Source: a virus
Virus record (IMG/VR): IMGVR_UViG_3300020123_000153
Coordinates: 1-44,128 of that record
Length of the DNA: 44,128 nucleotides
Reading direction: 5' to 3' (one strand)
Every line of letters begins with the position of its first letter. Position 1 is the first letter of the stretch. Positions 1 to 44,128 of the stretch are shown here, piece by piece. A program made the position numbers and the translations under genes. The notes under the pieces were generated by a model, which was given only the letters and a program-made list of their open reading frames with translations, was not told the DNA's origin and made no database searches.

Positions 1-127
1 CATCCGCCGCGATGCCCGGGCCGACCTGTAGTTGATTCGCATTAGCCATCGAAATTCTCTCCGAGTGTCGAGGAATAATCCTCTTCGGTCGTGCGTGAGT
101 TCGTCGTGTCGGACTGGATTCTCAGCA
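1..127. repeat. Terminal direct repeat, left copy (assembly overlap)
   Basis: These 127 bases are identical to 44002-44128. An exact repeat of 127 bases, a common maximum k-mer length in short-read assembly, is most simply the overlap left when a circular or circularly permuted genome is assembled. Removing one copy gives a 44,001-bp circle. The repeat cuts through a virion gene and has no terminase-site features, so a true packaged terminal repeat is less likely. Confidence 0.9.
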
Positions 128-314
128 ACGCCCGCAGGCAGGCGAGAATCTGTCGATTGGTGTCCAGCAGTTGCGCCACCGCATCAGCCGGATCGCCGGT
201 GAGCAGCGCTTTCTGCAGGTAGACGGTGTTGCCGTAGGCGTCTACCTGCAGATCTGCGGCGACCTTCTTACCAGCGCCATCGACTGCAACCTGAATGAAG
301 GAGTCATTCGCCAC
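42..314 (-). CDS. Small virion-cluster protein (90 aa)
   Basis: I do not recognise a family. The 90-residue protein has a hydrophilic N-terminus, a central stretch (residues about 45-65) with leucines spaced as in an amphipathic helix, and an acidic C-terminus. It is the last of a tight run (portal, 306 aa, 148 aa, 130 aa, this gene) and touches the upstream 130-aa gene. Its TAA overlaps the start of the next gene when the circle is closed (the gene at 43424-44050). The context suggests a minor head or connector component. Confidence 0.7.
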   Translation of the reverse strand: MANDSFIQVAVDGAGKKVAADLQVDAYGNTVYLQKALLTGDPADAVAQLLDTNRQILACLRALLRIQSDTTNSRTTEEDYSSTLGENFDG

Positions 315-706
315 TAGACATACTCCAGCGTCAGGATGACATCGTTGGCGGTGAGCCCTGCTGTGTCTGTATCGGCGACACCGGTCGTCAGAGTGAAGCC
401 GATCCCTTGAGTGAAGCGCATCGGTAGCGGCGGTTGCAGTACAAATCCAGCCCCTGTGGTCGCCCCCGGAATGCCATAGCGCCTGATGGGCGTGCCCGCA
501 CCCACGGTCGGCTTTATGCTCGTGTCATAGAATCGCAGGTAGCGAACTGCAGCCGACACATTGATAGCGTGGATGCTCACCAGCTGACACGGGCCCGCTT
601 TGACCAGCGTGGCATCCCCCGAACCGGCAGCCAGAACACTGAAGGGAAACGTGCAGTCCACATCGGTATCGCCTGAACCGATGACACGTTTCGTTTTTGT
701 GTACAT
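314..706 (-). CDS. Beta-rich virion protein (130 aa)
   Basis: The protein is Gly/Ala/Thr-rich with alternating hydrophobic residues typical of a beta-sandwich. A pattern near residues 45-65 (SIHAINVSAAVRYLRFYD) resembles small phage structural proteins in which an N-x-S/A loop precedes a Y-x-R-F-Y-D strand. It starts at an ATG that touches the stop of the 148-aa gene and ends on the start of the 90-aa gene, so the three are almost certainly co-translated. Its role, decoration or head-tail joining, is inferred from position only. Confidence 0.75.
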   Translation of the reverse strand: MYTKTKRVIGSGDTDVDCTFPFSVLAAGSGDATLVKAGPCQLVSIHAINVSAAVRYLRFYDTSIKPTVGAGTPIRRYGIPGATTGAGFVLQPPLPMRFTQGIGFTLTTGVADTDTAGLTANDVILTLEYV

Positions 707-1152
707 CAGTTCACGGTAATGCGAAAGATGCCATTCGCACCGGGCGTCACGGTCAAACTATTGCCGTTGGTCACCACAAAAGTAGTGCCGTAATCGACGT
801 AGCCCACGACCGGTTTGGCTGGCGTCGTCGCGGTATCGTCATAGATCACAACATAGCGGGCCGTCGCGAAATCAGCGCCCGAAGCCGTGAAGCTGAAGGC
901 CGCCGAGCCGAACTGCCAGATTCCGGTACCTGCACCCGTCTCCGCCCATGTCACGCTGGTTAATGCGACCGCTGCATAGCCTCCTGTGGAGGCGATCTGC
1001 GTGATATCGGCCAAAACCTGGGTGCCCGCTTTGGTGGGGGCGACATTGCTGAGTGCAGCTTTGAAGGCATCCGCATCCAAGTCGGGGCCTGCCGTACCTC
1101 CCGCCGTAGCGATGTAGTTGGCGAACTCGTCAACGACTTGGAATGTGGCCAT
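706..1152 (-). CDS. Beta-rich virion protein (148 aa)
   Basis: The N-terminus (MATFQVVDEFANYIA) is followed by Ala/Thr/Gly-rich sequence with many aromatic residues on alternating positions, consistent with a beta-sandwich virion protein. The layout resembles small phage structural proteins that begin with a short helix and the phrase 'DAFKAALSN'. It shares that organisation with the 131-aa protein at 8019-8414, which also opens with a helix and a 'vYaALFt'-like strand. It lies 1 nt from the upstream 306-aa gene. Function is unknown; a virion role is inferred from the cluster. Confidence 0.75.
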   Translation of the reverse strand: MATFQVVDEFANYIATAGGTAGPDLDADAFKAALSNVAPTKAGTQVLADITQIASTGGYAAVALTSVTWAETGAGTGIWQFGSAAFSFTASGADFATARYVVIYDDTATTPAKPVVGYVDYGTTFVVTNGNSLTVTPGANGIFRITVN

Positions 1153-2073
1153 TTAACCTGCACCTAAAAGCGGTAGATAGAAAGTCGCCGCGGAAGCATC
1201 CGCAAACGCCATCATGAAAACCTGATAGTGATCGCTCGTCAGAGCGCTGAAGTTGCTGCCGGCCGTCCCGGGATTGCTTGCGTTGCGATATTGCAGCCGG
1301 GCATTGAATTGCGCCTGATCCCACTTCCAGACGACCGTCGAACTGCTATTACCCGTGCCCGTCGCCGGGACGCTCGACAGATTCACATCCGCGATCGCAA
1401 AGCCCAGAATGATGCCGGGCGATGAGCCCAAAGCGGCCGCTCCAGACACCGCGTTATCGGTTCCGGCCGTATAACTGGCCTGCGTGGCGTTATGCCCCAG
1501 CAGCGGCGAGGCACTCACGCCGGTCAGCTCTACGCAAATGGCCGCGTTGTAGTCATCAAAGTTGGAGACCTGAATATCGACATACCCGCCCACGCTGTAG
1601 CGGTTTCCGGCGGACGTCGCACTCGTCGCACCGAACGTCAGCTGAGTGGCAGTATTGGATGTGACGGTCGAAGTGGCGCCATTACTCAGATTGACAAAGG
1701 TCGCTCCAACCCATTGGTTCGTCGTCCACGCTTTGGCCGTATCCTGACAGGTCGTTGTACTGCCGCCGGTCGCATCCCCCCCGTCTCCTGCGGTGATCGC
1801 CCCGGCATTCGGGAAGTAATAGCTCCCGATATCCAGCCCGTCCGAGGGCTTGGTGAGGTGATCCAGCGCCGTATAGGCAGGGTTGGTCGAATCCGAGATC
1901 CCCGTGACCGTGTTGCCCGCGAGGTTTGCAATACACGCCACGACCGCGATCGTGCTGTTCGGCAGCGTGGGCGTTGAGGTGGTGGCGCGAAAGTGACTGG
2001 GCGTCCCCGCGATACCGCCGAGGTTGCTGGGGGCAGGGTCAAAGGTGAACACCTGCCGGATTGCACCGGCCAT
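1153..2073 (-). CDS. Large beta-rich virion protein (306 aa)
   Basis: This protein is low in charge and rich in Thr, Ser, Gly, Ala and Asn. Runs such as 'TIAVVACIANLAGNTVTGISDS' read as edge strands of a lectin-like or jelly-roll fold. Similar 'exposed beta-sandwich' proteins are common in phage virions. The 235-aa protein at 8934-9641 has the same composition and also ends in an L-L-G-x-G motif, so the two may be distant paralogues. It directly follows the portal gene (1 nt gap). Attachment or decoration are the likeliest roles; no enzyme motif is visible. Confidence 0.75.
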   Translation of the reverse strand: MAGAIRQVFTFDPAPSNLGGIAGTPSHFRATTSTPTLPNSTIAVVACIANLAGNTVTGISDSTNPAYTALDHLTKPSDGLDIGSYYFPNAGAITAGDGGDATGGSTTTCQDTAKAWTTNQWVGATFVNLSNGATSTVTSNTATQLTFGATSATSAGNRYSVGGYVDIQVSNFDDYNAAICVELTGVSASPLLGHNATQASYTAGTDNAVSGAAALGSSPGIILGFAIADVNLSSVPATGTGNSSSTVVWKWDQAQFNARLQYRNASNPGTAGSNFSALTSDHYQVFMMAFADASAATFYLPLLGAG

Positions 2074-4350
2074 TTAGTTGACGGTCGCACCGCTCACGCG
2101 GCCCTGCGCATCGCGCTCGACTGTGATCTTGCGCGGCTTCGCTTTCTCGGCACCGTTCGCTTTAGCCGATTGCTCTTGCTGCTGCGCTGTAGCCGCACGC
2201 GCTTTCTCGCGCTCCTGATGCAACTGCTGGTTGTGCTGCAAGGCCAGGTCCGAGACCTGTTTCTTGTGCTCGACCTGTTGTGCTTCCAGTTTGGCGGTGA
2301 GTGTGTTGATGGCCGCTTCCTTGGCCGCTCCATCCACCACGGAATTGGCCGCATCCTGCGTGGCCTTGAGATTCTGAGCTGCCAACAATTGCAGTGACTT
2401 CAGCTCGATCTCCTTGGCGTTCAACATCTCCATTTGGGCCTCAAGCTCCTGTTGTCGAGCAGCGAACTGCGCTTCCAACGCACTGCTCTTGGCCTGCAGT
2501 CCGTCCTGCATCGCCTTCAGGTTGGCCATCTGCAGCTTCACCTCGGAGGCCTGCTGCGTCAGCTCCTGTTCAGCCTGTTGCTGCTCCTGGGTCTTCTGCT
2601 GTTGCGCCTGGGTGATCTGATTGATCTGGGCTTCCTTGGCCTGAAGCATTTGCTGCACTTGCGGCGGAATCTCCGTGCCATCCGGCAGCTTCCCCGACAT
2701 GGCATCCAAGACCTTCTTCTTGGTCGCGCTCGAGAGTCCCGAAGCCTCGATCAGGGCTTGAGGCGGGATCTGGATATGGGCTTCACCCGCCAGGCTAGTC
2801 AGGGCTTGGAAGTCCTCCTGCTGCACCGTAGCCACTTCCGGCGCCTCATCGATGATGATGTCCATCTCCATGTCGGCCATCACATTCATCCGTGCGCCGG
2901 GGGCTTTCATTCCCTTTTGGACGTGCGGATGGTTATCGGGGTACGTCGAGTTCACCGGCATGAACTTCGTCTGCTCCCCTTCCGTGATGCGGATGTACTG
3001 CTCGGAGCTCCAGAACTGCTTCATGCGGTTGAACGCCGCGGTCATCACCCGTTTCTGCCAGAAGCGGATGGAATCACCCTGGATCCCGAGCGTGATCATG
3101 CCGCCCTGTTGGTCCAGCTGCTTCGCGCGACCCGATAAATCACCCGTGGTACCCAGTAGCGCTTCGTTCGGTCCCGTGGCCGACAGCGCCAGCTGAGCTT
3201 CCTGCAGGAGCTTGAACTGCCCTTCGGCTAAATCAGCGTTCTCGCGCACCTCGAGCTTCAGGCCGGGGGTGTATTCGACGAACCCATCCGGACGAGACAG
3301 CTCTTTGCGGGCGGCTTCCTTATCCTCAACCGCGCCCTTCTCAGCCAGCGCTTGGTTCACCGAGAGCAAATGCAGAGACTTGGATCGACGCTTGTTGATC
3401 TCGTCCTGCAGGTCCTTGTAGCGCTTCACAATCCCGTAGCGGTTACCTTCCTTGTCCACATACATCGATTGCAGGATGAGCGGGCACTCCTTGTTCCCCG
3501 TCTCGCTATCCAGATAGACCGACTCCGCCGGCTCCTCGATGAACCCCGCTCGGGAGAACACCGCGCGCATCCACGTATCCCCGGTGCGGTAATACTGCTC
3601 GTGGATCTGTACCCGCTTACGTCCCCGATCGAACCAACGCGGTTTGTCATCATAGGTCGGCGAGCCCGGAGCGAAACTCTGGGCGGTGAACAGGTCGAAC
3701 ATCTGCGAGAGCTTCGGATACGCCGCCTTGGCCTCGTCCAGGTCCATCCACTTGACGATGCCGAAGTAGCGGCTGTCGCTGAAATCCTTCGCCAGCGAGT
3801 GTGAATCCCAGTACAAGCGATCCCAGCGGATGTAGCGAATCAGAACCTTCTTGTTCTGCGTCTTGGCGTAGGTCTTGTTATCAACAATGACCTCACATCC
3901 CCCACAGCCCTCAATCGCCAGGTTCTCAAAGACGCTGGACTTGATCTGCGAGAAGTGATTGCACTCGGCCACATACCGCAAAGCACTGGTCGCGGCATCC
4001 GCTCCTGCGTCATCCTCGGGAGTCCGGGGCTGGGCCTTGGGATCCGTCCTGAGCTTGCGCTCGAGGCCTAAGGTGTAATCGACCTTGTCCTTGATGCGGT
4101 TATCCGTGATGGCCGGCTGCCCACGCTTCTCCAGGATCGCAAGTTCCGCCGAACTCCACTGCTTGCCGTCGTAGTAGTCGCGGTAGATCTCCGCTTCCCG
4201 CCGAGCACACGCCGTCGCGTCACAGCTCTGATTGAAGTTGAAGACGAGCCGGGCAAGCGTGGGGTTGTCGGTGTCGATCGCAGCCAGCGCCTCATCGGGG
4301 TCCGAGGGCAGCAGATCCTTTTTGGCTGCCTTCTTGCTCGACTTAGCCAT
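2074..4350 (-). CDS. Portal protein, P22-like
   Basis: The 758-residue protein matches the P22-like portal family in length and layout. The N-terminal half has 'YYDGKQW' near residue 54 and the pattern 'RGQPAITDNRIKDKVDYTLGLERKLRTDP' (about 76-104) that starts the portal wing. An aromatic-rich core follows to about residue 460. Residues about 560-715 are Gln/Ala/Glu-rich with long heptads, a coiled-coil barrel like that of P22 gp1. Portals form the dodecameric vertex through which terminase packages DNA. It sits just downstream of the large terminase, the usual order. The ATG at 4350 has no strong Shine-Dalgarno site (GCACCTCCGC precedes it on the coding strand). Confidence 0.9.
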   Translation of the reverse strand: MAKSSKKAAKKDLLPSDPDEALAAIDTDNPTLARLVFNFNQSCDATACARREAEIYRDYYDGKQWSSAELAILEKRGQPAITDNRIKDKVDYTLGLERKLRTDPKAQPRTPEDDAGADAATSALRYVAECNHFSQIKSSVFENLAIEGCGGCEVIVDNKTYAKTQNKKVLIRYIRWDRLYWDSHSLAKDFSDSRYFGIVKWMDLDEAKAAYPKLSQMFDLFTAQSFAPGSPTYDDKPRWFDRGRKRVQIHEQYYRTGDTWMRAVFSRAGFIEEPAESVYLDSETGNKECPLILQSMYVDKEGNRYGIVKRYKDLQDEINKRRSKSLHLLSVNQALAEKGAVEDKEAARKELSRPDGFVEYTPGLKLEVRENADLAEGQFKLLQEAQLALSATGPNEALLGTTGDLSGRAKQLDQQGGMITLGIQGDSIRFWQKRVMTAAFNRMKQFWSSEQYIRITEGEQTKFMPVNSTYPDNHPHVQKGMKAPGARMNVMADMEMDIIIDEAPEVATVQQEDFQALTSLAGEAHIQIPPQALIEASGLSSATKKKVLDAMSGKLPDGTEIPPQVQQMLQAKEAQINQITQAQQQKTQEQQQAEQELTQQASEVKLQMANLKAMQDGLQAKSSALEAQFAARQQELEAQMEMLNAKEIELKSLQLLAAQNLKATQDAANSVVDGAAKEAAINTLTAKLEAQQVEHKKQVSDLALQHNQQLHQEREKARAATAQQQEQSAKANGAEKAKPRKITVERDAQGRVSGATVN

Positions 4351-4457
4351 GCGGAGGTGCTTTCTGCCTTGAATGAGTCATTAAGTGGCGGATTCCAGCA
4401 AAATTACCGAGCGGGTATGGCAGATTCTGTTCCACGTGGAACAGAAACGCCCCCACT
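4351..4457. promoter_or_regulatory. Intergenic region between large terminase and portal
   Basis: This 107-bp gap is one of the few real intergenic spaces in the late arm. It contains the parS-like palindrome at 4425-4446 directly after the terminase stop codon. I see no ORF, no T-tract terminator and no convincing -35/-10 pair. Confidence 0.6.
4425..4446. promoter_or_regulatory. 22-bp perfect palindrome containing a parS-like core
   Basis: The two 11-base arms are TTCTGTTCCAC and its exact reverse complement, with no spacer. The inner 16 bases, TGTTCCACGTGGAACA (4428-4443), fit the bacterial chromosomal parS pattern TGTTNCACGTGNAACA bound by ParB/Spo0J. It differs from the common TGTTTCACGTGAAACA form at two symmetric positions. 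No loop and no T-run means it is not a terminator. I see no second full copy and no parA or parB gene in the genome. Host ParB binding is inference; an operator for an unknown regulator is the alternative. Confidence 0.7.
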
Positions 4458-5930
4458 TCACGCGGTTTTCCAAGCCGATGTGTCGTGCTCTTCGAACAGC
4501 TTTGCGTAGCTGTCCGTGGGTTGTTTCTCGACGTCGGTCGCAGCCACCACAGCTGGATGCGCCTGATCGATGGCACGGGCCATCAGTCCCGCCATATCCA
4601 CTGGGTCATCGACCTTGCCCGCAGGGAAGTTCAGCAATGCACTCAGGAGCCGATGGCCGTACTCGGTATCGGGGATCTTCACCTTGCCCATGCTCGCCAT
4701 GGCCTGGAGCGGTCGAGCCATCGTGGGCTTGTCTGCGGTCGTGGGCAGCCATTCCAGCCGGCAGACCGTCTTGCGCTCACGCATACGCCTAATCAGGAAT
4801 GGCTCTATACTTCGCCGGATCGGGCCGCCCTCACCGAAGAAGCCAAAGGGCTTGTGTTTGGCGAACTGATCTATCAGTGCTTCGATCCACTTATCCGCCG
4901 TGGTTTGGCCGTACCAGCCATCCAAGGCGAGATACAGCGTCCCATCCGGTGCATAGCCGTGCGTCCCGATATCGGTCCAATCGCCCCCATCCTCAGTAAC
5001 CGCAAAGTCCCCCGTGGTGTACTTGTGCAGTCGAGCGGGCGGAATCGAGTAGAAGCTGAACCATTCGCGCTTAAAGAACGTGCCCTCCTCGGGCATCGGG
5101 TTCTGCTGATACAGCGCTGACCAGTGCAGCGGTGCTGTATTAGCCCGAATGCGCTCCAAGGCCGTAAGGTCGTACCGTTCCGGCCAAGCCGCCTGACCGT
5201 CCTTGATCGCCGGCAGCAGGACGATCTCCCACTTGTCTCCACCGGCCTTCTGGCGCTCTATCAAGCGTCCCGCGAGGTCATCCTCATGCATCCGATGCTG
5301 GATGAGCACGATGGCGCCCTTGGGTCGTACGCGGTTGTAGGCGGTACCCACATACCAGTCCCAGACTCGATCCCGGGCGTTCTCACTCTGCGCATCCGCC
5401 ATCGTGGCGAACGGATCATCGATGATCAGTCGAGTGGCACCCCGGCCCATCAGAGCGCCACCGATGCCTACGGCATAGTAGCTACCGCCCTCCTGGGTCT
5501 TCCAATGGCCTGCTGCCTGAGAATCTTCGGCAAGAGTGGTCCCAAATAACGCGCGGTACTCGCGTGTTGCGAGCAGATTTCGCACATCTCGCCCGAATTC
5601 CTCTGCCAAGGTGCTGGTGGCAGAGGCAGAGATAATGTCATGGCGCGGATCGCGTCCCAATGTAAAGGCGGGATAGCGTCGCGAGGCGATATGGCTCTTG
5701 CCATGCTGTGGAGGCAGTAAGAGCATAAGGCGATCGATCTCGCCTCGCTCCACCCGGTCGAACTGCTCACAGATCGTTCGATGTAGTCCACTAGCTGTCC
5801 AGCGGTCGCTCGTGAACTGGGTGAAGTCCTGAAGGGTCTTCCTCGCCTGGCGTCTCGCCCACAGCTCTTGAAGCATGCAGAGCTCGCTCAATTCGCTCGA
5901 GGAGCTGTTCGTCACTGAGTTCGCGAGCAT
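4458..5930 (-). CDS. Terminase large subunit (ATPase plus nuclease)
   Basis: This is the DNA-packaging motor. The ATPase domain has Walker A LPPQHGKS (about 72-79), Walker B RLIIDDP (167-173) and the coupling motif IQHRMHEDDL (210-219). The C-terminal nuclease has acidic residues in TTGDFAVTEDGGDWTD (D307, D316) and GEGG (E366), matching RNase H-fold terminase nucleases. At 490 aa it is a normal length. The start at 5930 overlaps the small-subunit gene by 140 nt; the internal ATG at 5876 (MLQELWARRQ) would shorten this to 86 nt and loses no known motif. Neither start has a clear Shine-Dalgarno site, so coupling to the upstream gene is likely. Confidence 0.95.
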   Translation of the reverse strand: MLANSVTNSSSSELSELCMLQELWARRQARKTLQDFTQFTSDRWTASGLHRTICEQFDRVERGEIDRLMLLLPPQHGKSHIASRRYPAFTLGRDPRHDIISASATSTLAEEFGRDVRNLLATREYRALFGTTLAEDSQAAGHWKTQEGGSYYAVGIGGALMGRGATRLIIDDPFATMADAQSENARDRVWDWYVGTAYNRVRPKGAIVLIQHRMHEDDLAGRLIERQKAGGDKWEIVLLPAIKDGQAAWPERYDLTALERIRANTAPLHWSALYQQNPMPEEGTFFKREWFSFYSIPPARLHKYTTGDFAVTEDGGDWTDIGTHGYAPDGTLYLALDGWYGQTTADKWIEALIDQFAKHKPFGFFGEGGPIRRSIEPFLIRRMRERKTVCRLEWLPTTADKPTMARPLQAMASMGKVKIPDTEYGHRLLSALLNFPAGKVDDPVDMAGLMARAIDQAHPAVVAATDVEKQPTDSYAKLFEEHDTSAWKTA

Positions 5931-6174
5931 TCGGAGTGTGGTCTGTGAAATCGATGGATTGCGCAGGTTTGCCGTCTAAGCGATTGCCGATCTCCTGCAC
6001 GGCCCAGAAGCCTCCATCCAGGGCCTCTTCAATCACGCCCTTGGCAATGCGCTCGAGTGCTTGGCCTTTAGATATCTTGCGGCGCTTGTTCTCGTAGGTA
6101 CGCAGGACGCGCTCAATGGCATTAGCCCAATCGCGCCCCTTGGCGGAATTACGATTTCCTTTCGGTGCGGCCAC
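5791..6174 (-). CDS. Probable terminase small subunit
   Basis: The 127-aa protein starts MAAPKGNRNSAKGRDW, a basic tail typical of small terminase subunits. A helical central region follows (about 15-70, including 'SKGQALERIAKGVIEEALDGG' spread over two helices), then an acidic Ser/Pro-rich tail. Small subunits recognise the pac or cos site and deliver DNA to the large subunit. Position directly upstream of, and overlapping, the large subunit supports the call. Sequence identity to a named family is not visible, so the assignment rests on size, layout and synteny. Confidence 0.7.
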   Translation of the reverse strand: MAAPKGNRNSAKGRDWANAIERVLRTYENKRRKISKGQALERIAKGVIEEALDGGFWAVQEIGNRLDGKPAQSIDFTDHTPNARELSDEQLLERIERALHASRAVGETPGEEDPSGLHPVHERPLDS

Positions 6175-6214
6175 GTTGAATCAATCTCATATATCTGATT
6201 TCAAATGGAATCTC

Positions 6215-6535
6215 TTAATTCACGCCCTGCAGGTTGATCAGGTCATAGAACTGCACGCCCGTGAACGCGCCGGTATCCGGATCCGCATTGGCCTTGAAGG
6301 TCACGACCTTACGCTCCACCACGTTATTGCTGTTGATAATGGTGTTCAGGGTGGCATCGATCTGAACTTCCACCACAGCGGCAGGGGTGAGGGTGGTCCA
6401 GTCGAGGATGGCGGTCTGAGTCGTCTCGCAGTCCACCCGATATTGCAGGGAGCTGGCGATCTGCGGGGCCTCGTTCTTGTCGTAGAACTTCGCCTTCACG
6501 AAACAGCGGCTGCCCTCATTTAAAGTTGGGACCAT
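6215..6535 (-). CDS. Virion-cluster protein (106 aa)
   Basis: A compact, charged and probably beta-rich protein (MVPTLNEGSRCFVKAKFYDKN...). The pattern 'YRVDCETTQTAILDWTTLTPAAVVEVQID' suggests strands of an Ig-like or head-tail joining fold. Its ATG immediately follows the TAG of the upstream 207-aa repeat protein. No family is recognised; a structural role is inferred from the cluster. Confidence 0.7.
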   Translation of the reverse strand: MVPTLNEGSRCFVKAKFYDKNEAPQIASSLQYRVDCETTQTAILDWTTLTPAAVVEVQIDATLNTIINSNNVVERKVVTFKANADPDTGAFTGVQFYDLINLQGVN

Positions 6536-7159
6536 CTAGCCTCTCCGGAAGAAAGTACGGATCTCATCGGCGCTGAAGCTCAAGCGCATCTGGGTAGCCA
6601 AGGTCGGGATGGCGAATTGGGCCGTTCCCGTCAGATCCAGCGTGAGATCACAGATTGCACCCGCGATACTGACCGACTGACCCGCAAGACTCAGGGTAAG
6701 CGGAATGCTGGCAGTGGGTGTCAGCGTTCCGCCACTAAGCGTGGGGGTCCCGGTGAGCCCGCACAGAATCGCCTGCGTGGCGCTGGGTAGCACCTGCAAG
6801 GATCCGGTCAATCCACAGGTAATACCGGCGGAGGCGTTGCCTTGGAGCGTTCCACCGACCGTGCCTGAGAGCCCCATGAGAAGCGCGAGCGTGGGAGTGG
6901 CAGTGAATCCGCCCACTCCGCTCAAATTGGCGAGCGTATTGAGCGTGGCGCTATTGCTGACGAAGCCTGCCGAAATCCCACTTAAGCCGAAATGCACATC
7001 CGGCGTGACGAAGATATTGAGCTCGATCGACTCCGGCGGCGTAAGGCCCGCATGTAGATCCAGGGTGGCCGAAGTGCCGGCAACCCCCGATAGTCCCAGC
7101 GTGATCCCGAGACTGGCAGCAGCCGCCCCACTGACGACCGATTTGAGCAGCAGCAGCAT
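6536..7159 (-). CDS. Gly/Leu/Thr-rich repeat protein (207 aa)
   Basis: The sequence is made of degenerate units of about 25-30 residues with a recurring 'x-GLxGxxxxxxAT' core (for example LMGLSGTVGG, ITCGLTGSLQ, ILCGLTGTPT). A C-terminal unit reads LTLSLAGQSVSIAG, the same 'L-x-GQS' signature as the 20-residue repeats of the protein at 42503-43414. It ends in a basic FFRRG. A beta-solenoid or extended fibrous virion protein is the likeliest fold. It starts within the stop of the HNH gene (TGATG), so the HNH gene appears inserted directly upstream. Confidence 0.7.
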   Translation of the reverse strand: MLLLLKSVVSGAAAASLGITLGLSGVAGTSATLDLHAGLTPPESIELNIFVTPDVHFGLSGISAGFVSNSATLNTLANLSGVGGFTATPTLALLMGLSGTVGGTLQGNASAGITCGLTGSLQVLPSATQAILCGLTGTPTLSGGTLTPTASIPLTLSLAGQSVSIAGAICDLTLDLTGTAQFAIPTLATQMRLSFSADEIRTFFRRG

Positions 7160-7956
7160 CAGAGGTTCGTCGGGCTAATGTCGTGGGAACCACAGGCGTT
7201 GCAAACATATTTCGCGCCTTTGCCGTGCGGACCGTGCCGTAACTGCAAATTCTCCAACCGATTATCACCGACGTCGCCGTTGATGTGATGGACGGTTTCG
7301 CGACGTTCCAATACACGCCCCAATGATCGGGCCATCACGAGGCGGTGCTCTAAAACATAGCCTATATGGTTGCGCATAGATGCCATCGGATCGTCCGCAT
7401 CAACAAGTACGCTCATATAGCCCTGAGAATTCTTGATTCGGCCGCCCTTCCAACTTCCATGACGCTCGCGCGCATTTTTCTTCGCGAAAATACCTTCCCG
7501 GCGAAATATTCTCGAAATCGTGCTCGGAGCGAGTCCCATTAAACCAGCGATTTGCGCGTAGTTATAGCCGGCCTCATAAAGTTCCATCAGCCTCGCTCGA
7601 TGCTCCCCTGTCAATTCAATTTGCGAATTGCCACGTGGCCGCCGCTCAATACCGGCCTTCCGCAAGGCCGCGATGACAGCGAAATTGCCAGCGCCATACT
7701 TCTTGCCAATCTCAGTCGGTGTCATGCCGGAATCGTAAAGACGTTTCACTTCGCTAATATCGGGCAATTTGCGAAGGCGTTCCTTACGGAAGATCTCCAA
7801 ACCAACTCGTTCAATGCCACGCCGCGCGAGTTCTTTATAGAGCGTGGCGACAACCAATCCGTATTTCTTGGCGGATTTAACGCATGACTTCGATGTCTCG
7901 TAGTCCGCAACCGCTTTATCGAGCAACTCAATCGGAATAGTGCGTGGACGACCCAT
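7159..7956 (-). CDS. HNH homing endonuclease with HTH repeats
   Basis: The start at 7956 gives 265 aa (a 276-aa version would start at 7989). Two or three AraC/recombinase-like HTH segments come first (roughly 10-55, 65-105 and 115-155; e.g. YAQIAGLMGLAPSTISRIF). The HNH_3-type nuclease follows with EHRLVMARSLGR, VHHINGDVGDN and RLENLQL. It ends in a zinc knuckle, CNACGSH. Such free-standing homing nucleases cut DNA lacking the gene. The region is poorer in GC than its neighbours and has its own TATAAT element at 7988-7993. That element would start RNA downstream of 7989, which is why I prefer 7956. Confidence 0.9.
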   Translation of the reverse strand: MGRPRTIPIELLDKAVADYETSKSCVKSAKKYGLVVATLYKELARRGIERVGLEIFRKERLRKLPDISEVKRLYDSGMTPTEIGKKYGAGNFAVIAALRKAGIERRPRGNSQIELTGEHRARLMELYEAGYNYAQIAGLMGLAPSTISRIFRREGIFAKKNARERHGSWKGGRIKNSQGYMSVLVDADDPMASMRNHIGYVLEHRLVMARSLGRVLERRETVHHINGDVGDNRLENLQLRHGPHGKGAKYVCNACGSHDISPTNL

Positions 7957-7987
7957 AAATGACCCCGTTTGCTGTGCTAACGGAATC

Positions 7988-8019
7988 ATTATACACTTAA
8001 CTTCGTGTTAGTATACACT
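7988..8019 (-). promoter_or_regulatory. Candidate promoter of the HNH gene with direct repeat
   Basis: On the minus strand a perfect -10 TATAAT lies at 7993-7988. The best -35 (TATACT, 16-bp spacer) is weak. An 8-base direct repeat, TATACACT on the plus strand, occurs at 7990-7997 and 8012-8019; one copy overlaps the -10 and the other ends at the stop codon of the upstream gene. The AT-rich patch is foreign to the late operon and fits a mobile gene carrying its own promoter. Confidence 0.5.
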
Positions 8020-8414
8020 CAATCGACTGTCTCCGCTAAGGCTCCACTGTTGAACTGGAACGTGTTCGAGGTATTGACCGTCACATCCGAGGATAGCTGC
8101 GCGTAGGTCAATACGTTGCCGGCCGTACTCGCATCCATAACCCCCACATATCGAATCGTCCCCCACCCCGCAGTCGCGGTCGGGAAGGTGGTCGTGGTCG
8201 CCGATCCATCACCATCAGTGGGAGCACCGAAGGTCAGCGCGACTCGAGCATAGGAGCCGCCCGTCACCTCGTTAGTGAGGGTGCCCGCTTTCAACTCGGC
8301 CAGGGAGGCGGTCGAGGTGAAGAGTGCCGCATAGACCGTCGTGGGACTGGTGTAGGCCGTATTGCGATAGACGTGATTCGCGATCTTGTTCGCGAGGTAA
8401 GTCGATGCGGGCAT
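8019..8414 (-). CDS. Virion-cluster protein (131 aa)
   Basis: The protein opens with an N-terminal helix (MPASTYLANKIANHVYRNTA) and then 'PTTVYAALFTSTAS', followed by Gly/Thr-rich beta sequence with 'YARVALTFGAPT'. This layout is typical of a widespread small phage tail-associated protein of about 130 residues. Its stop codon abuts the HNH gene promoter region. Function is unknown beyond a probable place in the virion. Confidence 0.8.
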   Translation of the reverse strand: MPASTYLANKIANHVYRNTAYTSPTTVYAALFTSTASLAELKAGTLTNEVTGGSYARVALTFGAPTDGDGSATTTTFPTATAGWGTIRYVGVMDASTAGNVLTYAQLSSDVTVNTSNTFQFNSGALAETVD

Positions 8415-8425
8415 GGAGGGCTCCG

Positions 8426-8923
8426 TCAGATCAGCAAGTAGGTGAGATGCCCCCGGACGCCCACAGCAGCCCCGAGGTTGAGATTGAGCGCGGTATTGGC
8501 AGCGGTTTCGAACCAGCCGGCCGGATTGAAAGGCGCGACAACGCCGCCATTGGCGGCCAATGACATGGGGCCTGTCACATCCGTACTGCCGTTCTGAAAC
8601 TTCGCCGTGACAGCCGCATCTGCCACCAGTACATACGCGGTAACGCGAATCTTGTGAGTCGCATCGGCTGCCACAATGGCCGTCTGGCCACTGGCGCTGT
8701 CGGAGATACTGGCGAATTTCGGCGTGACGATCGTTCCCACGTTGGACATCTGTGAGGATTCAATCGTCGCCTGCACCGGCAGCGGCTGCGCAACCTGCGT
8801 GTCAGTTCCAGTGCCATCCGCACCCCATACAGGCTTGACACGTTGAACATGGCCGGCAGCCCCGAGATCATCCGTGTTGACTGTAGTGCCGGAACCGGCC
8901 GTAATTTGAATCCCATCAGCCAC
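8426..8923 (-). CDS. Beta-rich virion protein (165 aa)
   Basis: Residues about 70-165 alternate hydrophobic and small polar residues (e.g. TAYVLVADAAVTAKFQNGSTDVTG) and end in a 'GAAVGVRGHLTYLLI' strand. This resembles phage capsid-decoration or surface proteins, in which the same 'A-x-V-x-F-x-x-G' strands are seen. The 11-nt gap to the upstream gene contains a possible ribosome site. No catalytic motif is visible. Confidence 0.75.
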   Translation of the reverse strand: MADGIQITAGSGTTVNTDDLGAAGHVQRVKPVWGADGTGTDTQVAQPLPVQATIESSQMSNVGTIVTPKFASISDSASGQTAIVAADATHKIRVTAYVLVADAAVTAKFQNGSTDVTGPMSLAANGGVVAPFNPAGWFETAANTALNLNLGAAVGVRGHLTYLLI

Positions 8924-8933
8924 AACGATGCTC

Positions 8934-9641
8934 CTACGTACCGACGCCTAACAGTGAACGGGATGGAACAATGATCGGTGAGCCGAGCTTCAACACAACA
9001 CCGAAGCCTTGCGTGTTCTGCGCCGAACCCTCATTAATGCTCATGGTCAATGTTTGATTGAGCGCGACCGTCGCTTTCGACGTCTGGATGCAGTAACACC
9101 AAATCACATCCTGGGTTCCGCCATTGGGATTGGCGAACCCGTTGGTAAACTTGGTGAAGGTCGAGGGCGCAGCCCCAAACGTCGCTCCATCGGACGTGCT
9201 GGTCTTGCGCATCCGACCCGCCATGATCACAAGACTGTTGTCATTGGTCGGCGCCAACGATCCGCCGTTGAACACGATGACACTCGTGCTCGTGGAAGCC
9301 CGCTCCGTGTACTTGTCGTTGATCGTGGCCAGATCCGTATTGGGACCGCCGGAAAAGGCTGCAATATCCGCAGCCGTCGTACCAGAGGACCAGGCGAATG
9401 TCGGGACCGTATCTCCTGCCTGTGCCCAACGCCCATACAACATCAACGCTGCTGCGCTACTGGTCGTGATGAGCCGTGTCCAGCCGGATGGATCGGTCGC
9501 GGTCGGAGTTCCAGTCGCATTCGTCATCGTGACGCCCAGAAACAAATCCCCGGACTGCCATCCCGAGGGCAAGGAGGCGGGCGTTACGGACGTCGTGGAG
9601 GATGTGGCCATCCCCACACTGGCGCGCAGGGAATAAGTCAC
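8934..9641 (-). CDS. Lectin-like beta-sandwich virion protein (235 aa)
   Basis: Rich in Thr, Ser, Ala and Gly with hallmarks of exposed phage beta-sandwich proteins: 'LPSGWQSGDLFLGVTMTN', 'DPSGWTRLI' and 'NDNSLVIMAGRM' read as the successive strands of a lectin-type jelly roll. The C-terminus ends in LLGVGT. It overlaps the 778-aa gene by 4 nt, so the two are coupled. It may be an accessory of that fibre. Similarity in style to the 306-aa protein at 1153-2073 is noted but not proven. Confidence 0.75.
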   Translation of the reverse strand: MTYSLRASVGMATSSTTSVTPASLPSGWQSGDLFLGVTMTNATGTPTATDPSGWTRLITTSSAAALMLYGRWAQAGDTVPTFAWSSGTTAADIAAFSGGPNTDLATINDKYTERASTSTSVIVFNGGSLAPTNDNSLVIMAGRMRKTSTSDGATFGAAPSTFTKFTNGFANPNGGTQDVIWCYCIQTSKATVALNQTLTMSINEGSAQNTQGFGVVLKLGSPIIVPSRSLLGVGT

Positions 9642-11974
9642 TTACCGAACCAACCGAGCGCCAATGTCACGATGCCAGAGGCCTGCGCCTGCCAGAGGCA
9701 CTTATAAAATGCGTTTTGCAACACCCCAATCGCGGCAGAAGATCCAGCAAATCCTGCTTGCGGCACCATGAAGTGAGACCGAGGGACTTTGTACAACTGA
9801 TAAGTGTTAGCGATCACGGTCCCACCCGCCACGTAGGAGGCGAGTTTGAGTTCACCGCCACTCAAATTGCCCGCAGGAGCCCCACCTGGTTGCATCTTCA
9901 AATCCCCTACGACCTCGCCATGCATCAGGATGTTGATGGATGCGTTGGTGGTCTTCAGCAGAAAGTAGATGTAATCGCAGTCACCCACTTGTTGGTTATA
10001 CGTGGGATAGTTGCAACCGGTGGTGGGCAGAAAGTAACCGCCGCCAGCGGCTGACATGTCGATCGTGCATACGAAACCATACGTCGCATCCGCCACGGCA
10101 TAGTTAGTCGGGTATCCACTCGAAAGATCCCCGCCCCATTTGAACCCGCCACCCACGCCCGTGTTTGAGCCGGAGGGCGAGACAACCGACTTCCCCCCAG
10201 TCAAGCCGTTGAAGAAATACTGCTTGGCGCCCGTCACCCAAGGACTGACATTCCCCTGCGTGTCCACTGCCCGAATGCGATGGGAATACACCGTCGCCGG
10301 CAGATATTGCCCTGCCGTGGGTCCATAGGTACTGCCGACACTGTTAGGACAGCTCAAATCCTTGAAACGCGTGCCCTGCGTATCCGCGGCAGCGGTACTG
10401 ATGGAGGCGCCACCCGTGGGCGTCGTCCATGTGGAGCCATTATCCGTCGAGTGCTGTACCTCGTAATGGGCAATCGGAAACGCACCGGCCACCGCATTGG
10501 GCCAACCCAAGTAAATGGAGCCTTCGTTCGGTACGTTGTAGGACGGATCGGCTCCGTTAGTACGAAACGTCGAGGCTCCCTGGGCCGTCTGTCCCTGCAG
10601 CGTGACGAAGAAATCAGCGGGTGCTTGGGGTCCGCCGTCATACTGAAAGCCATCGTTCGGCGCCGTTGCTCGAGTGGCCGGTAGCGTGCCGTTCTGGATG
10701 TTGGTCTGAATGCCACTCCAGGAGTTGACATCCGTCCAGATCATGATCTGCGGATCAACCGTATTCTGCGCAAGCGTAAAGATGGCCTGCGGCGTGGACG
10801 GGTTGACGTTCTGAAACAACGCCTCGATCTGCGACCGGAACATCAGGACGTTCCGGTAGTCAATACCACCGGTGTTGCCCTGATAGACCTCGTTCACGGT
10901 CGGATCTTTGCCCGCCGTGCTGGTCGGTCCCGGTCCCGCGGGATCCGGACCTCCGACACTGATTCCGCCCAGGCTCTTGAAGTAAGTCAGCAGATCCTGG
11001 AGCTGCAAAGCGGTGGTGGCAAAGTCCACCGCATTCACGTAATCCACCATCACGTGAATCAGCGTGTAGGGCAATGCTGCCCGTGTCGCAGCAGCGACTG
11101 ACTTCAGATTCTTGTAGTACTGCGAATACTGCGCGCTCGATATCCCGCCGAGGAGCAGGACCGACTCACCGCCGATCTGCACCTGCGCAAGGCTGGTGTT
11201 GTCCTTGTACCGTGCCCCGAAGGCCTGCCAGAACGGGATCCAGGCGTTGTTGGTGTAGTTGAGATCCCACACCTTGGCCAACGAACAGCTGCTGCTATCC
11301 GCCGCCGCACAATAGCCGGCGGTAATCCACCAGGGCGGAAAGGTGTTGGCCGCAATCGAACCGCTGGCGGTGGAGAAATTGCGATCAGCCAGCTGGAAGA
11401 TGAACTGCTTACCCTTGGCCGCGCAGTTCGCCAGAATGGAATCAATTTGCGTCCAGACGTAGTTCGGCCCACTCGTGCCGTTGTCGAAGTACTGCGCATA
11501 CCCCGACATGCACACGCCGGTCACTTTGGACTGCAGCGCATTCAACACCGTGGTGACCGAGCTCACCGCCGCGGCATCGAAGTGGTAGCTGTTATTGCGG
11601 TAGTAGTGCCCGACCGCGTTCGCGAATCGGAAGACGTTGCCTTGCGGCACACATCCGACGGGGGTTGAGCTATTGCCCGTCTGGTACTGGTCGAACGCCT
11701 CCACTCGGTAGAACTGCGTACCCGAGAGAGTGTCCGGCAGGCTCGTGGCCGTCGTGGTGGCGATGAGGGTCGATTGCGAGCCCGCGGTAGCTCCGCGGTA
11801 GACCCGATAGCCGGCGATCACGGATTGACCCGTAGGCACGGGCGGGGTCCAGCTCAATGTCGCCGTAGAACCGCTCACGGAGGCTTGCAGACTGGGGGCG
11901 GCGAGCACGGAGGTGAGCGTGCGCACCGCGGTCAATTGCATGTCAGCGATCGCCTTAGGGAGCTTGGCGGCCAT
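9638..11974 (-). CDS. Large FN3-containing tail protein with possible glycosidase-like core
   Basis: The 778-aa protein is modular. Residues about 25-110 form a fibronectin type III domain (ATLSWTPPVPTGQSVIAGYRVYRG). Residues about 115-430 look like a TIM-barrel-type core, with 'YAQYFDNGTSGPNYVWTQIDSIL', 'FPPWWITAG' and 'QIGGESVLLL', whose acidic E could be catalytic. A second FN3 unit lies near 490-590 (HYEVQHSTDNGSTW). The last 170 residues are beta-rich with several Cys. The layout suggests a receptor-binding or polysaccharide-degrading tail fibre. Enzyme activity is inference. The ribosome site is weak. Confidence 0.75.
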   Translation of the reverse strand: MAAKLPKAIADMQLTAVRTLTSVLAAPSLQASVSGSTATLSWTPPVPTGQSVIAGYRVYRGATAGSQSTLIATTTATSLPDTLSGTQFYRVEAFDQYQTGNSSTPVGCVPQGNVFRFANAVGHYYRNNSYHFDAAAVSSVTTVLNALQSKVTGVCMSGYAQYFDNGTSGPNYVWTQIDSILANCAAKGKQFIFQLADRNFSTASGSIAANTFPPWWITAGYCAAADSSSCSLAKVWDLNYTNNAWIPFWQAFGARYKDNTSLAQVQIGGESVLLLGGISSAQYSQYYKNLKSVAAATRAALPYTLIHVMVDYVNAVDFATTALQLQDLLTYFKSLGGISVGGPDPAGPGPTSTAGKDPTVNEVYQGNTGGIDYRNVLMFRSQIEALFQNVNPSTPQAIFTLAQNTVDPQIMIWTDVNSWSGIQTNIQNGTLPATRATAPNDGFQYDGGPQAPADFFVTLQGQTAQGASTFRTNGADPSYNVPNEGSIYLGWPNAVAGAFPIAHYEVQHSTDNGSTWTTPTGGASISTAAADTQGTRFKDLSCPNSVGSTYGPTAGQYLPATVYSHRIRAVDTQGNVSPWVTGAKQYFFNGLTGGKSVVSPSGSNTGVGGGFKWGGDLSSGYPTNYAVADATYGFVCTIDMSAAGGGYFLPTTGCNYPTYNQQVGDCDYIYFLLKTTNASINILMHGEVVGDLKMQPGGAPAGNLSGGELKLASYVAGGTVIANTYQLYKVPRSHFMVPQAGFAGSSAAIGVLQNAFYKCLWQAQASGIVTLALGWFGK

Positions 11975-12054
11975 CGGTCATTCGCCGAGGCGGCCGGTTG
12001 GGAGCGTGCACGTAGGTCTGGGACCCTGCCCGAGCCAGTAAAACAGCCACGAAC

Positions 12055-12384
12055 TCAGGCAGCGATAAAATCCAAGATGGGACTCGGCACCTTGGCGGCG
12101 ATCGTGAACGCGAATTCATTACCCCACTTCGAGACCGCCCCATCCTTCGTGAGCGAGCGCGCCGCAGCAAACCAGCTACCGATCGCAAGATTTGTGGGTA
12201 AAGCTCCGGTCTGCTTGCCGGCGGTCTCCGTGAGGTTCACGTCATCCGCAATGATGGTGTACGTGCCCGACACCTGCCCGAAGCCGTACTGGTACTTGGT
12301 GATGGTGCCCGCAGGAATGGCCGTGCCATCCTCGAAAGTGGCGGGCGCGGTAAAGCTCGCCGTAACCGGGTTGGTCACAGACAT
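12055..12384 (-). CDS. Small Ig-like virion protein (109 aa)
   Basis: The sequence (MSVTNPVTASFTAPATFEDGTAIPAGTITKYQYGFGQVSGTYTIIADD...) has the strand spacing of an Ig/FN3-like domain of the type carried by phage tail proteins. It is the first gene after the terminator at 12403-12423 and would be the first product of a Q-dependent late transcript. A ribosome site (TGGAGCC) precedes the ATG at 12384. Precise function is unknown. Confidence 0.75.
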   Translation of the reverse strand: MSVTNPVTASFTAPATFEDGTAIPAGTITKYQYGFGQVSGTYTIIADDVNLTETAGKQTGALPTNLAIGSWFAAARSLTKDGAVSKWGNEFAFTIAAKVPSPILDFIAA

Positions 12385-12402
12385 TTCAGGCTCCAGAAAT
12401 GC

Positions 12403-12423
12403 AAAACCCCGCGCGAGGCGGGG
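12403..12423 (-). terminator. Rho-independent terminator upstream of late structural genes
   Basis: On the minus strand the stem CCCCGC/GCGGGG (12423-12418 with 12412-12407) has a 5-base loop and is followed by TTTT (12406-12403). It lies between the antiterminator-like gene region and the first beta-rich virion gene, where a Q-controlled phage would put its leader terminator. Confidence 0.75.
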
Positions 12424-12463
12424 TCTGGGAGATGAGACTATTTCGGGCGTACCGCGGCGCGCG

Positions 12464-12510
12464 GTTGCGGGTGTTCTATTTTACGCGATCCGGTATATCG
12501 AACCCGCAAC
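12464..12510 (-). promoter_or_regulatory. Inverted repeat around a candidate late promoter
   Basis: A perfect 9-bp inverted repeat, GTTGCGGGT at 12464-12472 and ACCCGCAAC at 12502-12510, encloses a -10-like TAAAAT on the minus strand (12483-12478). No good -35 is present, as in activator-dependent promoters. The predicted transcript would start about 50-60 nt before the terminator at 12423. The arms could bind a dimeric regulator or fold in RNA. Confidence 0.5.
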
Positions 12511-12516
12511 AATTCG

Positions 12517-12786
12517 TCAAGATTCGGATGAACGCGGACCGCAGACGGAGCAATCTGGATAATTGACGCACTGATCAGGCTCGTGGGCCGTGGGCGATTC
12601 CACATCCGACACGAGATAGAACCAAGTACCGCTGGGGAAGCTTACCTCCTCTGCGCCCTCGTCGTACATCTGGCCCAACATACCGAGAGTTTCGAATCGG
12701 TATTTCTTCAAATCCTCACCTGTAGCAGCCGCAATAACGTCCGGTGCCGACTCTCCTGGAATTTCCATAGGGTGAAATTTAGGCAT
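12517..12786 (-). CDS. Hypothetical protein (89 aa)
   Basis: No family is recognised. The protein is acidic with a central 'KYRFETLGMLGQMYDEGAEEVSFPSGTWFYLVSD' region that looks folded and a C-terminal Cys cluster (CVNYPDCSVC) that could bind a metal. It overlaps the 3' end of the antiterminator-like gene by 79 nt. An AAGG sits very close to the ATG at 12786; the in-frame ATG at 12768 is an alternative start. It ends just before the inverted repeat at the candidate late promoter. Confidence 0.6.
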   Translation of the reverse strand: MPKFHPMEIPGESAPDVIAAATGEDLKKYRFETLGMLGQMYDEGAEEVSFPSGTWFYLVSDVESPTAHEPDQCVNYPDCSVCGPRSSES

Positions 12787-13127
12787 ACCTTCAAGCCGTT
12801 TTCCAGTGAGCGCGCGGACATATTCAGTTTACGCGCAATCACCTCCGTCGGCTGCGGCGTTCGATACCACGCCACGATCACCTGATTGGTCCGTTTCGGC
12901 AGCCGAAGGATAATCTGATCCACCACCGTCGCGGTATCGTCATCCAGCGGCGGTGGCTTCGAGGTTCTGGGATTGTCGTCCCACGCCTCAGACGGTAAGC
13001 CAGTGCCGATGGAAACATCCCAACGTTGCAGGATGCGATCCACCGGCAGCAGCTCCTTCGGCAGTACGCCGCCTGCGCCTTCTTCGAGCAGGCCTTCCAA
13101 GGCCCTACGGACGCTTCTGGCGTACAT
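12708..13127 (-). CDS. Q-like antiterminator or sigma-like late regulator
   Basis: The 139-aa protein has the layout of phage antitermination Q proteins. An N-terminal part has a conserved W (W36), an acidic DDDTATVVDQIILRLP (about 62-77) follows, then 'VIVAWYRTPQPTEVIARKLNMSARSLENGLKVCLNF' (about 83-118), an HTH of sigma-70 region 4 type. Q proteins bind DNA at the late promoter and let RNA polymerase read through the leader terminator. Its location just upstream of an inverted repeat, a candidate -10 and the terminator at 12403-12423 supports this role. Family identity is judged by eye. Confidence 0.65.
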   Translation of the reverse strand: MYARSVRRALEGLLEEGAGGVLPKELLPVDRILQRWDVSIGTGLPSEAWDDNPRTSKPPPLDDDTATVVDQIILRLPKRTNQVIVAWYRTPQPTEVIARKLNMSARSLENGLKVCLNFTLWKFQESRHRTLLRLLQVRI

Positions 13128-13129
13128 AG

Positions 13130-13537
13130 TTACGGCGTGGCCGGATCGGGAACCAGCTGGTCAACCTCCTGAAGCTTGCCACTCAGCGCATCGGAGGAGG
13201 CCTTCAGTCTGTCCGCCGAAGCATCCACCTTCGCCAAGGCCGCATCCACTTCGGGACTGGTCGCGCCCCCGGCGGAGATGATCGCGGTCAGATTCGCAAC
13301 AGCCGTGATGAGCGTCTGCGTTTCCGTACCGATCTTCCCGGCCTCGGTAATCGCGCCGTCCAACTTGTCGCCAACGCTGACCAATGTGGTGTTGAGTGCT
13401 TCCAGCTTGTCAGCTACTTCTTTCTGCGTTGCCACGATGTGTTCCACCTTTTGCAAAATTAGTTTGAGTAACGGGTTGTCCTGGTTGTGCGCGTTCAGTA
13501 TGTGCACAACTTCACTTTGGTCAATCTCGATTTTCAT
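13130..13537 (-). CDS. Coiled-coil protein (135 aa)
   Basis: The likely start is ATG at 13537 (MKIEIDQSEV), whose first base overlaps the TGA of the nuclease gene; an upstream in-frame start at 13552 adds five residues. Residues about 25-130 form long amphipathic heptads (EVADKLEALNTTLVSVGDKLDGAI). No signal peptide or membrane segment is seen. Similar coiled-coil proteins are often encoded in phage clusters with unknown roles. Function not assigned. Confidence 0.75.
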   Translation of the reverse strand: MKIEIDQSEVVHILNAHNQDNPLLKLILQKVEHIVATQKEVADKLEALNTTLVSVGDKLDGAITEAGKIGTETQTLITAVANLTAIISAGGATSPEVDAALAKVDASADRLKASSDALSGKLQEVDQLVPDPATP

Positions 13538-13821
13538 GCGTTCTCCAGCCACAGGAGTGCCGCGTCCAACGTGAGCACCACAGGTGTCTGAGTGTCGGCC
13601 AAGAATTCCTCCTGCTTGAGTTGATCGTTACGTTTGCGACGCTTACCCGTACTCGTCGGTGTTTTACATTCGAGCGTTTGCCACAGAAACCGCTGTGCTT
13701 TCTTCGACCAGAATCGCACGAGCAAATCACACGGCTCGCCGATAATCCAAACCTTGTAGCCAACCCCACGCAGTCCCTCCACGATCGGACCCGCACTGTG
13801 ATCAGCCCGATGACGTCTCAC
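13534..13821 (-). CDS. VRR-NUC-like PD-(D/E)XK nuclease (95 aa)
   Basis: A minimal nuclease of the VRR-NUC type: 'GYKVWIIGEPCDLLVRF' carries the motif Asp (D32), 'FLWQTLECKTP' the E-x-K pair (E51, K53), and 'NDQLKQEEFL' the conserved Gln. The length fits stand-alone phage VRR-NUC proteins, which act on structured DNA such as four-way junctions. It starts at GTG 13821, overlapping the upstream TGA (GTGA). Confidence 0.85.
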   Translation of the reverse strand: MRRHRADHSAGPIVEGLRGVGYKVWIIGEPCDLLVRFWSKKAQRFLWQTLECKTPTSTGKRRKRNDQLKQEEFLADTQTPVVLTLDAALLWLENA

Positions 13822-13991
13822 GTCGGCCCCTTCTCCCGCTCAGCGCACAGCTGGCGGAAATGCGCAATCCCCGCCTTCAAATAGCAGTACTGCGGGTCCG
13901 CCTCGTCAGGTCCCGACATCCGCGCAAGCCAGCGATCCCACATCTTGCGGGTGAAGGGCGTCTTCATGCCTGCGCGCAGTGAGGTCCTCAT
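13818..13991 (-). CDS. Hypothetical protein (57 aa)
   Basis: A short ORF (MRTSLRAGMKTPFTRKMWDRWLARMSGPDEADPQYC...) that starts inside the stop of the 32-aa ORF (ATGA) and ends inside the start of the VRR-NUC gene (GTGA). The double coupling supports real translation. It is basic at the N-terminus, with a C-terminal helix 'IAHFRQLCAEREKG'. A shorter form could start at ATG 13967. No function can be assigned. Confidence 0.65.
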   Translation of the reverse strand: MRTSLRAGMKTPFTRKMWDRWLARMSGPDEADPQYCYLKAGIAHFRQLCAEREKGPT

Positions 13992-14086
13992 ACCTTCGCC
14001 TTGCGCTTAAGTTCCTCCTGCCTCTGCGGCGTCAGATGCGCAATCGATCGAAGAAACTCCTGCCACTCTCGTTTTTGCTTGCTCAT
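13988..14086 (-). CDS. Tiny basic ORF (32 aa)
   Basis: MSKQKREWQEFLRSIAHLTP plus a basic helical tail. A very strong ribosome site, AGGGGGT, lies 5-7 nt before the ATG, and its stop is coupled (ATGA) to the next gene. It overlaps the 3' end of the 126-aa gene in another frame. It may encode a small basic peptide or act as a translational relay. Confidence 0.6.
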   Translation of the reverse strand: MSKQKREWQEFLRSIAHLTPQRQEELKRKAKV

Positions 14087-14387
14087 GTTGACCCCCTAAA
14101 TAATGCGATTCACAGTGAGTACGTGCGATCTCAACATCCGCCGAGTAACCCAACAGCTTCTTGGCATGCCATGCCCAGTACATCGCCTGCCCTTTGGTGA
14201 GGGTCTTGCGAATCTCGTAGTCCGTTCCCGCCGCAGTCTGGTGTCCGGTGTCATCTGCGTTGCGCACCGGCTTGTTCCACTGCAGTTGCGCGCGAGCGGC
14301 GGATCGTTCCTTTAACAGCGCCATCATTTGACCTTGGGTCTTCAGTTTCGGCTCGGGCGGGGTTAGCGCTGATTTTGGGTATGCCAT
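14007..14387 (-). CDS. Hypothetical protein (126 aa)
   Basis: The first 95 residues look like a genuine soluble protein (KTQGQMMALLKERSAARAQL; TLTKGQAMYWAWHAKKLLGY). The last 30 residues overlap the 32-aa ORF and are of lower quality. No family is recognised. It is the first gene downstream (minus strand) of the tandem DnaA-box-like sites at 14425-14445. Confidence 0.6.
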   Translation of the reverse strand: MAYPKSALTPPEPKLKTQGQMMALLKERSAARAQLQWNKPVRNADDTGHQTAAGTDYEIRKTLTKGQAMYWAWHAKKLLGYSADVEIARTHCESHYLGGQHEQAKTRVAGVSSIDCASDAAEAGGT

Positions 14388-14424
14388 GGCTCGTTTCTTG
14401 CTTAACCATCTGGTAAAGTACGGC

Positions 14425-14445
14425 TGTGGACAATCCTGTGGAAAA
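14425..14445 (-). other. Two tandem DnaA-box-like 9-mers
   Basis: On the minus strand the intergenic gap reads TTTTCCACA (14445-14437), three bases, then TTGTCCACA (14433-14425). Each differs from the DnaA box TTATCCACA at one position and they are spaced 12 bp start to start, the arrangement seen in many bacterial origin regions. Two weaker matches lie nearby at 14886-14894 (TTGTCCACT) and 14931-14939 (ATATCCACA), inside a gene. Confidence 0.55.
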
Positions 14446-14450
14446 CCTAC

Positions 14451-14711
14451 TCAAACTGCTCTGCAGCTACCCGGAGGCGTTTCTTGAAACGCAGGTGCCG
14501 TGCTGCCTGAGAGGTCATTGGCTGGCGGCTCTGGAGTCTCGGCGAGCTGCCTAAGCTTCTCGCGCACGCGCTGCCCGATCGCCGTGCATTCGAATTCACA
14601 GGTCGGACACCAGTTACGATCCGAGAGATTGCGAGCCAAGTGATTGCAAGCCTCGCAGACCCGATAGGCCATCGGAGTTCCGTGCTTGAGCAGCTGAATC
14701 TCTTCGCTCAT
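14451..14711 (-). CDS. Zinc-ribbon protein (86 aa)
   Basis: Residues about 17-42 form a zinc ribbon: CEACNHLARN then CPTCEFEC. A helix and a Pro/Ser-rich tail follow. Such small ribbons in phages are often nucleic-acid or polymerase-binding modules. It lies between the nuclease gene and the DnaA-box pair. Function unknown. Confidence 0.7.
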   Translation of the reverse strand: MSEEIQLLKHGTPMAYRVCEACNHLARNLSDRNWCPTCEFECTAIGQRVREKLRQLAETPEPPANDLSGSTAPAFQETPPGSCRAV

Positions 14712-14752
14712 GTCTCAATCCCCCGTGCTTCGCACGTAGCCCCTACTGCTTT

Positions 14753-15106
14753 TCATTGGAGTACATTAAGAGCGACATGCAGATCGACCTCTCGCATGGT
14801 GATCGATGGCTTGCCTCTGGTTGCAATCACTTTCAGCCAAGACCGGCACTGCAACTTCACTGCTGATTTTGTTCGAGGATTGCGGTTGTCCACTTCGATG
14901 CCGACTTCCATCCCGTACTTCTGTGCTTCGATATCCACAAACCCAGCGCGGTAGTCACCCCGTGTCGCTACTCTGACTTCTGTCTTACATCGCCACCCCG
15001 CCAGCACCAACGCTTTCACACAAGCATCACGCGCTCCCTTAGCGTTGTCTGGAACCTTGATTGCACCCAGCACGGATGCAATCTCCACAAGCGCTTGCTC
15101 TCTCAT
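14753..15106 (-). CDS. Probable PD-(D/E)XK-type nuclease (117 aa)
   Basis: The core 'RAGFVDIEAQKYGMEVGIEVDNRNPRTKSAVKLQ' (about residues 53-86) resembles the restriction-endonuclease fold. It has a first Asp (in FVD), a strand 'VGIEVD' in the place of the E-x-K strand, and a conserved S/K in the following helix. The canonical Lys after the Glu is replaced, so catalysis is uncertain. It is the second such fold in the arm after the VRR-NUC protein. The start is ATG 15106. Confidence 0.6.
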   Translation of the reverse strand: MREQALVEIASVLGAIKVPDNAKGARDACVKALVLAGWRCKTEVRVATRGDYRAGFVDIEAQKYGMEVGIEVDNRNPRTKSAVKLQCRSWLKVIATRGKPSITMREVDLHVALNVLQ

Positions 15107-15266
15107 TCGGACCTCTGCTCAGAATCCCTGGATCCAAGACCCCCCCTCCCACCACGCTTAAGCGCAGAGGAATAGGAGGGGCGACCTGACGGCTTTGTTT
15201 AGACTCCCGCCGGCATACAACACCCCCAGGAGTTCAGCTTCCAATTCCGGTCTAGCTGATGGGACC

Positions 15267-15370
15267 TTGAAGTCCGATCGAAACTAATAGATACTGCCTA
15301 TCGTACCGGTTCGGTTGATAGACGCTCTCTCTCAGAACCCCCAGATGGTCTTCTGCCTCTGGGGGTTTTT
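15267..15370 (+). ncRNA. Possible small RNA (promoter-like element to terminator)
   Basis: The promoter-like pair at 15267-15295 would start RNA near 15302, and the terminator ends it at about 15370. The two promoter hexamers each match consensus at 4 of 6 positions. The RNA would be antisense to the gap between two minus-strand genes and codes for nothing. It may instead be just a terminator stopping stray plus-strand transcription. Confidence 0.25.
15336..15370 (+). terminator. Strong Rho-independent terminator
   Basis: A 10-bp perfect stem (AACCCCCAGA at 15336-15345 and TCTGGGGGTT at 15358-15367) with a 12-base loop is followed by T residues to 15370 on the plus strand. On the minus strand no T-tract follows. 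No plus-strand gene lies immediately upstream, which makes its presence odd. Confidence 0.8.
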
Positions 15371-15427
15371 CATTTGGAGAAGCAGCAGGGCAGTCGCCGA
15401 AGGCGAAATCCTGCGTAAAACGAAGGG

Positions 15428-15739
15428 TTAGAGCCTTTCGAGACGCGCCAGCTCTTCCGAAGCGCAGTTGAGCCAGTGCTCGAGACGGTTGGCGTTCGCA
15501 TCGATCCGCGCCAGCGCTGAACCTGGATCGCCTGCTTTCTGTCCTTCCTGGACCGCCTGCGGACGTGAACCCAGCACGCGATCGGCCAGCGTGGCCAAGC
15601 GTTGGGTCAAAGCGGCTGCGGCATCGCAGGCGACATCGATCCGCCTCTCTATAGTTTCGAACGCGCCCGGCTGCGGTGGCGAAGTCGGGGTAGTGAGCGT
15701 GGTGTTGTATGCGTTCGAGATAGTGGTACCTATGGCCAT
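15428..15739 (-). CDS. Hypothetical helical protein (103 aa)
   Basis: A good ribosome site (GAGGA, 8 nt upstream) precedes the ATG at 15739. Residues 1-25 are Thr/Pro-rich; residues 26-103 form amphipathic helices (IERRIDVACDAAAALTQRLATLADRVL; LARLERL at the end). It is the first minus-strand gene left of the immunity region. No family is recognised. Confidence 0.7.
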   Translation of the reverse strand: MAIGTTISNAYNTTLTTPTSPPQPGAFETIERRIDVACDAAAALTQRLATLADRVLGSRPQAVQEGQKAGDPGSALARIDANANRLEHWLNCASEELARLERL

Positions 15740-15911
15740 GTAATGTCCTCGTGGTAGGGAAGGACGCCCGGGAGCGCAGGCTCCGGCTACAACGCTCGTG
15801 TGAGTTCGTGCCGTGGACGGGCGAATGCTGCGCTACAGCGGGCTTACCGCTTGCTGGAATGAGGGGTTGGGCCGATGCTCCGCCGTAAGACCACAAAAGG
15901 GGGAGCGGAGC

Positions 15912-16091
15912 ATGAAAATCGCTATTTTCGCTATGGCAATCTTGTTGGCGTCCTGTCAAAGCCCAACCGACAAGCGACTCGATGAACTGAACTCTCGATT
16001 CGACGAATTGAACAGTCGAATCGACGATTTGGAAGGGTCGTTGAAGGACCTCACCGAACAAGTCGAAACGCTTCAGAACAACTGCAATTGA
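15912..16091 (+). CDS. Small coiled-coil lipoprotein (59 aa)
   Basis: The ATG at 15912 follows a strong purine-rich ribosome site (GGGGGAGCGGAG). Residues 1-14 are a lipoprotein signal (MKIAIFAMAILLAS) ending in the lipobox LLAS-C, so Cys15 would be lipidated. The mature part is an Lpp-like heptad coiled coil with a near-duplicate segment (RLDELNSRFDELNSRIDDL). It would form a fibre at the outer membrane. Lying beside the immunity genes, it may be expressed in the lysogen, for example in superinfection exclusion; that is inference. An o-spanin role is less likely, as it is far from the lysis genes. Confidence 0.8.
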   Translation: MKIAIFAMAILLASCQSPTDKRLDELNSRFDELNSRIDDLEGSLKDLTEQVETLQNNCN

Positions 16092-16094
16092 CTG

Positions 16095-16151
16095 GTTATG
16101 TTGCCTCGCGCTATCCAGCTCTGTGCGTTGTGCCAGACTGACCAACATAAC
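16095..16151. repeat. Inverted repeat between convergent genes
   Basis: GTTATGTTG (16095-16103) and CAACATAAC (16143-16151) are exact complements separated by 39 bases. They lie between the lipoprotein gene and the convergent small HTH gene. No T-tract follows, so this is either a weak bidirectional terminator or a binding site. Confidence 0.45.
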
Positions 16152-16153
16152 AA

Positions 16154-16369
16154 CTAAGCGGAAAGTCGCTGAGCAGACGGTTTCAGCGGCTGAGCACGAA
16201 AGTAAGACGCGAGTTTTTCAATATGGCTGACGCCCGGGTCCTTGACCTCCTGGCGCGCTATCTTTTCGATGGTCCGGCGCGACATACCTGTGGCACGAGC
16301 TACCTCAGGCCACTCCCCTTTCGCGTCCTGGAGCTTGTTCAGGACGTACTGATAAATCGAGTCGGTCAT
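16154..16369 (-). CDS. Small HTH regulator (71 aa), Cro/CI-like
   Basis: A 71-aa DNA-binding protein: 'WPEVARATGMSRRTIEKIARQE' (about 20-41) is a clear helix-turn-helix, and 'SHIEKLASYFRAQ' is the following helix of the Cro/CI fold. It diverges from the XRE repressor across the operator pair at 16385-16419. Its promoter would start RNA about 2 nt before the ATG, so the mRNA is probably leaderless, as for lambda cI from PRM. Whether it is the Cro or the CI partner cannot be decided from sequence. Confidence 0.8.
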   Translation of the reverse strand: MTDSIYQYVLNKLQDAKGEWPEVARATGMSRRTIEKIARQEVKDPGVSHIEKLASYFRAQPLKPSAQRLSA

Positions 16370-16377
16370 GCCCCGTG

Positions 16378-16419
16378 ATGCTAGACCCTATTTAGGGTTT
16401 ACGCAACCCAGTACAGGGT
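16378..16419 (-). promoter_or_regulatory. Leftward promoter with operator pair O1/O2
   Basis: Minus-strand promoter: -35 TTGCGT (16406-16401), 17-bp spacer, -10 TAGCAT (16383-16378). Operator O1, ACCCTATTTAGGGT (16385-16398, perfect ACCCTA/TAGGGT arms), fills the spacer. O2, ACCCAGTACAGGGT (16406-16419), abuts the -35. The sites are 21 bp apart, two helical turns. A weak rightward TTTACG/AGGCTT pair may serve the XRE gene. Confidence 0.8.
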
Positions 16420-16445
16420 CAGGCTTGCCCGTAGCCTTCGGGAAC

Positions 16446-16790
16446 ATGGGTAGGAAATCAAAAAAGGACCGGCCGCCAGCGATTATTCAGGCCGTACTCG
16501 CAGACAATTTGCTGCGGCTGCGAGATATGAAGTTCGGACACCTAACAACAGCGACCGCGCGCAATCGACTGCTCGCATCTCAATCCGGAACGACGCTGTC
16601 GCAGATCCAGAGAATACTGGAGCAGAAGCTTGCCTGTGGTGTTGACATGCTAGAACAGCTAGCCAACGTGCTCGAAGTCAGTCCCTGCGACCTGATCACG
16701 CCCTACTTTGCGCGCACTCGTGTAAGCGAGACGCGAAGCCCCGCAGAAAACCCGAAGAATCCCTCGCCCTCACGGATTACGACGTCCTGA
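16446..16790 (+). CDS. XRE-type phage repressor (114 aa)
   Basis: The start at ATG 16446 (MGRKSKKDRP) gives 114 aa. Residues about 18-85 form an XRE-type HTH domain (LADNLLRLRDMKFG... SGTTLSQIQRILEQKLACGVDMLEQLANVLEVSPCDLITPYF), the last part being the typical 'L-x-x-L-A-x-x-L-x-V-x-P-x-D-L' signature. The C-terminal 25 residues are disordered, and there is no LexA-like protease domain, so control is probably not by RecA-driven self-cleavage. The gene is flanked by two copies of the same operator pair, which supports it as the ligand of those sites. Confidence 0.85.
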   Translation: MGRKSKKDRPPAIIQAVLADNLLRLRDMKFGHLTTATARNRLLASQSGTTLSQIQRILEQKLACGVDMLEQLANVLEVSPCDLITPYFARTRVSETRSPAENPKNPSPSRITTS

Positions 16791-16837
16791 TATTACTGGA
16801 CCCAGACGAAGGTCCATCTCACTCGCCGTGACAAAAA

Positions 16838-16879
16838 ACCCTATTTAGGGTTGACGGGACCCAGAATAGGGTTTACGCT
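16838..16879 (+). promoter_or_regulatory. Early rightward promoter with operator pair O3/O4
   Basis: The promoter has -35 TTGACG (16851-16856), a 17-bp spacer and -10 TACGCT (16874-16879). O3, ACCCTATTTAGGGT (16838-16851), is identical to O1 and abuts the -35. O4, ACCCAGAATAGGGT (16859-16872), lies in the spacer. The 21-bp spacing equals that of O1/O2. RNA would start at about 16886, the A of the first ORF's ATG. Confidence 0.85.
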
Positions 16880-16885
16880 CTCCCT

Positions 16886-16969
16886 ATGGCCCCGATCGTG
16901 AACAACCCGCCTCCTAACCTCGCCAGGATCGTCGGCGGTGCGATTTGCGGCCGGGGCCTCTTTGAATGA
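16886..16969 (+). CDS. Leader ORF of the early operon (27 aa)
   Basis: MAPIVNNPPPNLARIVGGAI then CGRGLFE. Its ATG coincides with the predicted transcription start of the early promoter, so it would be translated from a leaderless mRNA. Its stop overlaps the next start (ATGA). It may serve mainly to start translation of the coupled operon. No function is recognised. Confidence 0.5.
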   Translation: MAPIVNNPPPNLARIVGGAICGRGLFE

Positions 16970-17136
16970 ACGGACTCCGCCCCAGCTGCTGGTGCCATGC
17001 CGGTTTATGGCAGGGGCATTGCCTGAGCTGCGGTGCTCGAGCGCAAGCGGCCGGTCACTGGGTCCGCTGGTGGCGCGTGTATCTGACGTTGGTGGTGGCC
17101 TCGGTGTTGGGTTACCTGTTGGGAGAGTTCCTATGA
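16966..17136 (+). CDS. Small membrane protein with zinc knuckle (56 aa)
   Basis: Residues 8-23 contain CWCHAGLWQGHCLSC, a possible metal-binding Cys/His cluster. Residues about 36-56 (WWRVYLTLVVASVLGYLLGEFL) form a membrane helix. It is coupled by ATGA overlaps on both sides. A small inner-membrane protein of unknown role. Confidence 0.65.
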   Translation: MNGLRPSCWCHAGLWQGHCLSCGARAQAAGHWVRWWRVYLTLVVASVLGYLLGEFL

Positions 17137-17321
17137 CTGCTGAGCAAATGGCCGAAGAGACCCTCCAGAAGTACGGCGTGCCGCACAGCGAGGCTTTGTA
17201 TCGCGCCATCCTCGAGATGGTGTTCACGCGCGGCAGGATCGAAGGTGCGCTGACATTCTCGCAGAAGCTGACTCAGGGATATGCGGGCTCTGCTGTCACG
17301 CCGCTGAGGGTGGTCAAGTGA
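17133..17321 (+). CDS. Hypothetical protein (62 aa)
   Basis: MTAEQMAEETLQKYGVPHSE and a helical middle 'ALYRAILEMVFTRGRIEGAL'. The start at 17133 gives ATGA coupling to the membrane-protein gene; the reading frame is open further upstream, but that would bury two good ORFs. No family is recognised. Confidence 0.65.
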   Translation: MTAEQMAEETLQKYGVPHSEALYRAILEMVFTRGRIEGALTFSQKLTQGYAGSAVTPLRVVK

Positions 17322-17509
17322 CTCTCGCGCACAAGCTCATGGACTTTGGATTGTGGTGCTTGGCTGCGCTCTGGCTTTGTCAGTTCTTGGCCGAGCATCT
17401 GCGAACGAAGCCGTCGAAGAGGCGTATGCCGCCGCCTTCGATTCTCTGTGAGCGCACGGGCGACTGGCGCGTGAATCTGCCGGGGCTGGCCCGCAGGCAA
17501 GGAGATTGA
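17318..17509 (+). CDS. Small membrane-anchored protein (63 aa)
   Basis: Starts GTGACTCTC, with the GTG overlapping the previous TGA. Residues about 10-27 (FGLWCLAALWLCQFLAEHL) form a membrane helix, followed by a basic cytoplasmic tail. Role unknown. Confidence 0.6.
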   Translation: MTLAHKLMDFGLWCLAALWLCQFLAEHLRTKPSKRRMPPPSILCERTGDWRVNLPGLARRQGD

Positions 17510-17510
17510 C

Positions 17511-17714
17511 ATGGACATCCAGGTTCACCTTGCCGCGATCTGCTGTGTGTGCAAGTGCTCGCTGCACTGGCATGAGCCGCACGCGATCGTAAACCACGAC
17601 TACGCGCATCTGGATTGCGCGGATGCTTACGACAGTCAGGACATCGGCGGCCAAGACCTACCGCCCTACATCGAACACGGGTTTGACGACGACTCAGATT
17701 TCGACGAGGAATAA
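17511..17714 (+). CDS. Acidic Cys-rich protein (67 aa)
   Basis: Residues 11-17 contain CCVCKC and further His residues (HWHEPHAIVNH) follow, which suggests a metal site. The C-terminus is strongly acidic (DDDSDFDEE). A ribosome site, AAGGAG, lies 7 nt upstream. It precedes the annealing-protein gene by 1 nt. Confidence 0.65.
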   Translation: MDIQVHLAAICCVCKCSLHWHEPHAIVNHDYAHLDCADAYDSQDIGGQDLPPYIEHGFDDDSDFDEE

Positions 17715-17715
17715 C

Positions 17716-18357
17716 ATGGAAACCACTGAAAACCTACACGCCTCACTCGCTGCCGCCCAAGGCGAGTTTGAGCAGATCCGCCGCGACAAAAGCGTGACGG
17801 TCACCATGAAATCGGGCGGCAAGTACTCCTTCAGCTATGCCCCGCTGGAATCGATTCTGCGCGCGGTGACGCCTGCGCTAAGCAAGCACGGACTTGCGCT
17901 CACGCAGGCGACGAAAGCGCTGGAGTCCGGCAAAGAGTTTGTCGAGACCACGCTGCGGCATGCGAGCGGGGAGGTGCTCACGAACATGATTCCCATTTTT
18001 GTGCGCGACGATGGTCCGCAAGCCTACGGCTCTGCCCTGACCTACGCGCGCCGGTACGGCGTAACACTGCTGTTGTGTATCTCCGCCGATGACGATGACG
18101 ACGGGAACGCGGCAGAAGGCAATACGCACGAAGTGACCAAGCAGCCTGAGCAGCGCAACGGAACTCATGACAAGCGCGTCAAGGAGTACGCCAAGCGCTT
18201 CCACGATGCGTTCGAGGTGGGGATCGACCAAGCGGTGGTTGATCTCAACACCGAGCTGCGCGAGGACGAGGAACTCTACCGCGCGGTGTGGGGAACGCTG
18301 CCCTCGGGCATGCGCCGACAGATCAAAGAGCTGATTGACCGGTCGAAAGCGGCGTGA
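17716..18357 (+). CDS. erf: ERF-family single-strand annealing protein
   Basis: The 213-aa protein carries the ERF signature in order: YSFSYAPLESILRAVTPALSKHGLALTQ (about 35-62), 'VETTLRHASGEVLTN', then 'GPQAYGSALTYARRYGVTLLLCISADDDDDGNAA' (about 98-131). ERF proteins, typified by P22 Erf, form rings that anneal complementary strands in phage recombination and genome circularisation. A helical C-terminal domain follows. The start at 17716 (METTENLHAS) was chosen because the N-terminal extension in the open frame runs through the previous gene. Confidence 0.95.
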   Translation: METTENLHASLAAAQGEFEQIRRDKSVTVTMKSGGKYSFSYAPLESILRAVTPALSKHGLALTQATKALESGKEFVETTLRHASGEVLTNMIPIFVRDDGPQAYGSALTYARRYGVTLLLCISADDDDDGNAAEGNTHEVTKQPEQRNGTHDKRVKEYAKRFHDAFEVGIDQAVVDLNTELREDEELYRAVWGTLPSGMRRQIKELIDRSKAA

Positions 18358-18683
18358 TGGGGCTCACTCCCGACGATTGTGATGCGGCACTGCAGTTTCT
18401 AGCGGAGACGTGCGATGCGATTGCGGCGGCAAAATCAGAGTTGGAGCGCTCAGCCATCTTGGCCAAGCGCACGCGAAAGCGAATCTTCCTTACCGCTCCA
18501 GACGGATCAGTGGCGCAACGTGAAGCATTCGCTGAGGTTCACCCAGACGTCATTTCCGCCGACCAGCGGCACGTCGAAGCCATAGGCGAGTTTGAAGCGC
18601 TGAAGGCCAAGCGGGAGTTGCAAGTGATCAAGGTTGATGTCTATCGCACGAATGCGGCATCCAGACGGGTGGCATCCAAATGA
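18354..18683 (+). CDS. Hypothetical protein in recombination module (109 aa)
   Basis: Predominantly helical, beginning MMGLTPDDCDAALQFLAETC. It is coupled to erf (ATGA) and to the Ref-like gene (ATGA). Position suggests an accessory of the recombination module, but no family is recognised and no motif beyond helices is visible. Confidence 0.7.
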   Translation: MMGLTPDDCDAALQFLAETCDAIAAAKSELERSAILAKRTRKRIFLTAPDGSVAQREAFAEVHPDVISADQRHVEAIGEFEALKAKRELQVIKVDVYRTNAASRRVASK

Positions 18684-19048
18684 GTGACGCACCCACAAAG
18701 GCCGAGCAAGAGCGGATTGACCGTATGAAGCGGCTGGGCTGCCCCGCGTGCGCATTCCTCGAGATCGTGAATGTGGGCTGTGACCTTCACCACATCCTGA
18801 TCGGAGGCGTGCGAGCGGGGCACTGGTATTCCATTTTCCTGTGCCCGGGGCATCACCGCGGCGCGTGGTCTGACGAGCAGTTGGAGCTGATCGAGCCGCA
18901 CCAGCGAGTCGCGATCTCGGATGGCCGTAAAGCCTTTACACGGGTGTACCCGTCTGAGCGTGAGATGTGGGAGACGGTACAGCGGCGGCTGAATCTTTCG
19001 ACGGCGTGGCCGCTGAGCAAGATTTTATCGCGGAGGGATGTGGCGTGA
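18680..19048 (+). CDS. Ref-like HNH recombination nuclease (122 aa)
   Basis: Matches the phage P1 Ref ('recombination enhancement') family: GCPAC (20-24), C34 with HHILIGG (37-43), GHWYSIFLCPGHHRG (47-61). These supply the zinc ligands and HNH catalytic His residues. Ref is a RecA-dependent nuclease that cuts displaced DNA in D-loops. Pairing with an annealing protein in the same operon makes sense for recombination-dependent replication or repair. The gene is GTGA-coupled to the next. Confidence 0.8.
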   Translation: MSDAPTKAEQERIDRMKRLGCPACAFLEIVNVGCDLHHILIGGVRAGHWYSIFLCPGHHRGAWSDEQLELIEPHQRVAISDGRKAFTRVYPSEREMWETVQRRLNLSTAWPLSKILSRRDVA

Positions 19049-19431
19049 GCGATGATCATCCTACGTTTGGGAATATACAAAAGCTCTTTAGGCGCAGAGG
19101 GTTTACTTTCCTTCCAGTTGGATTTCGATTACCGGAGCCGGTCGCGCCGCCGCCCCGCAAAGCATTCGTGTATGTGATTCCGGCTGGCGAAATTTTCAAA
19201 GTTGGCGTTGCTAAAAATATCGGTAGGCGTTTAAGCGGCCTGAGAGTGGGCAATCCGATGATCGACGAACCGCTACTGACAGTTCAGTTCGAAGAAAAGG
19301 ATGCCTATAAAGTTGAGGGATTAATCCATACCGAACTCAGGCAGTTTTGCGTGGGCGGCGAATGGTTCAACTGCGATCCATCACTCGCTATGAATTTGCT
19401 CAAGATGTTGGCTGGAATGAACTCCAAGTGA
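19045..19431 (+). CDS. GIY-YIG / T5orf172-type protein (128 aa)
   Basis: Start GTG 19045 overlaps the preceding stop. The domain spans about 41-110: FVYVIPAGEIFKVGVAKNIGRR, then E91/H95 in the central helix, and 'GGEWFNC' near the end, typical of the T5orf172 branch of GIY-YIG nucleases. The first Tyr motif is atypical (YVI for GIY) but the K-V-G and E-W-F landmarks are present. It may be a free-standing homing or DNA-processing nuclease. The segment is less GC-rich at the 5' end, a sign of transfer. Confidence 0.75.
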   Translation: MSDDHPTFGNIQKLFRRRGFTFLPVGFRLPEPVAPPPRKAFVYVIPAGEIFKVGVAKNIGRRLSGLRVGNPMIDEPLLTVQFEEKDAYKVEGLIHTELRQFCVGGEWFNCDPSLAMNLLKMLAGMNSK

Positions 19432-19775
19432 ATACACTCGACATCAAGGAAGCTGCGGCCCTTGCGAAGTGTCATCCGGACACGATGCGCAAGCTCATGA
19501 AGGCAGGCGATGTGCCCGGCATCAAAGTTGGGCGCAAGTGGGTCGTCCGAGAAGAAGACTTTAACCAATGGTGGGACCGATGCCGCTTTATAAACGCAAG
19601 CCAGGCGGAGTCTGGTGGGTCCGGATTGGCCGAAAGACTCGCAAGACGACGGGCACAAAGGATCGCAAGCGAGCGGAGGAATTCGAGCAGACCGAGCGAG
19701 ACCGGCTCTGGCGACGACACAAGCTCGGAGACCGTGGTGCCATTTCCTGGCAGAAGGCAGCTGAGCGATGGCTGA
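19428..19775 (+). CDS. Excisionase-like HTH protein (up to 115 aa)
   Basis: Start GTG 19428 overlaps the previous stop. Residues 1-52 are a winged HTH of the excisionase/MerR type (LDIKEAAALAKCHPDTMRKLMKAG then IKVGRKWVVREEDFNQWW). The remainder is Arg/Ser-rich and overlaps the integrase start by nearly 200 nt in another frame. Such proteins bend DNA and direct integrase to excision. The long overlapping tail may be non-functional or unstructured; the HTH call itself is firm. Confidence 0.75.
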   Translation: MNTLDIKEAAALAKCHPDTMRKLMKAGDVPGIKVGRKWVVREEDFNQWWDRCRFINASQAESGGSGLAERLARRRAQRIASERRNSSRPSETGSGDDTSSETVVPFPGRRQLSDG

Positions 19776-20584
19776 AAACCTCCAAACGCTCCCGAGTACG
19801 GGATCGCGAATTTCTGAAGTGGCTGCAACCCAATATCGGCAACGAGGCGGTGCGGGACGTGGCGGATTCGGCGGTACTGGATCAATTGCGCGAGGACGGA
19901 CTGGCGGAAGGCTGGGCACAATCGACGGTCGATCGCATGATGAGGACGGTGCGCTCCGTGCTGCGCTCCTGTTGGAAGCGCAAGGAGATCGACCAGCCTT
20001 ACGTGCCGATGCACGGCGATCCGGAGGCAGAACCCCGGTTCCTCACAGAGCCACAGTTCCGCGCGTTCTGTGCCGAACTGCCCGAGCATCTGAGCCTCGC
20101 GGCCCGGTTTGCGGTCCTCACCCTCCTGCGCAAGACGGCGCAGTCACGCCTCACGTGGGATCGCGTGGACATCGAGAAGCGCTGGGCGTGGATACCGGGC
20201 GAGAAAACCAAAACCGGCAAGCCCTTTGGGATTTCACTTTCGGACGAAGCAGTCGAAATCCTGCAGGAGTGCAAGCAACTCTGGCCGACCGGCGAACGGG
20301 TCTTCCGGTACGACGGCAAACCGGTGGCGAACTTCCACACGGCAGCCTTCAAGAAGGCCGCACGGCGGGCGCGAGTGCTCCCCCTACGCTGGCACGACCT
20401 GCGGCATACGGGCGCATCCTGGGCGGTCCAGAACGGCGTGACGCTGCAGGAGTTGATGGAGCTGGGGAACTGGAAGAGCTACAAGGCGGTGCAGATCTAC
20501 GCCCATCTGGCGCCCGCAAATGTGGCGACAGCGGCGAAAGTGGTTGGACAAACGGTAGCACACGCCCTCAAGAAATCAGCGTGA
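19580..20584 (+). CDS. int: Tyrosine-recombinase integrase
   Basis: The 334-aa protein (start MPLYKRKPGG; 19568 is an alternative) has an N-terminal arm-binding region (WWVRIGRKTRKTTGTKDR), a SAM-like core-binding domain (about 55-140) and the catalytic domain. Landmarks, numbered from 19568, are R188 (TLLRKT), Lys in KTKTGKP (about 215-218), H276-x-x-R279 (RWHDLRH), W302 and the nucleophile Y311 (YAHL). It integrates the phage at a tRNA gene: the tRNA-like attP lies 32 bp past its stop. Confidence 0.95.
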   Translation: MPLYKRKPGGVWWVRIGRKTRKTTGTKDRKRAEEFEQTERDRLWRRHKLGDRGAISWQKAAERWLKTSKRSRVRDREFLKWLQPNIGNEAVRDVADSAVLDQLREDGLAEGWAQSTVDRMMRTVRSVLRSCWKRKEIDQPYVPMHGDPEAEPRFLTEPQFRAFCAELPEHLSLAARFAVLTLLRKTAQSRLTWDRVDIEKRWAWIPGEKTKTGKPFGISLSDEAVEILQECKQLWPTGERVFRYDGKPVANFHTAAFKKAARRARVLPLRWHDLRHTGASWAVQNGVTLQELMELGNWKSYKAVQIYAHLAPANVATAAKVVGQTVAHALKKSA

Positions 20585-20899
20585 GTACAATGCACGGAAA
20601 CCCTATAAAAATAGATGGTGCGCGCTGTAGGGATCGAACCTACGACATTCGCCTTGTAAGGGCGGCCGATTCTAAAGATATCAACCACTTAGGTCAGTCA
20701 AACCGGACCAAAACAGGCCATTCCGGTCCACCTCCGTGTACATCGGGAGGCACACGGAAAACACGCGACCCTCGACCCTCGTTCGCCCTCCCCGATCGGC
20801 GCCAGCCCATTAGACGGCCGCTATTGCGCCTGCCGAGGAAAGGAACGTCCTTGTCATTGCGCTCCGTCACTACAAGACGTCTGAGCCAGGAGATCATGC
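20585..20899. other. Non-coding region carrying attP
   Basis: This 315-bp gap holds the attP core at its left end and no convincing ORF. To the right are short inverted repeats (e.g. CCGTGT/ACACGG near 20735-20758) and the repeated GGACC/GGTCC words around 20704-20730 that could be integrase arm sites. A ribosome site (AGGAG) for the next ORF lies at 20888-20892. Confidence 0.5.
20616..20674 (-). other. attP: 3' fragment of a tRNA-Val gene
   Basis: On the minus strand the sequence ends in GCGCGCACCA (CCA at 20618-20616). It has a full T arm (stem GTAGG/CCTAC at 20627-20643) and an anticodon loop CTTACAA (20660-20654) with anticodon TAC, so tRNA-Val. The 5' half (acceptor strand and D arm) is missing, so it is not a gene. 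The anticodon stem has one mismatch at the phage-specific side, placing the left limit of the identity block near 20664. Confidence 0.85.
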
Positions 20900-21028
20900 A
20901 TGCAATCTGAAAATAAATTACTGACCGACTGCGGCAGCGCATCAGGAAGGGCGCCTCTCTGGGCCGTGCTGACGTGGCCGTTTCGCAAGGTGGCCGAGTG
21001 GTTTTGGCGGCAGATGGATCCGCGATGA
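20900..21028 (+). CDS. Small amphipathic protein (42 aa)
   Basis: MQSENKLLTDCGSASGRAPL then WAVLTWPFRKVAEWFWRQMD. The Trp-rich C-terminal helix could associate with membrane. An AGGAG ribosome site lies 8 nt upstream; the stop is coupled (ATGA) to the next ORF. First of five chained mini-genes. Confidence 0.6.
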   Translation: MQSENKLLTDCGSASGRAPLWAVLTWPFRKVAEWFWRQMDPR

Positions 21029-21108
21029 GCGCCTCCGGTGCAATTGCGCTGTGTTTGGGGTTGGTCGCGGTGGGACTGCTGATCATGTTGTGGCTTTTCC
21101 GCGAATGA
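21025..21108 (+). CDS. Single-pass membrane peptide (27 aa)
   Basis: Almost the whole peptide is a membrane helix (IALCLGLVAVGLLIMLWLF). Start and stop are both ATGA overlaps with neighbours. Too short for family recognition. Confidence 0.55.
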   Translation: MSASGAIALCLGLVAVGLLIMLWLFRE

Positions 21109-21191
21109 TCTGGTTGCTCGCATGGCTCGCGGCGGATGTTGTGTTCGTGTGGGCATGGTGCCTATTCATGAATGTGGTGAATCCGCGATGA
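21105..21191 (+). CDS. Single-pass membrane peptide (28 aa)
   Basis: MIWLLAWLAADVVFVWAWCL plus a short polar tail. A second hydrophobic Trp-rich peptide directly coupled to the previous one. Tandem tiny membrane peptides suggest a functional pair, but no family is recognised. Confidence 0.55.
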   Translation: MIWLLAWLAADVVFVWAWCLFMNVVNPR

Positions 21192-21238
21192 GCGCGCTCC
21201 TGGCCGAGGCGAGAGTCTTAACACAGGTGAAACAATGA
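21188..21238 (+). CDS. Mini-ORF (16 aa)
   Basis: MSALLAEARVLTQVKQ, linked by ATGA on both sides. It may only relay translating ribosomes from the membrane peptides to the 156-aa gene. Confidence that it makes a functional peptide is low. Confidence 0.35.
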   Translation: MSALLAEARVLTQVKQ

Positions 21239-21705
21239 GTCTCCCGTACGAACAGGCTACTGCTGGAGCCAACGCCATCCGCGAGATGGAACGGATTCTC
21301 GGCGCCTTTGGCTGTCAGAGCTTCGGCACTATGACTGATGCCGAGCGCGGACTCATGGTTGTCGTCTTCAAGTGGCGTGACCGTCAGGTGCAGCTCGAAG
21401 CCAGTTGGAAAGGCTACGCCGTGGCCTGGCAGAAGGAGAATCCCTACAACCATCGCTGGGGCTCTCGCCAGAGGTACGACGAGAAGGCCATCTCGGTCGC
21501 CAAGACCGCCATCTGTTCGGTTTTGCGGGACTGGGTGAAGGGATCGACTACCGCCATTGAGTGCGGCGTCCTGAGCTTCGAGGCGGCGTTCATGCCTCAC
21601 ATGCTGCTCAAGGACGGCCGGCGCGTGATCGACGCTGCCGCAGCCGCTGGCGTGCTTCCACCGCCCGACAAGAACGGCCCCAAGGTCGTGGAGTTCAAGC
21701 CGTGA
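21235..21705 (+). CDS. Hypothetical phage protein (156 aa)
   Basis: A soluble alpha/beta protein: 'FGTMTDAERGLMVVVFKWRDRQVQLEASWKGYAVAW' looks like a beta-hairpin region, then 'DEKAISVAKTAICSVLRDWVKG' a long helix. A region near the C-terminus (FEAAFMPHMLLKDGRRVID) reads like proteins conserved among temperate phages of GC-rich hosts. Function is unknown. Confidence 0.75.
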   Translation: MSLPYEQATAGANAIREMERILGAFGCQSFGTMTDAERGLMVVVFKWRDRQVQLEASWKGYAVAWQKENPYNHRWGSRQRYDEKAISVAKTAICSVLRDWVKGSTTAIECGVLSFEAAFMPHMLLKDGRRVIDAAAAAGVLPPPDKNGPKVVEFKP

Positions 21706-21920
21706 AGGTCAAGAAAAAGAAACGCGATCCACTAGCTGGCGACCGCACTCCAACGGGTCAACTCTATCGAGCCGTGCGCCGGTACGTTGAGTCCAAGGGC
21801 GGCAGCATTCTCGTGATCGGCGGCGTACAGATCGAGCAGTGGCCAGGCGACGGAGAATTCAAGTTTGTCGTCGGTGTGCGCTGCATGGGCCGCAAGCCCA
21901 AAGCCGAGGAGAAGAAATGA
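21702..21920 (+). CDS. Small basic protein (72 aa)
   Basis: Start GTG 21702 (MKVKKKKRDPLAGDRTPTGQ) overlaps the previous TGA. A strongly basic N-terminus precedes a small beta-rich domain (SILVIGGVQIEQWPGDGEFKF). Possibly nucleic-acid binding; no family recognised. Confidence 0.65.
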   Translation: MKVKKKKRDPLAGDRTPTGQLYRAVRRYVESKGGSILVIGGVQIEQWPGDGEFKFVVGVRCMGRKPKAEEKK

Positions 21921-22186
21921 CTACATCCAATAGCGAGCCGCTCCCCACTGATGAGCATGCCTCTCATATCGTGAAGATCAACGACGAGGTGGCTTCGCGG
22001 CATGTTTTCCCGCTAAACCTATTCGATATCAAAACCTTTGGCCTCACCAAGCGCGAGCTGTTCGCCGCGATGGCGATGCAGGGCTTGGCATCCAACGACC
22101 GGTGGGAAGCGGACCACAATGTCCATCAGACAGCAGCTGAAGCAGTTGGCTACGCTGACGCGCTGCTGAAGGAGCTGGCGAAGTGA
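21917..22186 (+). CDS. Hypothetical protein (89 aa)
   Basis: Starts by ATGA overlap at 21917. The middle 'FDIKTFGLTKRELFAAMAMQ' and 'AEAVGYADALLKELAK' match a layout seen in many small phage early proteins whose names carry no function. Helical and soluble. Confidence 0.7.
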   Translation: MTTSNSEPLPTDEHASHIVKINDEVASRHVFPLNLFDIKTFGLTKRELFAAMAMQGLASNDRWEADHNVHQTAAEAVGYADALLKELAK

Positions 22187-22629
22187 CTGATGCACAGCGG
22201 ACTTCCACTGCGGTAGTCGATATGGCTGAAACCATTCGACAAGCGATGGTCGATTGTCTGGAAGAGCGCTTCGGGCGCTACTACGCCACCGAGAAGGGCT
22301 GCGAGAGACTCCGGGCAATTCTCCAGGACCACGGAATCAGCGCCGCAGTGAAGGTAGGCGCCGACGGTCGTTTCGAGATTGGCCCGGTTGCGACTGGCGG
22401 ACGCCATACCTGTCACTGGCCGGGATGCACGACTGCGGTGCCTCCCGCCATGTGGGGATGCAAGCGTCATTGGTTCACTCTGCCCAAGCCGCTCCGCGAC
22501 CGTGTTTGGTCCGCCTATCGACCGGGGCAGGAGACCAGCAAGACACCAAGCCTTGAGTACGTGAAGGTCGCGCGTGAGGTCCAAAACTGGATTGCCGACT
22601 ACGAGGGCCGTGAGCGTCCATATGAGTGA
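22183..22629 (+). CDS. Zinc-binding hypothetical protein (148 aa)
   Basis: Starts GTG 22183. Residues about 75-100 hold CHWPGCTTAVPPAMWGCKRHW, a C-x4-C...C-x2-H zinc site of a type widespread in phage proteins. The N-terminal 60 residues are helical; 'LPKPLRDRVWSAYRPGQE' follows the zinc site. Function is unknown. Confidence 0.75.
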   Translation: MTDAQRTSTAVVDMAETIRQAMVDCLEERFGRYYATEKGCERLRAILQDHGISAAVKVGADGRFEIGPVATGGRHTCHWPGCTTAVPPAMWGCKRHWFTLPKPLRDRVWSAYRPGQETSKTPSLEYVKVAREVQNWIADYEGRERPYE

Positions 22630-22840
22630 GCACATCCCTGCAGAGGAGTTGTCCTGCCTCAAGTCTCGGCTGCGCAGGTACTTGCCCTATCTCGGTATCT
22701 ACGCCGCCGACGTACGTACCGCAATTGGGGTGATCGAGGACCTAGAGAGGAACAACGCAGCCCTGGTCGTGCTGGCCAAGACGGCAACACAGGACGCTGT
22801 AGCTGAGGCCCTACGATTGGTTGAGGAGCATGTAGCGTGA
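22622..22840 (+). CDS. Helical hypothetical protein (72 aa)
   Basis: MSEHIPAEELSCLKSRLRRY with a helical rest. The start at 22622 overlaps the previous gene by 8 nt. A longer frame from 22574 would overlap more and lacks a ribosome site. No family recognised. Confidence 0.65.
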   Translation: MSEHIPAEELSCLKSRLRRYLPYLGIYAADVRTAIGVIEDLERNNAALVVLAKTATQDAVAEALRLVEEHVA

Positions 22841-22887
22841 CAGACCATCGCGCCGAAGATGAGAAGCTCCCCGAGCCGCCGTCATGA
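22837..22887 (+). CDS. Mini-ORF (16 aa)
   Basis: GTG start, peptide MTDHRAEDEKLPEPPS, coupled by GTGA before and ATGA after. It may only carry ribosomes forward to the next ORF. Confidence 0.35.
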   Translation: MTDHRAEDEKLPEPPS

Positions 22888-22982
22888 CTCCATATCATCA
22901 AGGTCTAATTGCCGGTTGGATCAGCATGGGAATTTTCGCCGTGGTAACTGTTCTATGGTTCAAATCGAGGTGGCGCCTATGA
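22884..22982 (+). CDS. Single-pass membrane peptide (32 aa)
   Basis: MTPYHQGLIAGWISMGIFAV continuing to a basic KSRWRL end: one membrane helix with positive C-terminal residues. ATGA coupling on both sides supports translation. Confidence 0.55.
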   Translation: MTPYHQGLIAGWISMGIFAVVTVLWFKSRWRL

Positions 22983-23554
22983 CAGTCGCTCGGACATCGG
23001 AAGAGCATACCCACCCCACAGAGGCCCACAAGGCGGCCTGTCCGGTCTGTAATCCGGACAAGACAGTGCCCGAGTTGAATACGGCGTATGCACAGCGGAC
23101 CTCAAAGCCGAGCAACGAACAGCTTGAAGAGGCTCTGTCCGCCTTGGAGCGCAGCTATTTCCGAGTGTGGGCAAAAACGCCGGACGAGAACGGTTATGTA
23201 GCCGGCAACGTAAACGTGCGTCATCTAGTTACGCTATACCTATGGGCTCGCGGGAACAAACCGACACCACACGAGACGCCCGATGCTCTTGCTGAGGTCC
23301 TCGCTTGCTTGGAACCGAAAGAGCCCGGGTGGCATAGCGTCCATGTCATCGAAGGCAAGGGCGAGCGCTTCTGGAACGCCCTATCTGATGCATTCGCCAA
23401 CAGACAGAACGCTCAGAAAGCCAAAGCGCTTCCCGAACCGGGCCCCGATCTCGCCTGCGAGGGATTCGTTCCGGATCCGCACAGCAGATTCTGCGACAAG
23501 TGCGGGTATCCACAACACGAGCATAGACGCGCGAAGAACGGGGGAGCGGAGTGA
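22979..23554 (+). CDS. Hypothetical protein with C-terminal zinc site (191 aa)
   Basis: Start ATG 22979. An N-terminal HTHPTEAHKAACPVCNPD resembles a His/Cys metal site; residues about 60-150 are helical; the C-terminus has CEGFVPDPHSRFCDKCGYPQHEH, a short zinc ribbon found at the ends of many phage proteins. The gene may be modular. Function unknown. Confidence 0.7.
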   Translation: MTVARTSEEHTHPTEAHKAACPVCNPDKTVPELNTAYAQRTSKPSNEQLEEALSALERSYFRVWAKTPDENGYVAGNVNVRHLVTLYLWARGNKPTPHETPDALAEVLACLEPKEPGWHSVHVIEGKGERFWNALSDAFANRQNAQKAKALPEPGPDLACEGFVPDPHSRFCDKCGYPQHEHRRAKNGGAE

Positions 23555-23691
23555 TCAGCAAAACGGTCAGATACGCCACTCGAATGGGTAAGGACCGAAC
23601 TTACATTGATCGCCTTTTGATTGAAACGTGGTGGCTATTTGGTTTCATACCGCTATATCGGCGGGAAACGATTACAGCTAGCAACCGGTGA
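23551..23691 (+). CDS. Small basic protein (46 aa)
   Basis: GTG start (MISKTVRYATRMGKDRTYID) coupled to the previous stop; GGGGGAG lies just upstream. A hydrophobic middle (WWLFGFIPLY) could be membrane-associated. No family recognised. Confidence 0.5.
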   Translation: MISKTVRYATRMGKDRTYIDRLLIETWWLFGFIPLYRRETITASNR

Positions 23692-23701
23692 GCGAGTGAG
23701 T

Positions 23702-23902
23702 ATGGCTAAGAAGAAACAGATGATGACGCTGATCTTGACGCCCGTGCAGATGTTTTACATCGATTGGCTGCACGCTCAAGGTCTCTACGGTAATACTCCG
23801 TTGGACGTGGTGGAGCGTTTGTTCTGGGATGGATTGCGGGCGGCGATCCCGTCCCACATCGTGGCCCGTGGAGCAGAGTTGGGCAAGGAATCAGGTCAGT
23901 GA
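23702..23902 (+). CDS. Hypothetical protein (66 aa), possible ribbon-helix-helix
   Basis: MAKKKQMMTLILTPVQMFYI then helices to VARGAELG. The 'KKKQMMTLILTPVQMFYIDWLHAQG' start resembles the beta strand and first helix of small RHH-type DNA-binding proteins. This is a weak fold guess. The start at 23702 was chosen for its ATG; GTG 23696 is possible. Confidence 0.6.
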   Translation: MAKKKQMMTLILTPVQMFYIDWLHAQGLYGNTPLDVVERLFWDGLRAAIPSHIVARGAELGKESGQ

Positions 23903-24123
23903 CCACTTACTGGAGTTACAACGCCGACACGAGCCGCACCACGATCTACAATCGTGATGAACACAATACGCCCGTGTTCGAGACGTTCAAGTTCAACTTC
24001 GAACAGGCGCTGCACCTGTCGCAGGCGTTCGACAAACTCTATGAGCAGGGAGTCGAGCATGGCCGTGAGCAAGTAGCCGCGGCTGTGCGAGACGCTCTAC
24101 AGCACTCCGAGCACCGAAAATGA
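23899..24123 (+). CDS. Hypothetical protein (74 aa)
   Basis: Starts GTG 23899 by overlap. N-terminal beta strands (TTYWSYNADTSRTTIYNRDE) followed by an amphipathic helix. No family or motif recognised. Confidence 0.65.
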   Translation: MTTYWSYNADTSRTTIYNRDEHNTPVFETFKFNFEQALHLSQAFDKLYEQGVEHGREQVAAAVRDALQHSEHRK

Positions 24124-24242
24124 AACGATACCGCATTTGGGTCAAGCGCTTGACAATTCAACTCTGGCGATTCGAGTTATTTATCCAGATCCCATATCGC
24201 GTTGAAAGGCTACCGTCTACATCCACCGAAGGTACAAAATGA
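24120..24242 (+). CDS. Small basic protein (40 aa)
   Basis: MKRYRIWVKRLTIQLWRFEL and a polar tail. Basic, aromatic-rich and probably membrane-peripheral. ATGA coupling at both ends is the main support. Confidence 0.5.
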   Translation: MKRYRIWVKRLTIQLWRFELFIQIPYRVERLPSTSTEGTK

Positions 24243-24454
24243 CAAACGCAGAACTCGGCAAGTACCTGGCACGCGAGTTGTTCAAGCTGGGAAGCGAGCA
24301 CCAGGGTCCCTGCACGCGCATCCAGTTCATGAGCGGTAACTCACGTGATGGTACAGAGCGCGGGCAAGGCGGTTTTGCCGAGGCTCCTCTTGCGGGATTC
24401 CTGACTCAGCTTCTCGATCAAGCGAAACATCCCAATGGAGGCGAGCAACGATGA
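24239..24454 (+). CDS. Hypothetical protein (71 aa)
   Basis: MTNAELGKYLARELFKLGSE followed by 'CTRIQFMSGN' and a Gly-rich loop, 'LAGFLTQLLDQA' near the end. A layout (helix, strand, Gly-rich loop, helix) shared by many phage hypotheticals. Function unknown. Confidence 0.65.
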   Translation: MTNAELGKYLARELFKLGSEHQGPCTRIQFMSGNSRDGTERGQGGFAEAPLAGFLTQLLDQAKHPNGGEQR

Positions 24455-24645
24455 GCGCTGTTCAATATGCTCTTTACACAGAGCAGTTGAAGACTTGCCT
24501 GCGCGATCTAATCGCGATTGGTGGCCCCAAACACTTCTGGTGGGGTCCGACGTGGAAGAAGCGAGTAGCGCGGGCTGAGAAGCTGTTGCGTCAATTTCAG
24601 TTATCGGACAGCGCAAACCCGAGTCAATCAACCGAGGAGAAGTGA
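24451..24645 (+). CDS. Hypothetical protein (64 aa)
   Basis: MSAVQYALYTEQLKTCLRDL plus 'WGPTWKKRVARAEKLLRQF', a basic amphipathic helix. ATGA-coupled to the preceding gene and 1 nt from the Gp49-like gene. Function unknown. Confidence 0.65.
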   Translation: MSAVQYALYTEQLKTCLRDLIAIGGPKHFWWGPTWKKRVARAEKLLRQFQLSDSANPSQSTEEK

Positions 24646-24646
24646 A

Positions 24647-24961
24647 ATGTCAGAAGAGTCAATCGAGAATGAGATCCAAGCGAAGGGCTTGAACGCCCCA
24701 CGGCTCACGCCTGCCCTGATCGATGCGGCCATTGCCAAGGAGCAATATCACGTGTTCGAGGGCTCCTGTCTCACCGTATGCTGCCTCACGCTGCGGAACG
24801 GTTTCACCGTCGTAGGCGAGTCGGCCTGCGCCAGTCCTGCCAACTTCAACGCGGAGTTGGGCCAGAAGATCGCGCGAGAGAAGGCTCGCGACAAGATTTG
24901 GGCTCTGGAGGGCTACCTACTGAAGCAGAAACTCCATAACCAAGTGGGCCACGCGGCGTGA
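24647..24961 (+). CDS. Gp49-like phage protein (104 aa)
   Basis: Matches the phage Gp49/Gp66 family landmarks: APRLTPALIDAAI (17-29), a strand pair around 'TVCCLTLRNGFTVVGESAC' (43-61), NFNAELGQKIAREKARDKIW, and the 'LEGYLL' end. These short proteins are very common in temperate phage early regions and have no established biochemical function. The GAGGAG ribosome site is well placed. Confidence 0.85.
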   Translation: MSEESIENEIQAKGLNAPRLTPALIDAAIAKEQYHVFEGSCLTVCCLTLRNGFTVVGESACASPANFNAELGQKIAREKARDKIWALEGYLLKQKLHNQVGHAA

Positions 24962-25155
24962 CGCTCACCTTCCAGACCCCTGCCAACTGCATCAAGGACC
25001 TCGAAGCGAAGGTCTGGAAGGTTCCCTATGGCAGTGGACGCCGATGGAAGGAGAAGCAGGTGCAGTGCCAGGCATGCAAGCGGTGGAAATATGCCGACGA
25101 GCGCTGCAACTTGTTTACGACAGCGAACACTCAAACCGTGTCCGAAGGTCAATAA
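24958..25155 (+). CDS. Zinc-knuckle protein (65 aa)
   Basis: CQACKRWKYADERC (residues about 37-50) is a C-x2-C...C metal site in a basic context. The GTG start overlaps the previous gene. Nucleic-acid binding is possible but unproven. Confidence 0.6.
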   Translation: MTLTFQTPANCIKDLEAKVWKVPYGSGRRWKEKQVQCQACKRWKYADERCNLFTTANTQTVSEGQ

Positions 25156-25254
25156 GGGAGGTGATGCCAAGTGAAGCCCTGGGAAATTAACAGCCCAGCC
25201 GGTTGTGCTCCCGTAATGCTGCAGCCGGGGGTCGCATCCGGTCAAAACACGCCC

Positions 25255-25283
25255 TTGACTCTTACAACGTTTGGCAGTAACCT
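25255..25283 (+). promoter_or_regulatory. Promoter upstream of the PadR-like gene
   Basis: -35 TTGACT (25255-25260), 17-bp spacer, -10 TAACCT (25278-25283). RNA would start at about 25290, one base before ATG 25291, so a leaderless mRNA is predicted. The gene may therefore be expressed independently of the early promoter, for example in the prophage. Confidence 0.65.
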
Positions 25284-25290
25284 ATGGGCC

Positions 25291-25566
25291 ATGATCAATC
25301 CATTCGCGACCGAGACCGAGCTGAAGATCCTGGCTATCCTGGCCGAGCATACGGGCTTATACGGGCTGGAACTCGTCCGGGAGTCCGGAGGCAAGCTCAA
25401 GCGCGGGACCGTCTATGTGACCCTGGGCAGGCTTGAGGAGCGCGGTCTGGTGCGATCCAAGGTACTTAGGAAGGCGAACAATCCAGGGCTGCCAAGGCCG
25501 GTATACGCTATCACAGAGGCAGGTTACCGGATGCTGGAAGCTGCCAGAGTCGCTACCAACCAATGA
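25291..25566 (+). CDS. PadR-like winged-helix regulator (91 aa)
   Basis: A PadR-type winged helix: 'TETELKILAILAEHTGLYGLELVRESGGKLKRGTVYVTLGRLEERGLV' (about 7-54) carries helices 1-3 and recognition helix, followed by the wing 'LPRPVYAITEAGYRML'. Start 25291 matches the family's usual N-terminus and the promoter. A GTG at 25171 with a very strong ribosome site (GGGAGGTG) would add 40 residues unlike the family, so it may instead mark a short leader product. Target unknown. Confidence 0.8.
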   Translation: MINPFATETELKILAILAEHTGLYGLELVRESGGKLKRGTVYVTLGRLEERGLVRSKVLRKANNPGLPRPVYAITEAGYRMLEAARVATNQ

Positions 25567-25772
25567 GCACAGCCATGAAAGCGCAGCCGATTGTCATAGG
25601 GAACAAATTCAAGACTCCTACGGGCATTTGGGAAGTTATTCGCACCCGTCCAGGCGGGGTCATTGAGCTGTTCAACCGTGGCACATCGTGCTTCCAGGAC
25701 CGCTACCACCGCGAAGTGCGTACCTGGGAGCGTGTATCGGACCAACTAAACCTACAACAGTTAGGAGAATGA
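25563..25772 (+). CDS. Hypothetical protein (69 aa)
   Basis: A small beta-rich protein: 'GNKFKTPTGIWEVIRTRPGGVIELFN' reads like an SH3-like barrel, and 'TWERVSDQL' ends it. Coupled by ATGA to the PadR-like gene, so both would be made together. Function unknown. Confidence 0.65.
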   Translation: MSTAMKAQPIVIGNKFKTPTGIWEVIRTRPGGVIELFNRGTSCFQDRYHREVRTWERVSDQLNLQQLGE

Positions 25773-25773
25773 A

Positions 25774-25992
25774 ATGACGAGAGACGAACATTTGGCTTGG
25801 TGCAAGAAACGGGCGCTTGAGTATGTCGATCAGGGCAACCCAGTGGAAGGCGTGACATCCATGCTCAGCGATATCCGCAAGCACCCCGAGACGGCGTCAG
25901 AGACACTTACCGCCTTGGGCATGCAACTCATGATGATTGGCTCACTTTCGAGCCCACAAGAGGCGCGGCGATTTATCGAAGGGTTCAACTGA
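25774..25992 (+). CDS. Hypothetical protein (72 aa)
   Basis: MTRDEHLAWCKKRALEYVDQ continues as a helical 'GNPVEGVTSMLSDIRKHPET' layout that is common in small phage early proteins. AGGAG precedes the ATG. Recognisable as recurrent but of unknown function. Confidence 0.7.
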   Translation: MTRDEHLAWCKKRALEYVDQGNPVEGVTSMLSDIRKHPETASETLTALGMQLMMIGSLSSPQEARRFIEGFN

Positions 25993-26018
25993 GCCGCTAC
26001 TAACTCAGAGGCATCTCG

Positions 26019-27260
26019 ATGAGCACGAGTATCTGTAGCGAATGTCACATGAGCGCCGGAGCACACAAGCTCAGTTGCAGTCACGCTCAGCGTTTGACAA
26101 AGAAGCTGTCGGAATGCCCCTATTGCAAGCGCCCAGCTGACGAGCATGGCGGGATCAATCATGTAGGTGGATGTACCGGGCTGCAGGACGTCCCCATGAA
26201 CCGACTGCAGTATGACATCCTGCAAGCCGAGATCACCCAACTGCGCGGCAACCTGAGTCTGGCCGAGGAAGGCTTGGCGGCCGCAACGCAGGAGATCGAG
26301 CACCTGAAGGCCTATCAACTGCAGATGAACGAGATCCTGAAGGAGAACGCGCAGCTGCGCAATGATCTGACGGCGGTAGGATTGGAGCGCGATCGGCTGC
26401 GGGCGGCACTTCGCAAGCTTACAAACGAGGTGCGCGGTGTCGTATCGTTAGCTGGCGCCGAGATAAGAGAAGGCGCCGGCAATACCAATTTCTCCGTGCT
26501 GAGGCTACGGACTCTGGAGGCGATGAAAATCCTGGAGGGGGCATCGCCCGAACCGGTATCGCCTCAAGCGCCGATTGCGAAGATCACCATCAGAGAATCC
26601 GGCGCAGGCCATTACGCGCCTGATGACGTGTCGGTGAGCCTCTACGCTCCCGGCCTGCCGCCCGGCGAGCATGATCTGTACTGCGAACCGATGTCAGTGG
26701 CGCCTGCGTTGAAAGCTCCCATCACGGCTGAGTACATCAAGGCGCGGCTCAAAGATCCCGTCGTCCAACAGCGCTTAAGCTTGGGGGTGGAATTAGGAAA
26801 ATCGCTGAAGGCTTTAACGCATCATGAGTTGGTTGATTATTCGCTCGATCACTTCACGGACCTGCAGCCCCACGAGCTTGTGATCATCGCTGAGCTGTAC
26901 TCGCGAATCTGGCCGGGGTGGGAGCAGGAGCCGATAGTGGGAGAGGATGCGGCGGAGAAATCGGGCCTGGAGCACCTTGACGCCATCCTCAACAAGGCCG
27001 CAGCGTCAGGCAAAAAGATGTTACTGCAACTCGGCGAGCGGATTGGTGGGCCGGAGTTGCCGCCGTGCCCGCATCCAAAGGTAGTTTGCCAACTCTGTGG
27101 CGTCACTGTGAAATCGGAAGCGGAGCCCTGTGAGCATCTGCGAAGTGAGCTATTGGCTGAAAAGCAATCAGCAGAGCCGCCTTTCGAGATGCGTAAGTGT
27201 CTCGACTGCACGAAGATTTTCCGCAAGCGACTCGCAAAGAGAACCAACGAGCAATCATGA
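26019..27260 (+). CDS. Large modular zinc/coiled-coil protein (413 aa)
   Basis: The largest early protein. The N-terminus has two Cys/His knuckles (CSECHMSAGAHKLSC, CPYCKRPADEHGGINHVGGC; about 6-53). Residues about 60-140 are a coiled coil. A beta-rich middle (about 185-235) and a helical region (about 240-330) follow. Two more Cys clusters (HPKVVCQLCG, CLDCTKIF) close it. It may be a fusion of small phage modules or a scaffold for DNA or protein complexes. No replication motif such as Walker A or a primase signature is visible. Confidence 0.65.
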   Translation: MSTSICSECHMSAGAHKLSCSHAQRLTKKLSECPYCKRPADEHGGINHVGGCTGLQDVPMNRLQYDILQAEITQLRGNLSLAEEGLAAATQEIEHLKAYQLQMNEILKENAQLRNDLTAVGLERDRLRAALRKLTNEVRGVVSLAGAEIREGAGNTNFSVLRLRTLEAMKILEGASPEPVSPQAPIAKITIRESGAGHYAPDDVSVSLYAPGLPPGEHDLYCEPMSVAPALKAPITAEYIKARLKDPVVQQRLSLGVELGKSLKALTHHELVDYSLDHFTDLQPHELVIIAELYSRIWPGWEQEPIVGEDAAEKSGLEHLDAILNKAAASGKKMLLQLGERIGGPELPPCPHPKVVCQLCGVTVKSEAEPCEHLRSELLAEKQSAEPPFEMRKCLDCTKIFRKRLAKRTNEQS

Positions 27261-27460
27261 TCATCAAGCAGTTTGTAATCGTGCAGGAGCGCTCCAACGG
27301 CAACGAGAGCGTGGGAGACATGTGGGTTGACGCTCACGTCTTTCCGCCGACAGCGACGCTGGAGGAAGTCTGGAAGGCCGTCAATGGTGATGCGCTGGTT
27401 GGCGGTCGCACGATGATCCGGCCCGACTCGCAGTCTGTCGTTATCAAAGAGCCTTTTTGA
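27257..27460 (+). CDS. Hypothetical protein (67 aa)
   Basis: ATGA-coupled start at 27257 (MIIKQFVIVQERSNGNESVG). Mixed strand/helix, 'TLEEVWKAVNGD' in the middle. No family recognised. Confidence 0.65.
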   Translation: MIIKQFVIVQERSNGNESVGDMWVDAHVFPPTATLEEVWKAVNGDALVGGRTMIRPDSQSVVIKEPF

Positions 27461-27485
27461 GCCGCTCTGCGTCGAGGAGGTGAGC

Positions 27486-27875
27486 ATGGCTAAGAAGTCG
27501 AAAACCCGCCATCCAATCCAACCGCTGGAACGCGATGACCAAGGCGTTATGCGCTTCAAGCCCAACAAGATCGTTCAGCACCTGCTCGACCACGGTGGAA
27601 TCGATCTAAATCAGATCGCCTCAATGGACTTCACAGTTGACGACCGCGAGCAATTCGCGCAGCTCATCGGTTATAGCTTGAGCGGCTTCTCAGAACTGCA
27701 TTACGTCAGTGAGGAAACGTATGCGGCGGCAGCGATGTTGAGCAATGTGAAGAAATTGACGGAGGAGCAGGCGCGCATACTGGCGCTTGAGGAGATGCTG
27801 CAGAAGGCTCGTGAGGGGATCAAAGAAGCGGCCGTTGCCGTATTCCGCATCCACCCTGACGACCTTCACGAGTGA
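27486..27875 (+). CDS. Hypothetical protein (130 aa or so)
   Basis: A strong GAGGAGG ribosome site precedes ATG 27486 (MAKKSKTRHP); GTG 27480 is less likely because it overlaps the ribosome site. The first half is mixed alpha/beta (MRFKPNKIVQHLLDHGG, 'FAQLIGYSLSGFSEL'), the second a long helix. Phage proteins with this layout recur near late-switch genes, but the function is unknown. Confidence 0.7.
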   Translation: MAKKSKTRHPIQPLERDDQGVMRFKPNKIVQHLLDHGGIDLNQIASMDFTVDDREQFAQLIGYSLSGFSELHYVSEETYAAAAMLSNVKKLTEEQARILALEEMLQKAREGIKEAAVAVFRIHPDDLHE

Positions 27876-27962
27876 GACGCTCATAGCGGATGAGCGCACC
27901 GCAGAATGACTCAACACGGATGGGGGTGATAGGGTCGAGTAGAAGAAAAAGGAAGGGGCTCT

Positions 27963-28103
27963 GTGGGAAGGAAGATCTTTAGCGGGATCGTGTTCGCAAT
28001 TGGGGTTGTGTTACTGATTCTCCTGCGGATGCACCCAAGCGATACGTGTGAGCATAATCCGTCCGTGATCCTGAAGGGAACGCACGCGGATTGCGATCGC
28101 TAG
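27963..28103 (+). CDS. Small membrane protein (46 aa), last early gene
   Basis: GTG start with AAGGAAGGGG upstream. Residues about 5-22 form a membrane helix (IFSGIVFAIGVVLLILL); the outside part has two Cys (C29, C44) that could pair in the periplasm. Its stop overlaps the stop of the convergent minus-strand gene by 4 bases. Its place beside the lysis genes is suggestive. Confidence 0.6.
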   Translation: MGRKIFSGIVFAIGVVLLILLRMHPSDTCEHNPSVILKGTHADCDR

Positions 28104-28246
28104 CTGATGGGATGCCCTACAAAGATCCAATAGGCCGCCACGCAGGCAAGACCAGCCCAGCCCAGTGAAACCCTCGGTGATGGCACGTTCAGCGCTGCAA
28201 GGACGAACAGCACGAAAGCGGCGACGAGCAGGATGAGTCCGATCAT
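28100..28246 (-). CDS. Two-helix membrane protein, holin-like (48 aa)
   Basis: MIGLILLVAAFVLFVLAALN then 'VSLGWAGLACVAAYWIFVG': two membrane helices with a short polar loop. Such tiny proteins occur at the end of lysis cassettes next to a three-helix holin. TAGGTG lies a few bases before the ATG. A second holin or antiholin role is inference. Confidence 0.6.
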   Translation of the reverse strand: MIGLILLVAAFVLFVLAALNVPSPRVSLGWAGLACVAAYWIFVGHPIS

Positions 28247-28254
28247 GGTTGCAC

Positions 28255-28779
28255 CTACTTTTTAATAGCGATGGTATTCAACGCATCAGTCTTGGCTGCG
28301 CTACCGGCAGAGGACCCAAAATAATAGGCGACGATGCCTGTCCATGCCGTTCCCAGTGAACCTACCATCACAAGCATGACGTCCCCGCCGCTGACAGGCT
28401 TCCCCTCCACGACGAGATAGCCCAGCACCCCGAAGAAGCCCACCGTGACTAGATAAGCCATGTACTTCGGTGTCGAATCCTTGACCGCGATCTCCCGAGC
28501 TCGAGCATTGGCGATGTCGTCGAAGACCAGCTTGTCCTTCTCGATGCCCAGCTTCTCCAGCTGCAGCTCGAAGTCCTGATCGGCTTTCTTGAGTGCCAGC
28601 AATTGATCGGGGGTGGCGCCGAGCAACGCCGTCTCAGCCGCTTTGTCGTCCCCTGGGGGCGTCCCGAGAACGGCCGAGAGCGCGGCGCTAGCCAGCGGTC
28701 CAAACGGCCCTCCGACCGCCAGAGCGACCGTAGGAGCGACCGTGCGCAGGATTTGAAGGGCTCGAGCACCAATGTTCAT
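28255..28779 (-). CDS. Holin, three-helix type
   Basis: The 174-aa protein has membrane segments at about 14-36, 108-124 and 134-154 and an intervening charged helical segment (ALKKADQDFELQLEKLGIEKDKLVFDDIANARAREIAVKD). This is the layout of the 'holin of 3TMs' family known from gene-transfer agents and phages. Holins permeabilise the inner membrane at a set time. ATGA overlap with the endolysin gene supports a lysis cassette. Confidence 0.85.
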   Translation of the reverse strand: MNIGARALQILRTVAPTVALAVGGPFGPLASAALSAVLGTPPGDDKAAETALLGATPDQLLALKKADQDFELQLEKLGIEKDKLVFDDIANARAREIAVKDSTPKYMAYLVTVGFFGVLGYLVVEGKPVSGGDVMLVMVGSLGTAWTGIVAYYFGSSAGSAAKTDALNTIAIKK

Positions 28780-29123
28780 TGGATCTCCAGGGCTTGTGCG
28801 ACAGTGCAGCGTTGATCGACGCCGAGTTCCTTACAGATGAAAGCGAGGTATGCCTCGCTATTGTTCTCTTCTGGCGGCGCGTAGTAATTGATGATCATGT
28901 CCCTTAGGGTGAGCCCACGCTTGGCGTAGAGCTGCAATTGCCGCTCGAGGTCTGCCCACCCATCAACGTCGGTATCGATCTGACCAATGGCGTCAGGATG
29001 AGCCGGGTCATGTGCTGAGTGGGGCGAGTGACGTAGATCGCCTGGATTATGATTGCGGGTAGGTAGACTGCCAGGGATTCCAAAGCCCTCCTCCTTCGCG
29101 ATCAGTCGGGCAAGTTTGGTCAC
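28776..29123 (-). CDS. Endolysin, lytic-transglycosylase/muramidase-like
   Basis: The 115-aa protein begins with the catalytic-helix motif IAKEEGFG (Glu near residues 11-12), followed by 'TRNHNPGDLRHSPHS' and 'IDTDVDGWADLERQLQLYAKRGLTLRDMIINYYAPPEENNSEAYLAFICKELGV'. This arrangement matches the compact phage muramidases related to P5. It has no signal sequence, so it needs the holin. The start is GTG 29123, coupled to the 43-aa ORF. Confidence 0.85.
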   Translation of the reverse strand: MTKLARLIAKEEGFGIPGSLPTRNHNPGDLRHSPHSAHDPAHPDAIGQIDTDVDGWADLERQLQLYAKRGLTLRDMIINYYAPPEENNSEAYLAFICKELGVDQRCTVAQALEIQ

Positions 29124-29251
29124 TTCTTATCCTTCGGCGGCGGTGGCAAAGGTTTGTCATGCGGCCAGGAATGCGGTGGCAGCCAGGGTTTCTCGGGTGG
29201 CTTCTCGCCCCACAGATCCTTGATCGCGTCCCACCAGTCGCGCAGGCTCAT
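29120..29251 (-). CDS. Proline-rich mini-protein (43 aa)
   Basis: MSLRDWWDAIKDLWGEKPPE then a Pro-rich tail ending PPPPKDKK. Coupled by GTGA to the endolysin gene and by overlap to the upstream gene. Spanin-like Pro-rich outer subunits would need a lipobox, which is absent. Role unknown. Confidence 0.6.
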   Translation of the reverse strand: MSLRDWWDAIKDLWGEKPPEKPWLPPHSWPHDKPLPPPPKDKK

Positions 29252-29577
29252 GTGTGTTTCCACAACACGAGAGCAATACCTAGAAAGAACTGAAACGCCA
29301 ATATCACGCCCATGCCGATCCAGAGCATCTTCTGGACTGCGTCGATCTTCTCTGTGAGGGAGCTATTCAACTGGATTGACTCGGTGCGGGGCATATAAGT
29401 ACGTTGCAGAGTCTCCACGGTATTGCGCCATTCGTTACTGTTTTCAAACCGGCGCTCAGTCGCCATCTCAGCCTTGATGACGGCTTCCTTGGCGGACGTG
29501 AGCGCCGATTCGACGGCCTTTTCTTGCGAAGCAAATCGCGTATCGACGTACTCGCGCAGAGAGACCACTTCGCCCAT
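29248..29577 (-). CDS. Coiled-coil plus C-terminal membrane helix (109 aa)
   Basis: The start at 29577 (MGEVVSLREYVDTRFASQEK) lies 2 nt after the previous stop; earlier in-frame ATGs (29592, 29673) overlap it. Residues about 1-75 form a coiled coil, and the C-terminus has one membrane helix (LWIGMGVILAFQFFLGIALVLW). The tail-anchored form suits a lysis or envelope role. Probably a lysis accessory. Confidence 0.7.
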   Translation of the reverse strand: MGEVVSLREYVDTRFASQEKAVESALTSAKEAVIKAEMATERRFENSNEWRNTVETLQRTYMPRTESIQLNSSLTEKIDAVQKMLWIGMGVILAFQFFLGIALVLWKHT

Positions 29578-29578
29578 A

Positions 29579-29773
29579 TCAGCTGTGCGCATGTGCCCAG
29601 TGGAAGGCCGCAAACGCGAGGCAGTCCTCATTCTCGGTCCACGCGCTCGTATCCTTGGCGAGGATAGGATCAACCTCGGCTCGCATGTCGGCTGGCAATG
29701 CCCCGTGCACCACAGGATTGCTCAATGCCTGTTTGATCGCATCTCGAATGATGATATGTCCGCCGCCACTCAT
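29579..29773 (-). CDS. Hypothetical protein (64 aa)
   Basis: MSGGGHIIIRDAIKQALSNP plus a helical, acidic remainder ending AFAAFHWAHAHS. Soluble, tightly packed between two membrane-protein genes. No family recognised. Confidence 0.65.
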   Translation of the reverse strand: MSGGGHIIIRDAIKQALSNPVVHGALPADMRAEVDPILAKDTSAWTENEDCLAFAAFHWAHAHS

Positions 29774-29774
29774 G

Positions 29775-30098
29775 TCACTTCTCCCTCACTGCCTTTTGCA
29801 GGCCATAAGCTTGGATGAGATCGTGGTCCGCCTTCACTTGCGCCGCAAGATCAGCGAACCGCCCGTTGATGAACGTGTTGTCGTCGTACCGATCCAAATC
29901 AACTGTTTGCTCCGTATGCCGAAGCTGCATGTAGAGAGTAACATTGACGAGAATCGATAGCGCTAAAAGAACGGCAGTCCCCAACTGCCATGGATCTTTC
30001 GGCAACGTGAACCGGTTGACATTGACATGAGAGCTGGGATGAGCCGTGATCGACTCATCCGGAGACGCCTGATTAGAGCCGATTCGTGTTATGGCCAC
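29775..30098 (-). CDS. Membrane protein with one central helix (107 aa)
   Basis: The GTG start at 30098 (MAITRIGSNQ) was chosen because the longer frame to 30242 would bury the upstream gene. It overlaps that gene's stop by 10 nt. A membrane helix lies at about 38-58 (LGTAVLLALSILVNVTLYMQL), with a helical outer part (FADLAAQVKADHDLIQAYG). This resembles an i-spanin-like bitopic layout but the identification is tentative. Confidence 0.6.
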   Translation of the reverse strand: MAITRIGSNQASPDESITAHPSSHVNVNRFTLPKDPWQLGTAVLLALSILVNVTLYMQLRHTEQTVDLDRYDDNTFINGRFADLAAQVKADHDLIQAYGLQKAVREK

Positions 30099-30544
30099 AG
30101 TTTGTGCTCGATGTTCGAGATCCGGCGCTCGAAGCCGTCCATCCGCTCGCTCATCGCCTTCTGGTTCGCGTACATCACGATCAGGCCCGTGATTCCGATC
30201 ACGATCAGTGTTCCCAGCATTGTCATTACCCAGTTGCGCCACTGTGGACTGCTCCCGTTGCCGCCTTCCTGATATCCGCCTTGAATTTCAACCGTTGCGC
30301 GCACGGTATTGCGTACGAGTTCGCGCAAACTCTCCTTATCGGCTGCCTCATAATCGCGAGGTCCACGATCACTCCACTGGGCCATCTTGGCCTTCCACTC
30401 GCCGAACAGCTCCGTTGCGCGGTGCAGAACGCCGTCGATCCGCAGCCACATCTCCGCTTGTTTGGTTATGGTCTTTTTGGCATGGATCTCCAGGTTGTCT
30501 TCAGTGTCGGGAAACGCTCCTTCCTCGATAGCCCCCGTTGTCAT
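30089..30544 (-). CDS. Membrane protein with C-terminal anchor (151 aa)
   Basis: A soluble helical N-terminal half (EIHAKKTITKQAEMWLRIDGVLHRATELFG), then a membrane helix at about 106-124 (WVMTMLGTLIVIGITGLIVMY) and a coiled-coil tail. AAGGGAC lies 4-6 nt before the ATG at 30544. It opens the lysis region just after the tailspike and may be a lysis regulator or spanin-like protein. Confidence 0.65.
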   Translation of the reverse strand: MTTGAIEEGAFPDTEDNLEIHAKKTITKQAEMWLRIDGVLHRATELFGEWKAKMAQWSDRGPRDYEAADKESLRELVRNTVRATVEIQGGYQEGGNGSSPQWRNWVMTMLGTLIVIGITGLIVMYANQKAMSERMDGFERRISNIEHKLWP

Positions 30545-30565
30545 GATGTCCCTTTGTCTTAAGGT

Positions 30566-32686
30566 TTAGTTACCCGTCAGCGTGCGCAGCGGCAACCACG
30601 ATGTGGTGTACATCCACCCGGTCACGATGTACTTGCTGGCCGCGCTCCCGGCCTCTGCCGGATTTCCGGCCTGCACGCGCATGCCGAGTGTCCCCGTCCA
30701 GGTGGGGATCACGAGTCCCAGGATTTCTCCCCCACCACTGCTATCCACCAGTCCGCCACTACAGCGTGCGAAGTTGTTATCCCATAACACGCCTTGTGAA
30801 CCGTTCAATTTCATCGCGAAGTTCGCCGTACAATCCTCGAAGACATTTCCACTTACCGAGAGTTTGGTACTCGAGGACAAGTCACAAGCCACCGCGGTAG
30901 GGGCTCCACTGAAGACGTTATCCGTCACAGCGACGGGCGTCGTATAACCACTGCAGATGATATGCTGCAGGCCGGAACTGAGCTTGTTGCCCATGATCCG
31001 CAAGTTACTCCCGTTATGCGAAGCATCTCCTGTGGTTACTTGCACGCAGTATTGGGTGCAATAGAACTTGTTCGCCGCGATCTGGATGTCCGCAAAGGCG
31101 TTGAGCGCACCAGTGAAGCTCTGCAGATACACTCCTTGTGCAGCGGTGCCCGTCATATAGGCAGAATTTCCCACAATGTCGATCTGCGACAGTCCCCCCA
31201 CGCCATTGTTGAGCTTGACGCCGATCGCATTGCCTTGCGTAGAGTCAAACTTGTTATTCTTGACCTCGATGCCACTCGCGGCGCTGGAAATAGAAACGGC
31301 CCGGAAGCTGTTATAGAGATTGTTTCCCGTGACGCTGATATTCTGGCCGCCATTGATGGCCACGGCCGCTTTCGGCAACGTACCGTCCGCAGTGTCAGTC
31401 TGGCCAGTGATCGTATTACCACTGACGACACCTTGATTGGTATTGGCCAGATACAGGCCACAACTGAAAGGGCTCGTGATGAGATTCCCGGTGATGTTGT
31501 AACGACTCGGCGGCTGGAAGCCGGAGGAGTCATAGAGCATGATGGCGTAAGCCCCGCAGTCTGCCGTGATCCCGCTGGTGCCGAAGCGCTGGGCCTGATT
31601 GCCGCTAATCTCGATATAGCGGGTGGACTGATAACACACCACAAAGGACTTGATGTAATCGCCTTCTGCGATGTTGTTGGCAATCTCGATACCCTGGATC
31701 GTTCCTGCCAGACTGGTGCCGCTGCCGGCGATCCCAATGCACGCGGAGTCTTCCGTTAGAAGCGCAGGCGTGCGTGAATTGCCCGACTGAGAGGTGAAGT
31801 TATTGTTGCAGATGGACACCTTCGTCATCGTCGCGGTGCCGCCGCCATTATTGCTCACCAGAATCCAGTAATCGGCCTTGAAGTTGCGGAACGAGCAGTT
31901 GCGGACTGTGAATCCATCTAACGCCACGCTGCTGTTTAGATTACGCCACTGAATCGCTGCGCCCTTGCCAATGCTATCGGCCTGGCTGTTACCGACGAAA
32001 CTCAAGCCCGAGACCGTCAATCCATTGCGGTTGACACAATCGATGACCGTCGTGTAAGCGCCGCTGCTTCCCGTCACCGTGACAACAGCATCGCCCTGCG
32101 CTTGGATGGATTGGTAGTCGGCCTGTACGATCAGCGGCAGAGAGATGGAGGCAAGGCTGTACTGTCCTGCTGGAACGATCACCCGACCATACGTCCCCAC
32201 GCCTTTGAGTGCGTTTTGGAACGCCGTGAAGCTGTCCGCGACACCCGTTACATCCGCCCCATAGCGGCGAACATCCCCAGGTACATACGCTGAATTGATC
32301 ATTGGCAGGGTAATGCCCGCCATGATTTCCGTCTGTGTGAGCGGATTCAGCAGTGCGGCAAGACCGGCCGCGCTGATGGTGGCGTTGTATGGATCGACCG
32401 TCCCATTGGGACCGGAGACGATTGCCCCGGGAAGGGTTGGATTGTTGGCGTCGGGATATTGTAAAACGACCTTATAGGCCGGCAGCGCGTCGTCCAGCCA
32501 GATAGCGGGGAATACGCCGTTGCCGTCCGCCTGAACCGGATTGGCGAGCGCAATCGTGAGGGTGAATTCACTCCAGATCGGCTGTAGGGTAGAGGTCCCA
32601 GTCGTGTAGAAAGTTAGGAAGGCCCCAGGAATGGGCTGATTTGCCTGATCGGCTGCCCTAAAATACGGACTGAACAGTATGGCCAT
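30566..32686 (-). CDS. Tailspike with right-handed beta-helix
   Basis: The start at 32686 (MAILFSPYFRAADQANQPIP) has a CGAGGT ribosome site and gives 706 aa. Residues 1-125 are a head-binding domain that resembles those of podovirus spikes (GAFLTFYTTGTSTLQPIWSE... YPDANNPTLPG). From about 150, 'VRRYGADVTGVADSFTAFQNAL' opens a pectate-lyase-like beta-helix with repeated 'I-x-G-N-x' turns (ISGNQA, ITGNLI, VTGNNL, IMGNKL, VSGNVF) to about 640. Such spikes bind and often cleave surface polysaccharide. No catalytic residues can be chosen by eye. Confidence 0.9.
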   Translation of the reverse strand: MAILFSPYFRAADQANQPIPGAFLTFYTTGTSTLQPIWSEFTLTIALANPVQADGNGVFPAIWLDDALPAYKVVLQYPDANNPTLPGAIVSGPNGTVDPYNATISAAGLAALLNPLTQTEIMAGITLPMINSAYVPGDVRRYGADVTGVADSFTAFQNALKGVGTYGRVIVPAGQYSLASISLPLIVQADYQSIQAQGDAVVTVTGSSGAYTTVIDCVNRNGLTVSGLSFVGNSQADSIGKGAAIQWRNLNSSVALDGFTVRNCSFRNFKADYWILVSNNGGGTATMTKVSICNNNFTSQSGNSRTPALLTEDSACIGIAGSGTSLAGTIQGIEIANNIAEGDYIKSFVVCYQSTRYIEISGNQAQRFGTSGITADCGAYAIMLYDSSGFQPPSRYNITGNLITSPFSCGLYLANTNQGVVSGNTITGQTDTADGTLPKAAVAINGGQNISVTGNNLYNSFRAVSISSAASGIEVKNNKFDSTQGNAIGVKLNNGVGGLSQIDIVGNSAYMTGTAAQGVYLQSFTGALNAFADIQIAANKFYCTQYCVQVTTGDASHNGSNLRIMGNKLSSGLQHIICSGYTTPVAVTDNVFSGAPTAVACDLSSSTKLSVSGNVFEDCTANFAMKLNGSQGVLWDNNFARCSGGLVDSSGGGEILGLVIPTWTGTLGMRVQAGNPAEAGSAASKYIVTGWMYTTSWLPLRTLTGN

Positions 32687-32705
32687 CGATACCTCGTGAA
32701 ACGAG

Positions 32706-32727
32706 AAGACCGCCCGGAGGCGGTCTT
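32706..32727. terminator. Hairpin between internal-protein and tailspike genes
   Basis: A 9-bp stem (AAGACCGCC 32706-32714, GGCGGTCTT 32719-32727) with a 4-base loop. Short T-runs occur on both sides, so it may act as a weak terminator for minus-strand transcripts before the tailspike. Confidence 0.45.
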
Positions 32728-32730
32728 TGA

Positions 32731-32847
32731 ATGAAAGATGACAATTACTCGTCCTCATCGGACGATGTGAAATTTGGGCTCGCGATCGTGGCTTTCTGGG
32801 TCGCGCCGATCGTGCTAATTGGCTGGCTGGTTCTGAGCCTGCTGTAG
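32731..32847 (+). CDS. Possible small membrane ORF on the opposite strand (38 aa)
   Basis: MKDDNYSSSSDDVKFGLAIV then a hydrophobic end (WVAPIVLIGWLVLSLL). A GGAGG lies 10 nt upstream, inside the hairpin at 32706-32727. It overlaps the 3' end of the 687-aa gene. No plus-strand promoter is seen here, so it is doubtful. Confidence 0.25.
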   Translation: MKDDNYSSSSDDVKFGLAIVAFWVAPIVLIGWLVLSLL

Positions 32848-34878
32848 CAGCTGTCCCAGATCTCGGATATCAGCGTCTCGATTCTGAAGCGCTTGATTCG
32901 TTATTGCTGGAATGGCCGAGGCAGGCGCCCGGGTCCTCTGGGCCAGCCACCGCACCGCGTTTGGGTTGGTCAGCAGGCGTGCGGCCAGATTCGAACTCGC
33001 CACACCGGCGCCAATGGCGGCCGCCGTGCCGACGTTACCCGTCAGAACGGACATGAGCGCAGCCCCTGCCGTACCGTACTGAATGCTGGCCTGAGCAGTT
33101 CCGGAGGGGTTCTGGAACACCTTCGAGCCTGAGCGCAGGTTACTGGCCACCTTAGCCACCTGATCCATACTGGCCCTGAAATCGGCTCCATAGCGGTCGA
33201 AAAGCACCGATTTGGCCTGGGGCGACATGGAATTCCAGTTGGTCAGGAACGTCTCCGTCGAGAACTTTTCGCCCAAATCGTTCTGCTTGCCAGGGGTTGC
33301 CCTGCCCAGCCGACGCAGGACTGTCGATGAGATGACGCGCTGCGCATCCGTAGGGACGCTCTGCATCACAGCGCGCAAGGTCGTGGCGCCCTCCTTCGTA
33401 CCCGAGATCGCGGATTGGAAAACCGCTTCAGGACCCCCGTTCTTGTCGATCACAGAGCTGATCGAATCCAGGCGTGCCATACCAGCGCGTGTGTAGTTAT
33501 TGGCGCGGTTCCAGGCGGCCGTGGCTGCTGGCCCCTGTTCCTTGGCCGCACCTTCCAGATCCGTGCTCAATGCGCCGTAGAGCGCTTTCCACTTACTCCG
33601 CGGAACATCACTCATCAGGCTGTTGTCGGAGATCTCGTTCCCGACCAAGGTCCTCAACTTGGAAACCGCCTCATAAGGCAGCTTCCCATCCCTGAACCCT
33701 TCCAGGAGCGCTTGCGCTTTCTCGGGGGCGACATCGCGCACCATTTCCATAACCACCTGGGAGACCAGATCTTCCTCAAGCGGAGCGGCCATCAAATCCT
33801 GATCGACTGCGCCTTGAATGCCCTTGATGCGCGAGTTCTGAAACAGTTTCGAGGTATTCGGCGCACCCGGAATCGTCGGATTTAGAGAATCGAGCGCATT
33901 GCGGGTAGCGGAGATATCGACTCGAGTCTGCGCCGGAATAGCGGCATCGACCTTGCTGTAGAGCTCCTTCTGAGTGCCCTTGAACTGCTCGAGGAATCCG
34001 CCGGGCCCGTTGACTCCCTTGTCGATTGCCCGGCCCGCAGCCTCTGCGCTCGTCTTCGGCGCAAGTCGATCCGCAATCGAGTTGACTCCGCTGCCGATAT
34101 CCGCGGCCTGGCCTTCCGCTTTCGCCGCCATGACTCCTGCGCCACCCGGAGCGCGCGAGAGCAGGGACTCAGCGGCCTGCATGCGCCGATTACCCGTCAC
34201 CTGACCCATGGAAGGCGTAGCGCCGGCATCTTGGAAGGACTGAATATTCCCCTCCACCACTCGCCGGCCTGCCTCGCCCCCTCGCACGCTGTTGCGCGCA
34301 AGTTCAGCGAGTGATGCGCGGGCGACTCCAGGAGCAGCGCCACCCAGCATCCCGGCCACGGTCTGTCCAATAGGACCTGCGCCATTCTCTGCGGCGATAC
34401 CTGAAGCCAGCCCGCCTGTAACGGCTCCAGCCGCCTGCCCCGCAGGGGCTGCGCTCAAAGCCTGTCCTACGCCTGCGGTAGCGCCTCGGGCGCTAGACAG
34501 AAGACCGCCGACACCAATTCCCGTGGCCGCACCAGCGAGGGATTGGTTGATGCGGCTTGCAATGCGCTCCGTCGTGGTCGCGGGTTCAGGAAGCCCAGAT
34601 TGCGTTAGCCGCTCGTTCAATGCTTGACCGGCTCGCTGGAAGATCTGCCGACCCGCGATCAGATTGACCGGCTGCAGAACCAGATCAGTCGCCATGGCAG
34701 GTATCGCCGTCGCGGCGTTGACCAGATCGCGCGCACCTAACCCCAGTTGCCGCAAAGCGGCATGGCCGATATCAGCCCAGTTCGTGCCCTGTGATGGCGG
34801 AGGACCGACTACAGGGTCATCCTTCCATGAGCCCCCAGAAGACGCCTGAGCGACGACAGGATCATCCTGCCAGCCCAT
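32815..34878 (-). CDS. Internal (ejection) virion protein, 687 aa
   Basis: The N-terminus has a twice-repeated 'GxWKDDPVV' type motif (MGWQDDPVVAQ, GSWKDDPVVGPP) typical of podovirus injected proteins. An Ala/Gly-rich hydrophobic middle (about 95-185) that could enter a membrane and long helical regions follow. It is the third of three internal proteins (225, 469 and 687 aa), the arrangement of P22 gp7/gp20/gp16-like genes. These are ejected to form the DNA channel. A specific P22 counterpart is not assigned. Confidence 0.75.
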   Translation of the reverse strand: MGWQDDPVVAQASSGGSWKDDPVVGPPPSQGTNWADIGHAALRQLGLGARDLVNAATAIPAMATDLVLQPVNLIAGRQIFQRAGQALNERLTQSGLPEPATTTERIASRINQSLAGAATGIGVGGLLSSARGATAGVGQALSAAPAGQAAGAVTGGLASGIAAENGAGPIGQTVAGMLGGAAPGVARASLAELARNSVRGGEAGRRVVEGNIQSFQDAGATPSMGQVTGNRRMQAAESLLSRAPGGAGVMAAKAEGQAADIGSGVNSIADRLAPKTSAEAAGRAIDKGVNGPGGFLEQFKGTQKELYSKVDAAIPAQTRVDISATRNALDSLNPTIPGAPNTSKLFQNSRIKGIQGAVDQDLMAAPLEEDLVSQVVMEMVRDVAPEKAQALLEGFRDGKLPYEAVSKLRTLVGNEISDNSLMSDVPRSKWKALYGALSTDLEGAAKEQGPAATAAWNRANNYTRAGMARLDSISSVIDKNGGPEAVFQSAISGTKEGATTLRAVMQSVPTDAQRVISSTVLRRLGRATPGKQNDLGEKFSTETFLTNWNSMSPQAKSVLFDRYGADFRASMDQVAKVASNLRSGSKVFQNPSGTAQASIQYGTAGAALMSVLTGNVGTAAAIGAGVASSNLAARLLTNPNAVRWLAQRTRAPASAIPAITNQALQNRDADIRDLGQLLQQAQNQPAN

Positions 34879-36287
34879 TACCGTTTCGTCCGCGTTGAGC
34901 CGTCAGGAGCGATGTATTGCGATCCGGAAGACAACTTGGCGTAGTCCGCATCGCCTGTGATCTTCACTGGTGCATTATTCTGCGCGGGCAATCCCGTGCT
35001 CTTGGCAAAGTCCATAAGCGTCGCGTTCGGATTCTTCGACTGCTGCAGCTTCGTGATGTCGTGCTGTGTGAAGGGAATAGCGCCCTGCACTTCGGTGATA
35101 ATCTTGTTGATCAGATCGCGCTGCGCCGGGGCCAGCTTAGGATTCGACAAGTTCGGCTCGATGCCCTTTTCGATGATCTGCCTGGTTTCGGCCAACTTGC
35201 GCAGCTTCGTGAGCTGCGAATCACCTTCATTCAGGGTAATGCTGTCCATCGAGTGCGTGATCGAACCATTCGGCGCTAGACCCGCGGTCTCGATCGTCGA
35301 GAGCGACCGTGAAACACCCGCGATCATGGTCTTATAGTCCTGCGCTTCCTGACTTGTGATCTTCTGACCCAGCACGCTCTTGACCGAACCCATGAGGGTA
35401 GTTGGGGGTGACGCCCCACCAAACCAGCCCGTACTCGTGGTGACTGGCAATTCCGCGATGTTTTTGAGCGCTTGAACCGCCTCATTGGCCGAAGCTGCCA
35501 CGCGGTTGAACATCACGCTCGAGCGTGAGTCCATCCCTGCTGAAACCGCATTCGGATCATGTGGTCCGCCTGCAATGGGCCGCAGCGCACCGGGCGTATT
35601 CGGATCGCGCTCGTAGCCAGCGGGGATTCCAGCCCGGCCCGCTTCCAGATCCTGACCGCGCATGGTGATGTTCTGCCCGCGGGCCTGTTGGGCGCGTTCC
35701 GCAGCCGCACGCGCGTTCTCCGCGGCGATCGTATTCTGGTTGCGCGCGAGTTCGCCACCAGGACCTTCCTGCTTGTAATGATCCTCGATCATCTTCTGAT
35801 GCGCTTCAAACTGCTTCCCAGGATCGACCAGACCAGCCATTGAATCCTGCGCAATGCTTGCTGCAGCCTGTTTCAGCTTTACGGGATCGCTTGCGAGTTG
35901 CGCAAATGATCCAGGACCATGAACCTGATCATACTTTTGGGGAAACTCGGGCGCGACCTGCTGCAGCGTAGTCAATGGATTATCCGAATTCGCTACCTGC
36001 GTGGCTTTCATGTACATGTCGCGATAATGGTTGGTCAGATCAGCCATACGCGCAGCACCAACATCCTGAGAGGCCTTGACCCCTGCCATCCCGCCGCCAG
36101 CCTTGATCAAATCTCCGAGGTTGGCATTCGGGTTTGATACTAATGCTGTATCAATACCTTGTTGGTCCTGTTGGGTCTTCTGCGCTTCCTGTAACGCGAG
36201 CGCATTCATCTGTTGCTTTTGTTGCTGGCTCTTAATGGCTCCAGCCTGCGCGATAATATCGCCTAAATTGATAGGTTCGTAGGCCAT
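34878..36287 (-). CDS. Internal (ejection) virion protein, 469 aa
   Basis: A helical Gln-rich protein (MAYEPINLGDIIAQAGAIKS; 'QQQKQQMNALALQEAQKTQQDQQ' broken by a few residues). The N-terminus 'INLGDIIAQAGAIKSQQ' is characteristic of a family of podovirus internal proteins. Residues about 300-450 form a globular part. Its stop overlaps the 687-aa gene start. A role in DNA ejection is inferred from size, composition and order. Confidence 0.75.
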   Translation of the reverse strand: MAYEPINLGDIIAQAGAIKSQQQKQQMNALALQEAQKTQQDQQGIDTALVSNPNANLGDLIKAGGGMAGVKASQDVGAARMADLTNHYRDMYMKATQVANSDNPLTTLQQVAPEFPQKYDQVHGPGSFAQLASDPVKLKQAAASIAQDSMAGLVDPGKQFEAHQKMIEDHYKQEGPGGELARNQNTIAAENARAAAERAQQARGQNITMRGQDLEAGRAGIPAGYERDPNTPGALRPIAGGPHDPNAVSAGMDSRSSVMFNRVAASANEAVQALKNIAELPVTTSTGWFGGASPPTTLMGSVKSVLGQKITSQEAQDYKTMIAGVSRSLSTIETAGLAPNGSITHSMDSITLNEGDSQLTKLRKLAETRQIIEKGIEPNLSNPKLAPAQRDLINKIITEVQGAIPFTQHDITKLQQSKNPNATLMDFAKSTGLPAQNNAPVKITGDADYAKLSSGSQYIAPDGSTRTKR

Positions 36288-36288
36288 A

Positions 36289-36966
36289 TCATCCGCCCGC
36301 GAAAGGAGCGCCCCCGGCAGATGTGGAGGGATTTAGATATTTGTACAGCAGATAATTCGATGCCAAGCCGTTGGCTGTGTTTCCTATAGTCTGACCAATC
36401 TGCCCGTAGGCCGACGCCCGCGCATTACCTGCTAACATCAATGCCCCACTATTTTGATTCGCAGCATTGATACCCGCAGCACTTGTAGCTTGCGTGGCTG
36501 TTTGCCCAGCGCCCGCAACACCCGACAGTCGGCTTACATAGTCACCAAAGTTCTGATTAGCCAATCCCGTGGCATAGGTCTCTCCTGCCTTTACCGCAGC
36601 ACCAGAAAGCAATCCGCCGCGAGCAGCCGCTGACCGATTAATCGCGTCCTGCCCTTGGCTTAAGTTGAACTGGAAGTCCGGCGAGGTGGAGAAGCCGGAG
36701 AAATCCGCCTTTCCGGTCCCCTTGACGACATTGCCATTGGCATCGACCGTGTCGAGCCCATACAGCTTGGCGATCTGATCCAACGCGCTCGCGCCCGCAG
36801 TCCTCCATGGAGCCTGATCAGTGCGGGTTTGGTTATATTCGGCATTCTGCTCAGCAATGGATGATCCAGCGGCACGGCTGGCGGCTCCCGCTGCCTTGTT
36901 GGATGAATAAATGGATGCTCCGGCCCCCACCACGGCAGCGCCGGCGATCGCGGCCGCTATGCACAT
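36289..36966 (-). CDS. Internal (ejection) virion protein, 225 aa
   Basis: A hydrophobic N-terminus (CIAAAIAGAAVVGAGASIYSS) is followed by 'ASRAAGSSIAEQNAEYNQTRTDQAPWRTAGASALDQIAKLYGL', a layout found in many short-tailed phage DNA-transfer proteins. The C-terminal part is Ala/Gly/Asn-rich and helical. It may insert into the envelope on ejection. It overlaps the acetyltransferase gene by 10 nt. Confidence 0.8.
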   Translation of the reverse strand: MCIAAAIAGAAVVGAGASIYSSNKAAGAASRAAGSSIAEQNAEYNQTRTDQAPWRTAGASALDQIAKLYGLDTVDANGNVVKGTGKADFSGFSTSPDFQFNLSQGQDAINRSAAARGGLLSGAAVKAGETYATGLANQNFGDYVSRLSGVAGAGQTATQATSAAGINAANQNSGALMLAGNARASAYGQIGQTIGNTANGLASNYLLYKYLNPSTSAGGAPFAGG

Positions 36967-37442
36967 AGTCGCTTCTCCATCACGATGTCATCCCCCACAT
37001 ACCCCCTGGATTGGAGAAATCCATACAGAGGACTATTTATGTGAGCCGGCCACCCTATAATCCCAGCTCCGAGTGATTTCATTTCTGACTCGAATTTATC
37101 CGCCACAACTGCCGCATAAGCGAACCGATGAGTGGGTTCTAAGTACATGGAATCTCCGAGTGCACATAGAACTTTCCGGTGATGCAAGGCCCGGTACATG
37201 ATTCCGATCATGTAGCCTTCCAATTTCCCGGCAGCACGCAGAGTTATAACTGTCAGAGCACCCACGCTAGCAAGCGTTTTATATTGGTCTGTGTCAGGTT
37301 CAATGAGAAAGTCGCGCTCACCATGGTAGGCACACGATTCTCCCTTGATGAGCGTGCTTTCGTCCCAACACTTCTGGGCCAGCGGTACTATCTCGGCTAG
37401 CAATTCATCGGTCAGAGGTTCTTTTTCAATCTGGACTTTCAA
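36957..37442 (-). CDS. GNAT-like acetyltransferase (161 aa)
   Basis: A GNAT layout: N-terminal helices, strand 'ALTVITLRAAGKLEGYMIGIMY' (about 62-83), 'ALGDSMYLEPTHRFAYAAVVADKFESEMKSLGAGIIGWPAHI' (about 94-135) and the final 'LYGFLQSRGYVGDDIVMEKRL', the usual end of the fold. The acetyl-CoA loop is atypical (no Q/RxxGxG/A visible). Such proteins occur inside podovirus morphogenesis clusters. The substrate is unknown. Confidence 0.75.
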   Translation of the reverse strand: MKVQIEKEPLTDELLAEIVPLAQKCWDESTLIKGESCAYHGERDFLIEPDTDQYKTLASVGALTVITLRAAGKLEGYMIGIMYRALHHRKVLCALGDSMYLEPTHRFAYAAVVADKFESEMKSLGAGIIGWPAHINSPLYGFLQSRGYVGDDIVMEKRLCA

Positions 37443-37468
37443 GGATCAGCCCTCGCGGAAAAGTATCT

Positions 37469-38164
37469 TCATAGAACCTGATACTGAAAGATAAACATCA
37501 TGACTCGGTTGCTGGTATCCACCGCGACAAACTGCAGGCTCGCGCGATCGTTGGTGAGATCACTCAGGATCGCCGCTCCCTGGCCGGCAACAGTATTGCA
37601 AAAGGCGATGCCAGAGCACTGCTTGTTATCCGTGAAATTAGATGCGATGGGGAGCGAGATACCCAATTCCACCGCGCCTGCAGCTGTTGGATCCAGATCC
37701 ACCCGGCCCGATACCGTCACCACGGTTCCAATTTTCGTGTAGGCGCAGACACTGGCACCCGAAGTATCCAGATTCGTCACGTTTGTGAGCGTCGGCGTAT
37801 AGGTGCCTGTTGTGAATGCGGAGGCCAAGGCTGCATTGACGACTGTGGTCACTTCAGAATCACGCGCAATGGTCGCCGGAATGTCCGCATCCGCCAGCAC
37901 ACCGAACGCCAAGGCCCCCGAGCGGCGTACGAGAAAGGTGTCATTGGCGCCTGCCACGATGTCACCGGGCGTGCCTGGCGTGCTCTGCAGCCGTCCTATG
38001 ACGCTCGCGGGCGCACTGTCGCGCAGCGTGTCGTCGGTGATTTGCTTGGGCTGAATCTTGATGGTGGTGACAGAGTGATCATCGGGAATGACCGCAGTAG
38101 CCCTCGTCCAGCGGTCCCAATCTGCTTGATTGACCGGCGGGAAGCCGGGAGCTTTAAGCGGCAT
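37469..38164 (-). CDS. Tail needle or fibre-tip protein (231 aa)
   Basis: Residues 1-105 carry the phage-fibre motif 'DSAPASVIGRLQSTPGTPGDIVAGANDTFLVRRSGALAFGVLADADIPA'. Residues about 118-231 resemble fibre knob domains that open with 'GTYTPTLTNVTNLD' and end in a strand. A trimeric tail fibre or needle tip is likely. It overlaps the gp10-like gene by 11 nt, and in P22 the needle gene also follows the stabilisation gene. Confidence 0.8.
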   Translation of the reverse strand: MPLKAPGFPPVNQADWDRWTRATAVIPDDHSVTTIKIQPKQITDDTLRDSAPASVIGRLQSTPGTPGDIVAGANDTFLVRRSGALAFGVLADADIPATIARDSEVTTVVNAALASAFTTGTYTPTLTNVTNLDTSGASVCAYTKIGTVVTVSGRVDLDPTAAGAVELGISLPIASNFTDNKQCSGIAFCNTVAGQGAAILSDLTNDRASLQFVAVDTSNRVMMFIFQYQVL

Positions 38165-39521
38165 TCTTCAGGATCGCCTGAATTAGCGTGCGCCGCACGG
38201 GGTCTGAAACCTTATACCGATACACACGATCTCGAGACTGCCCCAGCCGGTTAAACAAAGCAGTGCGGCGAAAGTCGCCGGCCTTACCCAACTGACGCCA
38301 GATCTCATTCGACCACGTACGTCCGCCGTCGTCCGACCAATCGAGCATCACCTTGGGATCTTCGCCCTGCCCCGTGGTTCCCACACCCTGTTCGAATACG
38401 AGCTCGAGGGATGCATGCGGTATGAGTTCGTTGTCCTGTGCGATTGCGGGAGCAGCAACTTGAGACACTAGCGTATCACCCCACTCAGTGAACGTGCCGG
38501 CATCCAGTATCCCCATGCGATTGGAGATGCGATCTCCCACGTAGGTCGTGTTGTTTCCCCGGAGCACAAAAGCAGCGCGCCAGTTCGAATGACCGTAGGA
38601 CTGCCGCTCGTGCCAGAGCTGAGTGGACACATCGTAGACCCACGTAGCCTCGTTGTAGGTCAGCCCGTACATGGAGTGGCCGTTCTCGATCCAGGTATTC
38701 CCCATGCATTCCTGAGCTGCGTACTTCGCAATGGCCTGCTCCATGGCGGTCTGCGAGATCCGTACCGGGGTGTAGCCGTTGACCCGTCTGACCGTCCCAT
38801 CGGTGGCCGGGAAGAAAATCGAGTTGTCGATCTTGGCCGGTCCATACTTGCTGGTGCAGCCGATTTCCATGAAGCCCGAAGCCGTGCGCGTCAGCGGAAA
38901 TGCCGGATCGCCTGAGTTGTACCAGACTTCCGTTGTTTGGCGGCCAAAGAGAAACAGCTCCCGGTGATCGACAATGCCGACCACCACATCATCGGGAGCG
39001 GCTTCCGCGGAAGCAAAATCCAGCGCATCCCATCCCGAAGGATCAAAGGCCGTGTGATTGACGTACACCCGTCCATCGCCCGGACCTCCGACCATATAGC
39101 CGTCGAGGAACGCGACCCACTCATAGCCGGGAAAATCAGGATCGGCAATCTGTGCGGTGACGGCGCCGTCCCATAGATAAGAGGGCCCGTTCACCGTCAC
39201 CATGACGTGTGAGCCATCCCCGTCGATAAAGACGGGCCCAGAACCGGGAATTGACCCCAGCGCTTTAACCAATCCCCCGGCGGTCACGCTGTAAAGCTGG
39301 GTTCCGGATACGACGTAGCCGAGATTGTTGACAATCTCCGCGCCCCGCAGGGGTCCAGTGCCGATGGTGAGGAAGTCCTTAATGCCGAAACAGGCCACCA
39401 CCGCGGCCGCCGTTTTAGCGGCGGGCGGTGCCGGCTCGAGGTAGGAATTCACCATACGCTGAGCGCTGAGCGGCAAAGAGGCATGCCGGTATGACTGTGT
39501 TCCGAAGGGGACGGCCGGCAT
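38154..39521 (-). CDS. Packaged-DNA stabilisation protein, P22 gp10-like
   Basis: The 455-aa protein has the family landmarks: start 'SYRHASLPLSAQRMVNSYLE', 'RGAEIVNNLGYVVSGTQLYSVTAGGLVKALGSIPGSGPVFIDGDGSHVMV' broken over two strands, and later propeller-like repeats (DHRELFLFGRQTTEVWYNSGD; WVYDVSTQLWHERQS). gp10 in P22 closes the portal after packaging as part of the tail hub. Its neighbour gp4-like gene overlaps it by 1 nt, the P22 order. Confidence 0.9.
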   Translation of the reverse strand: MPAVPFGTQSYRHASLPLSAQRMVNSYLEPAPPAAKTAAAVVACFGIKDFLTIGTGPLRGAEIVNNLGYVVSGTQLYSVTAGGLVKALGSIPGSGPVFIDGDGSHVMVTVNGPSYLWDGAVTAQIADPDFPGYEWVAFLDGYMVGGPGDGRVYVNHTAFDPSGWDALDFASAEAAPDDVVVGIVDHRELFLFGRQTTEVWYNSGDPAFPLTRTASGFMEIGCTSKYGPAKIDNSIFFPATDGTVRRVNGYTPVRISQTAMEQAIAKYAAQECMGNTWIENGHSMYGLTYNEATWVYDVSTQLWHERQSYGHSNWRAAFVLRGNNTTYVGDRISNRMGILDAGTFTEWGDTLVSQVAAPAIAQDNELIPHASLELVFEQGVGTTGQGEDPKVMLDWSDDGGRTWSNEIWRQLGKAGDFRRTALFNRLGQSRDRVYRYKVSDPVRRTLIQAILKNAA

Positions 39522-39895
39522 CAGAAATACTCAGCCCTGACCGGCCGTGAGACGACCGTGGGCGAGAGAAGTTTCCGCAGCTGCCGCTCCGCCATGCTCG
39601 TAGTGGGCAGTCCCAAGATACCTTCGGAGGCGATCTTGGAGCGCTTCGGCTCCCCCAACATGAAGTCATCAACCAGCAGAGCCGCCACCATCGCGATAAT
39701 GGAATCCACCATTACGTCTTCGATGCCGTCATCAAAGTCAATGACCGCGATGTCCAGATCCTGGAGTTGCTTTTGGATCGCGTCGCACTTCTCCCCGATC
39801 AACACCGCGTCTTCCGCCGAGAGTGAGTTGCCCACGGGCAATACCCCCAGCTTCCGGGCTACCCGCTCCTTGAATTGAAACAGGTTGACACTCAC
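39521..39895 (-). CDS. Head-completion / tail accessory factor, P22 gp4-like
   Basis: The 124-aa helical protein (FKERVARKLGVLPVGNSLSAEDA... 'DIAVIDFDDGIEDVMVDSIIAMVAALLVDDFM') matches the size and helical layout of P22 gp4, which docks first beneath the portal. Position between a capsid block and the gp10-like gene supports it. Confidence 0.8.
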   Translation of the reverse strand: MSVNLFQFKERVARKLGVLPVGNSLSAEDAVLIGEKCDAIQKQLQDLDIAVIDFDDGIEDVMVDSIIAMVAALLVDDFMLGEPKRSKIASEGILGLPTTSMAERQLRKLLSPTVVSRPVRAEYF

Positions 39896-40031
39896 GGAAC
39901 CTCCCGGAATTGATCAGTCCCTTGGCAACCAGCGGTGGAACGTCCTTGCTCCACCCCTTTGTGGCCGCGACGGCGCCGTAGCCCGGGAAAGTACCGGACC
40001 ACGGCTCATCGCCTATCAGCTCAACCTTCAC
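39738..40031 (-). CDS. Small virion-cluster protein overlapping the gp4-like gene
   Basis: GTG 40031 overlaps the upstream TGA (GTGA). The first 45 residues (VKVELIGDEPWSGTFPGYGA, 'VPPLVAKGLINSGRFRE') resemble short phage proteins with a 'VP-x-x-x-A-x-x-L-I-x-x-G' pattern. After residue 45 the frame continues 158 nt into the gp4-like gene with low-quality sequence. Only the first half looks real. Confidence 0.5.
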   Translation of the reverse strand: MKVELIGDEPWSGTFPGYGAVAATKGWSKDVPPLVAKGLINSGRFRECQPVSIQGAGSPEAGGIARGQLTLGGRRGVDRGEVRRDPKATPGSGHRGH

Positions 40032-40450
40032 TGGTTGGTGCACATCACTGTCAGGTTGAACAATCCCGCTGCCGGAGTTGTGGCAACCGTGGTGATATTG
40101 ATCTGCACCTTGGTGCGCACCGTCGTGCTGATAGGTGCCGGGGAAATACCCCAGAACGCCGAGCCCGCGCCCGACCCGGTTGTGACACCAGTAATCGCAT
40201 CCACCGTTGATGCGCCCACGAGTTGGATCTTGTAAACCAACGCAGAGGCCGCAAGCGATGCGGTACTGACAATGAACCCGATAACAGTGACGTTCTCGGG
40301 GATATACCCCAGTTCCACGATATCACCCACGTCATCGAGGGATGTCGTTGCGATCGTGGCGCTGAAGGTATAAGAGACGCTGCCGGCTTCATAAGGCTTC
40401 GGCACCAAATGCGCGGCGCTGTTCGCCACCGCTACTGTTGCTGCAGTCAT
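40028..40450 (-). CDS. Capsid decoration-like protein (140 aa)
   Basis: Thr/Ala/Val-rich with 'AGSVSYTFSATIATTSLDDVGDIVELGYIPENVTVIGFIVSTASL', a pattern seen in small proteins placed just after major capsid genes. It is probably a beta-barrel on the capsid surface. It lies 25 nt downstream of the capsid gene, the usual place for decoration proteins. Confidence 0.75.
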   Translation of the reverse strand: MTAATVAVANSAAHLVPKPYEAGSVSYTFSATIATTSLDDVGDIVELGYIPENVTVIGFIVSTASLAASALVYKIQLVGASTVDAITGVTTGSGAGSAFWGISPAPISTTVRTKVQINITTVATTPAAGLFNLTVMCTNQ

Positions 40451-40474
40451 GAAATTACTCCGTAGTGGTGGTTA

Positions 40475-41608
40475 TTAACCGTCAGCGACTGCTGAGGCGA
40501 AGATAGTCAGAATGCCGTTGTCCTTCGGCGTGGTGGTGTCCGTCGCTCCGGTTCCGAACTGGATCTTGCCGACGTCGTAGATCTGCTGGATTGCCACACC
40601 GCGCTTGGTCTGGTAGTCCATCTCCTGTGTGCGTGTATTCCAGCGCTGAGCCAGCGCATATCCCAGTGCCTGCGCACCGCACAGGTAACATTCACCCACG
40701 TCAATCGATGAAGCACCCTGAGCGAGCCAAGTGTTCTGCGCCAGCTCCGGGATCTCGCGTACGATCACGCCGTCCCACACGATGTCCCCATCGGTAAAGA
40801 GCGGGTTGTCCGTGCCCCGATCCAGGGCGTACTGCCTTGATTGGATGATGTTGGTATCGAGCTTCAGATCGCGGAAACAGGTCGAGGGCGCGAACATGAC
40901 GTACCACTCCTCATCCCCATTGACCTTGATAGGCCGGATCTTGGGAGTGGCGGCCTTCGCCAGACGTTTGGCGAGTGAGACCATGGAAGAAGAGAGCTTG
41001 TCGTTCGTGCTGTCCACGGTCGCCAAAGCGGTGGCAAACACGTTCGAAACACCATTGGCGACCAGAATTCCATAGAGCGCACGATCCCGGTTGTTGGTCG
41101 TCCAGGTATTCAGCGCGGTTGCGTTGGCCACCTGAAACGCGGACGTGCTGCCAGTGCCGTTCGGACCTTGGCCGGCGCCTGCGAGAACCGCGTCTTTCTG
41201 TCCCAGTGCGCTGATGAAGCGGTCGCGGGTCTGCTCCATCGACCAGCTCTGCAGCACCGCCTTGGCGGCCTCGCGCAAGCTGATCGCAGTGACCTGCTCC
41301 TCAAACTCCGGTACCACGACACCATGGCGATAGAGATTGACGGCGAGCGGCCAGGAGCGCTGGCTCAGGTCCTCCTCGAAGCCCTGCAGTGTCTGATTGT
41401 TCTTCTTGCCCGCGCCCTGAAGACGATTCACGAGTTCGAAGTAGATGGTATCGCCGGCCTTCTTGGACAGGTTTTCCTTGACCTGGACGATGGCGTTCTC
41501 GTCCGTGCCCATGTAGCGGGCGAGTCGGTTCCCACGGATATATTCCGTGAAGTAATTATCGTCCCACTGTTTGACCCGCAATGCGGTAGGGACGGTTGTA
41601 TCAGCCAT
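40475..41608 (-). CDS. Major capsid protein, N4-gp56 / DUF4043-like
   Basis: The 377-aa protein begins ALRVKQWDDNYFTEYIRGNRLARYMGTDENAIVQVKENLSKKAGDTIYFELVNRL (spread over residues 8-62), the pattern of the N4-gp56/DUF4043 capsid family. 'YRHGVVVPEFEEQVTAISLREAAKAVL' and the C-terminal 'GVAIQQIYDVGKIQFGTG' also fit. The HK97 fold is expected. The gene follows the scaffold by 5 nt. The pairing with a P22-like portal suggests a mosaic head. Confidence 0.9.
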   Translation of the reverse strand: MADTTVPTALRVKQWDDNYFTEYIRGNRLARYMGTDENAIVQVKENLSKKAGDTIYFELVNRLQGAGKKNNQTLQGFEEDLSQRSWPLAVNLYRHGVVVPEFEEQVTAISLREAAKAVLQSWSMEQTRDRFISALGQKDAVLAGAGQGPNGTGSTSAFQVANATALNTWTTNNRDRALYGILVANGVSNVFATALATVDSTNDKLSSSMVSLAKRLAKAATPKIRPIKVNGDEEWYVMFAPSTCFRDLKLDTNIIQSRQYALDRGTDNPLFTDGDIVWDGVIVREIPELAQNTWLAQGASSIDVGECYLCGAQALGYALAQRWNTRTQEMDYQTKRGVAIQQIYDVGKIQFGTGATDTTTPKDNGILTIFASAVADG

Positions 41609-41613
41609 GGTGG

Positions 41614-42399
41614 CTATCTCCGATCATTGATTCGTAATAGGGATTTCAGCGGGGGCGGACCCGCATAGACGGGTTCCGTCACCGCAGGGGAACTGTCGGA
41701 ATTGAGGGAGGCCGGGACAGCGGGAGGCTTAACGCCGCCCTTGGCCGCGAACTCCGCTTCAACTTCGGCTCGAATGGATGCTTTGAGCTTCTCTCGGTAG
41801 GCGACCGGATCGCCGTTCACCGAACCTAGCTCGCGATGCAGTAGGCCTTGCTTGTAGGCGTATTCCGCCGGGTTGCGCTCCTGCCGCAGACGCGCGAATA
41901 ACGACGGGTCCGCTTCGGCCGCCTCCAAAAAGGCCGCCTGCATCTCGTCGTAGTCCGTGTGTCGCTGGCGTGCGATCTCAGCCGTGAGATTGCAGCGCTC
42001 GACAAAGAGTGTTTCCTGCAGCTGTTCCCGTTCGCTTTTGAGTGCGCCGGGAAGATCAGTCCAGGGATCAATCGGCTCTTTCTTCGGTGCTTCCAACTCA
42101 CGCAGTCGCGCTTCGACGGCCTGACGCTTCTCGCGCTCGGCCTGCATGGCCTTTTTGTAGGCTTGTTCCTTCTCGGACTCTTGGACTAGCGGGGTAGCAA
42201 CCACCGGCGGTGTGACGACCGGAGGAGTGACCTCGGGAGGCGTGACAACTGGAGTGGCCTCGACCTTGGGTTCGGCTTTCGCCTCCACCTTCGATTCTGC
42301 CTTCGGCTCCTCGGTCGGCGTCACCGAGACAAAACGCCCGTTTTCATCACGCGCACGATTACCAATCAACGAGTCCAGAGACGGACTTTCGTCAGCCAT
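41614..42399 (-). CDS. Scaffold-like capsid assembly protein (261 aa)
   Basis: Acidic and disordered at the N-terminus (Glu/Lys/Val/Pro-rich repeats such as VTPPEVTPPVVTPPVV), a coiled coil at about 75-130 (EKEQAYKKAMQAEREKRQAVEARLRELE), and a basic C-terminus (LLRINDRR) as in scaffolds that bind the capsid. Position directly upstream of the capsid gene makes the role nearly certain. Confidence 0.85.
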   Translation of the reverse strand: MADESPSLDSLIGNRARDENGRFVSVTPTEEPKAESKVEAKAEPKVEATPVVTPPEVTPPVVTPPVVATPLVQESEKEQAYKKAMQAEREKRQAVEARLRELEAPKKEPIDPWTDLPGALKSEREQLQETLFVERCNLTAEIARQRHTDYDEMQAAFLEAAEADPSLFARLRQERNPAEYAYKQGLLHRELGSVNGDPVAYREKLKASIRAEVEAEFAAKGGVKPPAVPASLNSDSSPAVTEPVYAGPPPLKSLLRINDRR

Positions 42400-42502
42400 A
42401 CATCCACCTATCGTTTGGATTTACGAAACGCCCTGACTCAGGCGGCGAGGCCACTGTTGACGGACAGTGACAACCGAGTTCGCCCTTTAGTAGGAGGCGG
42501 CC
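42400..42502. promoter_or_regulatory. Gap upstream of scaffold and capsid genes
   Basis: No ORF. It holds a small perfect inverted repeat (CACTGT/ACAGTG at about 42473-42490 with a 6-base loop) and a second short one (CCTGA/TCAGG), but no T-tract or clear promoter. An internal promoter here would help to give high capsid expression, but I cannot support one. Confidence 0.3.
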
Positions 42503-43414
42503 CTAGTCCAATGCGGTGAGAATCAACACGAGCGCTTCTTCATCGTCTCGCTCTGCTCGCTCACGCATCAGAAATTCAATTTCACGGTCAATCCGGGCAC
42601 TCAATGCCGCGGGTGCCTCGCCCAGTGTTTGGGCGAGCGTCGTAAAGTCGGGAACCTTGTCGATGACCGCTTGCGGCGGCGCGCGCTCAAAGCTGGCCGG
42701 CGAGATAAAGACCGGCTCGGGTAGTTCGAGTGGTTTGCGACGCTTCTTGCGGCGGTAGAAGCCTTCCGCAATGCGTGGGCTATCGACTGGGCCCGGTTGC
42801 GTACTGACCTGCGTGAGCGTCAGCCCCAGATCCTGGCCAGTAATCCCGATAGCACCCGGCTCGATCGACAGCGCCAGAGCGCCGGCAAGCGACAGAGTGA
42901 TGCCCTGCCCGTCAAAGCTGAGGGTTCCAGAATCGAACGCCAGCCCCAGGGCGGTCGTGATCGACTGACCCGCAAGCGTCATGGCGCCCGCACTCAGCGG
43001 GACGCTCAAGGCCAGCGGGAGCGTCTGGCCCTGGAGTGTGATGTCACCCGTGCCGAGCGCAACACCCAGCCCAAAGTTGATCGACTGCCCTTGGAGGGTG
43101 ATCGAACCGGTCGATAACGGCAGTGAGGGCCCGAAGCCCACACTCTGGCCTTGAATCGTGATCGATCCGTTGGTGAGCGCGACGCCCGTCGCAAAGCTGA
43201 ACGATTGTCCAGCAAGGGTCAGTCCACTGCCGGACAGCGGCACACCGAGGGCGAGCGTCGTGCTCTGCCCGGCGAGGGTAATGCCTCCTTCGGTGGTGGC
43301 CAGCCCTAGAGCCAGGGCGACCGACTGACCATCTACGCTGATCGATCCGGGCTCGATCGACAGCGTCAGATTATTAGGCTGTGTTTCCCAAAGTGATCGA
43401 AGGTCTAACCACAC
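42503..43414 (-). CDS. Nine-repeat beta-solenoid-like virion protein (303 aa)
   Basis: Residues about 22-207 consist of nine tandem units of about 20 residues with the pattern 'G-x-I-T-L-x-G-Q-S' followed by a hydrophobic strand and 'G-V-x-L-x-x' (e.g. GSITLQGQSINFGLGVALGT). Units four to seven are exactly 20 residues. A basic linker (FYRRKKRRK) separates them from a helical, acidic C-terminal domain (KVPDFTTLAQTLGEAPAALS). The even period suggests a beta-solenoid or fibre stalk. The family is unknown; the 207-aa protein at 6536-7159 shares the signature. Confidence 0.8.
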   Translation of the reverse strand: MWLDLRSLWETQPNNLTLSIEPGSISVDGQSVALALGLATTEGGITLAGQSTTLALGVPLSGSGLTLAGQSFSFATGVALTNGSITIQGQSVGFGPSLPLSTGSITLQGQSINFGLGVALGTGDITLQGQTLPLALSVPLSAGAMTLAGQSITTALGLAFDSGTLSFDGQGITLSLAGALALSIEPGAIGITGQDLGLTLTQVSTQPGPVDSPRIAEGFYRRKKRRKPLELPEPVFISPASFERAPPQAVIDKVPDFTTLAQTLGEAPAALSARIDREIEFLMRERAERDDEEALVLILTALD

Positions 43415-43423
43415 CGATCATCC

Positions 43424-44050
43424 TCAGACCGGGATCTCGGCGTACAAACAACCCAACTGGGCCACAGTGGTCGTGGCCGTGGCAGAGGCCGCCACGCTCA
43501 CCCAACCGCCCGGCGGACAGACCACCGCCCCACCCACATCGATCCAGCCAAAGCCGGTGGTATCGACTGTCAGTGCACCGGTATGCAGGTGCAGCAGCGG
43601 GAAGAAGAAACCGCCGGCATTGGTCGGCGTACCCACACGATAGGGCGTGCTCACGGAGGCTTGCCCACCGATCAGTGCACTCGAGCGACCATCAATCGCA
43701 GTCGTCGAGCCTGGCGCCGAAGTCTGGCCGGTGTTGCCGGTCAATCCCAGGGCTGCTGCAACCGTGGTCACGACTGTGATTCCACAGGTGATCGCGAGCA
43801 CCGAGACATTCACGCCACTGGTGGGCGGATTCCATATTAGGGGACCGCCTGTGCCGGCTGCAGTGGAGAAGATGACCGGAGCGGTCACAATGGCATTGGC
43901 GAGGAACAACCGCCCTCGGGAAGCCTGCTCATAGTAGCGCCCGTTGAGCTCGGACATAATCGTGTCGCCCAACCGCCCAGCCCGATTCGGGATGATTCCG
44001 CCATCCGCCGCGATGCCCGGGCCGACCTGTAGTTGATTCGCATTAGCCAT
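43424..44050 (-). CDS. Virion-cluster protein (208 aa)
   Basis: Starts MANANQLQVGPGIAADGGIIPNR (broken here only by description: residues 1-23), then 'RLGDTIMSELNGRYYEQASRGRLF', the N-terminal pattern of a recurrent phage structural protein of unknown role. The rest is beta-rich with few charges. Its start overlaps the stop of the 90-aa gene across the circle junction, so the operon continues through the window ends. Confidence 0.75.
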   Translation of the reverse strand: MANANQLQVGPGIAADGGIIPNRAGRLGDTIMSELNGRYYEQASRGRLFLANAIVTAPVIFSTAAGTGGPLIWNPPTSGVNVSVLAITCGITVVTTVAAALGLTGNTGQTSAPGSTTAIDGRSSALIGGQASVSTPYRVGTPTNAGGFFFPLLHLHTGALTVDTTGFGWIDVGGAVVCPPGGWVSVAASATATTTVAQLGCLYAEIPV

Positions 44051-44128
44051 CGAAATTCTCTCCGAGTGTCGAGGAATAATCCTCTTCGGTCGTGCGTGAG
44101 TTCGTCGTGTCGGACTGGATTCTCAGCA
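44002..44128. repeat. Terminal direct repeat, right copy
   Basis: Identical to bases 1-127 (see the left copy). It contains a second, partial copy of the 90-aa gene and the start of the 208-aa gene. It should be trimmed when the circle is closed. Confidence 0.9.
44043..44128 (-). CDS. Partial duplicate of the 90-aa virion gene (C-terminal end)
   Basis: These 86 bases repeat the last part of the gene at 42-314 and are cut by the window end. It is not a second gene; it exists because of the assembly overlap. Confidence 0.9.
   Translation of the reverse strand, partial: LRIQSDTTNSRTTEEDYSSTLGENFDG

Follow-up and report, generated by a model that had tools for sequence, protein, structure and literature searches.

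What kind of regulatory region is formed by two pairs of near-identical inverted repeats that stand on either side of a single putative repressor gene? We addressed this question in a window of 44,128 bases, the whole stretch of an IMG/VR virus genome that was analysed. The record bears a direct terminal repeat of 127 bp and a tyrosine integrase gene (19568-20584), and therefore it most likely represents a complete temperate phage. The original prediction had described four sites of the form ACCC(N6)GGGT as a compact two-operator switch. The window holds exactly four matches to this pattern and no others, where 0.49 were expected, and the number was not reached in shuffles of the window (at least four matches in 0/100), so the set lies beyond chance. 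We designate the sites, formerly O1 to O4, as OR1 (16385-16398; ACCCTATTTAGGGT), OR2 (16406-16419; ACCCAGTACAGGGT), OL2 (16838-16851; ACCCTATTTAGGGT) and OL1 (16859-16872; ACCCAGAATAGGGT). OR1 and OL2 are identical and the other two are variants, as had been stated. The predicted spacing of 21 bp, measured start to start, was likewise found in both the left and the right pair, with a gap of 7 bp; in 300 dinucleotide shuffles, single sites occurred at a mean of 0.50 and 21-bp pairs were absent. From this spacing we infer that two dimers could sit on the same DNA face at each pair.

The gene between the pairs (gene B; 16446-16790, plus strand, 114 aa) encodes a CI-like helix-turn-helix (HTH) protein, in agreement with the XRE-type repressor gene originally placed there, and a homologue occupies the same position in nearly all relatives. 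As a lone protein query, gene B retrieved nothing related from either viral contigs or phage records; its family was instead assembled via the neighbourhood of gene A homologues. Single-protein PHROG and Pfam matches were weak, and the assignment rests on the family profile, which matched a Salmonella phage repressor (5d4z, E 4.5e-9). Gene B also matched the N-terminal, DNA-binding domain of the PAJU2 repressor gp59 (hhalign 97%). A structure model of gene B gave an HTH fold with a clear recognition helix and matches of the lambda/P22/434 type, and its structural matches included C.AhdI and C.Esp1396I. No Pfam match to Peptidase_S24 was found in gene B or in any of the 11 family members scanned. 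Since gene B is without a cleavable domain, RecA-stimulated self-cleavage cannot drive induction, which probably needs another route, for example an antirepressor. Repressors lacking a peptidase domain are known from other phages.

Gene A (16154-16369, minus strand, 71 aa) lies outside both pairs as the first gene of a leftward early operon, and is better conserved than gene B. It matched the phrog_9425 'transcriptional repressor' family (E 4e-17, an HTH homology) and Pfam HTH_26 above the cut-off. Among 50,697 phage records its sole relative was the distant PAJU2, whose 'putative repressor Cro' is 34% identical (tblastn E 3e-7). The gene A profile had no match in the PDB, and Foldseek returned XRE-type matches, which were weak, and nothing else. 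Within the same operon, a small gene for a lipoprotein-like coiled-coil protein runs convergent with gene A (15912-16091, plus strand). A Q-like antiterminator gene follows downstream of gene A and before the late genes (12708-13127, minus strand; phrog_79, E 4e-5). On the other side, the rightward early operon (17623-20584, plus strand) carries, by PHROG matches, genes for an Erf-like annealing protein, endonuclease-like proteins, an excisionase and the tyrosine integrase. No N-like antiterminator was found among the PHROG matches in this operon, although N proteins are too variable for this to count.

By DNA similarity, positions 15900-17200 had no match in phage records. A protein search with gene A yielded 22 viral loci and one MAG; among 369 whole genomes from the class of this MAG, gene A was matched in 2 and the strict pattern in 0. 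We also scanned 2.9 million viral contigs by DNA alone with the pattern ACCCN6GGGTTGN5ACCCN6GGGT, which returned 66 stretches. About half of these carry gene A and/or gene B, and two (L045 and L090) are fragments of contigs on which the locus had already been found. The remaining stretches fall into a coding-sequence family from marine contigs and two small families of repeats, and they have no -10 element in the expected place; the marine matches (~30), a single protein-coding family without gene A or gene B, were rejected. After de-duplication, 34 loci were measured, the window included. Fourteen were new from the DNA-only scan, and for these the 21-bp spacing of one pair was preset by the pattern, whereas -10 offsets and ATG distances were not.

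Wherever a contig of a gene A relative extends far enough, a 21-bp pair precedes gene A, and in nearly all relatives a second, outward-facing pair lies 0.1-1.9 kb off, the interval holding a divergently oriented homologue of gene B. According to the original prediction, finding the genes without conserved sites in relatives would speak against the switch; across the 34 loci the sites are conserved, with a spacing of 21 bp at OR in 33/34 and at OL in 29/32. This comparison supports the compact two-site switch proposed around the repressor gene. In several relatives (L012, L013, L015, L020, L021), additional genes for lipoprotein-like, endonuclease-like and small membrane proteins lie between gene B and OL. 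The rexAB genes of lambda likewise lie between cI and OL, and the additional genes are possibly cargo expressed in lysogeny. In a subclade of four loci (L026, L032, L061, L067), the helix region of gene A has the sequence PESTLRKLRYGEVKDP or a near variant, and a site-like CCCATTTATGGGT or similar sequence occurs ~19 bp past the OL pair, so that OL may have three sites there.

Each pair is associated with an outward-facing promoter, and the two promoters are mirror images in which the last base of one site is also the first T of the -35 element. PR reads leftward into gene A (16378-16406, minus strand), with a -35 of TTGCGT (16406-16401), a 17-bp spacer and a -10 of TAGCAT (16383-16378); OR2 adjoins its -35 and the conserved OR1 lies inside the spacer. 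PL (16851-16879, plus strand) combines TTGACG (16851-16856), a 17-bp spacer and TACGCT (16874-16879), with OL2 adjoining the -35 and OL1 inside the spacer. The claim that one site lies at the -35 and the other in the 17-bp spacer thus stands for the right pair, whereas for the left pair it holds only for the minus-strand promoter, PR. Read as a plus-strand promoter (TTTACG-17-AGGCTT), the left pair was rejected, as the AGGCTT -10 is not conserved in relatives. The left pair has in addition a third promoter at its own fixed offset, PRM, which serves gene B from a -10 of TAGCCT (16432-16437, plus strand) 12 bp past OR2. Its -35 region is overlain by OR2: a -35 placed 17 bp from the -10 would be within that site, and across relatives the -35 showed no information content.

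The promoter assignments rest on conservation in relatives, because a generic sigma-70 consensus scan found no promoter at the paired sites, the elements scoring under threshold. On the gene A side of OR, TAnnnT is confined to the +1 offset (27/34 loci); on the gene B side it occurs at OR+12 in 25/31 loci (≤2 at any other offset), and beyond OL it occurs at OL+1 in 27/32 loci, where the TTGAC of PL is conserved as well. On the control flank, from OL towards gene B, TAnnnT offsets were scattered. Together, these alignments indicate a promoter-operator grammar that is kept while the proteins diverge.

The start codons are placed with similar regularity. The gene A ATG lies 15 nt past OR1 in the window and at +13 to +15 from OR in 34/34 loci, which is the expected transcription start, and therefore the PR mRNA is predicted to be leaderless. 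The gene B ATG, at 16446 in the window, falls mostly at +24 to +29 from OR, and the ATG at 16886 coincides with the predicted PL transcription start. By position, then, the transcripts of gene A from PR, of gene B from PRM and of PL in the window are all predicted to be leaderless; a leaderless PL start also occurs in about a third of relatives.

The ATG at 16886 opens a 27-aa ORF (16886-16969, plus strand), the first of the PL operon, which overlaps the next ORF, of 56 aa, at ATGA. In L003 this stretch (16886-17136 in the window) corresponds to a single leaderless ORF of ~79 aa (NLARI...RPSCWCHAGLWQGHC...), and the ORF pair could reflect a frameshift or, alternatively, a natural division into two translationally coupled ORFs. 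Loci whose PL transcript carries a leader usually have an inverted repeat of 6-8 bp that begins near the transcription start and often pairs with the ribosome-binding site (GGGAG/GGAGG). Arms of at least 6 were found in 15/32 OL flanks (L001, L004, L009, L012, L013, L015, L017, L020, L021, L023, L024, L055, L068 and L070 among them), compared with a mean of 1.7 and a maximum of 6 in shuffles and with 1/34 at the PR flank. This repeat may form a hairpin at the 5' end of the PL mRNA.

We then considered what acts on the paired sites. That the repeats are RNA hairpins (terminators or attenuators) instead of protein sites is exceedingly improbable. One site does score as a minus-strand terminator with a T run after it, but this T run is not conserved among relatives, the six central positions are variable in sites whose ACCC and GGGT ends and 21-bp phase stay constant, and the sites are inside promoters, upstream of the transcription starts; the terminator reading was therefore rejected. 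Among protein readings, gene A alone could use the sites, as a Cro-type autorepressor at PR and PL, with gene B acting at another place or through different sites. In favour of this reading, gene A shows the stronger conservation and always adjoins a pair, and two relatives, L010 (a contig of 19.7 kb) and L018 (40.6 kb), retain both pairs and gene A with no match to gene B or an integrase, which implies that gene A uses the sites. L010 and L018 have the appearance of virulent relatives whose paired sites would serve only the Cro-like protein, but both may be fragments, and gene B and the integrase may be beyond the contig ends. In L008, L010 and L018 the pairs stand nearly back to back (separated by 33, 61 and 20 bp, respectively) with no repressor gene between them and no integrase in the contigs.

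We nonetheless regard use by gene A alone as unlikely, since base 5 of the operator follows the gene B recognition helix and not any gene A column. In the four phages in which this helix reads LSQIQR (Q53), base 5 is T in 4/4, compared with 1/25 of those without the Q. Column 53 of gene B ranked 2 of 109 for association with base 5 (p 0.0015, uncorrected and ignoring phylogeny), a value that fails strict correction for 109 columns; the best of 56 gene A columns gave p 0.013 (also uncorrected and ignoring relatedness). In L002 and L003, a lysine at the first helix position of gene B occurs together with TCCC half-sites. The exact 12-bp offset held by the PRM -10 from OR also argues against sites that serve gene A alone, as does the selective decay of the gene-B-side half of OR2, which fits a role for site occupancy in controlling gene B. 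The converse, that gene B alone binds the sites and gene A is another kind of early protein, draws on the same co-variation and on the lambda/434-like fold and clear recognition helix predicted for gene B. It appears quite improbable, as both pairs and gene A persist in relatives where gene B is not recognisable, and the gene A product also belongs to the Cro/C1-type HTH proteins, with the Cro of PAJU2 as a homologue. With moderate confidence, the alignments suggest that both proteins use the same sites, as in lambda.

We therefore think it very probable, from gene order and comparative sequence, that the region is a lambda-type immunity region of a temperate phage, in which a cro-like gene is read from PR, a cI-like gene from PRM, and the recombination and integration genes from PL, with OR and OL on either side of the repressor gene. 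In this scheme, gene B dimers would sit side by side on each pair, two helical turns apart, and at both PR and PL would cover the -35 as well as the spacer, keeping the lysogen silent. At infection or induction, the gene A protein would occupy the same sites and lower expression from its own promoter and from that of gene B. OR2 would fill last and cap gene B expression, such that two sites would replace the three of lambda.

A distinctive feature of OR2 bears on this last step. Its gene-B-side half-site is intact in only 14/34 loci, whereas the other seven half-sites are intact in 28-34 of 32-34. This decay suggests a low-affinity feedback on gene B: a weak, last-filled OR2 would hold PR shut while limiting gene B. 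We tentatively propose, with somewhat less than even confidence, that a single weak OR2 stands in for both OR2 and OR3 of lambda, that repressor bound there would set the level of gene B, that the PRM -35 region is itself operator, and that PR and PRM are leaderless. As a variant within the lambda-type scheme, PRM could work as in restriction-modification C proteins, with a dimer on the far, strong OR1 activating and a dimer on the near, weak OR2 repressing. A strong far site, a weak near site over the -35 region, a leaderless transcript and the lack of a -35 all follow the scheme described for C proteins (PMC4824078), and C.AhdI and C.Esp1396I are among the structural matches of gene B. However, the SQE sigma-contact motif, known from phage repressors as well as C proteins, is absent from gene B, and helix 2 of the window protein starts with basic residues, leaving this variant rather doubtful. 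More broadly, C.AhdI, C.Esp1396I and C.Csp231I resemble the locus in having two adjacent, unequal sites in their own promoter, a leaderless mRNA and a similar fold, while here there is no SQE motif, no restriction-modification gene among the annotated neighbours, and two operator pairs serve three promoters.

The closest parallels to the lambda-type immunity region are the switches of lambda, 434 and P22, which share a CI-like gene flanked by two operator clusters, a divergent cro, outward-facing PR and PL, a Q-like gene in the cro operon, and a PL operon containing int and recombination genes. The 434 operators are 14-bp sites of 4-6-4 structure, the same as here. The locus differs from these phages in its two sites per cluster instead of three (the window has only two matches per cluster), its exact 21-bp spacing, a gene B without a cleavable domain, another PRM -10 offset and a leaderless cro. 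Three sites per cluster are not universal in lambda-type regions, as OL of N15 has two (PMC4488713). The immB regions of N15, phiKO2 and PY54 are similarly lambda-like, with CI/CB, Cro and Q, and the cI and cro mRNAs of PY54 are leaderless; unlike the two sites found here, OR has three sites in N15 and phiKO2 and one in PY54, the PY54 Cro binds a single 16-bp site, and the operator sequence of these telomere phages differs (PMC4488713). PAJU2 (gp59/gp60) combines a Cro related to gene A with a CI-type repressor whose DNA-binding half is homologous to gene B. That repressor, however, is 234 aa long with a C-terminal half missing from gene B, its cro is preceded by a leader that includes a ribosome-binding site, and the interval between gp59 and gp60 showed no ACCC(N6)GGGT pairs. 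Of the solved structures, the short repressor of a Salmonella temperate phage (PDB 5d4z, 5d50) is nearest to the gene B family by sequence profile, yet distant.

The OR/OL plan of lambda is a known principle and is not new here. Lambda-type switches, repressors without a peptidase, a two-site OL and leaderless cI and cro are each already known singly (N15, PY54: PMC4488713). The novelty lies in the sequence of the operators, their exact two-by-two arrangement, the PRM offset and the wide range of phages, hardly present in reference collections, over which the locus is conserved; no description of the two-by-two layout was found in the open-access literature searched. With this grammar, DNA sequence by itself suffices to locate the genetic switch in temperate phages about which little is known. 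The more than 30 natural versions of a single switch, together with their matched proteins, provide a test set for the rules of recognition-helix specificity. These loci also allow us to ask whether a two-site operator is equal to the three-site operator of lambda.
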